Source: Crossaster papposus
Lineage: Eukaryota > Echinodermata > Asteroidea > Velatida > Solasteridae
Assembly (NCBI GenBank): GCA_037893245.1
Contig: JBAIAA010000669.1
Coordinates: 1,178,001 to 1,242,000, forward strand
DNA: 64,000 nucleotides
Direction: 5' to 3'
In this document: one piece after another, positions 1 to 64,000 of the stretch
How positions within the stretch are numbered: the first letter of the stretch is position 1
How the letters are laid out: every line of letters starts with the position of its first letter
Made by a program: the position numbers and the translations under genes
The notes under the pieces: generated by a model
Databases searched by the model: none
What the model was told of the DNA's origin: nothing
Seen by the model: the letters and a program-made list of their open reading frames with translations, nothing else

Positions 1-255
1 AAAAACGGTATTCATTTTGCATGAAGTCATCAGTTTTTACGTCTTTTTTAGACGCGCACGATTAAAGTTACAATTTTTTTTCTGCAAATAACAATGTTTT
101 AATCAACGACGCTTCCGGATACATTTATGTTTGTGTTGTACCTCGCGTGAACAATGAAGAATAGATATTTCACTACAGTATGATATACGAAAGAAGTCGA
201 CCGTAAAGTTTAAAAGTGGCTCTTTTGAGTCAAACGCTTGGTGGCGCACTGCATT

Positions 256-392
256 GTGAATCGCCCGAATTTTGATTGATGCCGAGAATCAATATTTGCT
301 TTCAAATAAGTAATATATTTCTTAATAATTTGGTAGTAATCAATTTCGATATCTGCAAATGGTGTGTATTCTACCTTCTATTTTTATTGTTT
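256..392. mobile_element. Family A short element, decayed fragment
   Basis: Only the right part of a family A element is left, ending in the CGATATCTGCAAATGGTGT stretch typical of that end. The left end is not recognisable. Family A is a non-autonomous inverted-repeat DNA element seen about twelve times in this window. Confidence 0.55.
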
Positions 393-1329
393 AAATAGCC
401 GGAAAAACCTATATCAGAAGCCTTTGTCAGTCAGTCCGCAGCGCCCGCGTTAATGAGGTCATATCCCGAACTTTATTTGCAGGGCCGGCGTCGCAAATCG
501 GCCACGAGATTTACGCGAGTAATTGCGAGAGTTCGACCGCTTTGTTTTCACGAGCTACACGTTGCAAACGAAGCAGTGATTCTCCAAGATGGCGTGGTAA
601 GTGGAAAGCGAACGATTTTCTGAATCGAATGATATAAAATATGACGAGATTCAGTATGTTTTTGGCAGAATTTTGTTCACTCGAGGTATGATTTTAAGGA
701 AATTTGTTGTCGTGTGTTTAGTTTCTGCGCCCTGACTGGACTAACAAATATTGCCAAAAATGATTACTACACATCGATAAAGGAAGCAATGATCTTTCGT
801 TTGATATACAATTTAGCCTGTGGCGACATTTTTTTCATGTATTTTGCGACGATTTTCGTGCGCGCGATTTCAACTTTTTCGGCCATGTCTTTCGGCTTGT
901 ACATACGCAGAGCGTGTGTTATGCACACAGGGGTGCATGTACATGTACATACATGTACACATGTAGGCCTACATGTGCTGGATATGCACTAGATGGTGAT
1001 TGCACAGTAGCCAACAGAAACAAAATTAATTGTTTTGTTTTATAATTGTGTGGCTTATTTATATGATAGTTAGGTTTCTGCCTTCATGTCATGCATACAA
1101 AATTGATTTTTCTTTCATGTATAAAAACGACTTAGGCCTATGTTTTTGTTCAAAATTATAACAAATTGTTTAATAATAATAGTTACTGCTATTATTGTGC
1201 TAAACTTCATAGTTCATATTTCTGTCTTCCAATATGTTTCTTATACTAGGTAGTAGTCATGCCGTCCACCACCATGGCCATGCCCACCGCAGCCATCGCA
1301 GCCATTGCCAGCATGTCGGGAACCTCTAC
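393..1329. other. No gene recognised
   Basis: There is no coding exon here that I can support. At 586-595 an ATGGCG box lies directly in front of a GTAAGT-like donor, but the eight coding bases it would give do not join in frame to any recognised exon. A 23-bp stretch ending in GACTGGACTAA at about 722-744 recurs at about 4,921-4,943. Confidence 0.4.
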
Positions 1330-1560
1330 AGAAGGCCAAAGGCAAAGCTCTTGTCCTTGGATATTCTCTCACAAAGTATCTGAAAGAGAACATCACTACT
1401 AAAGTTGGTTGATTTGCAGGTAGTGACTCGGTCGCGGTACTACAATTTCTGGCCTTAGAAAGTATCTGCTTCATCAGCATGACATCAACCTCACAACTGT
1501 GCCTGACATATTGTATTTGTAATGATTCATGTTGGGACAAATAATCTAGAGTTGGGTTTC
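1330..1560 (+). pseudogene. Possible decayed SGNH/GDSL-esterase-like fragment
   Basis: Two short peptide blocks in different frames resemble the SGNH hydrolase fold: KALVLGYSLTKYLKE near 1,338-1,385 (like block I, with GYS for the usual GDS) and VIHVGTNNL near 1,520-1,548 (like the HVGTND block). Spacing is plausible for that fold. Such esterase domains occur in the first ORF of CR1-type LINEs and in free-standing genes. In-frame stops and a frame change mean it is not functional as it stands. The match rests on two short blocks, so it is tentative. Confidence 0.3.
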
Positions 1561-2427
1561 CAAAGAAGTGTTGAAAATAGTTGAAGATTTAAATGTACTG
1601 GTGGATATATGCAGCACGTGCTTTGTACATGCAGATTTAAATGTTTTTGTATTTTAGTGTTTTAAATAATATACATGACTTTGTGTCAGTGTTGTGCAAA
1701 CACAGTGCAGCTGAAACAGATCGAAACCGAGTCTGGTCGAGTCGGGTCAGTTTGTCAAATCATCTAGGACTTAATGCCAAAAACTATGCCAACAAAGTTT
1801 TGAGCTACAATGTAAATTTGACACAAACAGCATATTACTTTATGAATGCAGATTGTATTATTTATATTCAGTGATATAATTTATGTGCATTAACATCTAT
1901 ATTACTAAATTTATGTCTTATTTAAAATCATTTGTTTTTGCAATGTTAGAAGCGGGTATACATTGTAATTTAATATTTACAATAATTTAATGACAAAGAA
2001 ACTATGCCAAAAACATCAAGCAAAGATAAACAAAACTTTATTTACTTTTATAATAAATCTTAATGGTTTGCACATTGAACATTATGCCAAAGATGATGGT
2101 AATTATCATCTTCACTATGTTGTCATTATTTTAATTTGAATGTTGGCCATATTTTTGTTAATGTTTTGCCTAATTGCTAAACATTTAATTTTGGTCATTT
2201 CTTCAATCTGTATTTATGTACATGTACATGATGATAAGTTTTTACAATTTCAGGGTTTAATTTAACAATTGTATTCAAGTCGTATAACATCAACAGGGTA
2301 TATTAATGTAAGCAATAACATGCACGTTTCAAATAAAAAGTGCAGTTTCTTTTATAAACCAACCTCACAATACAGATATAAATTTTAAACAACGACTTCA
2401 TTTGTTGCTTTTTTGTGTATATTTGGC
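1561..2427. other. No gene recognised
   Basis: AT-rich DNA with stop codons in all frames. No exon, RNA gene or element boundary was recognised. Confidence 0.4.
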
Positions 2428-2461
2428 TGTATACTATGGTGTACTATTAAGGTCACTAAAA

Positions 2462-2935
2462 CGGCGCGGTGTGTCGTGGCTAGCGGCGCGATGTGTCTTG
2501 GCTAGCGGCGCGATGTGTCTTGGCTAGCGGCGCGGTGTGTCGTGGCTAGCGGCGCGGTGTGTCGTGGCTAGCGGCGCGGTGTGTCTTGGCTAGCGGCGCG
2601 ATGTGTCGTGGCTAGCGGCGCGGTGTGTCGTGGCTAGCGGCGCGGTGTGTCGTGGCTAGCGGCGCGATGTGTCTTCGCTAGCGGCGCGATGTGTCTTGGC
2701 TAGCGGCGCGGTGTGTCGTGGCTAGCGGCGCGGTGTGTCGTGGCTAGCGGCGCGGTGTGTCTTGGCTAGCGGCGCGGTGTGTCGTGGCTAGCGGCGCGGT
2801 GTGTCGTGGCTAGCGGCGCGGTGTGTCGTGGCTAGCGGCGCGATGTGTCTTGGCTAGCGGCGCGATGTGTCTTGGCTAGCGGCGCGGTGTGTCGTGGCTA
2901 GCGGCGCGGTGTTTAGCGGCGCGGTGGATGATGGA
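2462..2935 (+). repeat. 22-bp tandem array, left arm (about 20 copies)
   Basis: The unit is GGCGCGGTGTGTCGTGGCTAGC-like (22 bp). Two main variants alternate irregularly: GGTGTGTCG and GATGTGTCT. Every unit carries GCTAGC and a CpG-rich GGCGCG core, and the array stands out as GC-rich in an AT-rich setting. It forms the subterminal part of the left arm of the surrounding element. Confidence 0.93.
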
Positions 2936-4249
2936 GGGCAAACACTAGTGATAAAAATATGGAAGAGTAGTCAAAATTAGTGCGGTTGTTGAGAAATCAA
3001 TTATACAAAGAGAAAAACCCATAGAAAAGAATGTATAAATGTATAGCCTAGGCTATAGGGCCTAGCCCTATACGTATACCACATTATTGCGTTAATACAT
3101 TACATATTATGATACATTTGTTTTGTTCTGTGGTGTTTCCACATTTTCTCGTGTAATTAATATTCGAACATGCATGTGCATTGAACATGCATGTGCTATT
3201 GTCCTTTTCTTCATGATATAACGGTGGTAAAATAAAAGAATGAATGAATGAAAACAATCCACACATCATGCCTTCAAGTTCAATGAAGGCTTCAGGAATC
3301 CTGTCCATGCTTCTATTGGTTGTCCTTGAAAACTTAATTATGTAGGGCGTACGTCATGTAGGCCAAGTCTAACATTTCTTTTATATTTAAAATGTTTGTG
3401 GTATACTTTGCATCCATCTCTGATTTGATGAGCAGGTATTTTCTTAAGAAAATTTCTGAAGAAAATTATAAATTGATGTTTTATTGGTTCACTTCCACCA
3501 TGGATTTATGCATAAAATTCATGGCATGTTTGTCATCCAATCCAATGATGCATTGAGAATGTCGATAAGGTTTATTCTGGTGAATCTGTCCAGGTAACGC
3601 TAGGTATAAGGTCTGTTCCCTAAAGCTGTTTGGGAAATTCGAACGCTGACTATATGAGAAGTCGACCATCTAGTTCCTCGACCTGGCAGTAGGCCTATCC
3701 AATGTCAGGATCTGTGGCTCAGTCTTGCAACTAATTCAACCCAGTGGTTATTCGTCCCTTCCTTGAAATGATATTTCAATAACATTTGAAACGTAATCGG
3801 TATCGTTACCACAGTGAACAGTGTGGTTCCCTGACTTGAAAATAATCATCAGGATCTTTGGCTCATGGAGCAAGACTATCAACCGATAGTCTGGTTGCAC
3901 TGAACCAGATGGGAACCACATTGGAACCACATGGTCGACTGCCGTAACAATACCCTCTCTGAAATTAAATACCCAAGAATAAATAAAAGAAATTAAACCT
4001 CAAAAAAGCGCGAACATTTTGGAGACTACCACTGGCTCAGAGGGGTACTGGGTAACTGGGTATAGAGCAGAGGAAAGACATAAAAAGGGCAATGTATTAA
4101 ACAACGGGTATAGTTGAATTAAATAAAAGTCCCTTCACTTTGAATATTCCTACGGCCAAAACACTACATATTTATTCTCGAGTTCGACATGACGTCACAA
4201 TTTTAAGGGCAAGCCCCTCGATACCAAACGTTTCCCCTCCATCATCCAC

Positions 4250-4627
4250 TCGTGCCGCTACACACCGCGCCGCTAGCCACGACACACCGCGCCGCTAGCG
4301 AAGACACATCGCGCCGCTAGCCACGACACACCGCGCCGCTAGCCACGACACACCGCGCCGCTAGCGAAGACACATCGCGCCGCTAGCCACGACACACCGC
4401 GCCGCTAGCGAAGACACATCGCGCCGCTAGCCACGACACACCGCGCCGCTAGCCACGACACACCGCGCCGCTAGCGAAGACACATCGCGCCGCTAGCCAC
4501 GACACACCGCGCCGCTAGTCACGACACACCGCGCCGCTAGCGAAGACACATCGCACCGCTAGCCACGACACACCGCGCCGCTAGCCACGACACACCGCGC
4601 CGCTAGCCACGACACACCGCGCCGTTT
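4250..4627 (-). repeat. 22-bp tandem array, right arm (about 16 copies)
   Basis: The same 22-bp unit as at 2,462-2,935 on the opposite strand, again in two variants (CACGACACACC and GAAGACACATC). It forms the right inverted arm of the element at 2,428-4,658. Copy number differs from the left arm, so the arrays have changed length independently. Confidence 0.93.
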
Positions 4628-5441
4628 TAGTGACCTTAATAGTACACCATAGTATACATTGTATTACGCAGGCAATATTATTATGTTTTAATCAGTCCAC
4701 TGTTAAAAAGATTAAACAAAATACTGATTGGCAGAATCCTTTTCGCTTGAGCTTACAATTAAAAAAATACACAAAAAACTGCGTATTAAAATGTGCATGA
4801 ACTACACGTTACCACGAAGCCTTTTTCAATGACGTCATTTACGACCAATGAGGGCGCAGGAAGACTATGGACTGTCATGGCGGAATGTTCCGTTTGTTAA
4901 TTTATTGAGAACGTTATAATTTTCTGCGCCCTGACTGGACTAAGTTAAAATCAACCCCAAATCTACAGTTTTGTGATAGAATATGAAATTATCTTTAACA
5001 TCAGTGTGAAATTGGGTTGTGGCCGCTGCCAGAAGATGGACAAAATTCGTCTTTTTTTAAAGGTCAATTTGTTGGTTCGGGAGCTTTTTTTACGTTATAA
5101 ATTTCACCCTCTAAATGTCATATAATTTCCAATCTGATTTGATAATATAACAAAATGTTTCCTTATCCAAAAGAAAATATACATAATATTGACAGCCAGT
5201 GAATAAAACGGATGTTTCGGACCAAATTCCAGGCGTTGTCGCCAGCTCATTAAGTATTCAAAAACGAGGTCACGCACAAAGTGCCATGCATAAATCGCAC
5301 ATAAAAGGAACGGCTTTTCAGTGCGCTGCGGACTGACTGCTTTGTATTATTGGAAATCTAATTACCATATTGTGTAAGTGTTGGTGCCGACAAATTCCTA
5401 GGTTTTAAAAGACGCTGATGTATTAGGTCTTTCCCTACATC

Positions 5442-5841
5442 TAAAGCCGTGTTCGCACTGGATAAACATTTTGGGTAACTTTACCATGACGCCGGGTAAC
5501 ATTCCGATGGGTTAATCTTCCCACCGTCCGCACTTGGATTTAATTTACGCGGGTAGAATTGCCGAGACCATGTGTAAACTAACTGTGAAAGGTCACTGGC
5601 TGAATTGACCTGTGGTCATTCGACCGGGTGATGAAAGATTTAACCGAGACGTCGCGTCCGCACTGGATTTTCTGGCTCGGTTAAACTGACCTGGTCAAAC
5701 TTCCTGGGCACCTTTGGCTCGGCGTGGGTAAGTTACCTGTGAGGAAAGTTACCCGGGCTGTTTGCACTGGACTTAAAATGGGTAAGTTACCCATTGGCTC
5801 GGTTAGTTTGCCCAAATTAAGTCTAGTGCGAACAGGGCTTA
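5442..5841. mobile_element. Short inverted-repeat element, GTTCGCACTGG family (copy 1)
   Basis: The left end reads AAAGCCGTGTTCGCACTGGA and the right end AGTGCGAACAGGGCTT, an imperfect inverted repeat. Many internal GGGTAACTTACC-type motifs are themselves inverted. A second copy in the opposite orientation lies at 22,126-22,611. No coding capacity. Confidence 0.75.
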
Positions 5842-6152
5842 AGAAACTTACCTGTGCCATCTTCGTGCGGTTGGGTTGAGTTTGTTTCAGCAACAGGTTG
5901 ACGAATCGTTTCAGGGTGGATGTTCCGTTGGTGTTTTGCTCACTGACTGCTGCCGCTGGGGTTATATAGCCCAATAATGACGTTGGACCCATTGGCGACC
6001 TACTGCTTCAGTACAGTTTGGTGGTGTGTTTTTCATTACAGCACATAACACGCCCATCCTTTGAGGGTCTAGTTGATTGATTATACACGAAGGTACAAAC
6101 GCAGAACTATAGGCCTACCGATCACAGTCAACCAAAACATTGACTTTCTTAA

Positions 6153-6488
6153 AGGTAGGATACACCATTTGAAAAACTCGAACATTTTTACTACCGAATT
6201 ATTAAGCAATATCTTACTTATTTGAAAGTAAATGATGATTGTAGGCATCCATAGAAATAATTGCGCTAGATATTCTATAATTGTTTATAAATTTTATAAA
6301 AATTAATTCACAATCGCCGGACGGCGATCGCAAAAAAACAAGAACAACATAAGAATCACTGCCGAACGCCGGCATCCGTGAATGTACAACTTCGAACGGG
6401 TAAGTTAAACGATATTTACTATAAAATACAACCCCCAAATCCACCTATTCATGATAATTCAAGCAATTACCAATGCTATATCCTACCT
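6153..6488. mobile_element. Family A short element, full length, TTAA flanks
   Basis: The element starts AGGTAGGATACACC and ends TATATCCTACCT, and is flanked by TTAA on both sides (6,149-6,152 and 6,489-6,492). The inner half matches the other family A copies, including GATCGCCGTCCGGCGATCG-type sequence. No coding capacity. Confidence 0.85.
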
Positions 6489-7009
6489 TTAAGTTCCGAG
6501 TTGGCAAAAGAAACCAGACAGATTTCCTGCAGAATAATTGGATGTCCGTCCGTCTGTTTACTCGAATTACTGCCAGTAGGACGTTAAACATGTGTTTTTG
6601 TAGAAGTTAACGGCTAAATATAGGTAAAATAACATGCAACGACAGCCATATAGAAAAATAAAAAAATAAAAAAATGCTTGTTCTACTTATATTTTTACAA
6701 AAGACAAATGTATGATGGCCCCATAGCCAAAAATCGATATACTGTACTAGGAGTGGGAGCCAAATTTCATGATTTTATCATTAATTTTGATTGAACAATT
6801 GTATCAATCTACCCGACTATTTGTGAGGTTGTGGGGTCGGAAAGCCCACAGACGGCCATACGCACAATCAGCATTTAGGGCGCGACAACATCGCGACTTC
6901 GTTTTGACGAAGCGGCAACCACGCCCTTCACGTTCTGAACAAACAATCGAGAAAATTGCGTGTAAACGTTGGTCTTTTTTCCCATCTGTTATGTTTTGTT
7001 GATGAGACA

Positions 7010-7500
7010 TGGCTTAAAGGTTTCAAAATGAAACAAAATCATAAAAAATCACACGATGACGTCATCACAATGTCACTTCAATGTATCTACAACACATCCC
7101 GCCATACCTATATACCAAGTTTGAACCCAATCGGACTTATACTTCCAGAGATATAGGGCATTGAAAAAAATGGACCTTTAATTTGACACCAAATGACTTT
7201 TCATGTGCCACGTCACATTAAAGGTGATTCAAAAGAACCTGAAAACGAATGTAAACATCGGTGTTTATGTTAGGTATATCCTAACGTTTCCAAAAAATGT
7301 ATAGTTTAAGCAAATCTACAAAAAAAGTGAACGAAAATGAATAAGAAACCTGACTATTAGATTACGTAAGATCCTTGAGAAATCCTGTATCCAAATTATG
7401 CATCTAATACACGGCCACGATACCAGAATGCATGCATTTTCATGTCTACTCAACTGGATGGACATTTGACGCTATGGTTTAAGTCGGAAAATACACTCGC
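7010..7500. other. No gene recognised; repeat-like DNA
   Basis: No coding exon is visible. Text such as CCAAGTTTGAACCCAATCGG with a following ATATAGGGCATTGAAAAA has the look of a dispersed repeat, but I found no second copy in this window. Confidence 0.3.
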
Positions 7501-7591
7501 AAGTGTTGATTCGTAATTTACGAATTCACTCGGCGTTCGCGCCTCGTGATCTCTAGTTACGAATCCACATGTTGTCGTGTATTCTCCTTAA

Positions 7592-7928
7592 AGGGATCGT
7601 ATACGTTTAGTAATTACTCCAAAAATTAATGGCAATAAAAACTTACTTGGTAAGAAATAGAGCAGCTTTGGATAGTATAATGCATTTTTAGAAACTGCGG
7701 TTATGGAAAAAGATATCACTTTTTATACCCAAAAATTCGAATCTGAGAAGCGTTACTGCAGTGGCATTTCTCAGAGTGTGTATTCCAATGCAGATTATTC
7801 TTCATGCGTGGACAAAACCGCTCCAGAATTCTGGCAGTATCTCAAATTTTGTAGAGGTTAGTTTTATGGTATATATCTATAGAATTGAAACAAACAGTGG
7901 GTTCCAATTATTAAACGTATACGATCCC
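7592..7928. mobile_element. Family B short element
   Basis: It begins AGGGATCGTATACGTTTAGT and ends ACGTATACGATCCC, with TTAA on the left (7,588-7,591) and TTAA on the right (7,929-7,932). Internal sequence matches the other family B copies (ACTTACTTGGTAAGAA, GATATCACTTTTTA). No coding capacity. Confidence 0.85.
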
Positions 7929-8088
7929 TTAAACATACTGATATCACGTGGAGGCACTTTGTTGAAAAAAACATTCTACAGATTTCCTTTCAGACCTGCA
8001 TCGGTTTAGTCGTTGACCAAACATATCCGGCAAAATATGCTATATTGGTTCCAGAAATACCTTGGGGGTTCTTTATTATACCTCCAAA

Positions 8089-8345
8089 TAGGCACTTGGG
8101 GAGACAACCCCATAGAGATGTACACAAACTTAAAACAGTCCTAACTTGTTTACCCTAACCCTTTTCGCTAAGATCTTCGAGATTTATGCTATTTAGACCA
8201 AAATCTGTCGTTCTAGCTAGGACAAAAATAACTCCCAAATATAGTTTTTTAGGGTAGCTAGACACTTAGGGAGACACTGAAATGTCTCCCTAAGTGCCAC
8301 TGTCTCCTAATTACCTAAAAGCTTACGCTAAAACTTGCGCTAAAC
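8089..8345. mobile_element. GGCACTTGGGGAGACA element, truncated copy
   Basis: This copy begins AGGCACTTGGGGAGACA and shares its interior with the complete inverted copy at 12,567-12,798 (for example CACTTAGGGAGACA and AACTCCCAAATATA). The far terminus is missing; the LINE 3' end begins directly beyond it. Confidence 0.7.
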
Positions 8346-9990
8346 TAGACGTTGTAAGTAATTAATAATAATAATAACAATATCAGAGGATTTATATAGC
8401 GCAAAGTATCTGGAGAACCATTCAAATGCGCCGGTCACTGGTAATTACTGTGGTCCGTATGAAAGATTGAATAGATGAGTCTTCAGGTTGCGTTTAAATG
8501 ATGGAAAATCAGTTGTGTCCCTTAACTCGTCTGGCAAGATGTTCCAGAGACGCAGTGCACAGCTATAGAAGGCCCGGTCTCCGTAGCTTGCAGGGCGAGT
8601 TTTGGGAACATAAAGTGTCTGCGATGAAGAGGATCTGAGACCTGGTCGCATGTTGTGAAGTTGTAATAGGTCTCGTGTGTGTAGGATGGGGCTAGTCCGT
8701 GAAGGGCTTTGAATGTGAGGAGTAAGAGTTTAACTTGTATTCTGTATTTGACAGGAAGCCAATGAAGATTGTATAGTACAGGTGTAACATGTTCGGAAGA
8801 TCTTGTTCGTGTGAGTAGGCGGGCAGATGTATTTTGAACTTTTTGAAGACGTGTTAATGATTGCTGGGGTAGTCCTGTAAGTAAACTATTGCAGAAGTCT
8901 AGTCTAGAGGAGATGAATGCATGGATGAGTTGTTCTGCAGTATGAAATGAAAGCGATGCCGTGATTGCTGCTATGCGACGTAGATGCGCGTAGCAGGACT
9001 GACAAACTGTGGTAATATGTCGGTCAAGGTTCATAAACCTGTCAAAAATGACGCCAAAGTTGCGCGCATCAGAACAAGCGGAAACTAGAGTGTCTCCAAT
9101 GCGTATGCTAGCCATATTAACTTCCTGTCTGAGGTGAGGTGAACGAATGATGAGAAACTGGTGTTTTTTTTATAGATTGGCAGCCATCCACTTGCGCATG
9201 TCGTCTAAGCAAGTTTTAATGATGTGTTGTTCATCAATATCGTCGTCTGATATATTGGGAGAAAAGGTGGCGTAAAGCTGCGTGTCGTCTGCGTAAAAAA
9301 GGGTGCGGAGGCCATGTTGTCGGGCAATGCGACCAAGGAGAGATATGTATAGAGTAAAGAGCAAAGGCCCTAAGACAGATCCCTGTGGCACACCGTGGCT
9401 GAGGAATGAGACATTAGATAATTCAACTGATATACACACATACTGAGAACGATTGTGTAAATACGATTTAAAGGGATCGTATACGTTTGTTAATTACTCC
9501 AAAAATTAATGGCAATAAAAACTTACTTGGTAAGAAGTACAGCAGCTTTGGATAGTATAATGCATTTTTATAAACTTTTCACTTCGAAGTACTGCGGTTA
9601 TGGAAAAAGATATCACTTTTTACACCCAAATATTTGAATCTGAGAAGCGTAAATACCACAGTGACGTTTCTCAGATTGTGTTTTCCAATGCAGATTATTC
9701 TTCCTGCGTGGACATAACCGCCCTAGATTGTCGGCAATATCTCAAAATCGCTACCACCTTTTGAAATGAATTTTTTACAGGTTAGTTTTATGGTATATAT
9801 CTATAACTAAATAGGATTGAAACAAACAGTGGGTTCCAATTACCAAACGTATACGATCCCTTTAAACCAATCTAGAGCAATTTCTTGATCACCAAATTGG
9901 TGCCGCAATCTATGTAAAAGGATGTTGTGGTCAATGGTGTCGAAAGTTGCTGATAGGTCAAGTAGAACTAATAGAACAGCCCGTTTGAAA
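8345..9990 (-). mobile_element. CR1/Jockey-like LINE, 5'-truncated and interrupted
   Basis: Minus-strand reverse-transcriptase coding sequence runs from about 9,990 down to 8,445. The 5' part (9,866-9,985) reads VLLVLLDLSATFDTIDHNIL, a typical RT block. It continues after an inserted family B element with [13 protein letters not shown] and the catalytic YADD (about 9,290), then a C-terminal part ending in LWNILPDELRDTTDF-type sequence. There is a frame change near 9,150. The 3' end has GCGCTATATAAAT followed by (ATT)n at about 8,360-8,400. The copy is truncated and not functional. Confidence 0.88.
9472..9861. mobile_element. Family B short element inserted in the LINE
   Basis: A full-length family B copy lies inside the LINE reverse transcriptase, flanked by TTAA at 9,468-9,471 and 9,862-9,865. 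The LINE reading (minus strand, ...ALDWFK then SYLHNRSQ...) resumes across it if the element and one TTAA are left out, which shows a clean insertion with TTAA duplication. Confidence 0.93.
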
Positions 9991-10279
9991 TTACAATTTC
10001 CTCAAAATTGTTTTTCTCAAGTAAATTCTCAAAAGTTCCCCGGGCACTGTTTCAATAATGGACCTAGCCAGCAGACGTTATTAGGTAATACTATATGTTC
10101 CGAAAACATTCTATCACCGTTTTCATTAAGGGACATGCATCATAGGCATGTCAAAAATGACATTCGCATTTTTTAGTTATATCTTTTTTAGCTGTAAAAC
10201 ATTGCACTCGACCATTTGTTCTTGCTTCTAGAAGCAAAACAATGTCTTAAAGGTCGTCGTGTCGACACTATTAATTTTG

Positions 10280-10545
10280 TAAGTGCTTGAATTATCAGGA
10301 ATTGGTGGATTTAGGGGGTTGTATTTTATAGAAAATATCATTTAACTGACCTGTTCGAAGTTTTACAATCATGGATGCTGATGACAAAGAAGTAAGAAAA
10401 ACGGCGTTCGTTTTCAACCGTCGGGTAGTTGCTAATTTGAACAGCATACCTAGCGCAATCATTTTGCTGGATGCCTATAATCATTATTCACTCTAATATA
10501 AGTAGAATATTTTTTAATAATTCGGTAGTAAATGGTCTATACGAC
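10280..10545. mobile_element. Family A short element, partial
   Basis: The interior of family A is recognisable (CATGGATGCTGA, CGGCGTTCGTTTTCAACC, GCGCAATCATTTTGCTGGAT, AATTCGGTAGTAAA). Both termini are eroded. Confidence 0.7.
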
Positions 10546-10566
10546 TGTTAATAACGGTCTTCCCGA

Positions 10567-10615
10567 CTATTTTAAAACATTTACCATTCAAATTCACTAA
10601 CTCTCACATTCCATT
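10567..10615 (-). repeat. Solitary terminus of the TTGGTGAATTTGAATG repeat
   Basis: About 45 bp matching the inverted terminus that frames the element at 29,797-30,492, here as CATTCAAATTCACTAACTCTCACATT. Similar single ends are at 18,058-18,100, 44,838-44,880 and 58,676-58,715. Confidence 0.55.
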
Positions 10616-10814
10616 TTGTCGTGGAACAAAAATCCACAGCCTTTCACCAAAGAATTTAGTTACTTAGGTCACTATTTTAAACATCGGGTCGAAAATATTC
10701 GTCATTACAGATCAACTTCGTCTAAGCTTTGGGGCGTTTTGTGTTATTGCAAAGCGCTTTGAGTTTCGGGGTCCACTTTTGCGACCCTCCCACAAACTCA
10801 AACTCGAGCTGCTT

Positions 10815-12035
10815 GGGTTTAGCTGTAGTCCAGGAAAAATACGTTTTGACCTCAAACAAATTGCAACAGATTGTTTTTCACCACAGTGCACTTTTATAAG
10901 GTCCCTAGAATTACATACTAACAATCTACAAAAATCCAAGAGGTGGAAATATGACTAATTTGCAGAAAATCGTTAATCCCTGCCGCGTAATATTATTATT
11001 CCCATATTTGGGTATATATATATTTTTTTATTTTTTTTAAAGTGTATTTTGGTGATTCTACTTAGATATCCTTACTTCAATAACATTTGCTAAATCATAT
11101 AAGTGACTGAATAATTATGAGAACTTAGTAATTATCAAAAATGACAACTTCGTGACCCTATAAATGTGCGCACATTACACTGTCTCCAGATATCATCAAG
11201 TAGTCAGTATTGGTGAGCTTCAAATTCACCAAGTTGCTTACTGGCACAGTTATCATATTTAAACCTTATACAAAATCATAGGAACAATGATAACATTGTG
11301 ATATTTGGAGGAAAATGGTGTGTCCATAAATTGGGCGAAAAAAGTAGTTAAAGGGTTGCCTAACATGGGAGACTTGAACAAGTTCAAGGAAATCCCAAAA
11401 ATACATTTTAACGTAGATAGGATTATTGTAAGCAACAACAATCTTTAATTTGGGAGGTTTCCTTGAACTTGTTCAAGTCTCTCACCTTAGGCAACCCTTC
11501 ACCTACGTGTTGGTCCAATTTAGGGACACACCATTTTCTCCCAGTTTGTGTTTGCTGGGCTAAATATCACAATGTTATTATTGTTCATATGATTTTTCAT
11601 AAGGTTTTAATAAGATAACTGTGCCAGTGAGCAACTTGGTGAATTTGAAGCACGTCAATACTGACTACTTGATGATATCTGGAGACAGTGTAATATGCGC
11701 ACATTTATAGGGTCACGAAGTTGTTATTTTTGATAATTACTATGTTCTCATAATTATTCAGTCACTTATATGATTTAGCAAATGTTATTAAAGTAAGGAT
11801 ATGTAAGTAGAATCACCAAAATAAACTTTTCAAAAAATGAAAAATATATATATATACCCAAATATGGGAATACATATATTACGCGGCAGGGATTAACGAT
11901 TTATACAAATTAGTCATATTTCCACCACTTGGATTTTTGTAGATTTTTAGTATGTCATTCTAGGGACCTTATAGAAGTGAACTGTAGTGAAAAACAATCT
12001 GTTGCAATTTGTTTGAGGTCAACAAAACAAAATTA
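10815..12035. mobile_element. Large foldback element, arms about 600 bp
   Basis: The left arm (about 10,815-11,435) and right arm (about 11,445-12,035) are near-identical inverted copies: GTTTTTCACCACAGTGCACTT mirrors AAGTGAACTGTAGTGAAAAAC, and CTGCCGCGTAATAT mirrors ATTACGCGGCAGGG. The loop is nearly absent. No protein is recognised. As an RNA it would form a very long hairpin. Confidence 0.85.
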
Positions 12036-12199
12036 TGTATTTTGACTGGACTACTGTCTTTTCAGCCGTTAAGTGTTCGCCTTTTGCGGGGAGGGGGTCC
12101 GTTTGTCTGTCATATATCTTGCTGGGTTTAACATTTTTATAGACATTTGTATAGAGTAAGAACATAAGTATTTATCTAGAGTTGAACAAGAAGGACTGT

Positions 12200-12560
12200 C
12201 GAACCATCGGACTGTGGAGTACCGTGGCCTCGTTCTCTGGAGAATTGAATGTGTAACTTGCAGGTGAAGCTACAGCTTGTGAGTTCGAGTCCGGCCTGGG
12301 ACTATGGTGCATGTGCCCTTGGGCAAGGCACTTTGTCACTCATTGCTACTCCCAAGAGTAAAATGGGTACCTTTGAGGGCAGAGATGGTTTTTGTGATTG
12401 ATTTAACTGCCTCGCGCGGAAATGGCAGCATCGAGCTGTATACTCCCCACGGAGCTGAGATGGTATTTGGAATGTTTCGTTGGCCCAATGATTAGGGGTA
12501 ATAATAACGTAAAGCTCTTCGATCTTGGTAAAAGCGCTATATAAAAAACCCGTTATTCTT
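12200..12560 (+). repeat. tRNA-derived SINE
   Basis: A B-box-like GAGTTCGAGTCCGGCC (about 12,281) sits in a tRNA-like head. It is followed by GGTGCATGTGCCCTTGGGCAAGGCACTTTG-type body (in part), TGGCAGCATCGAGCTGTATAC, and a tail AAAGCGCTATATAAAAAACCCGTTATT. Related minus-strand copies are at 16,599-17,530 and 58,790-59,140. The tail matches the 3' end of the LINE at 8,345, suggesting that LINE type mobilised the SINE. Confidence 0.8.
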
Positions 12561-12566
12561 CCAAAT

Positions 12567-12798
12567 GGGCACTTGGGGAGACAAATTAGCGTAAGTTTTT
12601 AGGTAATAAGGAGACAGTGGCACTTAGGGAGACATTTCGGTGTCTCTCTAAGTGCCTAGCTACCCTAAAAAAACGATATTTAGGAGTTATTTTTGTCCTA
12701 GAAAAATCTTAGAGATCTTAGAGAAAAGGGTTAGGGTAAACAAGTTAGGACTGTTTAAGTTTGTGTATATCTCTATGGGATTGTCTCCCCAAGTGCCT
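12567..12798. mobile_element. GGCACTTGGGGAGACA element, complete copy
   Basis: The left terminus GGCACTTGGGGAGACA mirrors the right terminus TGTCTCCCCAAGTGCC. Inside is a further inverted motif, CACTTAGGGAGACA against TGTCTCTCTAAGTG. It is inverted relative to the truncated copy at 8,089-8,345 and follows the SINE directly. Confidence 0.8.
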
Positions 12799-12814
12799 AT
12801 TATTATTATTATTA

Positions 12815-13085
12815 CGGTTGAACCGACTACCGAACCATCGGACTATTGAACCGTCGGACTAAACGAATCTTCGGACTGAACGAATCTTCGGACTAAACTA
12901 ATCTTCGGACTAAACGAATCTTTGGACTAAACGAATCTTTGGACTAAACGAATCTTCGGAATAAACGAATCTTCGGATTGTCGAATCTTCGGAATGTCGA
13001 ATCTTCGGATTGTCGAACCTTCGGATTATCGAGCCTTCGGATTATCGAATCTTCGGACTATCAAACTTTAGAATATCGAGCTGCC
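12815..13085 (+). repeat. 17-bp tandem array (TAAACGAATCTTCGGAC type)
   Basis: About fifteen degenerate copies of a 17-bp unit containing CGAATCTTCGGAC, drifting to CGAACCTTCGGATTAT at the right and ending ATCGAGCTGCCCTC. The CTTCGGAC core and the closing TCGAGCNGCCCYC recur in the 16-bp array at 45,690-46,190. Confidence 0.85.
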
Positions 13086-13302
13086 CTCCATAAAATAAAT
13101 GTTTGTTTTCCCCAAAACTTACTCTTACCTTAGACTCCACTATCACTCTCGTAAACAAATTGCCAATTTCAAAACACCTGCACGATGCCCTAGTTCTACT
13201 AGCCTAGTATTTAACAGGGTTAATTTAATGAGTTGTGAAAACCATACATTATTTAAAAAAAATCAACCATAATGGTTGATTTTTGTATCTTTTCATATGC
13301 AG

Positions 13303-13395
13303 ATCTCTGAACGGTGTCACGTCGTCGGCAGCGAGCAATGATCAGACGTTGGCGACACTCGTCAGCTTGGAGCGGTACGCCTATCTCATCAAGAT
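13303..13395 (+). CDS. Receptor exon: segment before the first clear LRR
   Basis: The acceptor TTTTCATATGCAG and donor ATGTGAGT bound a 93-nt exon reading [19 protein letters not shown] and on to YAYLIKI. It ends two bases into a codon, the same phase as all following LRR exons. The sequence is not a standard LRR; it may be a degenerate N-terminal repeat or the link to an N-terminal cap. This is the least certain exon of the gene. Confidence 0.6.
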
Positions 13396-16300
13396 GTGAG
13401 TGTCTCGTTACAGCTTAATTAGGCTTCGGGTTTCCATGCAGCCCGTGTCGGGCGGGCATAGACTCCACCGGCGAGTGGTTGGCGGCGGGCGCGTGGGTTC
13501 ACCCCGTGATTTTACCTGGGTCACGCCGGTTACTAAACTCGCTCGGTTTTCACCTGGCCGTACGTGATTAGGATCAAACGAATTACAGGAATCCTCGTGT
13601 CTGTTCCTATTTCGATTATCTCCAGAACCGTGCGCTGAACGAAATTCAAAATCGGCAGGTGTTTTGCTCAGGAACCCAAGAATGTGCAGTGTCAGGTGTG
13701 GATTAAATCGTTTGGTTGAGCGGTTCAAAACAAAAGCTGTCAAATACAAAAGCAGCAACATCGGAGGCCTAGACCCGCAAACGTGGCGTTATAAGACCGC
13801 CCGTACTGCACTGTTAAAACGCTGTTTAACCAGTTAGCGCCGGAGGACGTATGTATCCGCAATTTTTCGGAGATTTAAAACGGAAGACGAATAAGCACGT
13901 CCCAAGCAAGGCCCAAAAAAAATCGTTTACTATTCACGGATGACGCGTTAATCCGTGGAGGACGTCTATACACGCTGCAGATCGATGTTTCCTCGGTTGT
14001 TGCGATCGACGTGTATTTACGCCAAAAGTTACCCGCTAGCTCTGCGGTGGACGGGTATACACGACTGACATGTATGGCATACACGCGGTGGACGTGAATA
14101 CACGTCGACGTTGCCAAGCAAGCTTCGTTGACGCGGTGGACATGTATATACGCTATATCGTGGTATCACGCTTCAGTGATTAGGCCTATTCAACACCCTA
14201 GTTCCATTGTCTCGATTGAATTCATACTGCCGAAGATCAGCTGTGTCCAGTAAAGGAAAACGGCAAGGAAAACGGCGTTCGTTTTCAACCGGCGTCGGGC
14301 AGTGGTTCTTATGTTGTTGTTTTTCGCGATCGCCGTCGGACGATCGTGAATTTTTGTATCATATAAAATTCAATCGTAGAATATAGCGCAATCAGTTTGT
14401 TGGATGCCTACAATTATTATTTACTTTCAAATAAGTAAGATATTTCCTAATATTTCGGTAGTACAAATTGTCGATATCTGCAAATGGTGTATTCTTGGAT
14501 AGTTCTTAATGATAGTTCTTTTTTGCCACGTAGTCTGCAGGCGTGCCATTTGACGTAACTTTAATATTTTGTTTTGTATTGTTCAGCTATCTAGTGAACA
14601 ACAACCTCACGCGGCTGCATCTCGGTGAGCGAAACAGTCTGAAGTACCTCCGATTCCTGTAAGTAATAGTTCACAGACAAATTAACGACTGCACACAGAC
14701 AGGCAAATTCACTCTCTCATTTTAAATCATTTTTCTAATAATGTTCTTAAATCTTAATTTCTGCATGTTCTTAATTATTTTAACTTCAAAAAATTCAAAA
14801 CTTTAATATGGCAAAATATACGTTTTAATAATGCTGAATACTTAACAACTGCAAAAACTTCATGTTTATGTTCGTTCATTAATCGTGACCCTAAAATAAA
14901 AAGCAATATGCGCCGTGCCCCGCCCATAAAAGATGACGTCACGGTAAGAATAGAGCGTGACTGTACCAGGCTAAGTCTAGCCTTGAATGCAAGGCTATGC
15001 TGTATCCGCAACGTGGAATCATCGTTTGCCACAACACTAAACGTGTACATAGCCCGCAATGCATTATTATACATACTCAGCTGGTTCTCTATAATAATGC
15101 ATTGCGGGCTATGTACACGTTTGGTGTTATGACAAACGATGATCCCACGTTGCGCATACAGTGCAGCCTTGTATTCAAGGCTAGGCTTAGCCTGGTATAG
15201 CCACGCTATATTCTTACCGTGACGTCATCTTTTGTGGGCGGGGCACGGCGGATATTGCTTTTCATTTTTTAGGGTCACGAGTAATGAGCAAACCTAAACA
15301 AATAAGTTTTTGCCATATATTTCGCCATATTAAAGTTTTGAATTTCAGTTACCCTTTAAGTATCTGTATGTGTTTCTTTGTTGTAGCATTGGTATTGCGC
15401 TACATTTTCCTTCATCCATTCTGCGTCATCCTGCTTGCTATATACATGTATGGCTGAGTTGTATGGGTTTTATATTTATTAACTATTGCTTTTTAGTTTT
15501 AGTTTTTGTTTCAATTAAACTTATATTTTATCCTTTACTTCTCTTGTAATATACTAAATATTTTACTTCACACGTTGAGTTCATTACTAATTTTAAACAT
15601 CTAGGCTTAATTTTTGTTCAGTAAATATTTAAAATATTTTATTATATCTTGGTTTTTAAAGGTAGGATACACCATTGGTAATTGCTTGAATTATCATGAA
15701 TGGGTAGATTTGGGGGTTGTATTTTATAGTAAATATCGTTTAACTGACCTGTCCGAAGTTTTACAATCATGGATGCCGAGAAAAGCACGAAAACGGCGTT
15801 TGTTTTCAACCGGCGTCGAGCAGTTATTCTTATGTTATCTTTGTTTTTTCGCGCTCGCCGTCCAGCGATCGCAATTTTTTCTTTATAAAATTCAATTTTT
15901 TTCAGAATAATCACAGGATATCTAGCGCAATAATTTTGCTGGATGCCTAGAATCATTATTTACTTTCAAATGAGTAAACTATTTCTTAATAATTCGGTAG
16001 TAAATATTTTCGATATCTACAAATGGTGTATACTACCTTTAATACTTTCAAATTTCTTTTTTTAATCATTTGCATACCTTTTGTTCCAAACACATATTTT
16101 AAATATAATATTGTTTTCTATTTTTATTTGTCTTTTGTTTTAATTTGGTTTATGTTTATATTTCAGCATGTAGCATTTTAGTAATACTCTGTTTATTTGT
16201 TTAATTGTGCAGGGCCCTCACTAAAAGCAGTTGGCATTGACTGATGAGGCATACCCTGGTCAAAAGAGTGTTACTTAGAATTCAAATTTGTAGCATTCTG

Positions 16301-19300
16301 ATTCGTCCTTATCCCGGTAAATTCGTCTGGTGCACTCTCAAAACATGCAAAAAATTGTTAAAATTGTTTTAACTAACAATGTATACATTTTTCTAATTTG
16401 ACCAATGTTGGGTACATTTTACCCAACGTTGGGCAAAATCTTGAACATTTTTTTTTAACAAACTGGGGCCAATTTCATAAAGCTGCTTAAGAAAATAAAT
16501 TGCTTAAGCACAACACATTATTGCTCAGTAAAACCAGCTTATCAGCAACAACTTCATGTGATGTATATTATTTGTGATTGGTATATTTAATGTGCGGTGC
16601 TTATATAGAGCTTTATCACCAAAGTCTCAAAGTGCTTAAGAGTGGGTCCACGTAAATATTTCATATAAGTGTCCTCGGCATTTTTTTTTTTTTTTTAATA
16701 TGAAAGGACTTGGTAAGCAAGTAACAAAAATTGAAATATTTCTCAAATTTCATTGTTGTTTTTTTGGGAAAATGACCATTTTTGATGCACTACTGCCTTA
16801 AGAAGATACAATCCCCCAAACTTTTCTCACCAGATATGAAAAGACCAATGTTGGCTCTAATCAAATCCAAAAGGAAAATATTCTGAGACCCCTGGCAAGT
16901 TGAATTTTTGAGGGACAAAAATAGGTTCAAAATTACAATTTTACAAGCTCTGAAAACATGCTTTATTGCATGTTCTAAAAATAGCATAAGGGTGACATTT
17001 AAAACATTAAATTTTTGTCTCAAGTAAGGGCAAGGATGATACTTTGTAATGATATAGTTGATTTTGTGATAAAAGTTTGTAATTTGGCTGGGTGATTTTT
17101 TTAAAATAAGCAAAAAAACTGTTTTTGCAGCCCCAAAACTAGCCCAAAATGCCCAAAACACAAAATGGCCGGTTACCGTGGCAACGGGCAAAAGAAAAAA
17201 AAAATATTTCAATTTTTGTTACTTGCTTACCTAGTTCTTTCATATTAAAAAAAAAATAAAAAATGCCGAGGACACTTATATGAAATATTTACGTGGACCC
17301 ACTCTTAACATTATTACCCCGGTCATTGGGCCCATGAAACATTCCAAATACCATCTCAGCTCCCTAGGGAGTATACAGCTCGATGCTGCCATTTCGGCGC
17401 AAAGCAGCTAAATCAACCACAATAACCATCTCTGCCATCACAGGTACCCATTCACCCCTGGGTGGAGAGAAGCAATGAGTGACAAAGTGCCTTGCCTAAG
17501 GGCACACACACCATAGTCCCAGTCCCAGGCAGCTGTTGTTAGCTTAGCATAACGGTCACGTGAAATTTCGGCTCCTAACATGATTTACCAAGCAAGATTG
17601 TTTGTGGTTAAGCAAAATGTTGTGCTTAAGCATTTCTATGAAATGGGCCCCTGTGCAGTATGTGTTGTTCACCTGGTAACCAACTTGATTAAAATTAGTG
17701 AATTTACATAACGTTGGTTAAATCTGGTTAAATTTAATCAACGTTGGGTCAAATGACTCAATTTTACAGATTGTTACAGATTTTTCCCAACGTTAGGTAA
17801 AATGTACCCAACATTGGTCAAATTGGTAAACAATTACACATCGTTGGTTAAAAATGTAACCAACTTTTGTAACCAACAATATTTGAATACATGTTTTGAG
17901 AGGGTGTGGCGATCGGCGTAGCTGAATTGAAAGAGAAGAGTATGTTTCTGGTTACGTTTCTGGTAATCTACTGTTGCAACCGATAATGTCTCATCACCAA
18001 CCTATTTTTTCTGATTTTGATGTGCTGGGTCACATTTGACAACACTATCGGTCAATTTGAATGTGAGAGTTGGTGAATTTAAATAAAACATGTTTTTAAA
18101 TTTCTGGGAAAATTATAATTATCTTGACACAATATAATTTTTTTTTTCAACAGGCACGTGTCTTACAACAGAATACAAACGGTGGAATCTTCGTCCTTTG
18201 TGGCCGCTCCAAACTTGGTTCATCTGTGAGTTGAACAGTAGTTCTTGGACGACAGCGGTATATGCATTGGGAATGTACACGGTGGGATTTTGCATCTAAA
18301 GCGGACACGGCTAGTAGCTAGTAGTAGCAAAATGAGATTTCAAAAAAAGATTTCCAAATGCCATGGCCCAGTGGTTACAGTGTTCGACTCGTGTACGATG
18401 GTGCGTCGGTTCGAACCCGGCCATGAACATGGTGTTTGTGCCCTTGGGCAAGACACTTAACTACAATTGCCTCTCTCCACCCAGGAGTACTATAAATATG
18501 TACATGTGAGGTCGAGGCCGATTGAGCTCATATTATATACAGCTTCCGCGTGGTTTAGGGCCTGTTGAACGGGGTAATAATTGTATGTAAAGCGCTTTGA
18601 GATCGTTTATACAATAATCCAGAACTTGTACTTCAATTAGACCTAATTTGTTTTCTGAGTAATTTAAAAAAAGTCACATTATATAAATTATTTTATTTAG
18701 AGAAATAGGCATGCATTGTGGTAAACAATAAACCCAAATGGAACTTCTTCGGGTGTGTACAAATTCCCTATACCGAGGGATAAATTTGCCCATAGTTTGT
18801 ATTTTAGTCGGGCGCCGCGCAAATCAAGAAAACATCATGTAGTTTTGAATAGAACCTGGCGGACTATGAGTTTATAATTATGTATGTGGTTGTACGGATA
18901 AAGTATAGCCCTGGTACACACCCACTGACCTCTACACATGGACAGATCATCATTGTTTCACGCTTGAAGTCGGTGCAACATGGCGGACCCACACGTCACT
19001 CTGTGAGCCAATGAAATGTCCAGGTGTAGAGTTCAGTTGGTACGGTACGTATGACGTAATTTTTATAAATAACAAATGTACAGAGTAAATCCACTGACCT
19101 CTACACCTGGACATTTCATTGGCTCACAGAAGTGACGTCTTGGGTCTGCCATGTTGCACTTCCAGTTCGCGCCGACTTCAAGCGTTAGCACAGCAGAATA
19201 TGGACAATGGTCCGTCCAGGTGTTGAGGTCAGTGTACACACCCCTCTGTCGTCGGCATTGACCATGCGCAGCGAGGCCAAACCGAACGTGGGCAGCAGAA

Positions 19301-22300
19301 GGGGGAAGAGACGCGATTCGTGTAACAGCCAAACGACGGCAATTACTTGGAGAAAATGCACGCGGCGAGCCTTTGTTGAACAAACTTTAAATAACCGTCC
19401 CTTAGGTATATAGATAATAATCCCGATTTGTTTCTCCAGAGAAAAAGTTAACGTTGTATTTGTAAGGGTTCTACATTGCGGTGTTGATGCATATGCCACC
19501 TCGACCTCCGGCAGGAAATAAGTTCTAACTTAATTTTAAATCAACACGTTGCTGCGCTCTGTCTTTTTGTATTCACAAAAACTTGCTTGCTCGGTGCAGT
19601 TTGTTTTGTCGTGGAACTATTTACGGCCGTCGAGTTAACTTAGCCGAATTCCCCATACAATCACATTCTAATGCAACGAATTCCGTATCTTGTTGCTTTA
19701 AAATTGCAAAATGCAAATCGGGGATATACGTGTGTGAATGTAGCCTGCGACACACGGCAAGATAGTAACGGTGGCTAGGCAACCTATCAATACTCGTTAA
19801 CGTTTATCCTAAAGTTCATCTGGGGGCAAATGACATTTAGGCCTACTATCCTGCCCAGCCAATAGGACTGATCCAGTAGGCCACACCCCTCAACAGCTGA
19901 CCAATCACAGTGCATGATTTTCAAGGCACGACAAACCGCGCCATTTTGCCCAGCAACAAATCTTTACTTCAGCCTAGTTTACCGAACATTTTTGTGGTCG
20001 ATTTTATCCGTCGCAATTTATAGTATTTTAGGTAAAGGGACATTTTGGTCGAAATTTCAACCCAGGAAAGTTAAAATGGTTGAAATGTGAGAACTTTTTT
20101 GAAAAATAGCCTTCGACCCTCTAACCATTAAACACGAGAACAAAGTGTGAGTTTGTTTATGCATTCAAATTAGGGGACGTTAGGAAACAACATGATACAA
20201 CAGGATCTCCTAATAGGAAACAATAGGATCCCATATTGCCAAACGTCTCTGATTGCCATTAGTGTACAAACAAATTTAGGAGGTCTTCCGTTTTTGGAAG
20301 GCCTTCCATATCAGGTTTTGTACACGAATTCCAATCGTGGACTTTCTGTCAACCGTGGACCCTATTACCCTCTATTGTTCTACGTCCACTAGTTGAATGC
20401 GGATACAAACTCGATTGATGTTTACACATGTGGTGCGAAATACGGTACCCTCTGGAGACGTGAACACAATGGGGACAATGGGAGTGAAAATGTCTCCAAA
20501 GGGTAATTTATATAGATGAATATGTCTCCACTGGGCATTTTACGAATTAGATTTTTGGATTGTACTTAAATTACTCAAAAACTAGGGTTAGGATGTGGGT
20601 TAGTGTTAGTGTTTGGGTTAGGGTATAGGGCATATTGGGTCGAAATTTCAACCCAGGAACATTATTGTGGTTATAAATGGGAGCATTTAAAAAAAACGTG
20701 CTCGACTTTTTAACCATTTTGTACACCAAAACAAAGCCATGTTTCCACAGTGATACAAAAATGCGAATACGTGTGAATGTGCGTTTGTATTGACCGGCAA
20801 TCATGGTCGTCCGAAAACGTTAGAGTACAAACAAAAGAGGTAAGACGGTCGTGATTTTTGGCCATACAAAGCTAAATTCCGTCTGAAACGGAAGTCGCCA
20901 AAAAACGCATGCAAGTGAATTTTGACTCTTCAATACTGAATCGACGAAGATCGTCTTTTGTATGAATGGTCTAGTTTTGTTTTTGAATTTATATTGATTG
21001 CATGCACTTTGTCGGGGCAGACTGCAAGTTGTCGATTAGTGAAATGTGTGGCGTTTGGTTTTGTCCTACAGGGAACTACCAAACAATGAAATTGTTTACA
21101 TAGAGCCGAGAGCGTTCGAGGGATTGACGTCGCTTACTGAACTGTAAGTGCACAAGCTGTTATTGATCGATATTAATGGGCACTATGTCTCAAAATCCCC
21201 CAAAATACAATGTTTTTGATTGTTTACTTACCCCATTTTTAACATAGGTTAACAGGAAACCAACCTAATGTCTGAGAAAAGTCGCACACAAACCCAAAAC
21301 CCTGTTTACATCGGACACGACGGTGTACACATACGTTTTCCTGTCGTTTTCATTAAATGTTCGACACACGTTGCGTGTTTTCCAAAAATTGCACACAACA
21401 CCAATGCATAACATGTGTTTTCTTACACGTCCGCAAAAGGCAAACACTTTCTGACTGGTATCACGACTACACCCAAACAGCTCGAGTTTTGGCGGTCCGT
21501 TGTCTAAAGTCGAACTTCTGCCGTTTCTAATTCAATTAATTGGAGTCGGCAAAAGAGCGGCAAAAGAGCGGCAGTTGCTTCAAACGTCGATTTTATGTCG
21601 AACGCAATTCATTTGTTCAGTCAATTACCTCATCTGTTTACCTATCGTCTTCAGACGACAGGTCCTCATCACTTCACGACAATTCCATAGGCGCTGCTAT
21701 TTTGTTTCAAAACGTATTAGTCTGGCGCATGCGTATTTTCAATCGGTACCACTGTTTTAAAACGTAAACACCTGGTCTGGCGCAATGCGCAATTCACTTG
21801 AATTTAAATTGAATTAGACATGGAAGAAAAACGAGGTTTGAAGCACTGTCGCCCTTCTGCCGCTCCCTTCTGCCGCTCAGAGCGGCAAGATCTGTCGAGC
21901 TTACAGCGAAAGAGCGGCAGTTGCTTCAAACGTTGTGTCTAATCTTTCTGTCGTGTCTAATTCAAATCTTGAGTCAATATTTGAATTAGACACGGCAGAG
22001 GTTCGACGCTACTGGCCTTTAATCAAGATATCTTTGTACCATTTTTCGTCTAGAAAGATTCTCCATCGATATTGGTATTCGGATGGCAACCTCACAGTGA
22101 AAGAATAGTTTTTCACCTAACTACCTTAAGCCCTGTTCGCACTGGACTTAATTTGGGCAAACTAACCGAGCCAATGGGTAACTTACCCATTTCAAGTTCA
22201 GTGCGAACAGCCTGGGTAACTTTCCTCACAGGTAACTTACCCACGCCGCGTGGGCAGTTTAACCGAGCCAAAGGTGCCCAGGAAGATTGACCAGGTCAGT

Positions 22301-25300
22301 TTAACCGAGCCAGAAAATCCAGCGCGGACGCGACGTCTCGGTTAAATCTTCCATCACCCCAAAAAATAATGTTGAGAGCTAGCGTCGGGAACAGACGATC
22401 CGGTCGTCAAGTCGCGGTCATAGGTCGGTCACGCAGGGCGAACTCTTTATTGTTTTGGAGCCAGCTCGGTTATTTTACCCATGGTCTCGGCAATTCTACC
22501 CGCGTCAATTAAATCCAAGTGCGGACGGTGGAAAGATTAACCCATCGGAATGGTACCCGGCGTCATGGTAAAGTTACCCAAAATGTTTATCCAGTGCGAA
22601 CACGGCTTTAGTCTATAAAGGTTTAACATCTCGAATGCCTCAACTCTGTAACTGTTTTCACTTAGTTTCTGATACCCACTCATACAATAACAGATCAGTC
22701 TCACAAGGTAACCTAGCTCCGCCAGTATCCAAATCTAATTCAGGAAAACTCAAATTGGCGTCTCGTGGGGTTAATTTATTTAATGACCTCCCTGTGACAC
22801 TTAAATATCCTTACCTCCCACTCTAGCAAGTTTTAAGCACCATTATAAGAACCTGATATTTTTACATTTTATGGTACATGTAGATTTGGGGAAAGGAGAA
22901 GGCGAGCAAAGAAGGAAAAATTGTTCACTAACTTGTTTTAATGTTTGTTTAAATAATGTTTTATTGTTTATATTTCTAGTTTTAATTAATGTTTGTACTC
23001 GTTATATTTCTACTTTTATACTTCAAAATGTTTGTAAATCAAATAAGTTAAGAGGGCCTAATATTTCGATCTTAACAAGATCTTCTTTAGAGACTAAATG
23101 GCTGTGTACAAGAAACAAACATATATAGGGCAACATACAGCATGATGCACATCATGGATGCTGAAAAAACACAAAAGAAAAAAAGCACAGAGTTCAATGG
23201 AACAAACAACAAAAGGAGGATTAGGCTGAGGGATTAAAGGGTGAGGTCAGTGTGGGTAGGATCAAAGGCAGGGTAGGAACAAAAAAAGAAGGGGTAAAGC
23301 CACAAGGAAAGGGGTCCAGGGTGGAGATCAAAGGGAAGAACTAACAAAGAAGTATGAATAAGTAGGAGTGAGAACAAACAAAAACAAAATTCTGACAAGG
23401 AATGAATCTGAAACAGATGACAAATGGAGAAAAAATAGAAGTTAATCATTTCCTAGTTGGATGTTAAGCCCATGTGGTTGAATAGTCCGAAGTCGATTCA
23501 TCCAAACTTTCTCCCGGCTGAGGCGGACTGAGTCTTTCCGATGGCCAAGTGATTCTATGCCCTGAAGAATCATATCAGAAATGCAATGGTTAGTTAGGCT
23601 GGTTAAAGTGATGTCCTACAGGGGTATCCAGTATCCAAATGTTTGTAATTGCTGGACACCTTTGAAAAACAGTGATCCACGGAAAGGTTTCCCCATGGTA
23701 AATAATAACTAAATAAATAAATAAATAGATTTGGCTTCAGTTTACTGGAAGCATTCTTGCCTTTATTTGTAGTTAGCCACCCTGCACCGCAGATCTAGTC
23801 TATGGACTATCTGCTCGTTGGACGAGCGTCTATGATATGCGAGCAGATTCAATATGCAAACAAGACTGCATTTTGACTTCAAGATTCTGCCCATTTAGCT
23901 GCCGTTACTCGCGGGCGCTGTTTAGTTATAATAGGTCTCGGTGCAAAAGGATCGCTGACCGTGCTTCACAAAATACGGTCTAGAGCTAAAACTACTTACC
24001 CAAACTCAAGATATATTGTTATAATTTTTCTTCTGAATAGATTTTCCATCCATTGGTATTATTGGTATAGTTTTGGCTTCAAGTGAAAGTATGCTTGTCC
24101 GGTTTTTTTATGGACCACCATGTATAGATTGGGACTTTCATATCAAATTGGCGTGAATGAGAGCAATAATGAATAACACGTGGTGTTTATTTGTGTTAGG
24201 CTTCTGACAAGAGGTTTCTTTTGCGTGAAATGAAATCTCTGTGCGATGGCTCAAGTGTTTGGATTTTCCCTCTTGACAGTAATATCGTGGGAAACAAGAT
24301 ACAGACTCTGAGCGCGTCTAACTTCTATAGTCTCTACAGCTTGGAGATCATGTAAGTACTTTCGTACGACTATTGAATTGTGCTGTGCCCGGACAAGACC
24401 CTGTCGCTGCGCCGAGAGAAGACCCCGTCGCTGCGCCACGTATGTCCGAGCTGCCACCTTAGTTTTGTTCTGTTGTGCCTAGGTATTGCACTGGTCGCCC
24501 ATCAGCTTTTGTTCCGTAAACATATTCAGTCATTTCTTTTTCTTATTTTGATTTCAATATAGCTCTTCTGTTGCTCCGTATTCAAATGGGGCCAATTTCA
24601 TAGAGCTGCTTAAGCCCAAAATGTTGCTTAAGCACAAACACCCTTGCTTGGTAAATCAAGTTATAGGCGCGAAAATTACATGTGATCGTTATGCTAAGCT
24701 AACAACAGATAAACGACATTCACAAATAATATACATCACGTGGAGTTGTGGCTGGTAAGCTGGTTTTACTAAGCAAGAATGTTTTGTGCTTAAGCAATTT
24801 TTATGCTTAAGCAGCTCTATGAAATTGGCCCCTGCTCCCACAAAAACAGACATAGGTGTTTTTTTTGTTATTGTGAGATATTGTTATTTCCATTTAGTAC
24901 ACATCGTCAGCTTTCATTTGGTACCAAAACTACCTTTATACCATACATACTTCCAATTTTATGAGGATTTTAATTCGATGTATTTGGGAGATAAATTACC
25001 ACTTTTAAGACACAGTTTGTCTCAATACATGCATGATTTTTGTACTTTCTCATCAATAAAGTTGATTTTGTTTAACCTAACTGAGGGTTAAAGTATACAT
25101 ATTAAAGAATAACAAAATAACGAAAATCAAAATCGATGTCCGCCAGATTGTTCACCCCATTTCAACTTTAATGAGCTGTATCTCGAAATAACCTGTGCGA
25201 CTTATGTCGGGTTTCGTAAGATCGGAACGGGTCACAATGTCCTACACTGTAGTAGTCTTTTTGCAAGCAGTGATTTCGTTGGTTTTACTCTATTTGAGCT

Positions 25301-28300
25301 TTTTCTTTAAACTTCCGTGGTTTTTAAGGAATAAGTGAGACCCAAACCAGCAATCTTATTAAACCCTTCCAGGTGATTAGAAGGGTGCAAAGGTTTTTTT
25401 CCAAGTCTCAATAACAAAATGTTTTGCCTTGCACAATTCACGTTCTAATAACATTCACGTTCATTTTCATGGCAATTAAGCCTAATATATCAAAAATATT
25501 TCTTTAAAAACCTTTGTGCGGCTGACTATACGATAAGTTTTATTGGAAACCTATAAAAAAAACTATGTATTCTAACTTTACGTAACCAGTTTCAGTAACG
25601 TTACTAGATTCATGTCATTGACTGACGAAGAACTTGTGAATATCTTGTGCTAAATAAAGATGCTAAATATATACGAGGGCTGTTATCGACAAGACAGTGA
25701 ATATTGTATGAGGTGTAGTAAAACAAATCGATCATAAATTTTTTTTCTCGGTGTAGGTCAGCTCGACTACCTCCCTTCGCCATATGAAGCAATATATGGG
25801 AGGGAGAGAATACCCCCTCTTTTGTGGTGGTCATTGTGCTTGCAAAATGTTGTGGTTTCTTTTAATTTGTAATTTTTTTTTTTATTTTTTTTTATTTTTT
25901 TTTGGGGGGGGGGGGGGGGGGGTGGGGGCGGCGGTCGCGTTAGGTAACAATAGTTTAGGGAGTGTATAGACTAAGGGGGGAGTCGCTCAGTCCCATGTCT
26001 TGCTAGGTATACGCAACTGAATTATCAATTTTCTTAGACGATTTCACAAAATAATCCCCAAATGTAGAGTCATTTGTCAATACTTAATGAAGCAAGACAT
26101 GGAACGAAGACCCCCCCCCCCCCCCCCCTTATTTGTGGTGGTCATTGTGCTTTCGGAATGTGTTTTTTTCAGGAATTCTATTTAGGTTTTTAGGGGGGAG
26201 GGGTGCGGTAGCTAACAATAGTCCCATGTCTTGCTGGGTACAATATTTCAAGTGAGAATTGCATGTTAAAACATACTATAGGTTTTACCGGCTACACCGG
26301 GATTATTTTAACATCACCGAGCCGACGCGCGGGATTATTTTTAACGAAACTCGATCCGAAGCGGGTTCAGGCCACCAGTACCGGGAAGCACACCCACGCA
26401 TTTCCGGCCTTGTTCGCTGCTGGCAGACATTTCCGGCCTTGCTCGTGGCGTGTTTATGCGTCATCCGTTTTCAATTTGGGGAAAACTTTGCGTTTATATT
26501 CGTCATCCGGCGCGAACAAATTTAGCCTTTCACGGTCTGAACAAACTTTCGAGAAAATCGCTTGAAAAGTTGGTTCTTTTTTCGTTTGAAACAAAGATCC
26601 ATAGAATATACAAGATTAAGGTATTATGGGAAAGGAGAGATTTCAATCTGTTTAAATATAGCAAACGTTAAGAAGAATAGGTGATTTGTTTTGCAGAAAT
26701 AATCAATTAATAGAATTGCCTCTTCGTGAAAACGACGAAATTAATGCAAAATTAAAAGACAATTATTGTCTTTTAATTTTGCATTAATGTTGTCATCCTC
26801 TAGGAACATTAGTCTTGGGTGTGTTTGTAATAACTAACCACGGTTATACACCTGGGAAATAAGCTACACAAACAACAACAAGTTGAATTTGCATTTGATT
26901 TCAATAATAATTTACTGCAATTGGAAGATTTTGTTGTTGTTTTTTCCTCTGTTTTTCCCCCCGCAGAAACATGAGTCACAACGACATAGTGGACTTGGCG
27001 CCGGGAGTGTTCCAAAGCGTTGCCAACGTGTCTTACTTGTAAGTATTCAAATTTGATAATCTGCAGTCGAGAACAAAAAACAACGCGTCCAGATCAGATC
27101 TCATTATTAACGAAATTATAGCCAAAAGGAAAATGAGAATATGTTGACAGATGACCAAAAAAACACGAAACGAAATCCCCTCGATCGGGTGACTCTTAAA
27201 ATAGATCTTTTAAGGCGCACGGGCTTCTGTATTTTGTAGTCTTAGAGATATATATCCGACTTGTGTTCGTTCTTTGATCATGATGAGCGGTATCGAATTC
27301 AGAAATTCCTCGTGCCTAATTCCTCGTGCCTGGGATTGACGTCGACAACGGCTATGAAACTTAAAGGTAGGATACACCATTTGCAGATATCGAAAATGTT
27401 TACTACCAAATGTGATGCGATCTGTGAAAACCCGTCGGTTGTCGCAAAGTTGCAAGTCCCATAAAAGCAAAAATTCTAAAAAAAAAAAAAAATATATATA
27501 TAATTTCTTTTTTTTGTGTAATTGATTTTTCATTGCTATTTTTGTACCCTATCGTTAAACGCTGTTTTTCTCAGAACATCGCATCGCCAATAATCGACGT
27601 TCATTGTAACGTAACTTTTGATGTAGAAGTCCTAGAGACCTGATTTAAAAAGCATTAGAAAGAGGATGATCCCAAGTTTAAGATGATGTAAAGAACTCAT
27701 TTTTTTATTTTGCCACCATGTGGCGGGTTTTCACAGATCGCATCACAAATTCTAGAAAAAAAATTCTTACTTATTTGAAATTAAATAATGATTATAGGCA
27801 TCCAGCAAAAAGATTGCGCTAGATATTCTAGTAATTGTTCCGAAAAATTGAATTTAAAAAAAACAAAATCATGATCGCCCGATGGCGATCGCAACAAAAC
27901 CCAAGAACAACAAAAGAAGCACTGTCCGACTCCGGTTGAAAACGAACGCTGTTTTTCGTGCTTTCCTTGGCATCTATGATTGTAAAACTTCGAACAGGTT
28001 AGTTAAACGATATTTACTATAAAATACAACGTGGTCACGTGATAAGTGCGCTTTCTAGTTTCTATAATATAACTATATATGCTCCCAACCAGAGTTGTAT
28101 TCGAGTCCCTGCAAGTCCTTGCACAAGTCCTTGCACAAGTCCTTGCACAAGTTCTTGCACAAGTCCTTGCACAAGTCCTTGCACAAGTCCTTGCACAAGT
28201 CCTTGCACAAGTCCTTGCACAGGTCCTTGCACAGGTCCTTGCACAGGTCCTTGCACAAGTCCTTGCACAAGTCCTTGCACAAGTCCTTGCACAGGTCCTT

Positions 28301-31300
28301 GCACATGTCCTTGCACAGGTCCTTGCACAGGTCCTTGCACAAGTCCCTGCACAAGTCCCTGCACAAGTCCTTGCACAGGTCCTTGCACAAGTCCTTGCAC
28401 AAGTCCTTGCACAAGTCCTTGCACAAGTCCTTGCACAAGTCCTTGTACAAGTCCTGTCACAAGTCCTGTCACAAGTCCTGTCACAAGTCCTGTCACAAGT
28501 CCAGTCACAAGTCCAGTCACAAGTCCAGTCACAAGTCCAGTCACAAGTCCAGTCACAAGTCCAGTCACAAGTCCAGTCACAAGTCCAGTAATAAAGCCAG
28601 TCACAAGTCCAGTCATAAAGCCAGTCATAAGCAACTGGTTGAACAATGACAAAAGAATGCCTTTGTCAAAGCTCATTTGAATACCCTGTGATTTGAATTG
28701 GAACTGGAGGACTTGTGATGGACTTGCAGGGACTTGTAGGGACTTACAGGGAATTGTGATGGACTTGACTACATCCCTGCTCCCAACTCTCCCTGTCTTG
28801 CCGATGATGGGAGTATACACGGAGCCCCTGGCATTATCGTCTTTGTTTTCGTTCATTGGGTTTCAAGGAGTCTTTCGTACAACAGCATGAAGACGCTGAA
28901 GAAAGGAACGTTTCTGGGACTGTCCCACGTATCGTCGTTGTGAGTATTGCACTTTAGGAAACGTACCAGAGATAATTATGACCAGAGGGTATTTAACAAA
29001 ACATATATGAAGTAAAATTGTAGAACAAAATCGTTAGAATTGTATAATGTTGTGACTTGCTTTTATTTTCGGATCGAAAGGTAAGGTTTATGAATGGGAA
29101 TATGTAATGTGCTCAACGTTAGCCGGTATTAACCAGTTCGCGCCGTAGGACGTATATACACGCACGGGTTTTTTTCCGAGATTCAAAACGGATGACGCAT
29201 AAACACGTCACGAGCAAGGCCGGGAATGTCTATCAGCAGCATGCAAGGCCGGAAATGCGTTGGTGTGCTTCCCGGTGCCATCGGCCTGAACCCGGCGCGA
29301 ACTGGTTAAACAAGTTCGTACAAAATCGACTGTAGGGTTCGGACACTGACGACGACCCTCAACTTCTGCTCAGCTCTATGGGTCGTATGATTACAAACTA
29401 GCAAATGCTGTGAAGAATAAGCAAAAAGTAAAAGCATTTACTTCGGAGTAAAAGCAATAAGGAAAAGCAAAAAAAGAACAGTAAATCGGAAACGCGCTTA
29501 CAATACATTGTAATTCTTTTACATACCACGGGATGGTAAGTTAAACAGGCGGACTTTGCTTGATCGATCGATATTCATGCGATACGGACGGCTCTCGGAC
29601 CTACAATTCAGACGTCTAGGCATAAACAAAATGTCAGGTCGGAAACCAGACTAACGATTATGTTACCTATTGTTTGTTTGTTTACAGGGACATAGATAAT
29701 GTACCCATTCGATACATTGAGCATGGAGCGTTGGAGGGATTGACCGCGCTACGATCGCTGTGAGTAACAATTTCAGTATAGGTTAATTTCTTTTTAAATA
29801 AAACATTTTTCATTCAAATTCACCAACTCTCACATTTAATCTCGTCAGAGAAAACAATCCACGCTTTTTTAACCAAACCAATTTAGTCATTTACCATTTA
29901 CAGGTAGGATACACCATTTGCAGATATCGGAAAAGATTTACTACTAAATTATTAGGAAATATTATTTGATATTGAATAACGATATCATTGTAGGCATCCA
30001 GCAAAACAAGTTTCGCTATATATCATGTAATAACAAAAATAACAAAATTATAAAAAAATAAATTCCATCGCCAGACGGCGATCGCGAAAAAAACATAAGA
30101 ACAACATAAGAACCACTGCCCGACGCCGGTTGAAAAAAAACGCCGGTTTTTTTGCTTTTCTCAGCATCCATAATTTGAACTTTGAATAGGTCAGTTAAAC
30201 GATATTTACTATAAAATCCAACCCCCAACATCCACCAATTCATGATCATTCAAGCGATTACCAGTGGTGTGTCCTACCTATACCCAGGGACCGAGTCCCC
30301 CATACACTCTTTAGACTATTGTTACCAAAGCACCAACAAAATAAACCTAAAAATTATTCCTGAAAAACCACAACATTCCTCAAACACAATGACCACCATA
30401 AAAAAGAGGGTTCTCTCCGTTCCATATCTTGCTTCATATACCCAACCTTTAAATGTGAGAGTTGGTGAATTTGAATGAAAAATGTTAAACAATGTGACCT
30501 GCTCCCACGAAATCAGAGTAAAGTTGACCTTTTGATATTTTGAGATATTGGTATTTTCAGATTCCTTGAATTATTAGCTTAAAAATGATTTTTAATTTAT
30601 TGGGTAGGTTATTAAAAAAATATATATAATATTGAGCAAAACTAGCGGTGATATTTTTATATTTTCATAAATTTCTCTACATTTTACTAGTAAAAATAAA
30701 TTTAGATTTTGTTTCTGCAAATTGTTTGCAAACAAATACTTGGTAGTTTAAAAGAAACATATGTGGGAATTGTATCATGCCAAGCCCCCCCACCCCTTCC
30801 CCCTACTGTAAAATCGGCTATTTTCAATCATAACTCAATATAGCATAGCGAGACTTTACGCTGTTTTCATGGGAGCAGGTCACAAATAGCCGGCAAACAT
30901 ATAATAACCAATAGATAATGTATCACTAACCGCAATATATCTCACAGATTAATCAATACTGCAATACATAATGTAATGATAATGTAATAACAATAGACCG
31001 ATAGTGTTGTACAAGTTACTACAATATCCGTCAACTTGTTGTTGAATTGTCGGTTAAAAGGATCGAAAACGTTTGGTAATTGGAACCCACTTTTTGTTTC
31101 AATCCTATATAGTTATATACCCTAAAACTAACCTGTAAACATTTTTCATTTCAAAAGGTAGTAACGATTTTGAGATATTGCCGAAAATCTGGAGCGGTTA
31201 TGTCCGGGCAAGAAGAATAATCTGCATTGGAATACACACTCTGAGAAACGTCACTGCAGAACGCTTCTCAGATTTTTGGGGATAAAAAGTGATATCTTTT

Positions 31301-34300
31301 TCCATACTCCGCAGTACTTCGAAGTGTAAAGTTTCTAAAAATGCATTATACTATCCAAAGCTGCTGGACTTCTTACCAAGTAAGTGTTTATTGCCATTCA
31401 TTTTTGGAGTAATTACCAAACGTATACGATCCCTTTAATGATACAATATCGGTCAATTTGCGTTGGTGTTCGACCTGTGCAAGACTGCTACGTGCATTAA
31501 ACACATACTCCGTTGGTTTATTCATGGATGTTCGTTTTTCCTGATTCTTTCCTAGCGAACTATCGTTTAATGCCCTGGAGTTTGTCTACCCGGACACGTT
31601 CCAAGATCTTTCGTCACTTCAGCATTTGTAAGTACGATCACGCCCACCCACGTACACTCACGAGCCAGTCTGGATTTAATGGGATTGTCAGCGCATAGAT
31701 TGAGTTTCATTTATATACTGGGGGTCTAACATTTTAAAATAAAATTGCTTTGTGTAAACGGACGGAATTGACAATTATACGTCAGGCGATTGAACTATTA
31801 AAGGTAGGTTACACCATTGGTAAGTGCTAGAATGTTTATGAATAGGTGAATTCTTTACACAATTTTTTTTTTAGGAAGGTTATTGTTTAAAGGGATCGTA
31901 TACGTTTGGTTATGACTCCAACAATTAATGGCAATAAAAACTTACTTGGTAAGAAGTACAGCAGCTTTGGATAGTATAATGCATTTTTAGAAACGTTTCA
32001 CTTCGAAGTACTGCGGTTATTGAAAAATATATCACTTTTTATCTCTACAAATTTGAATCTGAAAAGCGTTACTGCAGTGACGTTTCTCAGACTGTGTATT
32101 CCAATGCAGATTATTATTCCTGCGTGGACATAACTGCTCCAGATTTTCGACAATATCTCAAAATCGCTACCACCTTTTGAAATAAAATGTGTACAGGTTA
32201 GTTTTATGGTATATATCTATAACTATATAGGATTGAAACAAACAGTGGGTTCCAATTACCAAACGTATACGATCCCTTTAACTGAACTGTCCGAAGTTTT
32301 ACAATCATGGATGCTGAGAAAAGCAAACAAAAAACGGCGTTCGTTTTCAACCGGCGTCGGGCAGTGGTTCTTATATTGTTTCTTTTTTTTTCGCGATCGC
32401 CGTCCGCCGTCCATTCAAAAAACAAATCACAACTTGTATCTTTCTGTATCTCTCAATATTTGTTGCCCTCTTTTTGTCTTTTTCCCATTTCTTTTTTATC
32501 AAGAGGGCGGTGTGATATCGGACTCCTTTTTTCCCTTATGCTACAGTCACACGGCCATGTTACGGACCTGCGGATGCCTGCGTATATTTGGATAATGAAA
32601 ATGCGTAATTTTTAACCCCAATACGGAAATTTGAGCAAAAGTTACCTATATTCTGCGGACGATACGGATTAGTTACGGATGTTACGTATGAATTACGGAT
32701 GTTACGGGTAAAACCTGCGGATGAACCCATCCGCTGCCAACCCGCTGGCACATGTTACTGACGACTTACGGATGACTTACGGACGATACGGATGACTTAC
32801 GGACGATACGGATAAGTTACGCTCGTGTCTGCGCATGTCGGCTTCCTCTGGCGTCCGCACCATCCGCAAATAAACCCACGTGGATCGGAGCTTGCTTCAG
32901 TCGCATTTCATCAAGTCTGAGATCTAGTTCCAGTTATTCAACAGTTTCTTCTCCATCTTTTTGATGTTTACGTACCCCTATGTATCCGCAGGCAACTGCA
33001 CACCCGACAAAGTGTGCGGATCAGTTACGTATCTAACGTATCCTGCGGATGAGTTTACGTATCTTACGTATGAGTTACGGATGCTTACGTATATTTCATC
33101 CGCAGCAAAATTTTGAGATTTTCAAAATTCCGCTGCGGATCTGCGTATGTCTGCGGATCCTGCGGATTGAATTACGGATGGATACGGATGCTTACGGATG
33201 ATACGGATCCTTGCGGATGCTTACGGACTTTTATCCGTAAGCATCCGCAGCTACCGTAAGTGGCCGTGTGACTGAGCCATTATATTGGTTAAACCTGGAC
33301 ATTGTTAATACCCTCACATTAATATTTTATACAATGTCTATTCTGTCTTATATAAATTATTTAAATCTGTTTTGCAGAACCATTCGAGGAAATTCCCTAT
33401 CAACGCTGCAGAAAGGAACCTTCCGTGGGCTTCACAACGTCATGGACCTGTAAGATCATTGGATTGAATAAAATAAGATGTTTTATCCGTCGCGGACTTT
33501 TTTTAAAACATGTATTTATCATCGAATTCAAGTGTGGGTAGTTTGTTTGCAGTAACACCAGAGGGCGGAAGACGAACTCGTTCCTCTTTAGTGGTGAAAC
33601 GAAACGACAGATTTCGGGAGCTGGCTCCCAGACTATATTACTTACCTCCCTAACCAACGGACTCTTCTCAGAACCACACAATTCAAAAGTCATTAAATTA
33701 TTCAAACTTTGTTATTATTACATGTATTATTATTATTATTGGTAATGAAACCAAGGATCCTTCAAAAGCGCTCAAGGCACTGTAGCTCTTAAGCCAGAAG
33801 AACCCCATAGACAGAGGCTGTGTCAGCCAGGAACACCGGGGCAAACCCCTTCTCTTAGGATAAGTGTTCTTGGTTCTTTTACGTGCATTATACAATTTTA
33901 TAATGTTATAATGAGAAAGATTATACACACATTATAAATTATACAACACACGGGACCTACAAATTTACGCCCCATCCGAAGGACGAAGCAATAGTGGGTT
34001 TAATTGCCTTGCTTAAGGACACACGTGTCGACACCGGGACTCGAACTCACGCTCTGCGGAACAGAAATTTAACCCAGCTCTTAACCGCTCGGCCACGACA
34101 CTCCACAATATCGGACCCATATCGGACCCATATCGGACCCATATCGGACCCATATCGGACCCATATCAGACCCATATCGGACCCATATCGGACCCATATC
34201 TGACAACAGAGCACAGCTGCTATAATAACCAACAGCTCGTCCACATTGCAACACTTGCACATCCTAACAAAATCGACAAACAAACTTGGTTCTATGGTCA

Positions 34301-37300
34301 ATTTGACCTCTCTTGGGAAATTACTCAAAAGTCTGTCAAAATGTATAAGATGTGGACGTTTGGTATCTCATTTAAAGGGATCCTATGCGTTTGGTAATTA
34401 CTCCAAAAATGTATGGCATAAAAACTTACTTGGTAAAAGTACAGCAGCTTTGGATAGTATAATCCATTTTTAGAAACTTTTCACTTAGAAGTACTGCGGT
34501 TATGGAAAAAAGATATCACTTTTTATCCCCAAAAATTTGAATATGAGAAGCGTTACTGCAGTGACGTTTCTCAGATTGTGTACTCCAATGCAAATTATTC
34601 TTCTTGCGTGGACATAACCGCTCCAGATTTGTGGCAATAGAGAGGTTTCGCACCGTCGCGGATACCGGTCCGCATACGAATACGTCATCACTTTGTGCGC
34701 TCACGTGACCTGTAACTGTTTTGAAGACGTTTCCATACACGCTACGAACTGATACCGGCCGCCATACACGTAAGTAAAAAACGGATACCGTTTTCGTAGA
34801 CTTTTTAGCTAAGTGCCGTGTATAATCAACAACACTCCCGCCATATTACTGTTAGTGTTATAACCCATGAATGTAGAGTGTAATTTGTGGGCAGTGCCCC
34901 CAAAAAGAAAAGAAAAATAGACTGAAAAAAGGTGTCGGTGGCGACTGTACATTTGTCATGCATGTTGTTATTGGACAGCTCGCCCCAGAACAGCCTTGCC
35001 GGCCATATCCTATTCCAAAACTCGCTGCTCTGTATCTGGAGTGGCAACGAGTATCGAGGTCGCATGTGCCAGTACTCAGTATAGTACTATTTTAGTAAGC
35101 TAATTTACTCTCCTTAGCAAGTTAACACATTACAAACTTGCCTCTTGGTCTAGTCAACTAATTAACTCGCCCCTCTTCCTGCATGGTTCAACTAGTACAC
35201 TGTCACTGTAGTATAATTCGCCCCTTGCACAAACTAGCCGCAGTATATGCTAAAACGTTTGTTAAGCCTAACTGTTGGAAACTTGTCCCCTGGCTCATGT
35301 CAGAGTAGTTCTAGGCCTACTACTGCATACTGTTGACTAACTCGTCCCTAGTAATTAGTAGTAAGTTCTTGGCATCTCTATACAATTAAGTTATCTCTTT
35401 CAGCATCACAGACAAGGGATGTGGGAGGGCGAGTTGTTGAGGACAGAAGTGTGTTTGTAGAGTAAACTACCTGACTACTTGGCCCAGGGCAAGAAGTTTT
35501 TTTAGGAAGCGAGTTTGTAATTGTCATGATTGATAGCAGAGAAAGAGTTAGCTGGGGGAGAGTTAGTATGGGTGAGTTTGTAGGAGGAGGGGGAGGGAGT
35601 GCGCTGCGGGTTGAGTTGACCAACATTTAGGCCAAATAAAAACAAAACATCCCCACTTGCTTTTTTTCTAAGGCCTTTCTTCTTCTTTTCTCAAAAAATT
35701 AAAAATAATATTAAACGAGCAGTCGGTTATTACAGGTTTTAAATCGATTTTGGACCCAACTGTCTGGGAAAAGTCGTCTTAAAAAAAGAAGAGGGAAGCC
35801 ATTTTGAAAAGTTCTTTATGACAGAATCTAAAAATAAAAGACCCCTTCATTAAAAAAAAACGAATTTGGTCTGATAGGCATCTTTCCGTTTCTCAACTCT
35901 ATTCATCTTCTCCTTTACTTAAAGTCAAACTCACAATGTTTTCTTTTTTCAGGAACTATATACACGTCAACATGTCAAAAACAACTCGATTCTACCCTGC
36001 GCTTGACATAGCCCTTTTGAAGGAGGTCACTGCTGTAAATCCATATGATGGGTCAGACAAAAACGCCAGATGGGAAAGCATTTTGACCAATGTGAATGCT
36101 GGTCTTCTTATGATCAATAAAGAAGTCACGCTACGGAGCTGCAAGGAGCGCGTGAAAACACTCATCAAGGCACATCGAAGGGCTGAAATGCAGTCTCTGA
36201 AAGCGTAAGGAACTCCTTTGTGCTTTCTTCTTACGCTGTTCTCTGATGAAAATTACGGGAGGCTTCACTTCAACCCCTCCCCCAAGATGTTTGTATTTTT
36301 ATCTAGTACTAATACTATACAGTGGAAGTCAAAAAGAAAGTGACCAGGAGTACATGTATTTCCCCCCGTAAAAACAACAACAATTAATTTTGATCTACCA
36401 GTAAGGTATGTCTTGATAGAGCATGTTCTTCCCAACATATTATAAAAACAAGAGTTATTGAAATTGTCCTTACTATCAAGAGCTGTGCCTGTTTTACCAA
36501 AATACCCCTTTTTAATAGCTGTCCATAGAAAGATAAGATACTTTGAAGCTATCAGCTGGGTGAGCGCCAGAAATTGTACATCTTCAAAGTCTAGTTCATC
36601 TTCATTCATTGGTCAGAAATGAATGAATAATATACTGTAATTTGGACCATGAATAATATTTCTAAATCAAAGTTCCAGAAGTAGATTTCCCTAAACCTCA
36701 ACGGAGGAGATCAAACGTATCAGCCAGACAGTCCTAGAGATTTGTTTATTGGAATTGCATAGCTCAAAGTATTCCAAAATCAGAAACCAATTACTATGAA
36801 TCACGTCCATTACATTTGTTTTATAATTTATGCTTGTGTGTTTCAGGTCTGGCACAGACGAGGAATACTCGGAGCGTGAACAACTTCTAACAGAAGTTGA
36901 TGAGCTTATTGTGGAGGCGACCAGGGTGACGGAGGGGGAAAACATAAAAAAGACGGATGAGAGGAAGAAGGAGGAGCAGGGAAGAGAAATTAGAGAGGCT
37001 GCCATGCAGGGAATGACGCCCCCCAAAAGGCCAGGTAAACATGCCATTTGATATGATCAGCTCTTTACTCATATCATGTATGTACATTATGTAAGATAAC
37101 TTTTGGTTCATACATCTTTACTTTACATCTTTTTATAGTAGAAATGCCTGCTGCTCTGACAATTAATGAGCAGTGTAGTATGGACCTTATCCATCCTTCT
37201 ATAAAGGCACGTTTGAAAATGCACATCCGCATCAGTGTGTGTATATGCATGGAGAAATAAGTGACTTATTTCTCCATGGTATATGTATATTCATTGTTTC

Positions 37301-40300
37301 AGGAGACAACATCGAAGATGTTACAGTGAAATGGCCCAAGAAATCTCCATACATGTATTTCTGACAATCTTCTGTGTTTTAGTTGTGGATTAAGAGTGCT
37401 TGGTCTACATTCTTTTCATTTCTGCAGGAGACACTGAAACCACTAATACGAAACGACCAAAGACGGCCGGGGGTCGTGCAACCATGTCAGAATATCTAAA
37501 CATCCTAAAGGAAAAAAACCAGAAAGAAGCAGACCTGAAATTTGAGCAACTGAGGTTGGAACGTGAAAGATTCGAATTTGAAAAAAAGGAAAGGGAACAG
37601 CGGATGCAAAGAGATGCTGCCACTTTAGAGCTGATCACAAAATTAGTAGCAAAGTAAACTACATGCATGTAGTTGATGCGATTAAAAGGTTTCGTGCCAG
37701 AGTTAAAGCTCGCCATGTTGTTTATTGAAGTTAATCTTATGAAGTTCTTGCCAACCACAAGTTGTGTCAAAATGGGAACTCCAAAATAATTGGTTTGTAC
37801 GTCAAAGATCTGAACTATCAGTGTGGTTCCATTTGAAAAGGTAGTTTATCAAATTTTCATTATCAGCCCATTTTACCATTGAATCGCGTCAACTTTGAAA
37901 ATGGTTCAGTGGGTTTGTGTTTTGAAATCAATGGAGCTTGGTCATCCATGAAGCAAACAAGGAATCATTGGAAAGCCGATTTATCACCATTTTAGGATAG
38001 AACTACAATGAGTGGCAGTTTTCAAGTTCATCATTTTGACTACGAGCCCGTTGATTTCGGATGACTGAATAGAAAATTTAACAAAATAAATGAATGAGCA
38101 TACACAGTTTTGAAGTTTGAACAAAGTTGTCGACTTAATTTAATGCATGAGTAAGTAACTGAACTCTGCCCATATTTGTATTTATTAAAATGCTTTCTTT
38201 CAAATTTCAGCATACTTGAAATGTTTGTTATTCTTTGTTCTTGTTTAATCTTGTAATTATCTCATAGCCCTGCAGCTTGTGAAATATCAAACATACAAGC
38301 TTGTCATGGGGGAAGGAATGGGGTTTTAAGAATACTTGGGTACCAAAAAAGTGTTTTTGTTTCCAGTAAACACTCGCATTTTGAATATTTTCATTTTCTT
38401 TTTTTAAACTTGGACTGGATGCATATATGCATAACTCGAGTACAATATGAAAGGGGGGGGGGGGGGGGAGACTTGGGGCCTTATTTTTCGTTAGGACAGT
38501 GGAACTTGACAATGTGTTTTAAACAATACAAACATTTTGGTCACATTCTGAGAGGGGGGGGGGGAGGTTGCGCTCAACCCTTTTAATTATGCAAGTGGGG
38601 GTAGTTTTCAAGCACAGGACTGATTTAAGTTAAGTACTCTTCCAGAGTTGGTGGAACAAGTTCAAAGTAACGGCCTGTTTGACTGCTGTACAGACATGTA
38701 TGGCAATTTGTGAACAAAGCACCAACCAGATAGTACTTGGCAACTGGCTGAAGGAGCACTTTGAGATTTTTTCTGAAATCTAGAAATGCAAAGAGGGATA
38801 CAATTTTCCAAAACTGCCACTCAACAGATTCTCTAACCGAAGACATCAAACGGTTAAAGTTTTGCTGATTTTCAGTGAGATTTGCACCCTTGAATGGGCA
38901 CAGAAGATAGTTCCGGATCGGATATGCTGGATCACCATACAGGGTAAATGGTAATCCGTTGACATCTACAAGTCCAGCACCATCCATCGCATTCATAAGT
39001 CCACTTTCACGCAGTAGTGCACAGTCATGTCTTCTCCCTTCTACAGGTCCGAACATATTACATATCATGCCATCGGGTGTGACGACTGATTGGAACTTCA
39101 GCGAGTGAATCCTCTTATGTCCGTTGTAGCACACTCGCTGGTTTCGAGTAGGTCTGCATATGGGACGAACAGTTCCATCGATGAAGCCAATACAGTTTGT
39201 AAGTGGAGCACCTTTATGATGAATGGCATCTGCATATGTCTGTAACTTGTTCACTAACCATGGCTGGTTAAAGTCTGTGAAGAGGTGGCCATGTGCTTCT
39301 AACAGGTGATTGAGAACAGAGTTGACAATCATTGAGAGGGTTGATTTAGGCCGTCCAAAAAATGGTTCCAAATCTGCAAGTCTGTTGGGGTAAACAAACC
39401 GTCTGAGAAGGACACATAGACCATCCACTCCATCAACAACGGTTCTGTTAGGGCAGACAATCCTGTTTGGCAAGTGTAGAACAGCGGCTAGGTGACGAAT
39501 CGCTTCCTTGTCGAACCTGAAATTACTTCTGCACTGGACGTCAGTAAAATTATCAAGGTTGAATCTTGGAAAGTTAGGATCATATGTTGTTGGTCCAGAT
39601 TCTCGCATAAGGAGAAAGGCAATCATGTCTTCGTCGTCATTTTCAACTGCTATGCGAACTAAATCTTGTATTTCTATGGGCGCCGCCATCTTGAAAGTTA
39701 GCGCCCTCAAGCGGGAATTCGTCACGGTTTGCGAAACAAGATTGATATCCGCTCCAACGCGTACTGTTACGGTTACCGTATGCGTATCCGTAAACGTACC
39801 GGTAGGCGTGCGAAACCTCTCTAATATCTCAAAATCGCTAACACCTTTTGAAATGAAATGTTTACATGTTAGTTTATGGTATATAAATCTATAACTATAT
39901 AGGATTGAAACAAACAGTGGGTTCCAATTACCAAACGTATACGATCCCTTTAAAAGTGGTGTATCTTTCAAACAGGTTCTCTCTGTCCAATATCTTGCTT
40001 CATATGGTACACCTGCTGATGAATAGTTTGTCTTTGCTCACAGGATTCTGGTCAGTAATAACATCTCCGAGGTGGAACCGGGGGCTTTTCAGGGGCTGGA
40101 AAATCTCATATATTTGTAAGTTAATCGATCTTGTAATTCATAAAGTACACAAAATAGTGATTATTTCCATATTTTCATAATAGTATTTCATTCCAAATGT
40201 CTGAATTTTCTTAGTATGTAATCGTAGCAATTACTTTATGAAATAAATAAATTTCAAACTTTTTTTTATTGTAATCATGCCGATATTTATGACAAAACAG

Positions 40301-43300
40301 ACAATGGTTGTATGTGTAACGAGGACACCAAATTTGGTGTCCCCGTTACACGTGAAACAATGTTGTTTATCATGTATGAAGAAGATAAGTTTGATTTGTA
40401 CGATTCATGTTTTGAGGATAAAACATTACCACATACTGAAACTGCAAAGAGTACAGAAAATATTTATGTACAAAGTTATGCATATAAATATGAATTGACT
40501 CCCTTAATTATGTAAAACCACATACACGACTACATGTTGTTTTCTAGACCGAGTTACTGGCCTCTATAGTTATCGCTTTTTTAACATTTGGACATCATCT
40601 GGCGCTACTAGAGGCCGAGCCAGACTAATAACTTATTTTTGAAAAGTCTTAAATGTGGTTCAAAATATCGCCCAAATCCACAAAAATAATTAACAAAATA
40701 CCTCTAAATCTTCTGAACAGCCTTCCATATGTGTCCAAGCTGGGTTTAACGAAGTTCTAAAGTACTCACGATCAATTCTTGACTTGCAAATCAAGGAAAT
40801 TCGAGCGAGTACTGCACACTTGTTGTTCGCCATGAGCATTGTGGGATGCCTGTGACGTCACTGCCAAAGTGCATGCCGACCGTACCACTATACGCGGGGG
40901 TGCTCTGCGATGTCAGGTCAGTGTATCCGCACATAATATTTGGTGCACGCGATACACACTGACCTGTGACATCGCAAAGCACCCCCGCGTATAGTGGTAC
41001 GGTCGGCAAGCCAGATGATGTCCAAATGTTAAAAAAAGCGATAACTAGACGCCAGTAACTCGGTCTAATAGTTTTCCTATTTTTTTCTTCAGAGATCTAG
41101 GCAACAATAGCTTTACGGATCTGTATGCTGAAACCTTCGTTGGATTGTCCAAGCTCCAAGTGCTGTAAGCAATCAGTAATTATAGGATTTCAGGATTACG
41201 TTAAATAAATGTAATTTTCAACAATGATACTTTTGACTGTACGCAGGCCTGTTGTGTTCACACCAGTAAATTGACTTCCATAGACACCCGGCCGACGATA
41301 TACCCCAATTTCCGAAATTAAGGGGATTTTGTTTTGCAACTCTCCAAGGTGATTGAGACGCACGTGAAATTAAAACTTACTTCATCATCTCTGAGTTTTG
41401 TTTAATTTTGTAGGGGTTAACAGATTACCTTTTTGGTTTGCGGGGAGGGGGAGAAATTCTTATCAAAAATGTTCACCCATAACAGTTGTTTTGTGGCATA
41501 TCGCCATCTTGAAAAATGTCTCCGCTCCATTGTAAAATAGAGCACTTTTAGGGCCCAATTTCATCTAAATTTCACAGCAACACAAGCTGGCATTCCTGTG
41601 CACGACTTCTGCCCACCTTTTTTGTACATAACATTTATAGAATATGCATTTATACGCAGTTATATTACAAAGTTATTACAAATTGTAGTCATATGTTGTT
41701 GTTGTTGTTCCAGATGGATGAGTCACGTGCCCCTGAGACACATAGAGCCTGGGGCGTTCAATGGACTATCCAGCGTTGTTTCGTTGTAAGTAGATATTCT
41801 TTCTTGCGTTTGGAAAAATATCTAGGCAGGATTTTGCTTTTCTAGTGGCGTAGATTTCTTTTGAACATTTGGTATTAGGGGGGTCCATGGAAAAATGTAT
41901 ATGGAGAGGAAGGTGGAGAAATATATGATTACATGGGGCACCCCTCTTAGTCAAAAGTTATGGGATATATCCCCCCCCCAAAAAAAAAAAATTCCCCCCA
42001 ATTTTCCTTGTTTCTACACCTATAAGATTGTCCGATAGTGCTGGCGTAAATTTCTCTCGAAAAATAGTGCCCGACCGGGCACTATACTCAAATTATTTGA
42101 CTGGTTGCAGCGCCATCTGCAGGTTGAAAAGGCACATCATAAAACGGATCACGATACAGATTGGCATAATTCGACCATAGAGCACGTCCTTCGTGCCTGT
42201 GACCAGAAGAGTGTCGCTATTTTCCTAGGCCTTCGGCCTCGGGTAATATGACCCTCTGCTGGTCGCTCACAGTCCCTCGGGGGCGCATAGACGTGCACTA
42301 GTGACCTCATCGCCAGTCTATATGTGTATATTATCGCTGCGATTGGACACAAGAAAGCTGATGAACCTAATGCTGGACACGGAAGAGTGGAGGGCAGCGA
42401 CAAGTCCCGATATGGACTTAGGTAGGATAAGCTAGATCATCGCAGAGCATCGCAGAGCATCGCAGAGCATCGCAGAGCATCGCAGAGCATCGCAGAGCAT
42501 CGCAGAGCAAAGCATCGCAAAGCATCGAAAAAGCATCGCAAAGCATCGACAAAGCATCGCAAAGCATCGCAAAGCATCACAAAGTGTCGCATCGCATCGC
42601 ATCGCATCCCAAAGGATTGCAGAGCATCGCAAAGAATCGCAAAGCATCGCAAAGCATCATCTTGTCCTCAAATTTAACATGGTTTTGCTTCACAAAATAG
42701 GGTCTGGAACTACTAAAACTACTGTACCAATTTGAATTTAATTGGTGTCACTTTCTTCTATAAAAAGATTCTGCACCCATCGCAGTTTTGGCCTCGGTTT
42801 TGTTGTTTTGTTTTGGGGTTGTTGTTTTTTTGGGGGGAGGGGGTGGGGGCGAAGCCACTTGGAATAACAAATTGGTTTTCCCCCGGGTTTCCCTTCCCCA
42901 CCCCTTACAAACTCGACCCTAGTCACACCGCTGTTGTAGGTTCTATAGACTTAATTCACACGTGCAACTAACCGTTTGCGAAAACCTCGTTTAACTGTCT
43001 ACTTGACGTTTTTTTGTTGTTCACAGAAACATTTTGAATGCGGATTTGGAAGCACCGACCCTTGGTATACTCGATGGCTTAAACAATTTGGCAACATTGT
43101 AAGTTTTCTTTTTTTGTTAGTGGGGGGGGGGGGGGGTGTAGACTCTTGGTGACGAAAAATACAGGAGCCGGTCTTTTTCGGAAGTCACTAAAAACTAGCT
43201 AGTGTAGCGGTTCTTGTTGTATTTTTTAAGGCACTTATTTACTCTAACACTTTAACGCCCGATGACAAAATTCAACAATAGACAAACGCCCCAGGACTAA

Positions 43301-44638
43301 AATGATCTATTGTTCGCCTTTTGCGCTTCTGTTTTCGGGGTTATGCAGTACATGAACATACAATGTGTTCTGTTGATGCGGTTGTTTTAGAAGATACAAA
43401 CCTGTATAATTACAATGACTTGTTTTCCCAGGTCAACGCGTGATCACCGCCTATGTTGTCTCCTTGACCCTGCGCGAAATGTTTCCTGCATAGGTCCTAC
43501 GGAATCCTTCTCAACTTGCCAACGCCTTATGCCCAACACTATACTCCGCGTGGCTATCTGGCTGCTAGGCATAAGCGCTGTCGTTGGCAATCTCTACGTG
43601 ATCGGGCAACGAGCAGTCTCGAAGGGTTGGCAGGAGATGACGGTCCAGTCTATCTTCATCACGCACCTGGCTATCTCGGACGCCTTGATGGGCGCCTACA
43701 TGCTCGCCATAGGCGCCGCAGACCTCTACTTTGGCGCCAGCTACTTTCTGTCGGCCGAGGCGTGGCGCGCGGGCACCTTGTGCAAGGTGATTGGCTTCAT
43801 GTCTGTGCTCTCATCGGAGGCGTCTGTGTTCCTCGTCATGCTGATCAGCCTGGACCGGTTTATCAGCATCGCCTTTCCCTTCAACCGCTTCCGGCTGGAG
43901 GCGCGCTTTGCCCGCTTTACAATTGCCGTGTTCTGGCTGATTGCCTTGGCTCTGAGTCTGACAGGTACTCTCATGGCCAACAAGATGCCTTCCTTCTACG
44001 GCCTGTCGGATGTCTGCGTCGGTCTGCCCCTCATCACCACTCCAGTCAACCAGACCAAGACCTGGACCTACATCCGCGAGACGGGCACATACGCTTACAA
44101 TGCATCCGCGACGGGGACGCAGCCTGCCTGGGCCTTCTCTGTGTTTCTGTACCTCGGCCTGAATTTCGCCTGTTTCCTGGTGGTTGTGATGTGTTACGTC
44201 TTGATCTTCATCATCGTCCGGCGGTCATCTCGGAATGTGGCCCGGCAGGGTAAGATAGCTAGTAAGCCCACTAACGGGGTCCGCGGAGCCTCCTCGTCGC
44301 ATCGCAGCGTGACCTTCTCTCGGGAGGTGAAGCTCGCTAGCCGCATGGCTCTCATTGTGGGCACGGACTTCTTCTGTTGGATGCCGGTCATCATCGTGGG
44401 ATTCCTGACCCAGAGTGGCGCGATCAGCGTACCTGCGGAGCTCTACGCCTGGATCGTGGTCTTCATACTCCCCATCAACTCCTCGCTCAACCCCTACTTG
44501 TACACCGTAGCCGAGATGTGCTCTAAACAGCGCAAAAAGGCCAAGAAGACTGCCCAGCAGGTGCGCATGACCTACACGATCCGAACTCAGAACGCTACAG
44601 TCGATTCGGATACAGTGACTGGCTTCACTGGGCGATGA
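13303..44638 (+). CDS. Leucine-rich-repeat G-protein-coupled receptor (relaxin receptor/GRL101-like), 5' end not found
   Basis: A cell-surface receptor with a leucine-rich ectodomain, a cysteine hinge and a rhodopsin-type seven-transmembrane domain. Fifteen exons were joined: 13303-13395, 14587-14658, 18154-18225, 21072-21143, 24280-24351, 26967-27038, 28868-28939, 29688-29759, 31556-31627, 33378-33449, 40044-40115, 41093-41164, 41714-41785, 43027-43098 and 43432-44638. All junctions keep one phase, giving about 744 residues plus stop. The seven-transmembrane part has LAISDALMG, an [17 protein letters not shown] third segment, a TDFFCWMPV sixth segment and [13 protein letters not shown], which is the pattern of LGR type C receptors. 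The signal peptide, the N-terminal cap and any LDLa modules were not found. The ligand cannot be told; relaxin-family peptides are known for vertebrate relatives. Confidence 0.9.
13817..14160. repeat. Decayed GTTCGCGCC-family repeat
   Basis: ACCAGTTAGCGCCGGAGGACGTATGTAT and AAACGG-AGACG-ATAAGCACGTC resemble the complete copy at 29,133-29,305. Several GACGTNTATACACG motifs follow. The right end is not clear. Confidence 0.45.
14255..14493. mobile_element. Family A short element, right-hand two thirds
   Basis: Begins at GGCAAGGAAAACGGCGTTCG and continues to the CGATATCTGCAAATGGTGTATTC end. The left end is missing. Confidence 0.7.
14587..14658 (+). CDS. Receptor LRR exon 1
   Basis: 72 nt between TTGTTCAG and GTAAGT, coding [20 protein letters not shown] plus LRFL. 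It has the LRR core xLxxNxLxxL. Confidence 0.85.
14785..15350. mobile_element. Near-perfect foldback element in receptor intron
   Basis: Arms of roughly 270 bp mirror each other around a short loop near 15,072-15,090: ATAATGCATTGCGGGCTATG occurs in both orientations, as do the GATGACGTCACGGTAAGAAT and TTAATATGGCAAAATATA parts. No coding capacity. The intronic RNA would form a long duplex. Confidence 0.88.
15660..16038. mobile_element. Family A short element, full length, TTAA flanks
   Basis: Starts AGGTAGGATACACCATTGG, ends GTATACTACCT, with TTAA at 15,656-15,659 and 16,039-16,042. 379 bp; one of the best-kept copies and a fair type for the family. Confidence 0.9.
16599..17530 (-). repeat. 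tRNA-derived SINE (minus strand), itself interrupted
   Basis: The tail part (TTATATAGAGCTTTATCACC) lies at 16,600, and the body (GGTCATTGGGCCCATGAAAC, GTATACAGCTCGATGCTGCC, CAAGTGCCTTGCC-like) at 17,308-17,525, matching the plus-strand SINE at 12,200-12,560. A further element, 16,640-17,304, separates the two parts. Confidence 0.78.
16640..17304. mobile_element. GAGTGGGTCCACG element, innermost insertion, TTAA flanks
   Basis: GAGTGGGTCCACGTAAATAT at the left is mirrored by ATATTTACGTGGACCCACTC at the right, and TTAA lies on each side (16,636-16,639 and 17,305-17,308). Arms are about 100 bp long. The interior has an open minus-strand frame with no recognised protein. Confidence 0.85.
18154..18225 (+). 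CDS. Receptor LRR exon 2
   Basis: 72 nt between TTCAACAG and GTGAGT, coding [20 protein letters not shown] plus LVHL: VSYNRI, then a SSFVAAPNL helix side as in LRRs of this receptor class. Confidence 0.88.
18355..18625 (+). repeat. tRNA-derived SINE, second type
   Basis: The head GCCCAGTGGTTACAGTGTTC and a B box GGTTCGAACCCGGCC are tRNA-like. The body TGCCCTTGGGCAAGACACTT and tail AAAGCGCTTTGAGATCGTTT resemble the other SINEs here but with a different head. It lies 130 bp after LRR exon 2. Confidence 0.8.
18905..19250. repeat. Inverted pair around CTCTACACNTGGACA
   Basis: About 140 bp at 18,905-19,045 recur inverted at 19,085-19,235 (CACTGACCTCTACACCTGGA, CATTTCATTGGCTCACAGA, CATGTTGCAC, CGACTTCAAGCGT). 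It is a foldback element or an inverted duplication. No gene. Confidence 0.75.
19840..20640. repeat. Dispersed repeat shared with 56,030-56,460
   Basis: GGCCACACCCCTC, GACCAATCACAGTGCATGAT, the TATATAGATGAATATGTCTC stretch and the GGGTTAGG-rich part (20,580-20,640) all recur near 56,030-56,460, some in the opposite orientation. No coding capacity. Confidence 0.6.
21072..21143 (+). CDS. Receptor LRR exon 3
   Basis: 72 nt between CCTACAG and GTAAGT, coding [20 protein letters not shown] plus LTEL. The [12 protein letters not shown] part is a classic LRR helix side. Confidence 0.92.
21500..22005. mobile_element. Inverted-repeat element with GTCGAACTTCTGCCG ends
   Basis: GTCGAACTTCTGCCGTTTCT at the left is mirrored by GACACGGCAGAGGTTCGAC at the right. 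Several AGAGCGGCAGTTGCTTCAAA motifs lie inside in both orientations. No protein recognised. Confidence 0.65.
22126..22611. mobile_element. GTTCGCACTGG-family element (copy 2)
   Basis: TTAAGCCCTGTTCGCACTGG at the left and CCAGTGCGAACACGGCTTTA at the right. It is inverted relative to the copy at 5,442-5,841 and about 85 bp longer because of a middle part that copy 1 lacks (about 22,355-22,450). Confidence 0.75.
22635..22860 (+). mobile_element. LINE ORF2 C-terminal remnant
   Basis: The reading [18 protein letters not shown], then [16 protein letters not shown], is the typical C-terminal end of CR1/Jockey-like LINE polyproteins (HNYNTRS...RGxxLWNxLP). Only about 60 residues are left, starting at the border of the preceding element. 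It is on the opposite strand to the other LINE copies here. Confidence 0.65.
23150..23720 (-). mobile_element. Penelope-like retroelement remnant
   Basis: On the minus strand 23,452-23,640 codes [10 protein letters not shown], then [20 protein letters not shown] and [20 protein letters not shown]. VGxHFN...H...D and RExxWxxxLxTxxPxGLN are the marks of the GIY-YIG end of Penelope-like elements. What lies to the left is a purine-rich tail without coding. It is a broken fossil fragment of that family. Confidence 0.75.
24280..24351 (+). CDS. Receptor LRR exon 4
   Basis: 72 nt between CTTGACAG and GTAAGT, coding [20 protein letters not shown] plus LEII. Consensus IxGNKIxxL is kept. Confidence 0.88.
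24591..24833. mobile_element. GGGGCCAATTTCAT element, undisturbed copy
   Basis: Left GGGGCCAATTTCATAGAGCT mirrors right AGCTCTATGAAATTGGCCCC, with GCTTAAGCA motifs next to each end. 243 bp, no coding. It serves as the reference showing the SINE insertion in the copy at 16,465-17,651. Confidence 0.9.
25764..26240. repeat. Poly-G/poly-C-bearing repeat family, two adjacent copies
   Basis: Text such as CCATATGAAGCAATATATGG, TTTTGTGGTGGTCATTGTG and GTCCCATGTCTTGCT recurs in both copies and, inverted, at 30,285-30,440 and 62,605-62,830. Long G or C homopolymers lie at comparable places (G run from about 25,903; C run at about 26,110-26,128). Confidence 0.65.
26285..26540. repeat. GTTCGCGCC-family repeat, decayed copy
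   Basis: GGCCACCAGTACCGGGAAGC and CACGCATTTCCGGCCTTG are the reverse complement of parts of the complete copy at 29,133-29,305. Ends are eroded. Confidence 0.55.
26740..26788. repeat. Perfect 24-bp inverted repeat with 1-base loop
   Basis: The 24 bases at 26,740-26,763 (ATTAATGCAAAATTAAAAGA and on) are exactly the reverse complement of 26,765-26,788, with only T between. It lies about 180 bp upstream of LRR exon 5. Confidence 0.95.
26967..27038 (+). CDS. Receptor LRR exon 5
   Basis: 72 nt between CCCCCGCAG and GTAAGT, coding [20 protein letters not shown] plus [18 protein letters not shown] fits the LRR consensus. Confidence 0.92.
27365..28029. mobile_element. Family A short element split by another element
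   Basis: Starts at a TTAA (27,361-27,364) with AGGTAGGATACACC. At 27,411 it is interrupted, and it resumes at 27,747 (TTCTTACTTATTTGAAATTA, GCATCCAGCAAAAAGATTGC). It ends without its terminus at about 28,029. Confidence 0.85.
27412..27746. mobile_element. GTGATGCGATCTGTGAAAAC element inserted in family A
   Basis: GTGATGCGATCTGTGAAAAC at the left is mirrored by GTTTTCACAGATCGCATCAC at the right, and AAAT flanks both sides (27,408-27,411 and 27,747-27,750). Comparison with intact family A copies confirms the insertion point. 335 bp, no coding. Confidence 0.88.
28090..28779. mobile_element. Non-autonomous hAT-type element with 12-bp minisatellite
   Basis: The element starts CAGAGTTGTATTCGAGTCC and ends GGACTTGACTACATCCCTG, with a perfect 8-bp target duplication CTCCCAAC (28,082-28,089 and 28,780-28,787). 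8-bp duplications and CAGKG termini are hAT marks. Inside is a long array of 12-bp units, then a unique part (AGCAACTGGTTGAACAATGA) shared with the copy at 50,891-51,166. The long open frames across the array on both strands are a by-product of the repeat. Confidence 0.9.
28104..28620 (+). repeat. 12-bp minisatellite in three successive variants
   Basis: About 29 units of AAGTCCTTGCAC type, then about 4 of AAGTCCTGTCAC, then about 10 of AAGTCCAGTCAC, ending in degenerate AAAGCCAGTCAT units. The variants are sorted into blocks, not mixed. Confidence 0.93.
28868..28939 (+). CDS. Receptor LRR exon 6
   Basis: 72 nt between GGGTTTCAAG and GTGAGT, coding [20 protein letters not shown] plus VSSL. 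It begins only 80 bp after a hAT-like minisatellite element (28,090-28,779 plus target repeat). Confidence 0.92.
29133..29305. mobile_element. CCAGTTCGCGCC element, complete, TTAA flanks
   Basis: Starts CCAGTTCGCGCC and ends GGCGCGAACTGG, with TTAA at 29,129-29,132 and 29,306-29,309. 173 bp, no coding. Decayed relatives lie at 13,817-14,160 and 26,285-26,540. Confidence 0.85.
29688..29759 (+). CDS. Receptor LRR exon 7
   Basis: 72 nt between TTTACAG and GTGAGT, coding [20 protein letters not shown] plus LRSL. The usual Asn position is DNV, slightly off consensus; the helix side GALEGLTAL is standard. Confidence 0.9.
29797..30492. mobile_element. Element with TTCAAATTCACCAACTCTCA ends
   Basis: About 45 bp at the left (CATTTTTCATTCAAATTCAC and on) are mirrored at the right (GAGAGTTGGTGAATTTGAAT). 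Inside lie a family A copy (29,903-30,279) and a member of the poly-C repeat family (30,285-30,440). Solitary ends of this type occur at four other places in the window. Confidence 0.7.
29903..30279. mobile_element. Family A short element
   Basis: AGGTAGGATACACCATTTGC at the left and GTGTGTCCTACCT at the right, 377 bp. The left flank is TTAC, one base off the TTAA seen for other copies. It is inside the element at 29,797-30,492. Confidence 0.88.
30495..30887. mobile_element. GTGACCTGCTCCCA element
   Basis: TGTGACCTGCTCCCACGAAA at the left and CATGGGAGCAGGTCACA at the right. A relative with GTGACCTGTCACCACAAAAT ends and the same AGAGTAAAGT neighbour sequence is at 61,318-61,930. No coding. 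Confidence 0.75.
31058..31434. mobile_element. Family B short element, TTAA flanks
   Basis: Opposite orientation to the next copy. TTAA at 31,054-31,057 and 31,435-31,438; right end ACGTATACGATCCCT. Ends about 120 bp before LRR exon 8. Confidence 0.88.
31556..31627 (+). CDS. Receptor LRR exon 8
   Basis: 72 nt between TTTCCTAG and GTAAGT, coding [20 protein letters not shown] plus [12 protein letters not shown]...[11 protein letters not shown] fits the LRR consensus. Confidence 0.92.
31802..32415. mobile_element. Family A short element interrupted by family B
   Basis: The left part (31,802-31,890) and right part (32,278-32,415) of family A are separated by a complete family B copy. In intact family A copies the two parts are continuous around CGTTTAACTGACC. 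The right end is lost near 32,415. Confidence 0.88.
31891..32277. mobile_element. Family B short element inside family A
   Basis: 387 bp, AGGGATCGTATACGTTTGGT to ACGTATACGATCCCT. The TTAA of family A is duplicated on both sides (31,887-31,890 and 32,278-32,281). This fixes both the target duplication and the exact element ends. Confidence 0.95.
32535..33280. mobile_element. GTCACACGGCCA element full of TACGGATG motifs
   Basis: Left AGTCACACGGCCATGTTACG is mirrored by right CCGTAAGTGGCCGTGTGACT. The interior has dozens of TTACGGATG or CATCCGTAA-like motifs in both orientations, which would fold back. No coding. Confidence 0.8.
33378..33449 (+). CDS. Receptor LRR exon 9
   Basis: 72 nt between TTTTGCAG and GTAAGA, coding [20 protein letters not shown] plus VMDL. 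The following intron is the longest and holds the Harbinger transposon. Confidence 0.92.
33740..34105 (-). repeat. tRNA-derived SINE (minus strand)
   Basis: The tRNA-like head is at 34,035-34,105 (minus): GTGTCGTGGCCGAGCGGTTA with box A and a B box GAGTTCGAGTCCCGG. The body and tail extend left to about 33,740 (AAAAGCGCTCAAGGCACTGT). The head is unusually like a Leu/Ser-type tRNA. Confidence 0.75.
34110..34203 (+). repeat. 11-bp tandem array (ATATCGGACCC)
   Basis: About nine units of CATATCGGACC, nearly perfect, beginning directly at the head end of the SINE. Confidence 0.93.
35972..37657 (+). CDS. Harbinger Myb/SANT-like DNA-binding protein, three coding exons
   Basis: Coding exons 35972-36204, 36847-37034 and 37428-37657 join in frame to 216 residues. 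A 5' untranslated exon is implied by an acceptor (TTTTTTCAG) just before the start codon. The N-terminus ([20 protein letters not shown], then [14 protein letters not shown]) is a SANT/Myb-like trihelix domain, roughly residues 5-75. The middle is acidic and the C-terminus (about residues 150-216) is a strongly charged coiled coil ([20 protein letters not shown]). In Harbinger elements this partner brings the transposase into the nucleus and to the element ends. Confidence 0.88.
38625..39689 (-). CDS. Harbinger transposase (DDE nuclease, HARBI1-like)
   Basis: 354 residues, no intron. The start at 39,689 is the first Met inside a plausible leader; the longer open frame reaching 39,971 runs out of the transposon into host repeat and is not part of the gene. 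The catalytic domain shows GFIDGT (Asp171), YGDPAYP (Asp253) and SVEWQF (Glu290), the three acidic residues of the DDE_Tnp_4 family. A helix-turn-helix-like part ([20 protein letters not shown]) precedes it. All three residues are present and the length is normal for the family. Confidence 0.93.
   Translation of the reverse strand: MAAPIEIQDLVRIAVENDDEDMIAFLLMRESGPTTYDPNFPRFNLDNFTDVQCRSNFRFDKEAIRHLAAVLHLPNRIVCPNRTVVDGVDGLCVLLRRFVYPNRLADLEPFFGRPKSTLSMIVNSVLNHLLEAHGHLFTDFNQPWLVNKLQTYADAIHHKGAPLTNCIGFIDGTVRPICRPTRNQRVCYNGHKRIHSLKFQSVVTPDGMICNMFGPVEGRRHDCALLRESGLMNAMDGAGLVDVNGLPFTLYGDPAYPIRNYLLCPFKGANLTENQQNFNRLMSSVRESVEWQFWKIVSLFAFLDFRKNLKVLLQPVAKYYLVGALFTNCHTCLYSSQTGRYFELVPPTLEEYLT
40044..40115 (+). 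CDS. Receptor LRR exon 10
   Basis: 72 nt between GCTCACAG and GTAAGT, coding [20 protein letters not shown] plus LIYL, a textbook LRR. It starts about 90 bp right of the Harbinger-bearing family B element. Confidence 0.93.
40547..41065. mobile_element. GACCGAGTTACTGGC element with nested hairpin
   Basis: About 60-bp ends are mirrored (GACCGAGTTACTGGCCTCTA against the CCAGTAACTCGGTC side; TTTAACATTTGGACATCATC against its complement), flanked by TA. A second inverted repeat lies inside at about 40,868-41,007 (GCCGACCGTACCACTATACG). It ends 27 bp before LRR exon 11. Confidence 0.85.
41093..41164 (+). CDS. Receptor LRR exon 11
   Basis: 72 nt between TTCTTCAG and GTAAGC, coding [20 protein letters not shown] plus LQVL, a textbook LRR. 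Confidence 0.93.
41714..41785 (+). CDS. Receptor LRR exon 12
   Basis: 72 nt between TGTTCCAG and GTAAGT, coding [20 protein letters not shown] plus VVSL. The Asn of the LRR core is replaced (MSHVPL); the helix side is standard. Confidence 0.9.
42434..42658 (+). repeat. 10-bp tandem array (GCATCGCAGA/GCATCGCAAA)
   Basis: About twenty units of GAGCATCGCA type, drifting to AAGCATCGCA, with some 11-13 bp variants. Open frames on both strands across it are repeat by-products. Confidence 0.92.
43027..43098 (+). CDS. Receptor LRR exon 13
   Basis: 72 nt between GTTCACAG and GTAAGT, coding [20 protein letters not shown] plus LATL. This is the last LRR before the hinge and is somewhat degenerate, as expected of a C-terminal repeat. 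Confidence 0.88.
43432..44638 (+). CDS. Receptor hinge and seven-transmembrane exon
   Basis: A single 1,207-nt exon after the acceptor TTTTCCCAG. It begins with the cysteine hinge ([12 protein letters not shown], then [11 protein letters not shown]) and runs through seven membrane segments. Visible marks: GN in TM1, LAISDALMG in TM2, cysteine before TM3 (GTLCKVIGF), DRF at 43,853-43,861 in place of the usual [20 protein letters not shown] in TM5, [17 protein letters not shown] in TM6 and NPYLY at 44,489-44,503 in TM7. The third cytoplasmic loop and C-tail are rich in Lys/Arg and Ser/Thr. The stop is at 44,636-44,638. It is much richer in GC than the LRR exons. Confidence 0.96.
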
Positions 44639-44861
44639 TCGTAGCATAGATGTCTCGTCGTGTGCATGTTTGTGGGTCCCATACTTCTGTGGAAAGCCTT
44701 TCGTCTACTCTACCAAGCAGCAAGTCGCTCTGGACTAAGCTCCTATAACTATTGGGCCATCTCGGCTGGTGTCATGTGGGGCGCTGTGGTAGGGTGGTTA
44801 CGGTTTGTGACTCCTGTACGGTGGTACATTGGTACATTTAATGTCAGAGTTGATATATTTG

Positions 44862-44867
44862 AATAAA
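44862..44867 (+). terminator. Possible polyadenylation signal of the receptor gene
   Basis: AATAAA lies about 225 bp after the stop codon. It falls inside a solitary copy of the GAATTTGAATG-type repeat end, so if used the signal was supplied by a repeat. Confidence 0.4.
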
Positions 44868-45099
44868 CAAATGTTTTAAAAATAGCCAGAAAACCCTATA
44901 ACATTTCGAAAGTGATATATTATAATCAATATTTATATTTGTATGAACGTTTGTGCTTTTTAAAATTTGTTTACAATAATTTAACTTGTTAGTATTTTTA
45001 TGCAGATAATGTTGCAACTAACGTAATGCAGTTTTAGTTAGGGCATTATAACTTTTTTTTGAAAAATCTGTGAAAAAATTGCTTACCAATAGCTTTGTT

Positions 45100-45480
45100 C
45101 ACCAATGTGTTCAGGTAGGTGTCTAGAAACACCTCTCAATTTATTCATTCCCAAATCCTTGGGGAAAAGTCATAATTCAAAATGGCGTCCAAAATGGTCG
45201 CCAAAATTGAAAATTTAAAAGAAAATTCATATATTGACCAAAAATAACCATTAATATTGGGATAAATCTACAATATATGGTTCTAGGGCCATTGTAAACT
45301 CTTTCCAAGCATATCTTCTTGCTTCAAATCCAAGATGGCGGCCAAAATGGCCGCCAAAATGGCAAAAATGTGGATAAAGTCAGTTTGGCCAGAAATGTAA
45401 TAATTAATATGGGGAGGAAACCACACAAACATTGTTCTAGGACAATTGTGAACTCTTGCTAAGCATATATGTTTTATTAT
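45100..45480. repeat. Tandem-like repeat with AAATGGCGGCCAAAATGG
   Basis: Two related units of roughly 130 bp, each with CCAAAATGGNCGCCAAAATGG, a TTAATATNGGGA part and a TTCTAGGNC part. No coding. Confidence 0.6.
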
Positions 45481-45503
45481 CTTATTATATTATATTTTTA
45501 TTT

Positions 45504-45511
<8 letters not shown>

Positions 45512-45535
<24 letters not shown>

Positions 45536-45560
45536 GTAAGGGGGCGGGGGTAAGGGGGCG
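45512..45560 (+). repeat. Long poly-G tract with GGGGG repeats
   Basis: A run of more than 20 G, then two TAAGGGGGCGGGG units; likely to form G-quadruplexes. Confidence 0.85.
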
Positions 45561-45689
45561 GGGTCGTATCAAGAGGGTAAATTGGTATTGATATATATTA
45601 TTATATCATATTGTATGAGGAGTGTTGTAGTTATTTGGTAAAATCAGCAAATTGCAATCAAAATCGAGTAATCGATAAACGATAAACCT

Positions 45690-46190
45690 TTGAACTGTCC
45701 AACCTTTGAACCGTTCAACCTTTGAACTGTATAACCTTCGGACCGTCCAACCTTCGGACCGTCCAACCTTCGGACCGTCCAACCTTCGGACCGTCCAACC
45801 TTTGGACCGTCCAACCTTTAGACCGTCCAACCTTCGGACCGTCCAACCTTCGGACCGTCCAACCTTCGGACCGTCCAACCTTCGGACCGTCCAACCTTCG
45901 GACCGTCCAACCTTTGGACCGTCCAACCTTTGGACCGTCCAACCTTTGGACCGTCCAACCTTCAGACCGTCCAACCTTCGGACCGTCCAACCTTCGGACC
46001 GTCCAACCTTCGGACTGTCCAACCTTCGGACCGTCCAACCTTTGGACCGTCCAACCTTTGGACCGTCCAACCTTCGGACCGTCCAACCTTCCGACCGTCC
46101 AACCTTCGGACTGTCCAACCTTCGGACCGTCCAACCTTCAGACCGTCCAACATTCGGACCGTCCAACCTTCGGACTGTCGAGCGGCCCCC
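45690..46190 (+). repeat. 16-bp tandem array (CCGTCCAACCTTCGGA)
   Basis: About thirty units of the 16-bp repeat with CTTCGGA, CTTTGGA and CTTCAGA variants, closing with GGACTGTCGAGCGGCCCCC. The open frames of up to 188 codons on both strands are repeat by-products. Confidence 0.93.
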
Positions 46191-46734
46191 GTTCTGTACT
46201 TTGTTGGTTACGCTGAATCAAAGATATGTGTTATTTGGCAATTATTTTGATAAAGGTGATATCACATTTTAAAATTGATGTATATACACACAAACATATC
46301 GCGATTATACAATGTATTAACTGGTATCGCATTAGAAGCAAATCTCTTTATATATATGTATTTGTAAATATTTGTTCTAATCACTAACTTATTGTACAAT
46401 TTGTTTATCGAGTAAACACTTTTCTAAACGCTTTCTTGGTATCATTGTGAACGTGTTTATGTGCTAAATATGTTTAGCATGAGAGTGGATAGCGTTTAGC
46501 TACTCAACATTGATGTATAGGAATTTGACACGTGCGTTTAGCTTCTCAATATAATGTTAGTCATGTTTACAAACACGGTTTTCAGAGTGTAATGAATGGA
46601 GAAAGCGTGTCAGTATATTAGAGGAAACGAGCAGCCGATGGGGGCGCTATAACTTATCTCCAGACATTACCTCAAAGCATTGTAGCCATTGAACCTTTTT
46701 GTTTTGCTATAGTCGGGGCGATTGGTGCAAAATG

Positions 46735-47145
46735 TGATGGAATAAGCCATTTGCGCGTGACCCCGAGTTAAATTTAAATAATATCTGGTACACTGACTTG
46801 TTCACACAGCTTGGCACAGTTTAACTTTATATTATCCAGACCAAAGACACTGTTGCTATATCACGTGATTCGGGGCAAGCTTTTGCATAGTTACGTGAGA
46901 GAGGCTCAGCCCCAATACATTGTTTACAATGAGTGAGAATGGCAAAAAGACACCAGACCGTTCCAGAGCTGGGGGTTGCTAGCGTATGACGCGTAAGGCT
47001 TGCCCCGAATCATGTGATATAGCAACAGCGTCTTTGGTCTGGAGAATTTAAAGTTAAACTGTGCCAAGTTGTGTGAGCAAGTCAGTGTACCAGATGTTAT
47101 TCAAATGTAACTCGGGGTCACGCGCAAATGGCTTGTTGCCCATTT
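46735..47145. mobile_element. Foldback element, arms about 170-200 bp
   Basis: GCCATTTGCGCGTGACCCCG at the left mirrors CGGGGTCACGCGCAAATGGC at the right; the match continues through AGTTTAACTTTA and CTATATCACGTGATTCGGGG. No coding. Confidence 0.85.
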
Positions 47146-47557
47146 GATTATAAAAGCATATCAGTTGGCGCACAGTCAGATTTTGTCATGAGAAATATAT
47201 TTGGCTATAGGGCTTTCGCAGATTTATCCTTTGAATACAAATGGTAGAATAACAAACAAATGGCTGTCCGGAATGCTGTTGTCAGTTGTGCTACGCCGCG
47301 GCGTAACGCACGGCCCGTGTGTCGGGTGTACACTCGGGTACATTGTGCAGTGCAGCTGCTGGACAAGGGCTGTTGTGCAGACATGCGTATAATCGTTGCA
47401 GTGAGGAATTAATACAGATGTATTATAAACAAACTGTTCATAAACAAACTGTTTTTATTTTCATCATGTTTAGTGTATACGTTCCACATTTTGTATAAAA
47501 ACAGCATAATCCCCAAAAGAAGGTGGGTTTTCTCCGTCCCATTTCTTGCTTCATATA

Positions 47558-47771
47558 GACGATGTGCCCTCTGTTTACATCTGTGTTCAAATGTGCCCGG
47601 CAGTATGCGCACGCATCATGTTTTACATACATTTGGTTAAGAGATGACATCAGAGGTCACATAATTCAAAGGTGATCTGACCTGCGACGTCACTCTTTAA
47701 GCAAATTTTATGTAAAACACGATGTGTGCGCAAACTACCGGGCACATTTGAATACAGATGGGCACATCGTC
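47558..47771. mobile_element. GACGATGTGCCC element, 214 bp, TATA flanks
   Basis: GACGATGTGCCC and GGGCACATCGTC ends, TATA on both sides (47,554-47,557; 47,772-47,775). Inner GATGNGTGCGCA and ACATTTGAA motifs are also mirrored. Confidence 0.85.
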
Positions 47772-48664
47772 TATAGTATCAGCTTTTCCAATTACGTATT
47801 CGTATTTATATAATAAACTAATAATGGCATCATTTTGCACATTGATACTGTTTTAAATTAAGATGTTAGATTTTCTGACAGGGCAATCGGAAGAGCATCA
47901 GTTAACAATATCTTTAGCGATTTGCTTGGATGCTGACTGATTTTCTATAATCTGATTTGTCCTCCTAATTAAATGTCGCTGAAGGAATCCGATTGCCACA
48001 TTGTCAATGCCCTCGTAGCGTAACGACGTATCTCTGTTGCGCCAATACATTGCCACGCGCCCTGCGGCTGTTTTATGTATGCGTAAGGAGATTGGCGAAC
48101 TAATGAAGGTGACCTATGAAAATCAGACTCCTGTGAAAATCCAACTCCTCATCACGTGACCGATCACTCTCTAATTATCTTCACTAAGGCATGCGCAATA
48201 CTACCAATAAGTACGTATTTCATAGAAACTGAAATGCATGCTACAACGGTCGTAGTCCGAGTAAGCCTCTCGTAATTATAAATGCCGAGATAGAACTTCC
48301 GGCACTTGAGTTCTTTTTGTTTTGTTTTATTGAAAAATGTGTGATATTTTTGTTTTATCAAATTTTTGCTTTCTTATTATTGGTGGTTTTTTTCCTGCCT
48401 CGAAGAAAAGTCAATATTTTGCCAATTTTTATTTAAAAAAGCAGGGTAAACCTCTTGCATTTTGTTTATGTTGGCTAAAAATAAACTCTTTGGAAATATG
48501 CCAACAGGACTGTAGAAGCTATTTAAAATAGTTAAAACAATTTCATTTTTCGGCCCAAAATCAAACAATTGTAAGGGGTACAACTTATTTTGTTTCTCCA
48601 AACAACTCAGAAATTTCACTGGGTGGTAGAGGACCATCAGTCAATATTCAAAACCCAAAATATT

Positions 48665-48830
48665 GAAGATTTGAACAAAAATATTCGATTGTTTTTGAAT
48701 AAAGATCTTCGATTTTTTTTTGAATAAAAATCTTCGATTGTTTTTGAATAAAAATCTTCGATTATTTTTGAATAAAAATCTTCGATTGTTTTTGAATAAA
48801 AATCTTTGATTGTTTTTGAATAAAAATGAT
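48665..48830 (+). repeat. 24-25-bp tandem array (GATTGTTTTTGAATAAAAAT)
   Basis: About six to seven units, slightly degenerate, AT-rich. Confidence 0.88.
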
Positions 48831-48954
48831 ATTTCCGATGGAATTAACCAACAATTTCGACGATTTTTGTTTAAGAACATTTGCCCCCAAATCGAATTGA
48901 AACGTCTTCTAGGGTCCAACAGGCATCGTCCATGCAAGTTTTAAAACATTTCAT

Positions 48955-49310
48955 GAAAAAAATAAAACTACACGCTATTACGCCAAGAAATACACGCCAT
49001 CACTAGAATTCGAACCCGGGGGATTGCGATCGACAGTCCCGTACGTGACCGCTAGCTCACCGGCACATCCGGGCTTGATTTTCGAATTCTAAATATATCA
49101 ACCTTCGATTTGTACTTAGTCATTTTAACAAAAACAATCTTACCGAAACCGTATGTGGATTCAAACCATGGAGGTTGCGATCAAAAGTCCCGTATGTATA
49201 CCGCTAGGCCATCGGCACTTCCAGTTTCGATTTTCGAATTTTAAATATAATCAACCTTCGATTTCTACTTAGTCATTTTAACGAAAACAATCTTACCGAG
49301 GTTAAAGACA
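48955..49310 (-). repeat. Two tandem copies of a tRNA-like repeat
   Basis: A minus-strand tRNA-like block with B box GGGTTCGAATTC and GCTAGCGGTCACGTACGGGA occurs at 49,005-49,075 and again, more decayed, at 49,155-49,220. Each is followed by CAACCTTCGATTT and CTTAGTCATTTTAAC. It looks like a tRNA-derived SINE head duplicated in tandem, not a working tRNA gene. Confidence 0.55.
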
Positions 49311-50097
49311 TTCGAACGAGGTTTGGAAATTATCTATTATAAAGCGGACATGAAACAGTCGACGGGAAACCTTCCACAGTCTAGTGATCAGGTAATGAGA
49401 CTTCAATAACGCGAGTGAATGCTTTTTATTTCGTCGCCCGTCAATTTTGTAATCACGAAGGCTTGACAGGCACCGACACGCTTGGTAAACCTCGTCAATG
49501 ATTATAACAGACTTGCCTCGATATAATGAAATTCCCCTGTGCTGATGATCCGAACCCGAGAGCCATGATTTCTATCCTTGTAAATTGTCTACAAGTTATG
49601 TACAATTAGACCGCTTAATTTGAAGAAATTAAAGGCCAGATACGCTCGTTTTCAGTACACAATTTAATGACATTGTTGTGTTGCACTGGTCGTTCTTGAA
49701 CTGCCTTTTCTAGAACAAACTCTCTGCTCACAAAATGCTTAAAGTTCGAGAATAGTATGTTTCCAAAAAATGGGAAGTATTTTCGCACCAAACAAAATAA
49801 CTAAACCGTCCCAGCGAATTTAACATGCCATTTAGTTTAGTTATTTCTCGGTGCGAAATGACCTCTGATTTCGCTTCACAAAATAGGATCTGGAGCTAAA
49901 ACTACTGGCCCGAATTGAAATAACTTGGTATCTAAGATTCTCTATCGATCGGTATCGGTAATGTTGGCTTCAGGGTAGCTTGTCCGTTGAGGAGTTGTCC
50001 GGTATTTGGGCCACCTCGTTGATGTATCTATGAAGCAATGTACATTAGTCAACACTGCCAATATTCCTCAATCATAATCCCCCAGAAACCTGGGCCC

Positions 50098-50342
50098 AAT
50101 TTCTTGGCTCGGCTTACCGTTAGCGACAAATCCCTGCTTAATGTAGCAGACTAATTCCTTGCTTGCGGTAAGCGATCATCACGCGTTAGCCAGGAATTTC
50201 GGCTTCTGCGCATGCGTACATATGTAACTAAGGATTATGTGCTTACAGGGTTAGCACAGAATTGTTCTGCTTTCGCGGTTAGCACAAAATGGTGATTGTA
50301 AGCGCGGAATTCTGTGGTTAGCAGAGCCAAGAAATTGGGCCC
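50098..50342. mobile_element. GGGCCCAATTTCTTGGCTC element
   Basis: GGGCCCAATTTCTTGGCTCG at the left and GAGCCAAGAAATTGGGCCC at the right, about 245 bp. Similar in style to the GGGGCCAATTTCAT element but a distinct family. Confidence 0.85.
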
Positions 50343-50890
50343 CGCTTGCTTCACTGCTTTAATATTAACAGTTTCTCCCCGATGACTCAAATCGGATTAG
50401 CCAATTGGCTAGGTATCACACCTCCCTTTATCAGTCTTCATTATCGAATGAGCTTCTGTGCCGACCGCACACACTTCACCCGACGTCTGCATAAACACAA
50501 GCACGGTATACGAACTGCACGTAAGCACGCTGGACTCGTCAGTTTACGCACGGGGAAGTGGTGTGAAACATCGGTAGGCTGTCCATAGTCAACGGCGTGA
50601 GCTGCATCCACCTATTTGTACTTACTCGACAGGTATTTTTTCGATTGTTCCAAAATGTGTGCATGAATCTCTCTCTTTATTAATATGTTTGTTGAAGAAA
50701 GAACGGGAGGGGGTATTACATCTCTATGTCCCATTGGTACGTCCTTTTTCGTGTGATGAAACGTAATACTGTTACTGGTTAAGGTACACTGACATGTAGG
50801 ACAATGTAGTCTGAGTCTATCGTGTCTAATTACAATGTGGTGCACATATATGGGTACTCTTAGAAGATGATTATGAAGGTGACCTAAAGG

Positions 50891-51166
50891 CAGTGTTGTA
50901 GTCGAGTCCCTGCAAGTCCTTTCACAAGTCCTTTCACAAGTCCTTTCGTGAAGCCAGTCACAAGTCCCTTCATAAAGGCAATCGCAAGCAACTGGATGAA
51001 CAATGACAAAGGAATGCTTTTGTCAAAGCTGATTTGAATAGCTTGTAATTTGAATTGGAACTGAAGGACTTGTGATGGACGTGCAGGGACTTACAGGGAC
51101 TTACAGGGACTTACAGGGACTTGCAGGGACTTGCAGGGACTTGTGATGGACTCGACTACATCCCTG
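50891..51166. mobile_element. Non-autonomous hAT-type element, short minisatellite form
   Basis: Starts CAGTGTTGTAGTCGAGTCC, ends GGACTCGACTACATCCCTG, with a perfect 8-bp duplication CCTAAAGG (50,883-50,890 and 51,167-51,174). The core is shared with 28,090-28,779 (GCAACTGGATGAACAATGAC), but the left array has only about three units, while the right side has five or six GGGACTTACA/GGGACTTGCA units. Confidence 0.92.
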
Positions 51167-51439
51167 CCTAAAGGCCTGTTTAATAAGAACGTTATTTAAG
51201 CGTGTGGTACTGTATCTTGGGCTAAGACGACAGTAATTGATTTTGACGTTCATTTATTCGATTTCAATTATTTGTTAATGTGTTCTCTCCAAAAAATGTG
51301 AATACGGTAATAATCATTACCTCTGATTAACAAATTCGCATGACTGATTAATTCATTCAAATGATATTTGCAAATGATATGCATTCAAACACTACTGATT
51401 CATTATGGAATTCTCATTACGATCTTTACATAGTTCTAT

Positions 51440-52870
51440 TTATTTATTTATTCCATTTCTTTACCCAGGGTGTGCCCAAACAGTTTAAAACTGGTTTTCA
51501 TTGGGGCCCTGCATATACATCATCAAATAAAATAACAGTACATATTATAAATACAAGGATATTACAGGAATTCTAAACATTAATACTAATTCTGATTTAC
51601 GAGATAGGCGAAAACCCGCCAAATAAAAAACCTTTTAGGTGAAAAATAAGAAGGGGAAATTCCTATCCGGCTCCACATTATAGTGGCAACCAAGTTCTGA
51701 CTCCGTAGATCAGCGCAATTGGCATAATATCTAACACTCAGATGGCATGTCGGAGCTCTGATTTAAATGTGCTTAATGAGTCCAATGTTCGCAATTGTTC
51801 GGGCAGATTATTCCAAATATTTGCACCACTCACAGCGAAACTTGTGGCGTAGCATTCTTTTTTGGCGAAAGGAACTTTCAGTGCCGTGTGGGTTGATTGC
51901 CTTGTTTCGCGAATTACTGTAAGTGGTTTGAAAATATTTGTCATGTACAAAGGAGTCATTTTGTTGATACTTTTGAAGACAAGAATAGCCTTTTTTGACT
52001 TGACTCTTTTTGAAAAAGGGGTCCAATTAAGACGAGCAAACATATCCTCTGAAGGGGTGAGGAAGGTACATTTAAGGATTATTCGCGCGGCTCTTTTGAG
52101 ACATTTGTTTAACATATTATCGTGAGATATGTACCTTCCTCCCCACACAGTACAACAATACTCCAATGTTGGCATAACTAGACTTACAAATAGTGTGTGC
52201 AAGCTGTGCTGAGGAATACAATCACGGATTCTTCTTAGTATACCTAATTTAGACACCACATTTTTTCTTACGTATTCGACATGTGGGCCCCAACTTAATG
52301 CTTCATCAATAATTACACCCAAACATTTATAAGACTTCACATTTTCAATACGACTACCAGCAATGCATACATTTAAATTAACATTAGATATTTTCTGCCT
52401 AGTACCAATAAGCATGCATTTGGTTTTGGTGGCATTTAAAGCTAGCTTGTTTCTTCCGCACCAGTTGTGAAAACTAGTAAGAGCTGTATTTAGGCTACTT
52501 TCTATTATATTAATGTTGGAGGAGCTACACGTTAATGTGGAGTCATCTGCATACATAAATAAGTTGCAGTTTGGGGCAATACAAAATGGAAGGTCACTAG
52601 TATAAACAATGAATAAAAGTGGACCTAGTATCGACCCCTGTGGAACACCAGTGTTTACGGACAGGACCTTTGATATGGTGCCGCCAATATTCACAGACTG
52701 ACTACGTTCACTTAGGTACGACTTAAACCAATTTATTACAGAAGATGACATGTTCATCCTTTGCGTTTGTGGAGATAAAAACTAGAACTATGTGCATTTG
52801 TTTCATACACATTCTCATATTTTTAAAACATATTCTGACATTACAAATAATGTTAGTTGACAGAATTCTC
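51440..52870 (-). mobile_element. CR1/Jockey-like LINE, 5'-truncated copy
   Basis: The minus-strand coding part at 51,738-52,757 is followed to the left by a presumed 3' untranslated part with ATTTATTTATTTATT near 51,450. The right end marks the 5' truncation. It is a different subfamily from the LINE at 8.3-10.0 kb and better kept. Confidence 0.85.
51738..52757 (-). CDS. LINE reverse transcriptase, C-terminal half
   Basis: 339 uninterrupted residues. GVPQGSILGP (residues 37-46) and the catalytic YADD (69-72) are RT palm and finger blocks; then KTKCMLIGT, a thumb-like SYKCLGVIIDEALSWGPHV and the C-terminal VSGANIWNNLPEQLRTLDSL common to CR1/Jockey-like elements. The endonuclease and the first half of RT are missing, so the copy cannot move by itself, but the lack of any stop suggests a young insertion. 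Confidence 0.9.
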   Translation of the reverse strand: MNMSSSVINWFKSYLSERSQSVNIGGTISKVLSVNTGVPQGSILGPLLFIVYTSDLPFCIAPNCNLFMYADDSTLTCSSSNINIIESSLNTALTSFHNWCGRNKLALNATKTKCMLIGTRQKISNVNLNVCIAGSRIENVKSYKCLGVIIDEALSWGPHVEYVRKNVVSKLGILRRIRDCIPQHSLHTLFVSLVMPTLEYCCTVWGGRYISHDNMLNKCLKRAARIILKCTFLTPSEDMFARLNWTPFSKRVKSKKAILVFKSINKMTPLYMTNIFKPLTVIRETRQSTHTALKVPFAKKECYATSFAVSGANIWNNLPEQLRTLDSLSTFKSELRHAI

Positions 52871-52920
52871 ATTTGTATATCTCAATGCTCGTGTGTAATC
52901 TCCGGTTCTCACTTAAATGT

Positions 52921-53280
52921 ATAGGATACACCATTTGCAGATATCGAAAATATTTTCTACCGAATTATTAAGAAATATCTTACTCATTTGAAAGTAAATA
53001 ATGATTCTAGGCATCTAGCAAAATTATTGCGCTAGGTATCCTGTAATTATTTCGAAAATATAATGTTATGAATGCGATCGCGAAAAAACAAAGATAACAT
53101 AAGAATAACTGCTCGACGCCGGTTGAAAACAAGCCGTTTTTCGTGCTTTTCTCGGCATCCATAATTGTAAAACTATAATTGTCCATAATTGTCAGTTAAA
53201 CGATATTTACTATAAAATACAACTCCCCAAATCTACCCATTCATCATAATTCAAGCAATTACCAATGGTGTATCCTACCT
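52921..53280. mobile_element. Family A short element, nearly complete
   Basis: Left ATAGGATACACCATTTGCAG is slightly worn; right GTGTATCCTACCT is followed by TTAA (53,281-53,284). Confidence 0.87.
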
Positions 53281-53284
53281 TTAA

Positions 53285-54090
53285 CCCAATAGCTCAAAAT
53301 GGCATTTCATAGACAGCTGTAAAAAAAAGACTTTTAAGTTTTAGCATGAATACATTTCAGTAATTATTGTTCAGTATACTTCATTGGTGTGTCAAATAAA
53401 ATTGCTTTAAAGCATTATGATATATCACACAGGAAGTGTGCTATGCGTGGTTATACACCGGACACGTGAATATTCTAGACCAGTACAAACACAGTATCCA
53501 AGACTGGGGTATAACAGACACTGTTCTTTACTCCAAAAAATACACAATACCCATACAACAAGTCGTGAACCACATAACGATTAACCTAACCCCATTAACC
53601 TAACGCTACCTGAACGACCGAGGACAAATTTTGACAAAGAAACCGTCGTCAGAGGATTCTTTGTTTCATTTGTTCTCTTTTGTGTTTTGATACTCGGTCG
53701 TAATACTATGGAAGAGCGCACTCAAAGGAATAACACGCACAATTACTAACTGCATGATTATTGCCGACGTCTTAGGAAAGATAGTACAACTGATTTACAT
53801 GAATGCATACGTGAATATTATGATTAAATCGGGTGGTGTTCCAACGTCCATATGTTACCATCTCGTCAGGTGGACTGCAGCGACAACGCGGATATTGTAG
53901 CATCCATAACGTCGCAACAAAAAGGCGAAATTAACGTAGAGAACATTGTGACCTATCACTACCAAATAAGCTTAACTTAAAGTCGGACTTTTTAAGAACT
54001 GAGACATTTATAGATCTGGATTTTGCAGTATACAACATGGTATACAACAGGGGTACTGAGATCAGAGACGGAAATGGACCACCAACTAAC
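53285..54090. other. No gene recognised
   Basis: No exon, RNA gene or complete element was recognised in this intergenic stretch. Confidence 0.4.
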
Positions 54091-54094
54091 TTAA

Positions 54095-54186
54095 AGGTAG
54101 AATACACCATTGGTAATTGCTTGAACTATCAGGAAAGGGTGGATTTGGGGTTGTATCGATATCTGCAAATATTGTATCCTATATCT
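54095..54186. mobile_element. Family A, 92-bp internally deleted copy
   Basis: Both termini are present (AGGTAGAATACACCATTGG and GTATCCTATATCT-like), each next to TTAA (54,091-54,094 and 54,187-54,190), but the central part of about 290 bp is missing. Confidence 0.85.
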
Positions 54187-54711
54187 TTAAAGTGGTAACA
54201 CTGAATCTTAAGAAAATGTCATTCAAAATTCTACAGTTGTGTTACAGTAAATGTAACGACGACATACTGAAAAATGAGATGAACATAGATGTTTGACAGA
54301 CGAACAAAATTGGAAAAAGGGTAAAACAGGACTTGCAGATTAAGGTTCACATCGATCACCCCTTCAAATGTTTGCTTTCGCCCCCTGTTCTGCAAATGGC
54401 AATTTCCGTAATGGCAAGTAACGCAAATGACTACTAATATACACCTAACGGGTTTATAAACGGGTTCAAATGCATCTTAGGGGAAACTAGCCAGCTGTCA
54501 CAACGTATTAACCAACGGATACTGTATCACTAACCGATAATGCAACTCATATTGGACCGATAGTTCAGTAAAATGTGCTACACTATGGGCCTAATGTTAT
54601 TACATTGTGGTTTATTGTTATCCTAACCGATAATGTAACAGACGTTGACCTATGTAATAACAGTTAATACACTATCAGTCATTTGTTGTTACATTATCGT
54701 TATTGGTTACA

Positions 54712-55650
54712 CCCTAAAAACAGATTGGTTGAAAAAAACCAATTGATTGGTTAATAGTTATGTGTCCAACCAATATATTGGTCAATTGTTTCCAAAATAT
54801 TGGTTATTTTGACCTATATTTTTGTTACAAAGACCAATATCATTGGTTATTTTGACACTATTTTGGTTAAAGATGGACTACAACGAAAACTCACACATTA
54901 AATTTATTATCGGACCTTGTTTATGTTGTGTTCAGGTAACACTTTATTGTTACGGTCAATTTTTTCTCTAAATAATTTTGTTGCAATTTGACCGAAAAAA
55001 TTAGACCTCGATTCTTCGATTTTGAAATTTCCCGCCCTGTACTGGTTCCCGGCAAAGATCCACTGAAAACCACAATGAAATCCACGATATAGTACCAGAG
55101 GACTTGTAAACCAGCGAAAAGTGATGGCGTACTACCCATGAAAACGCATACATTGTGGCCCTGAAGGGACTCCGCAGATCGCGAATATCGACGTCAAATT
55201 TGACGTCAATATTCACGACTTTCCAAAAAAGTCGCGAATATTGACGTCAAATTTGACGTCGATATTCACGACTTTCCCCAAAAGTCGCGAATATTGACGT
55301 CAAATTTGACGTCAATATTCGCGATCTGCGGAGTCCCTTCAGGGCCACCATATGTAAGCGTTTTCATGGGTAGTACGTCACACACAAAGTATGAATTATT
55401 CATGAGTTAAGGGCTTTTGCTGAAACTGAGTTTTTCTGGGTCGTAGAACGCCGATCAATTTTGTTGTTTTTTGCATGAAGGAACAAGATTTATTGAATAC
55501 TAATGATATATTAGTAATCATTATACATTTCTCGAACAAAAAACAGCAACACAGCCTTTATCATTATTCCGTTGTAGTCCATCTTTAATATTGACCAATG
55601 GATATCTACCATTCAGTTGGTTATTTCAACCAATCAGTTTTTAGGGTTTA
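54712..55650. mobile_element. ACCCTAAAAACTGATTGG-type element with inner insertion
   Basis: ACCCTAAAAACAGATTGGTT at the left is mirrored by AACCAATCAGTTTTTAGGGT at the right, and further in GATGGACTACAACG mirrors CGTTGTAGTCCATC. The palindromic element at 55,122-55,380 lies in its loop. Confidence 0.75.
55122..55380. mobile_element. Palindromic element with clustered TGACGTCA sites
   Basis: Ends TGATGGCGTACTACCCATG and CATGGGTAGTACGTCA, then a mirrored GGGACTCCGCAGATCGCGAA. The middle is three units of AATATTGACGTCAAATTTGA and its complement, giving four exact TGACGTCA (CRE/ATF-type) octamers and two one-base variants. Confidence 0.85.
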
Positions 55651-55814
55651 GTGATACGGTAATCGGTAAATGTGTGTGACATTATCGGTTAGTGGTAAAT
55701 TTTATCCGTTTGTTACTAGCGGTACATCATCAGTGTAACTGTACACCTTCTGGTTTACTAAGGGGACTCTGTTTTCTTAAAAGGAAACACTGTTTTGTTC
55801 ATTTCATTATACAG

Positions 55815-58800
55815 GATTGTACCCAAACGCGGCAGTATGTTCAGATTCCTTCAAGGTCGTCTATTTGCCGTAATCTGGGCTACCCTCGTGTGGGCCCAGT
55901 GCGGGTTGTACGGGGGTGGGCCGGCGTTCCTCGCCTCGGCAGATACGCCAGCTAACTGCTCCTTTGATAGGGTCAACGGGAAATGGATGTTTTACGTTGG
56001 ACCGGTAGGTGATCAATAGAAAGATCCAGGGGGCCACACCCCTCGACAAATTGACCAATCGCAGTGCATGATTTCAAGGTCCGACAGACATGTCGCCATT
56101 TTGTCCGACAAAAATGCTTCACTTCAGTACATGTATTCGCATTTTTATATCACTGTGGAGACATGGCTTTATTCTCGTGTAAAAAATGGTTAGAAAGTCG
56201 AGCACGTTTTTCAAAATGCTCCCATTTTAACCGTAATTTTGACCCAATATACCCTATATTATACCCTAACCCAAACACTAACCCTTACCCACATCCTAAC
56301 CCTAGTTTTTGAGTAATTTAAGTAAAATCCAAAAATCTAATTCGTGAAATCCCTAGTGGAGACCTATTCATCTATATAAATTACCCTTTGGAGACCTTTT
56401 CACTCCCATTGTCCGCATTGTGTTCACGTCTCCAGAGGGTACCGTATTTCGCACCAGTTTACCTCACACGTGTTTGTGGTTGAACTTGTGTACATTGCCA
56501 TTTTGATTTTAATCAAAATCATGATCAAGTGTGTACCAACCTTGCAAACGCTGTTTGGACTTGCAAACAAAAGATGTCCACACAATACACAAACTGAAAA
56601 CCTTGGTGTCGACTTGGCCACGTCCACACAAGGTGTTTTTTAATTTTTTTATAAAGAGCTCTAGAGGTAAAATGGGTTAGGGTTATATTCGAGAAAAGTG
56701 AAGAGGAACAATTTAGAGTATAACAGTCACAAAGAATGGTCGGAACAAAATTCAGGGTTTGGGGAAAATTAGTATGTTGGTGCAATTTGGTCCAGGAATG
56801 TGCCCACGTCCGGCGATCGTGAATTTATTTTTAGAAAATTCAATTTTTCGGAACAATTACATGATATCTAGCGCAATCATGTTGCTGGATGCTTACAATC
56901 ATTATTTACTTTCAAATAAGTAGGATATTTCTTAATAATTCGGTTTTTTTCTCGATATCTGCAAATGGTGTATCCTACCTTTAAAGGTAGAATACACCAT
57001 TGGTAATTGCTTAAATTATCATGAATGGGTAGATTTGGGGGTATATTTTTTGGTAAATTTCGTTCAACTGACCTGTCGGAATATTTTATATTCATGGATG
57101 CTGATAAAAGCAAGAAAAACAGCATTCGTTTTCAACTGGCGTCGAGCAGTGGGTTCTTATGTTGTTCTTGTTTTTTTCGCGATTGCCGTCCGGCGACCGT
57201 GAAGTTATTGCTATAACATTCAATTTTTCGGAACAATTACAGGATATCTAGCGCAATCATTTTGCTGGATGCCTACAATCATTATTTACTTTCAAATAAG
57301 AAAGATATTCCTTAATAATTCGATAGTAATTTGTTTTCTCTATATCTGCAAATGGTGTATCCTACCTTTAAGCGTGTAGTTTTGGTTTGATGTTTGCAAA
57401 TGTATAACTATTACTCTTAAAGGGATCGTATGCGTTTGGTAATTGGAACCCTTTGTTTGTTTTAATCTTATATAGTTATAAATATACACCATAAACCTAA
57501 CCTGTACAAATTTCATTTCAAAAGGTGGTAGCGATTTCGAGATATTGCCGAAAATCTGGAGCGGTTATGTCCACGCAGGAAGAATAATCTGCATTGGAAT
57601 ACATAATCTGAGAAACGTCACTGCAGTAACCTTCTCAGATTCAAATGTTTGGGGATAAAAAGTGATATATTTTTCCATAACCGCAGTAGTTCGAAGTAAA
57701 AAGTTTCTAAAAATGCATTATACGATTCAAAGCTGCTGTACTTCTTACCAAGTAAGTTGTTATTGCCATAAATGTGGATTAATTATCGAACGTATACGAT
57801 CCTTTTAAGCTAATTTAATATGGGCTCTTATGCAGTATTTACATCTGTTTTCATCTGTAAGGGAGGCCAGACGAATAGGATCAATTGCACCAAGCCGTGG
57901 CAAGCTGTGTCGCAGTGGAGCGCTATGTTACATTTCCCCGACGTGGCAGTCGATATAAACGGTAACACTGCAGCTTTTTGTCCGACACATTATCTAAAAC
58001 GCATTGAGTCATGGCCAAATCCATCCTGAGCCGCGCAGAGTTTAACGGGTTCTTGAATTGTCGTCCTCAAACCCTGCGGACATTCGCAGCAATCTTTAAA
58101 CAAGTTGTCCAATACATGATATGAACGTCCACCCCTGGTAAAATACAAATTTCTACCACTATATTTAATTTTATTGGCGTTTACGTAGCTTTTCAGTCTT
58201 TTATGTTCCTTATTCTGTATAATATATATAATAGCAAGGCTTTATTTCACGTTCTGTACGTTAATTTCTACAATTCTTATGTGGGAGGATGAACATTTTG
58301 TGAGAACACCTCAGATGTCCAAGCGAATGGACCAATAGAAATGCGCGTTGGTTCGCATGCCTTTGGCTGGTTTTTCGAACCCCAGCTTTGTCTTCGTCTC
58401 GGGATTCATACAGTTTAGCAATAGGCTGTAGCCAGAAACGAATCCAAAGCCAGGGTTTGGGAAATGGCCTTGGTCTGTTTGTAACGGAGGCTCTGATTAG
58501 GCGCATGATTGTTTGCGCTAATAACCACGGATCTTGGCGTAAAAGCGCTGCGTGGCTCAGGATGGGCCAAATCCCAAACGAAATGTTTCGATATAAATTG
58601 CTCAATCATTAATAATGGTATAGGACTAAATTGGTTTGTTTAAAAGCGTGTGAATTGGTTTTCGCGGAGGAAATTTAATGTGAGAGTTGTTGAATTTTAA
58701 TGACAACCGTTTTAGCCGAAAAAAATATTCTATTATAATATTCTAAAAATATTATATTCTATTCTATCAAGAAGAAAACCCACACAAATTATAATAATAA

Positions 58801-61800
58801 CTGGATTTATATAGCGCCAAATTGCCCAAGGATACAAGGCGCTGTATCATTATTACCCCGGTCATTGGGCTCACGAAACATTCCAAATATCATCTCAGCT
58901 CCCTGGAGGGTATACAGCTCAATGCTGCCATTTCGGGGCAAAGCAGCTAATAACAACCATCTCTGCCCTCACAGGTACCCGTTTACTCCTGGGTGGAGAG
59001 AAGCAATGAGTGACAAAATGCCTTCCCCATGGGCACACACACACCATAGTTCCAGGTCGGACTCGAACCCACAACCTGCAACTTTACCCACAGACGGCGA
59101 ATTCAATGCTCTAGACCGCGAGGCCACGACACTCCACACGAACAAAATCATACCATCTTCAATGTTTGTTTACTGATTTCAAGCAGAAATCTGCCAATTA
59201 ATACCGATTATACGTTTCACATAGGCATGACGGGATTCTGGACCCTTATCTACAACCAAGCGGTCGAGGTTGTCATCCACGGCAGAAAGTTTTTCGGCTT
59301 CTTTGAGTACGAGGTGATCAGCCGGAAGCACGTGCTCAGCTTTTGCAACATCACCAGCGGGTGGGTGCACAACAGCGACGGGCGGAACTGGGCATGCTTC
59401 AAGGGCGAACGGGTGGCGGGGCCAGGGGTGGGAGACCCACCGCAAAGCTACACCGTGGACGAGGTTGACGAAGAGATAATCTACAAACCCAATGATGAAT
59501 TCGTAGAGAGTGAGTACAGCGAGCAACTGTCGGGGTTGTACTCGAGTCCCTGAAAGTCCACCCCGAGTCCACCCCGAGTCCACCCCGAGTCCACCCCGAG
59601 TCCACCCCGAGTCCACCCCGAGTCCACCCCGAGTCCACCCCGAGTCCACCCCGAGTCCACCCCGAGTCCACCCCGAGTCCACCCCGAGTCCACCCCGAGT
59701 CCACCCCGAGTCCATCCAGAGTCCATCCCGAGTCCATCCCGATCTGTAACCCTGTTTTTTACAAAACAGTTGCAAAGTGTTGCAAACCAGTTGGTGTTTA
59801 AAACCTCCCACGTGACCGGCTCTCGATCAATAGGAATGGGTAAACAGTTACAATTTTTTATGAATTCATTTTTGATTATGCAGAAATCAAGAATCAACAG
59901 GCCAGTTGGACAGCCAAGCAGTATGGCCGCTATGATAACATGGCAATGGGCGACATGCAGCGTCGGGCCGGCGGGAAGAAATGGAAAAATGCCTACCCTC
60001 CACCAACCATTCCCGACGAACTGACTCAAATTGGTAAGTGCGTAATTAATTTTAAAAAGCGGACGGCCATTTCCCCCTTTTCTCCAAACGACATCTATGA
60101 CATTTTGGAATTTACTTCTCAAGTTTAAAAACAATCTTCCAAAGCGACAAATTAGAAAGAAAAAAAAAGGAATTCGAACTTAATGAAAAACATTCAAAGC
60201 GACAAATTAGAAGAAAAAAAGTCATACAAAACAACAACTGTCGAGGATTCGACTGGTTCGACTGAGTTATCTGACTGGGAGAAACTATCTGGCTGAGTTA
60301 TTAGAATAAGTGGCTGAAAACTAGAATTCATTGCATTATACAATGCTAAAAATACAACAATCACCAAACGCTAGAAGAATCCTCCAATGGCAGTAGGAGA
60401 CAATGATCAATAGAGGACAATCAGGTCCTCGATTGACAAAGGTCCCCCGTTGACATTCGTGTACAAAGCATATCGGGCACAAAGTACAAAACAAAAGAGG
60501 ACAATTTGGAGAAAGTTCGGGCGCGAACTATAGGTGACCATAGTTCGACTAACGTCACTCGAACGCAGGATGGTTGGACTATCTAGTCGACTAGTTGGAA
60601 CCAGACCCCGGGGCACGGTTGCCGCTGGTTGACAATAGCCTCTTTCCACAAGAAAACATGGGGAGAACCAGTGACGTGGACAAAGTGATGGCAGTAGTCG
60701 GACGGAGGGAAAGGCAGTAACGTTAAGTACAAATCTGGCAGGCCTAATGTTATTTGTTTCTTGTTTTTGGACTAACATGACTAACGTTATGACTTATCCT
60801 ACTTATATATGTGGGAGAATATACCCATCTCATTCATGTCGTAAATGTAAACAAAGCGGTTGCCATCTTTTCAACAATAGTTCGACTATTACGAGCGAAC
60901 TGCATTTGAGCTTGCGCATTGGTAAAGCAGAGACTGACTATAATGGTTGACTATAGTTCGCGCCCAAACTTGCTCATGGGTTAGAGTCCGTACAGGGTAT
61001 ACCACATTTTGAATCGCAACTGCAGGTGTTTACACACTAATTGTGTAGATACAGATCAAACCTTGCACATTTTATGGCAATAAAATATGTCTTCCGATCG
61101 AGGTCATGGTTAAATTCAGGTTCCCCTGCCACGTTTAATAAGACTATCGGTAGAGCGCAAACGTCTGACACATGCGTTAATTGCAACGCAATGCATCAGT
61201 GCGTGTTTGATTGCTTTCACAGAAACACACAGCTGGAGAATAAGTCACGGCGCATCCAGTTTAACCTGAGATTCAATAATAGTCAGGCGGACAGATGTCG
61301 GATAGGATAGCAAATTTGTGACCTGTCACCACAAAATGAGAGTAAAGTCAGAAATATTTAAAATTGAGATATTGGTATTTTCAAATTCTTGAGAAAGAGA
61401 GCTTTTCAATGGTACATAACACTTGGAGGTTTTGCTATAAATACATTTTACAGCGCTCTAGAAAGTCATGGGTTTCACATGTTTGTGAGAAAACTTACTT
61501 TAAACATCTTAAACAAAACACGCAAAAGATTACAAAACAGGACAAGTAAGGTTCGGTTGAGCATAGCAACGGCTATGTTCTAATCATTATTGCTTCTTGA
61601 AATTTTCCACACATACAAACTATTGTATAAACAACAAAATTTCGAAAACGTGGAATACTTATGAGGACCTGATTTGCATATTTAATTACCGTGTTAATTA
61701 GACCACTAATGGACTTTAATCCAAACACTAACTATGCAAAATCGCATTAATTTAAAAGGTTTTCACTCATCTGATTTAACCCAAAAAATTGGAATATGTA

Positions 61801-63142
61801 GAGGAGGACTTGGGCTTTCCAAATTACGCAAAATCTCAAAATTGACCACCCCTTCATATTTTGACTTTGGATGGCCATATCTCCAAATCACATTGTGCGA
61901 CTTTACTCTCATTTTGTGGTGACAGATCACATTTTCACTTGATAATAAAAGCATGAAATTTGGCATGTATGTATGAGAAAGATATTTGGCTGTATACGGT
62001 CATCCCCGATATGTGTATTTCACCAGGGAGCGTTTTGTCATAATAGCGTCCAACCTACTTACGACGTGCGTGATGTTCGCAAAATCTTCGTGAAACCCCA
62101 AACAGATTCCGACAGTTTGAAGAATATCTCGCGCATGTCTCGCGAAAGCAGCGAAGTTCGTCCGATCATTTCTCGAGCTAATCACGAACTGTTCGCGTAC
62201 TTCTTGAGAACAAGTGGCTTCGCCAAAGAAGCATCGGAACGCCGGTCGCAAGATAATTGCGCGACATATGTACGAATGTCGCAAGAATATCGCATGAATA
62301 TGTCATTATTCGAGAAATATGCGCGAAAAGTTCGCATTCGTTGCAAAATGTCCGCACGAATGCTGCCCAAGATTCGGGCAACATTCGTGTTGTTCGCATT
62401 TAAGTCGCATGTTCTTCGTGTATGTGGACTGGCCATAGTTCGGCAACGCTACACACGATATTCGCACATACGTTGTGAGAACTACGCACAAACTGCATTG
62501 TCGCGACACATTCGGATAAACACTTCTCCGAATGTTGGAATTTGCAATTTTTCGGGATTCGCATCCTTAGCGAATCGTTCGCGTGCCTCGTGAAAACCCA
62601 CCCTTAGGCCCCCATACCAATACACTTTAAAGACTATTGTTACCTAACGCACACCCCCCCCCCCCCCCCCCACCCTCCCCCCCCCCCCCCCCCCCCCCCC
62701 CCCACCCTCCCCCTCCTCCTATAATAAACCTAGAAAGAAGTCCTGAGAAACAACAACATTCCGCAAAAACAATGACCAATATAAAGGAGGGAGGTTCCCC
62801 GTCTCATATCTTGCTCCCAATGAACGAGTCCATATTTCATAGAGTCTTATATTCATGCTACATCTGCTGTGAGTTCCATACCATTTCTGTGGTCGACAGA
62901 GAGCACCAGTCTGCCCGACCGTTTTGATTGGCGTGACGTGGCCGGGGTCACCTTCGTTCCTGACGTACGAGACCAGGGAATCTGCGGCTCGTGCTACGCC
63001 TTCGCCTCTACCGCCCTGCAGGAGTCCAGGTACCGGGTCCTGACTAATAACTCCATTCGTCTGGTGCTGTCACCGCAGGAGATTGTCAGCTGTTCTATGT
63101 ATGCGCAGAAGTGTGACGGCGGGTTTCCGTACCTGGTAGCGG
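55815..63142 (+). CDS. CTSC: Cathepsin C (dipeptidyl peptidase 1), 3' part beyond window
   Basis: A lysosomal or granule papain-family cysteine protease that removes N-terminal dipeptides. Five exons were joined: 55837-56004 (coding part), 57862-57961, 59225-59509, 59884-60033 and 62900-63142, about 315 residues, all in phase. A signal peptide is followed by the exclusion domain (starting DTPANCSF as in human), [34 protein letters not shown], a propeptide with [17 protein letters not shown], then the peptidase domain [20 protein letters not shown] and the catalytic cysteine in [13 protein letters not shown]. The Tyr after that Cys is the chloride-binding one in this family. The catalytic His and Asn lie outside the window. 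Human cathepsin C has 463 residues. Confidence 0.96.
55837..56004 (+). CDS. CTSC: CTSC exon 1: signal peptide and start of exclusion domain
   Basis: [20 protein letters not shown] is a signal peptide with probable cleavage before QCG or close by. Next come [20 protein letters not shown] and VGP, then the donor GTAGGT, phase 0. DTPANC is the conserved start of the mature exclusion domain. Confidence 0.93.
56030..56460. repeat. Dispersed repeat shared with 19,840-20,640
   Basis: GGCCACACCCCTCGACA, ACCAATCGCAGTGCATGAT and a CCCTAACCC-rich part (56,258-56,305), with the TCTATATAAATTACCCTTTG stretch, correspond to the repeat in the receptor gene. It lies in the first intron of CTSC. Confidence 0.6.
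56810..56980. mobile_element. Family A short element, right half
   Basis: Starts within the GGCGATCGTGAATT part and ends GTGTATCCTACCT. Its right TTAA (56,981-56,984) is also the left TTAA of the next copy. Confidence 0.85.
56985..57367. mobile_element. Family A short element, full length
   Basis: 383 bp, AGGTAGAATACACCATTGG to GTGTATCCTACCT, TTAA on both sides (56,981-56,984; 57,368-57,371). Confidence 0.9.
57422..57804. mobile_element. Family B short element, TTAA flanks
   Basis: AGGGATCGTATGCGTTTGGT to ACGTATACGATCCTT; TTAA at 57,418-57,421 and 57,805-57,808. It ends about 60 bp before CTSC exon 2. Confidence 0.9.
57862..57961 (+). CDS. CTSC: CTSC exon 2
   Basis: 100 nt after acceptor CTGTAAG, ending at the donor GTAACA, phase 1. 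It reads [20 protein letters not shown] and [13 protein letters not shown], aligning with the human part between VG and GHFTIIYNQ. The open frame continues past the donor but the join to exon 3 fits the family better. Confidence 0.85.
58790..59140 (-). repeat. tRNA-derived SINE (minus strand)
   Basis: The tail (AATAATAACTGGATTTATATAGCGCC) is at the left; the tRNA-like head (GTGGCCTCGCGGTCTAGAGC, B box GGGTTCGAGTCCGACC on the minus strand) at the right. It closely matches the SINE at 12,200-12,560. Confidence 0.85.
59225..59509 (+). CDS. CTSC: CTSC exon 3: rest of exclusion domain
   Basis: 285 nt after acceptor [27 protein letters not shown], then [28 protein letters not shown] and FKGERV match the human exclusion domain closely. 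The donor is GTGAGT at 59,510; the hAT-like minisatellite element starts 21 bp later. Confidence 0.95.
59531..59754. mobile_element. Probable hAT-type minisatellite element, third member
   Basis: Left end CGGGGTTGTACTCGAGTCCC resembles the termini at 28,090 and 50,891. The right end may be GTAACCCTG at 59,754. No 8-bp duplication is seen (GCAACTGT against TTTTTTAC), so the right border is uncertain. Most of the element is the 12-bp array. Confidence 0.6.
59555..59745 (+). repeat. 12-bp minisatellite (CGAGTCCACCCC)
   Basis: About thirteen near-identical units, then three or four of GAGTCCATCC type. It lies in CTSC intron 3, starting about 45 bp after the donor. Open frames on both strands are repeat by-products. 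Confidence 0.93.
59884..60033 (+). CDS. CTSC: CTSC exon 4: propeptide
   Basis: 150 nt after acceptor GATTATGCAG, ending at [26 protein letters not shown], then [20 protein letters not shown] and [10 protein letters not shown]: the propeptide with the W-T-A and GDM-RR-GG marks of the family. Confidence 0.93.
60517..60962. mobile_element. GTTCGGGCGCGAACTATAG element
   Basis: AGTTCGGGCGCGAACTATAG at the left and CTATAGTTCGCGCCCAAACT at the right, with the GTGACCATAGTTCGAC/GGTTGACTATAG neighbourhood also mirrored. No coding. CTSC intron 4. Confidence 0.75.
61318..61930. mobile_element. GTGACCTGTCACCAC element
   Basis: TGTGACCTGTCACCACAAAA and TTTTGTGGTGACAGATCACA ends, each followed by the mirrored AGAGTAAAGTC. 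A relative is at 30,495-30,887. Confidence 0.78.
61970..62600. repeat. Repeat rich in short TTCGC/GCGAA palindromes
   Basis: Dozens of CGAA/TTCG and TTCGCA/TGCGAA motifs in both orientations give long open frames on both strands without recognisable protein. It looks like the inside of a foldback element; ends were not fixed. Confidence 0.5.
62605..62830. repeat. Poly-C repeat family copy
   Basis: ACACTTTAAAGACTATTGTT, a long C tract at 62,650-62,703, then AGAAGTCCTGAGAAACAACA and CATATCTTGCT. Matches 30,285-30,440 and, inverted, 25,764-26,240. It ends about 70 bp before CTSC exon 5. Confidence 0.75.
62900..63142 (+). CDS. CTSC: CTSC exon 5: start of peptidase domain with catalytic Cys
   Basis: 243 nt after acceptor GTCGACAG, ending at [26 protein letters not shown], then [20 protein letters not shown] (catalytic Cys) and [20 protein letters not shown] and PYLVAG. 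The next exon is outside the window. Confidence 0.95.
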
Positions 63143-63519
63143 GTAAGGAGAGTGCACTACAATAAATTAAAGTGAGAATTTATAACCACCAAAATTGGGA
63201 TTGTGTAATTATAACCGAGGATCAAGTCCCCCGTTTTCTGGGCTTTCATTTTTAGGGCAGACTTGATACAAATTACGCTTGGAAAATTGGTCTCATTTCC
63301 CTGAGAAAGTGGAGAGATGCCAATCGTAAAAATGGCTACATTCAGGCTTGGGAAGTATCACTTTTCGGGAGGTGGTGATTCTATTAGGAAAGCATTCAGA
63401 GCAGACACGATCAGTATCAGGATGCTATTTCAACAAAAGATTTCCAAAATCACATCCAAATGCTCCAGATTCACATCATCGGTCCAAATTCACATCCTTG
63501 GTTAACCCTCCTATAGTTT

Positions 63520-63905
63520 TACCTTTCAAAACCTTTCAAAATCTGCTTACATGACAAAATGGCTGTAAATAAGTATGAACCTTTCAAAACGCTCCAGAAT
63601 TTGTTGCGATTGCACTACTACACCTTTCAAAACCTTTTGAAAGGTATTTTTTTCTCACACCAGTTTGTTCAGAAAGTTGTTTTACCTTTCGAAATCTTTC
63701 ATAGGTTTCTTTTGTCAGACAGTTCACTCGCCTTTCAAAACATTTCAGTCCAAGAAACTTGAAAGGTATTTTTTTCTTACACCAGTTTGTTCAGAGAGTT
63801 GTTTTACCTTTCAAAATCTTTCATAGGTCCCTTTTGTCAGACAGTGTTCTCACCTTTCAAAACCTTTCAGTCCATGAAACTTGAAAGGTTTTGAAAGGTC
63901 AGACA
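63520..63905 (+). repeat. ACCTTTCAAAACCTTTCAAAA repeats, with a 130-bp duplication
   Basis: CCTTTCAAAA motifs are dispersed through the stretch; the block TTTTTTTCTCACACCAGTTT...TTTTACCTTTC (about 63,650-63,715) recurs at about 63,770-63,840. No coding. Confidence 0.75.
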
Positions 63906-64000
63906 ATTCTATGGCAACTGCCCTATACATGTATATAGGAGGGTTAAGTTGTTAAGATTCAAATTCACATCCACTGGATTCACATCCACTTAAACCAGGA

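What the first reader, a model, noticed from the sequence alone, without database searches (positions are those of the whole stretch)
34639..39822. An apparently complete, two-gene Harbinger transposon caught inside a short element
Mirrored 15-bp ends, an exact 3-bp AAT duplication, a transposase with all three acidic catalytic residues and a spliced Myb/SANT-like partner with an intact frame are all present. The family B host element supplies the empty-site sequence, so the borders are known to the base, give or take the A/T ambiguity. Complete autonomous Harbinger copies are scarce, and this one may be young or active.
Basis: partly seen in the sequence, partly recalled or inferred. Interest (0 to 1): 0.8.

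Follow-up and report, generated by a model that had tools for sequence, protein, structure and literature searches.

The report
Young Harbinger-type jumping gene
The window holds a complete two-gene cut-and-paste transposon of the Harbinger superfamily, the only one of the copies found whose enzyme gene is unbroken, together with a recent burst of short copies whose flanking letters suggest that the element carries part of its old site with it when it jumps.

Summary
Genes: one-exon DDE_Tnp_4 transposase (354 aa) and a three-exon 216-aa partner; its Myb label is weak. In its 1.02-Gb genome eight close transposase copies were found; seven are frameshifted or stopped, only this one is open (but with Trp294 where six copies and two related families have Gly). 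Full copies elsewhere differ by 0.4% substitutions. Forty-one resolved MITEs, mostly 438 bp, lie a median 0.7% from their consensus, and three are present/absent between 99-100% identical places: recent mobility of the family, not proven activity of this copy. TSD (ANT, consensus YANTR) and AG-starting TIR fit the Pangu group, not TWA PIF/Harbinger. Unexpected: 11 of 41 MITEs have TSDs differing only at the central base. In all seven with a readable empty site the target was ATT, and the changed base, on either side, follows element orientation (A six times, C once). I infer that donor TSD overhangs travel with the element and are sealed into the new site, as in the piggyBac model.

The parts
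34639..39822 (+). the whole element (5,184 bp)
34636..34638 (+). left target-site duplication AAT
39823..39825 (+). right target-site duplication AAT
34639..34653 (+). left TIR AGAGAGGTTTCGCAC
39808..39822 (-). right TIR, exact inverted copy
38625..39689 (-). transposase CDS, 354 aa, stop included; DDE_Tnp_4 at residues 170-322; D171, D253, E290; Trp294 where most copies have Gly
35972..36204 (+). partner gene exon 1 (sub-threshold Myb_DNA-bind_4 likeness; three helices in a low-confidence model)
36847..37034 (+). partner gene exon 2
37428..37657 (+). partner gene exon 3, charged and coiled-coil-like by eye, stop included
34770..35952 (+). possible 5'-UTR intron of the partner gene (GTAAGT ... 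TTTTTTCAG); inferred from sequence only
34639..34977 (+). left part that survives in the MITEs (first about 334 bp clearly shared)
39721..39822 (+). right part that survives in the MITEs (102 bp, identical to the MITE consensus)
34371..34638 (+). left half of the family-B host repeat, AAT included
39826..39955 (+). right half of the family-B host repeat

Best explanation
A recently mobile autonomous transposon of the PHIS (PIF/Harbinger-ISL2EU-Spy) superfamily, Pangu type, inserted in a family-B repeat. Its transposase, probably with the second protein, cuts out the element and its short internally deleted derivatives (MITEs) and inserts them at Y-ANT-R. Inferred mechanism: the transferred strands are cut exactly at the TIR ends, the other strands on the far side of the 3-bp TSD, so the free element carries 5'-ANT tails from its old site. 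In the new ANT target, opened with a 3-base stagger, these tails fill the gaps and are ligated; if the central base differs, the mismatch is fixed on one side or repaired. Shown: structure, copies, ages, presence/absence, mismatched TSDs and their targets. Inferred: the tails, their ligation, the partner protein's role, which enzyme moved the MITEs.
For: Borders, TSD and empty site. Eight close transposase copies found, only this one open. Full copies 0.41-0.44% apart in substitutions. MITEs are the two ends of this element; 41 resolved insertions, median 0.68% from consensus. Present/absent at 99-100% flank identity for L056, L041, L053. TSD centre mismatched in 11 of 41, 0.7 expected from the MITEs' own divergence (Poisson P 2e-10). 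Seven of the 11 have an empty site: target ATT in 7 of 7 (two-sided P 0.016), left side changed in 3, right in 4, to A six times and C once, in element orientation. Matched TSDs lean the same way: AAT/AAT 15, ATT/ATT 5 (P 0.04). Both sides changing to the same element-strand base fits something brought with the element.
Against: Numbers are small; the two tests are P 0.016 and 0.04, the latter about 0.06 by hand if L046 and L052, whose flanks are 87-93% alike, are one event. In mPing, the best-studied relative, insertions of a TCA-flanked element read TTA or TAA in 45 of 46 (PMC4561436), so no carry-over was seen there. L077, target ATT, kept ATT on both sides. L075 is ATT/ATT although most of its older paralogues read AAT. 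L055 is AAT/AAT but three paralogues of its repeat have no AAT there. Seven of 41 TSDs fit no ANT pattern. Pangu membership was not tested by phylogeny. Trp294 may weaken this copy's enzyme.
Confidence: 0.62

Rival explanations
1. Ordinary Pangu/Harbinger insertion with gap-filling by polymerase; the mismatched TSDs are synthesis or repair errors at the gap.
For: Gap-filling is the textbook route to a TSD (established knowledge); 23 of 41 TSDs match exactly.
Against: The two ends are filled on opposite strands, so errors should mirror each other. Instead left and right sides both change to the same element-strand base (A six times; C once) and all 7 known targets are ATT.
Confidence: 0.15
2. 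Ectopic gene conversion between near-identical MITEs, copying the central TSD base from other (mostly AAT) copies; the outer A and T are shared, so homology reaches just past the centre.
For: Would also lock the base to element orientation; copies are about 99% identical. L046/L052 and L006/L045 are pairs whose flanks are 87-93% alike while the MITEs are about 99% or more alike, which conversion could explain.
Against: Needs tracts that end within three bases outside the element in 11 of 34 ANT-flanked copies, also in copies with only 1-2 other differences from consensus (L040, L041, L056, L089).
Confidence: 0.15
3. The empty sites used are paralogues that differ from the true targets, so the side and base of the change are misread.
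For: L038 rests on a 95% paralogue, L089 on 97% and 93% paralogues, L040 on five repeat copies at 95-99%.
Against: L056, L041 and L092 have 98-100% identical empty sites, the first two with a flank found in full at only two places in the genome; a single 3-bp target cannot supply both AAT and ATT anyway.
Confidence: 0.05
4. The family has died: it was recently mobile but no working transposase is left, and this open frame is a survivor with a damaged enzyme.
For: Seven of eight copies broken; Trp294 at a position that is Gly in six copies and two related families.
Against: 0.4% divergence between full copies at different sites, MITEs identical to their consensus (L052, L053), presence/absence speak for recent movement; other individuals may carry other copies.
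Confidence: 0.2

Closest known systems
Pangu group of the PHIS superfamily (Han et al. 2015, PMC4482050; abstract, section 6 and passages read)
   Same: 3-bp ANT TSD, TIR beginning AG and within 11-40 bp, a DDE transposase plus a second ORF without recognised motif; few intact families (two in that study)
   Different: 5.2 kb against an average consensus of about 3.5 kb; a large young MITE family and mismatched TSD centres, neither mentioned for Pangu in the parts I read; phylogenetic place untested
Ping/mPing (PIF/Harbinger, Tourist MITEs; Gilbert et al. 2015, PMC4561436; abstract, section 8 and passages read)
   Same: autonomous element with a short derivative burst (recalled for Ping/mPing); 3-bp TSD with a free centre; proposed TSD-derived 5' overhangs at excision
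   Different: TSD TTA/TAA; a TCA donor TSD was not passed on in 45 of 46 new insertions
piggyBac (PMC7351741; passages read)
   Same: a TSD-derived 4-nt overhang is carried by the excised element; synthesis can be bypassed (title of a reference cited there)
   Different: TTAA, hairpin route, unrelated transposase family (recalled); with a fixed TTAA a carried base leaves no trace
ISL2EU group (PMC4482050; passages read)
   Same: the AAT|element|ATT class looks like its A|AT|T target with a 2-bp AT TSD
   Different: empty sites show a 3-bp target; no YqaJ or THAP domain match in Pfam

Membership tests
PHIS / PIF-Harbinger superfamily | DDE_Tnp_4-type transposase with three acidic residues | tested here: met
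   PF13359 82.6 bits, cut-off 24.8; D171, D253, E290; that DDE_Tnp_4 is the Harbinger domain is recalled
Pangu group | 5'-ANT-3' TSD | tested here: met
   34 of 41 insertions have ANT on both sides, 23 of them identical; readable empty sites of the window, L006, L053, L077 and of seven mismatched insertions are 3 bp; L055 is an exception
Pangu group | TIR 11-40 bp usually beginning AG or GG | tested here: met
   15 bp, AGAGAGG; definition from PMC4482050
Pangu group | second ORF, without known motif (Results) or with Myb/SANT (Discussion) | tested here: inconclusive
   216-aa spliced frame; Myb_DNA-bind_4 13.3 bits, below cut-off 27; fold search of a low-confidence exon-1 model without a match at E 0.001
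Pangu group | transposase falls in the Pangu clade next to IS5 | not testable with these tools
   no reference Pangu or Repbase sequences held
PIF/Harbinger group, narrow sense | TWA TSD | tested here: not met
   0 of 41 TWA/TWA; moving the border one base gives 1 or 0 of 41 matches against 23
ISL2EU group | 2-bp AT TSD in AATT | tested here: not met
   3-bp empty sites for the three AAT/ATT insertions with an empty site, of six
MITE family of this element | same ends, internal deletion, same TSD type | tested here: met

The most novel reading that the evidence does not exclude
The target-site duplication of this Harbinger-type family is not simply a copy of the target: its central base can be a memory of the previous address, carried as a 5' overhang and ligated in, so that insertion can proceed without repair synthesis, and mismatched TSDs record donor-to-recipient jumps.
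Probability: 0.55. Interest if true: 0.68.

Novelty: new variant of a known kind. Interest (0 to 1): 0.58.

Why it matters
Intact Pangu-type elements are rare in print (two potentially active families among 34 in Han et al. 2015). This one comes with a young MITE family that is present/absent between near-identical places, an animal counterpart of Ping/mPing (that the host is an animal is inferred, not looked up). How the PHIS groups make their varied target sequences is left for further study in that paper; mismatched TSDs with known empty sites give evidence on the strand cuts from genome sequence alone. If the carry-over is real, TSDs in such families cannot be taken as pure target records, and grouping by TSD needs care (the AAT/ATT class mimics ISL2EU).

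Tried and rejected
Exon 1 model: three helices, pLDDT 58; the Foldseek PDB search gave nothing at E 0.001 or better. PDB sequence search with the transposase: no match at E 1.

2-bp AT TSD in AATT for the AAT/ATT class: my first reading, rejected because the empty sites of L040, L041 and L056 are one base shorter than an AATT join.

A four-base microhomology at the MITE deletion, suggested by BLAST overlap, rejected on the alignment: shared sequence runs to GTTAT, then CGG of unclear origin, then the right part.

Trp294 as private to this copy: rejected, the copy in L064 shares it.

Related families: three intact 354-aa relatives (L065, L066, L019) among the five places at 66-67% DNA identity; 212 of 351 aa identical for L065; their ends were not resolved.

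Rows dropped before the count of 41: places with the same 15-bp flanks were counted once, which removed L036, L037, L045, L069, L070, L086, L101 and L102 (the last three share their flanks with L085); L050, L051, L057, L076, L091 and L099 gave no pair of ends in the stretch held. L046 and L052 were counted apart although their flanks are 87-93% alike. Seven of the 41 are 'other' TSDs. Paralogues of L046, L049 and L074 at 74-78% were not readable at the junction; L054, an 'other' TSD, has an empty site reading ATT. One search was given 1,591 of the 2,080 bases prepared (L038, L073, L088, L089, L092, L094 whole and a short piece of L098); one search was given 1,029 of 2,377 (L053 in part, L055, L071, L087 and a few bases more). 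No empty site was sought by genome search for the other matched insertions.
Full report
WHAT IS THERE. The element spans 34,639-39,822. Both ends read AGAGAGGTTTCGCAC (15 bp, exact inverted copies) and both sides carry AAT. Removing it with one AAT gives a 398-bp sequence that aligns almost end to end with five other copies in the window, four at 88-91% and one at 79% identity; the junction reads AAT in four and AGT in one.

GENES. On the minus strand a single exon, 38,625-39,689, encodes 354 aa with DDE_Tnp_4 (E 3e-23) and D171, D253, E290. On the plus strand three exons (35,972-36,204; 36,847-37,034; 37,428-37,657) with GT/AG borders give an open 216-aa frame. Exon 1 shows only a sub-threshold Myb_DNA-bind_4 match (13.3 bits, cut-off 27), the whole protein none above cut-off; a low-confidence model has three helices. 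A noncoding first exon with a GTAAGT donor at 34,770 is inferred from sequence alone.

COPIES. The window lies in a 1.02-Gb genome in 1,841 contigs. The transposase DNA has 19 matches there: eight at 91-100% including this one, five at 66-67% and six shorter ones at 71-73%. Of the eight, seven are frameshifted and/or stopped; only the window copy is open. Three full-length copies (L058-L060) share their immediate flanks and so probably descend from one insertion, as do L062 and L063. The window copy differs from L058-L060 at 21-23 of about 5,170 aligned sites (0.41-0.44%) and by 6-8 gaps, among them 23 bp between the genes that the window copy lacks. The partner gene is open in the window copy and L058-L060, not in the other four. 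The window copy has Trp294, shared with L064, where the six other copies and the translations of the related families L065 and L068 have Gly. Its effect is unknown; it is a reason not to call this copy active.

MITES. The left end gave 40 scored matches of 71 candidates, the right end 40 of 68; an exact 22-base end pattern matches 58 times, its reversed control 0 times. Most are short elements made of the left roughly 334 bp and right 102 bp of this one. Forty-one insertions were resolved, 28 of them 438 bp long, the rest 366-445: 0-9 mismatches to their consensus, median 0.68%; L052 and L053 equal it. The left part of the consensus differs from the window copy and L058-L060 at several sites while the right 102 bp are identical, so none of the full copies in hand is the exact parent.

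RECENT MOVEMENT. For L056 and L041 the left flank occurs in full at two places in the genome, once with the MITE (C201, C594) and once without (C104, C146), at 99% over 1,140 bp. L053 has a similar pair (C279 filled, C414 empty, about 100% over 1,140 bp), in a region that also has more distant copies. These look like two haplotypes; recent segmental duplication is not excluded. No second place was found for the window insertion's own left flank beyond an abundant repeat (40 scored of 4,506 candidates).

TARGET. Of 41 insertions 34 have ANT on both sides. Around them the base before is C or T in 32 of 34 and the base after A or G in 34 of 34: Y-ANT-R. None of 41 reads TWA/TWA. This and the AG-starting TIR are the marks of Pangu in Han et al. 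2015, which groups PHIS elements by TSD.

MISMATCHED TSDs. In 23 of 41 the two TSDs are identical; in 11 they are both ANT but differ at the centre (AAT/ATT 6, ATT/AAT 4, ATT/ACT 1); 7 are other. The MITEs' own divergence predicts about 0.7 centre mismatches (P 2e-10). Empty sites were found for seven of the 11: L040, L041, L056 and L038, L088, L089, L092. In all seven the target is three bases, ATT, in element orientation. The left TSD is the changed one in three, the right in four. The new base, in element orientation, is A in six and C in one. The empty sites of L056, L041, L092 and L088 are 98-100% identical to the filled flanks, those of L040 95-99%, L038 95%, L089 97% and 93%. For L039, L072, L073 and L094 no empty site appeared among the 40 scored candidates.

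CONTROLS. With matching TSDs, the window (AAT), L006 (AAT), L053 (AAT) and L077 (ATT) agree with their empty sites. L075 (ATT/ATT, older paralogues mostly AAT) and L055 (AAT/AAT, three paralogues with no AAT) do not. Paralogues of L046, L049 and L074 were too distant to read.

MECHANISM. Random errors of gap-filling should be mirror images at the two ends, because opposite strands are filled. The observed changes instead follow the element's own strand. The simplest source is the element: 5' overhangs made of the donor TSD, mostly AAT in this family, travel with it and are ligated opposite the target's own ANT. A fitting detail: targets read as ATT (10 mismatched with A/T centres plus 5 ATT/ATT) equal targets read as AAT (15 AAT/AAT, or 14 if L046 and L052 are one event), as expected if targets are unbiased and donors mostly AAT; the target of the four mismatched insertions without an empty site is assumed. 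Gilbert et al. 2015 proposed TSD-derived 5' overhangs for mPing excision, and piggyBac carries a TTAA overhang. Against it, mPing with TCA/TCA TSDs gave TTA or TAA in 45 of 46 new insertions, so if the tails exist there they are not kept. Ectopic gene conversion is the best rival: two pairs of places (L046/L052, L006/L045) have more alike MITEs than flanks.

LITERATURE. Searches of the open library (two returned nothing) listed no paper that, from titles, abstract beginnings and the passages I opened, describes donor-derived TSD bases in this superfamily; the library lacks most subscription journals, so this is weak evidence of absence. ISL2EU, Spy, Nuwa and Pangu definitions are from passages and section 6 of PMC4482050; Spy details from passages of PMC11304231.

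VERDICT. The element is a new member of a known group; the TSD behaviour is the part that may be new.

Noticed in passing
window 7588-7933, 9467-9866, 31054-31438, 31886-32281, 34371-39955, 57417-57808: Six copies of the family-B repeat in 64 kb, about 390 bp, with about 28-bp inverted ends (TTTAAAGGGATC...); a TTAA duplication is possible but not tested.
   Followed up: partly
window 33712-34109: A roughly 400-bp repeat: the flank query had 4,506 first-look candidates in the genome, and the 40 listed matches other than the window itself are 90-95% identical.
   Followed up: no
L055 (C184): MITE flanked by AAT/AAT although three paralogues of its target repeat have no AAT at all there; could be a captured element bringing both TSDs, or an unusual target copy.
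   Followed up: partly
L046/L052 and L006/L045: Pairs of MITEs at the same spot of similar flanks (87-93% alike) while the MITEs themselves are about 99% or more alike: repeated hits of one site, or gene conversion.
   Followed up: partly
window 34108-34204 and 42438-42658: Tandem arrays with 11-bp (ATATCGGACCC) and 10-bp (CATCGCAAAG) units.
   Followed up: no
L065:4053-5117, L066:3790-4854, L019:1059-2123: A second, related transposon family with intact 354-aa transposases and about 99% identical copies, possibly also young.
   Followed up: partly
L058, L059, L060 (C383 and C112 twice); L062, L063 (C877 twice); L085, L086, L101, L102: Insertions with matching immediate flanks at two to four places, probably carried along by duplication of their surroundings.
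   Followed up: partly
L077: The MITE sits in a tandem array whose many units each show the empty ATT site.
   Followed up: partly
window 40040-40120: Just beyond the host repeat, a short leucine-rich-repeat-like coding stretch by eye.
   Followed up: no
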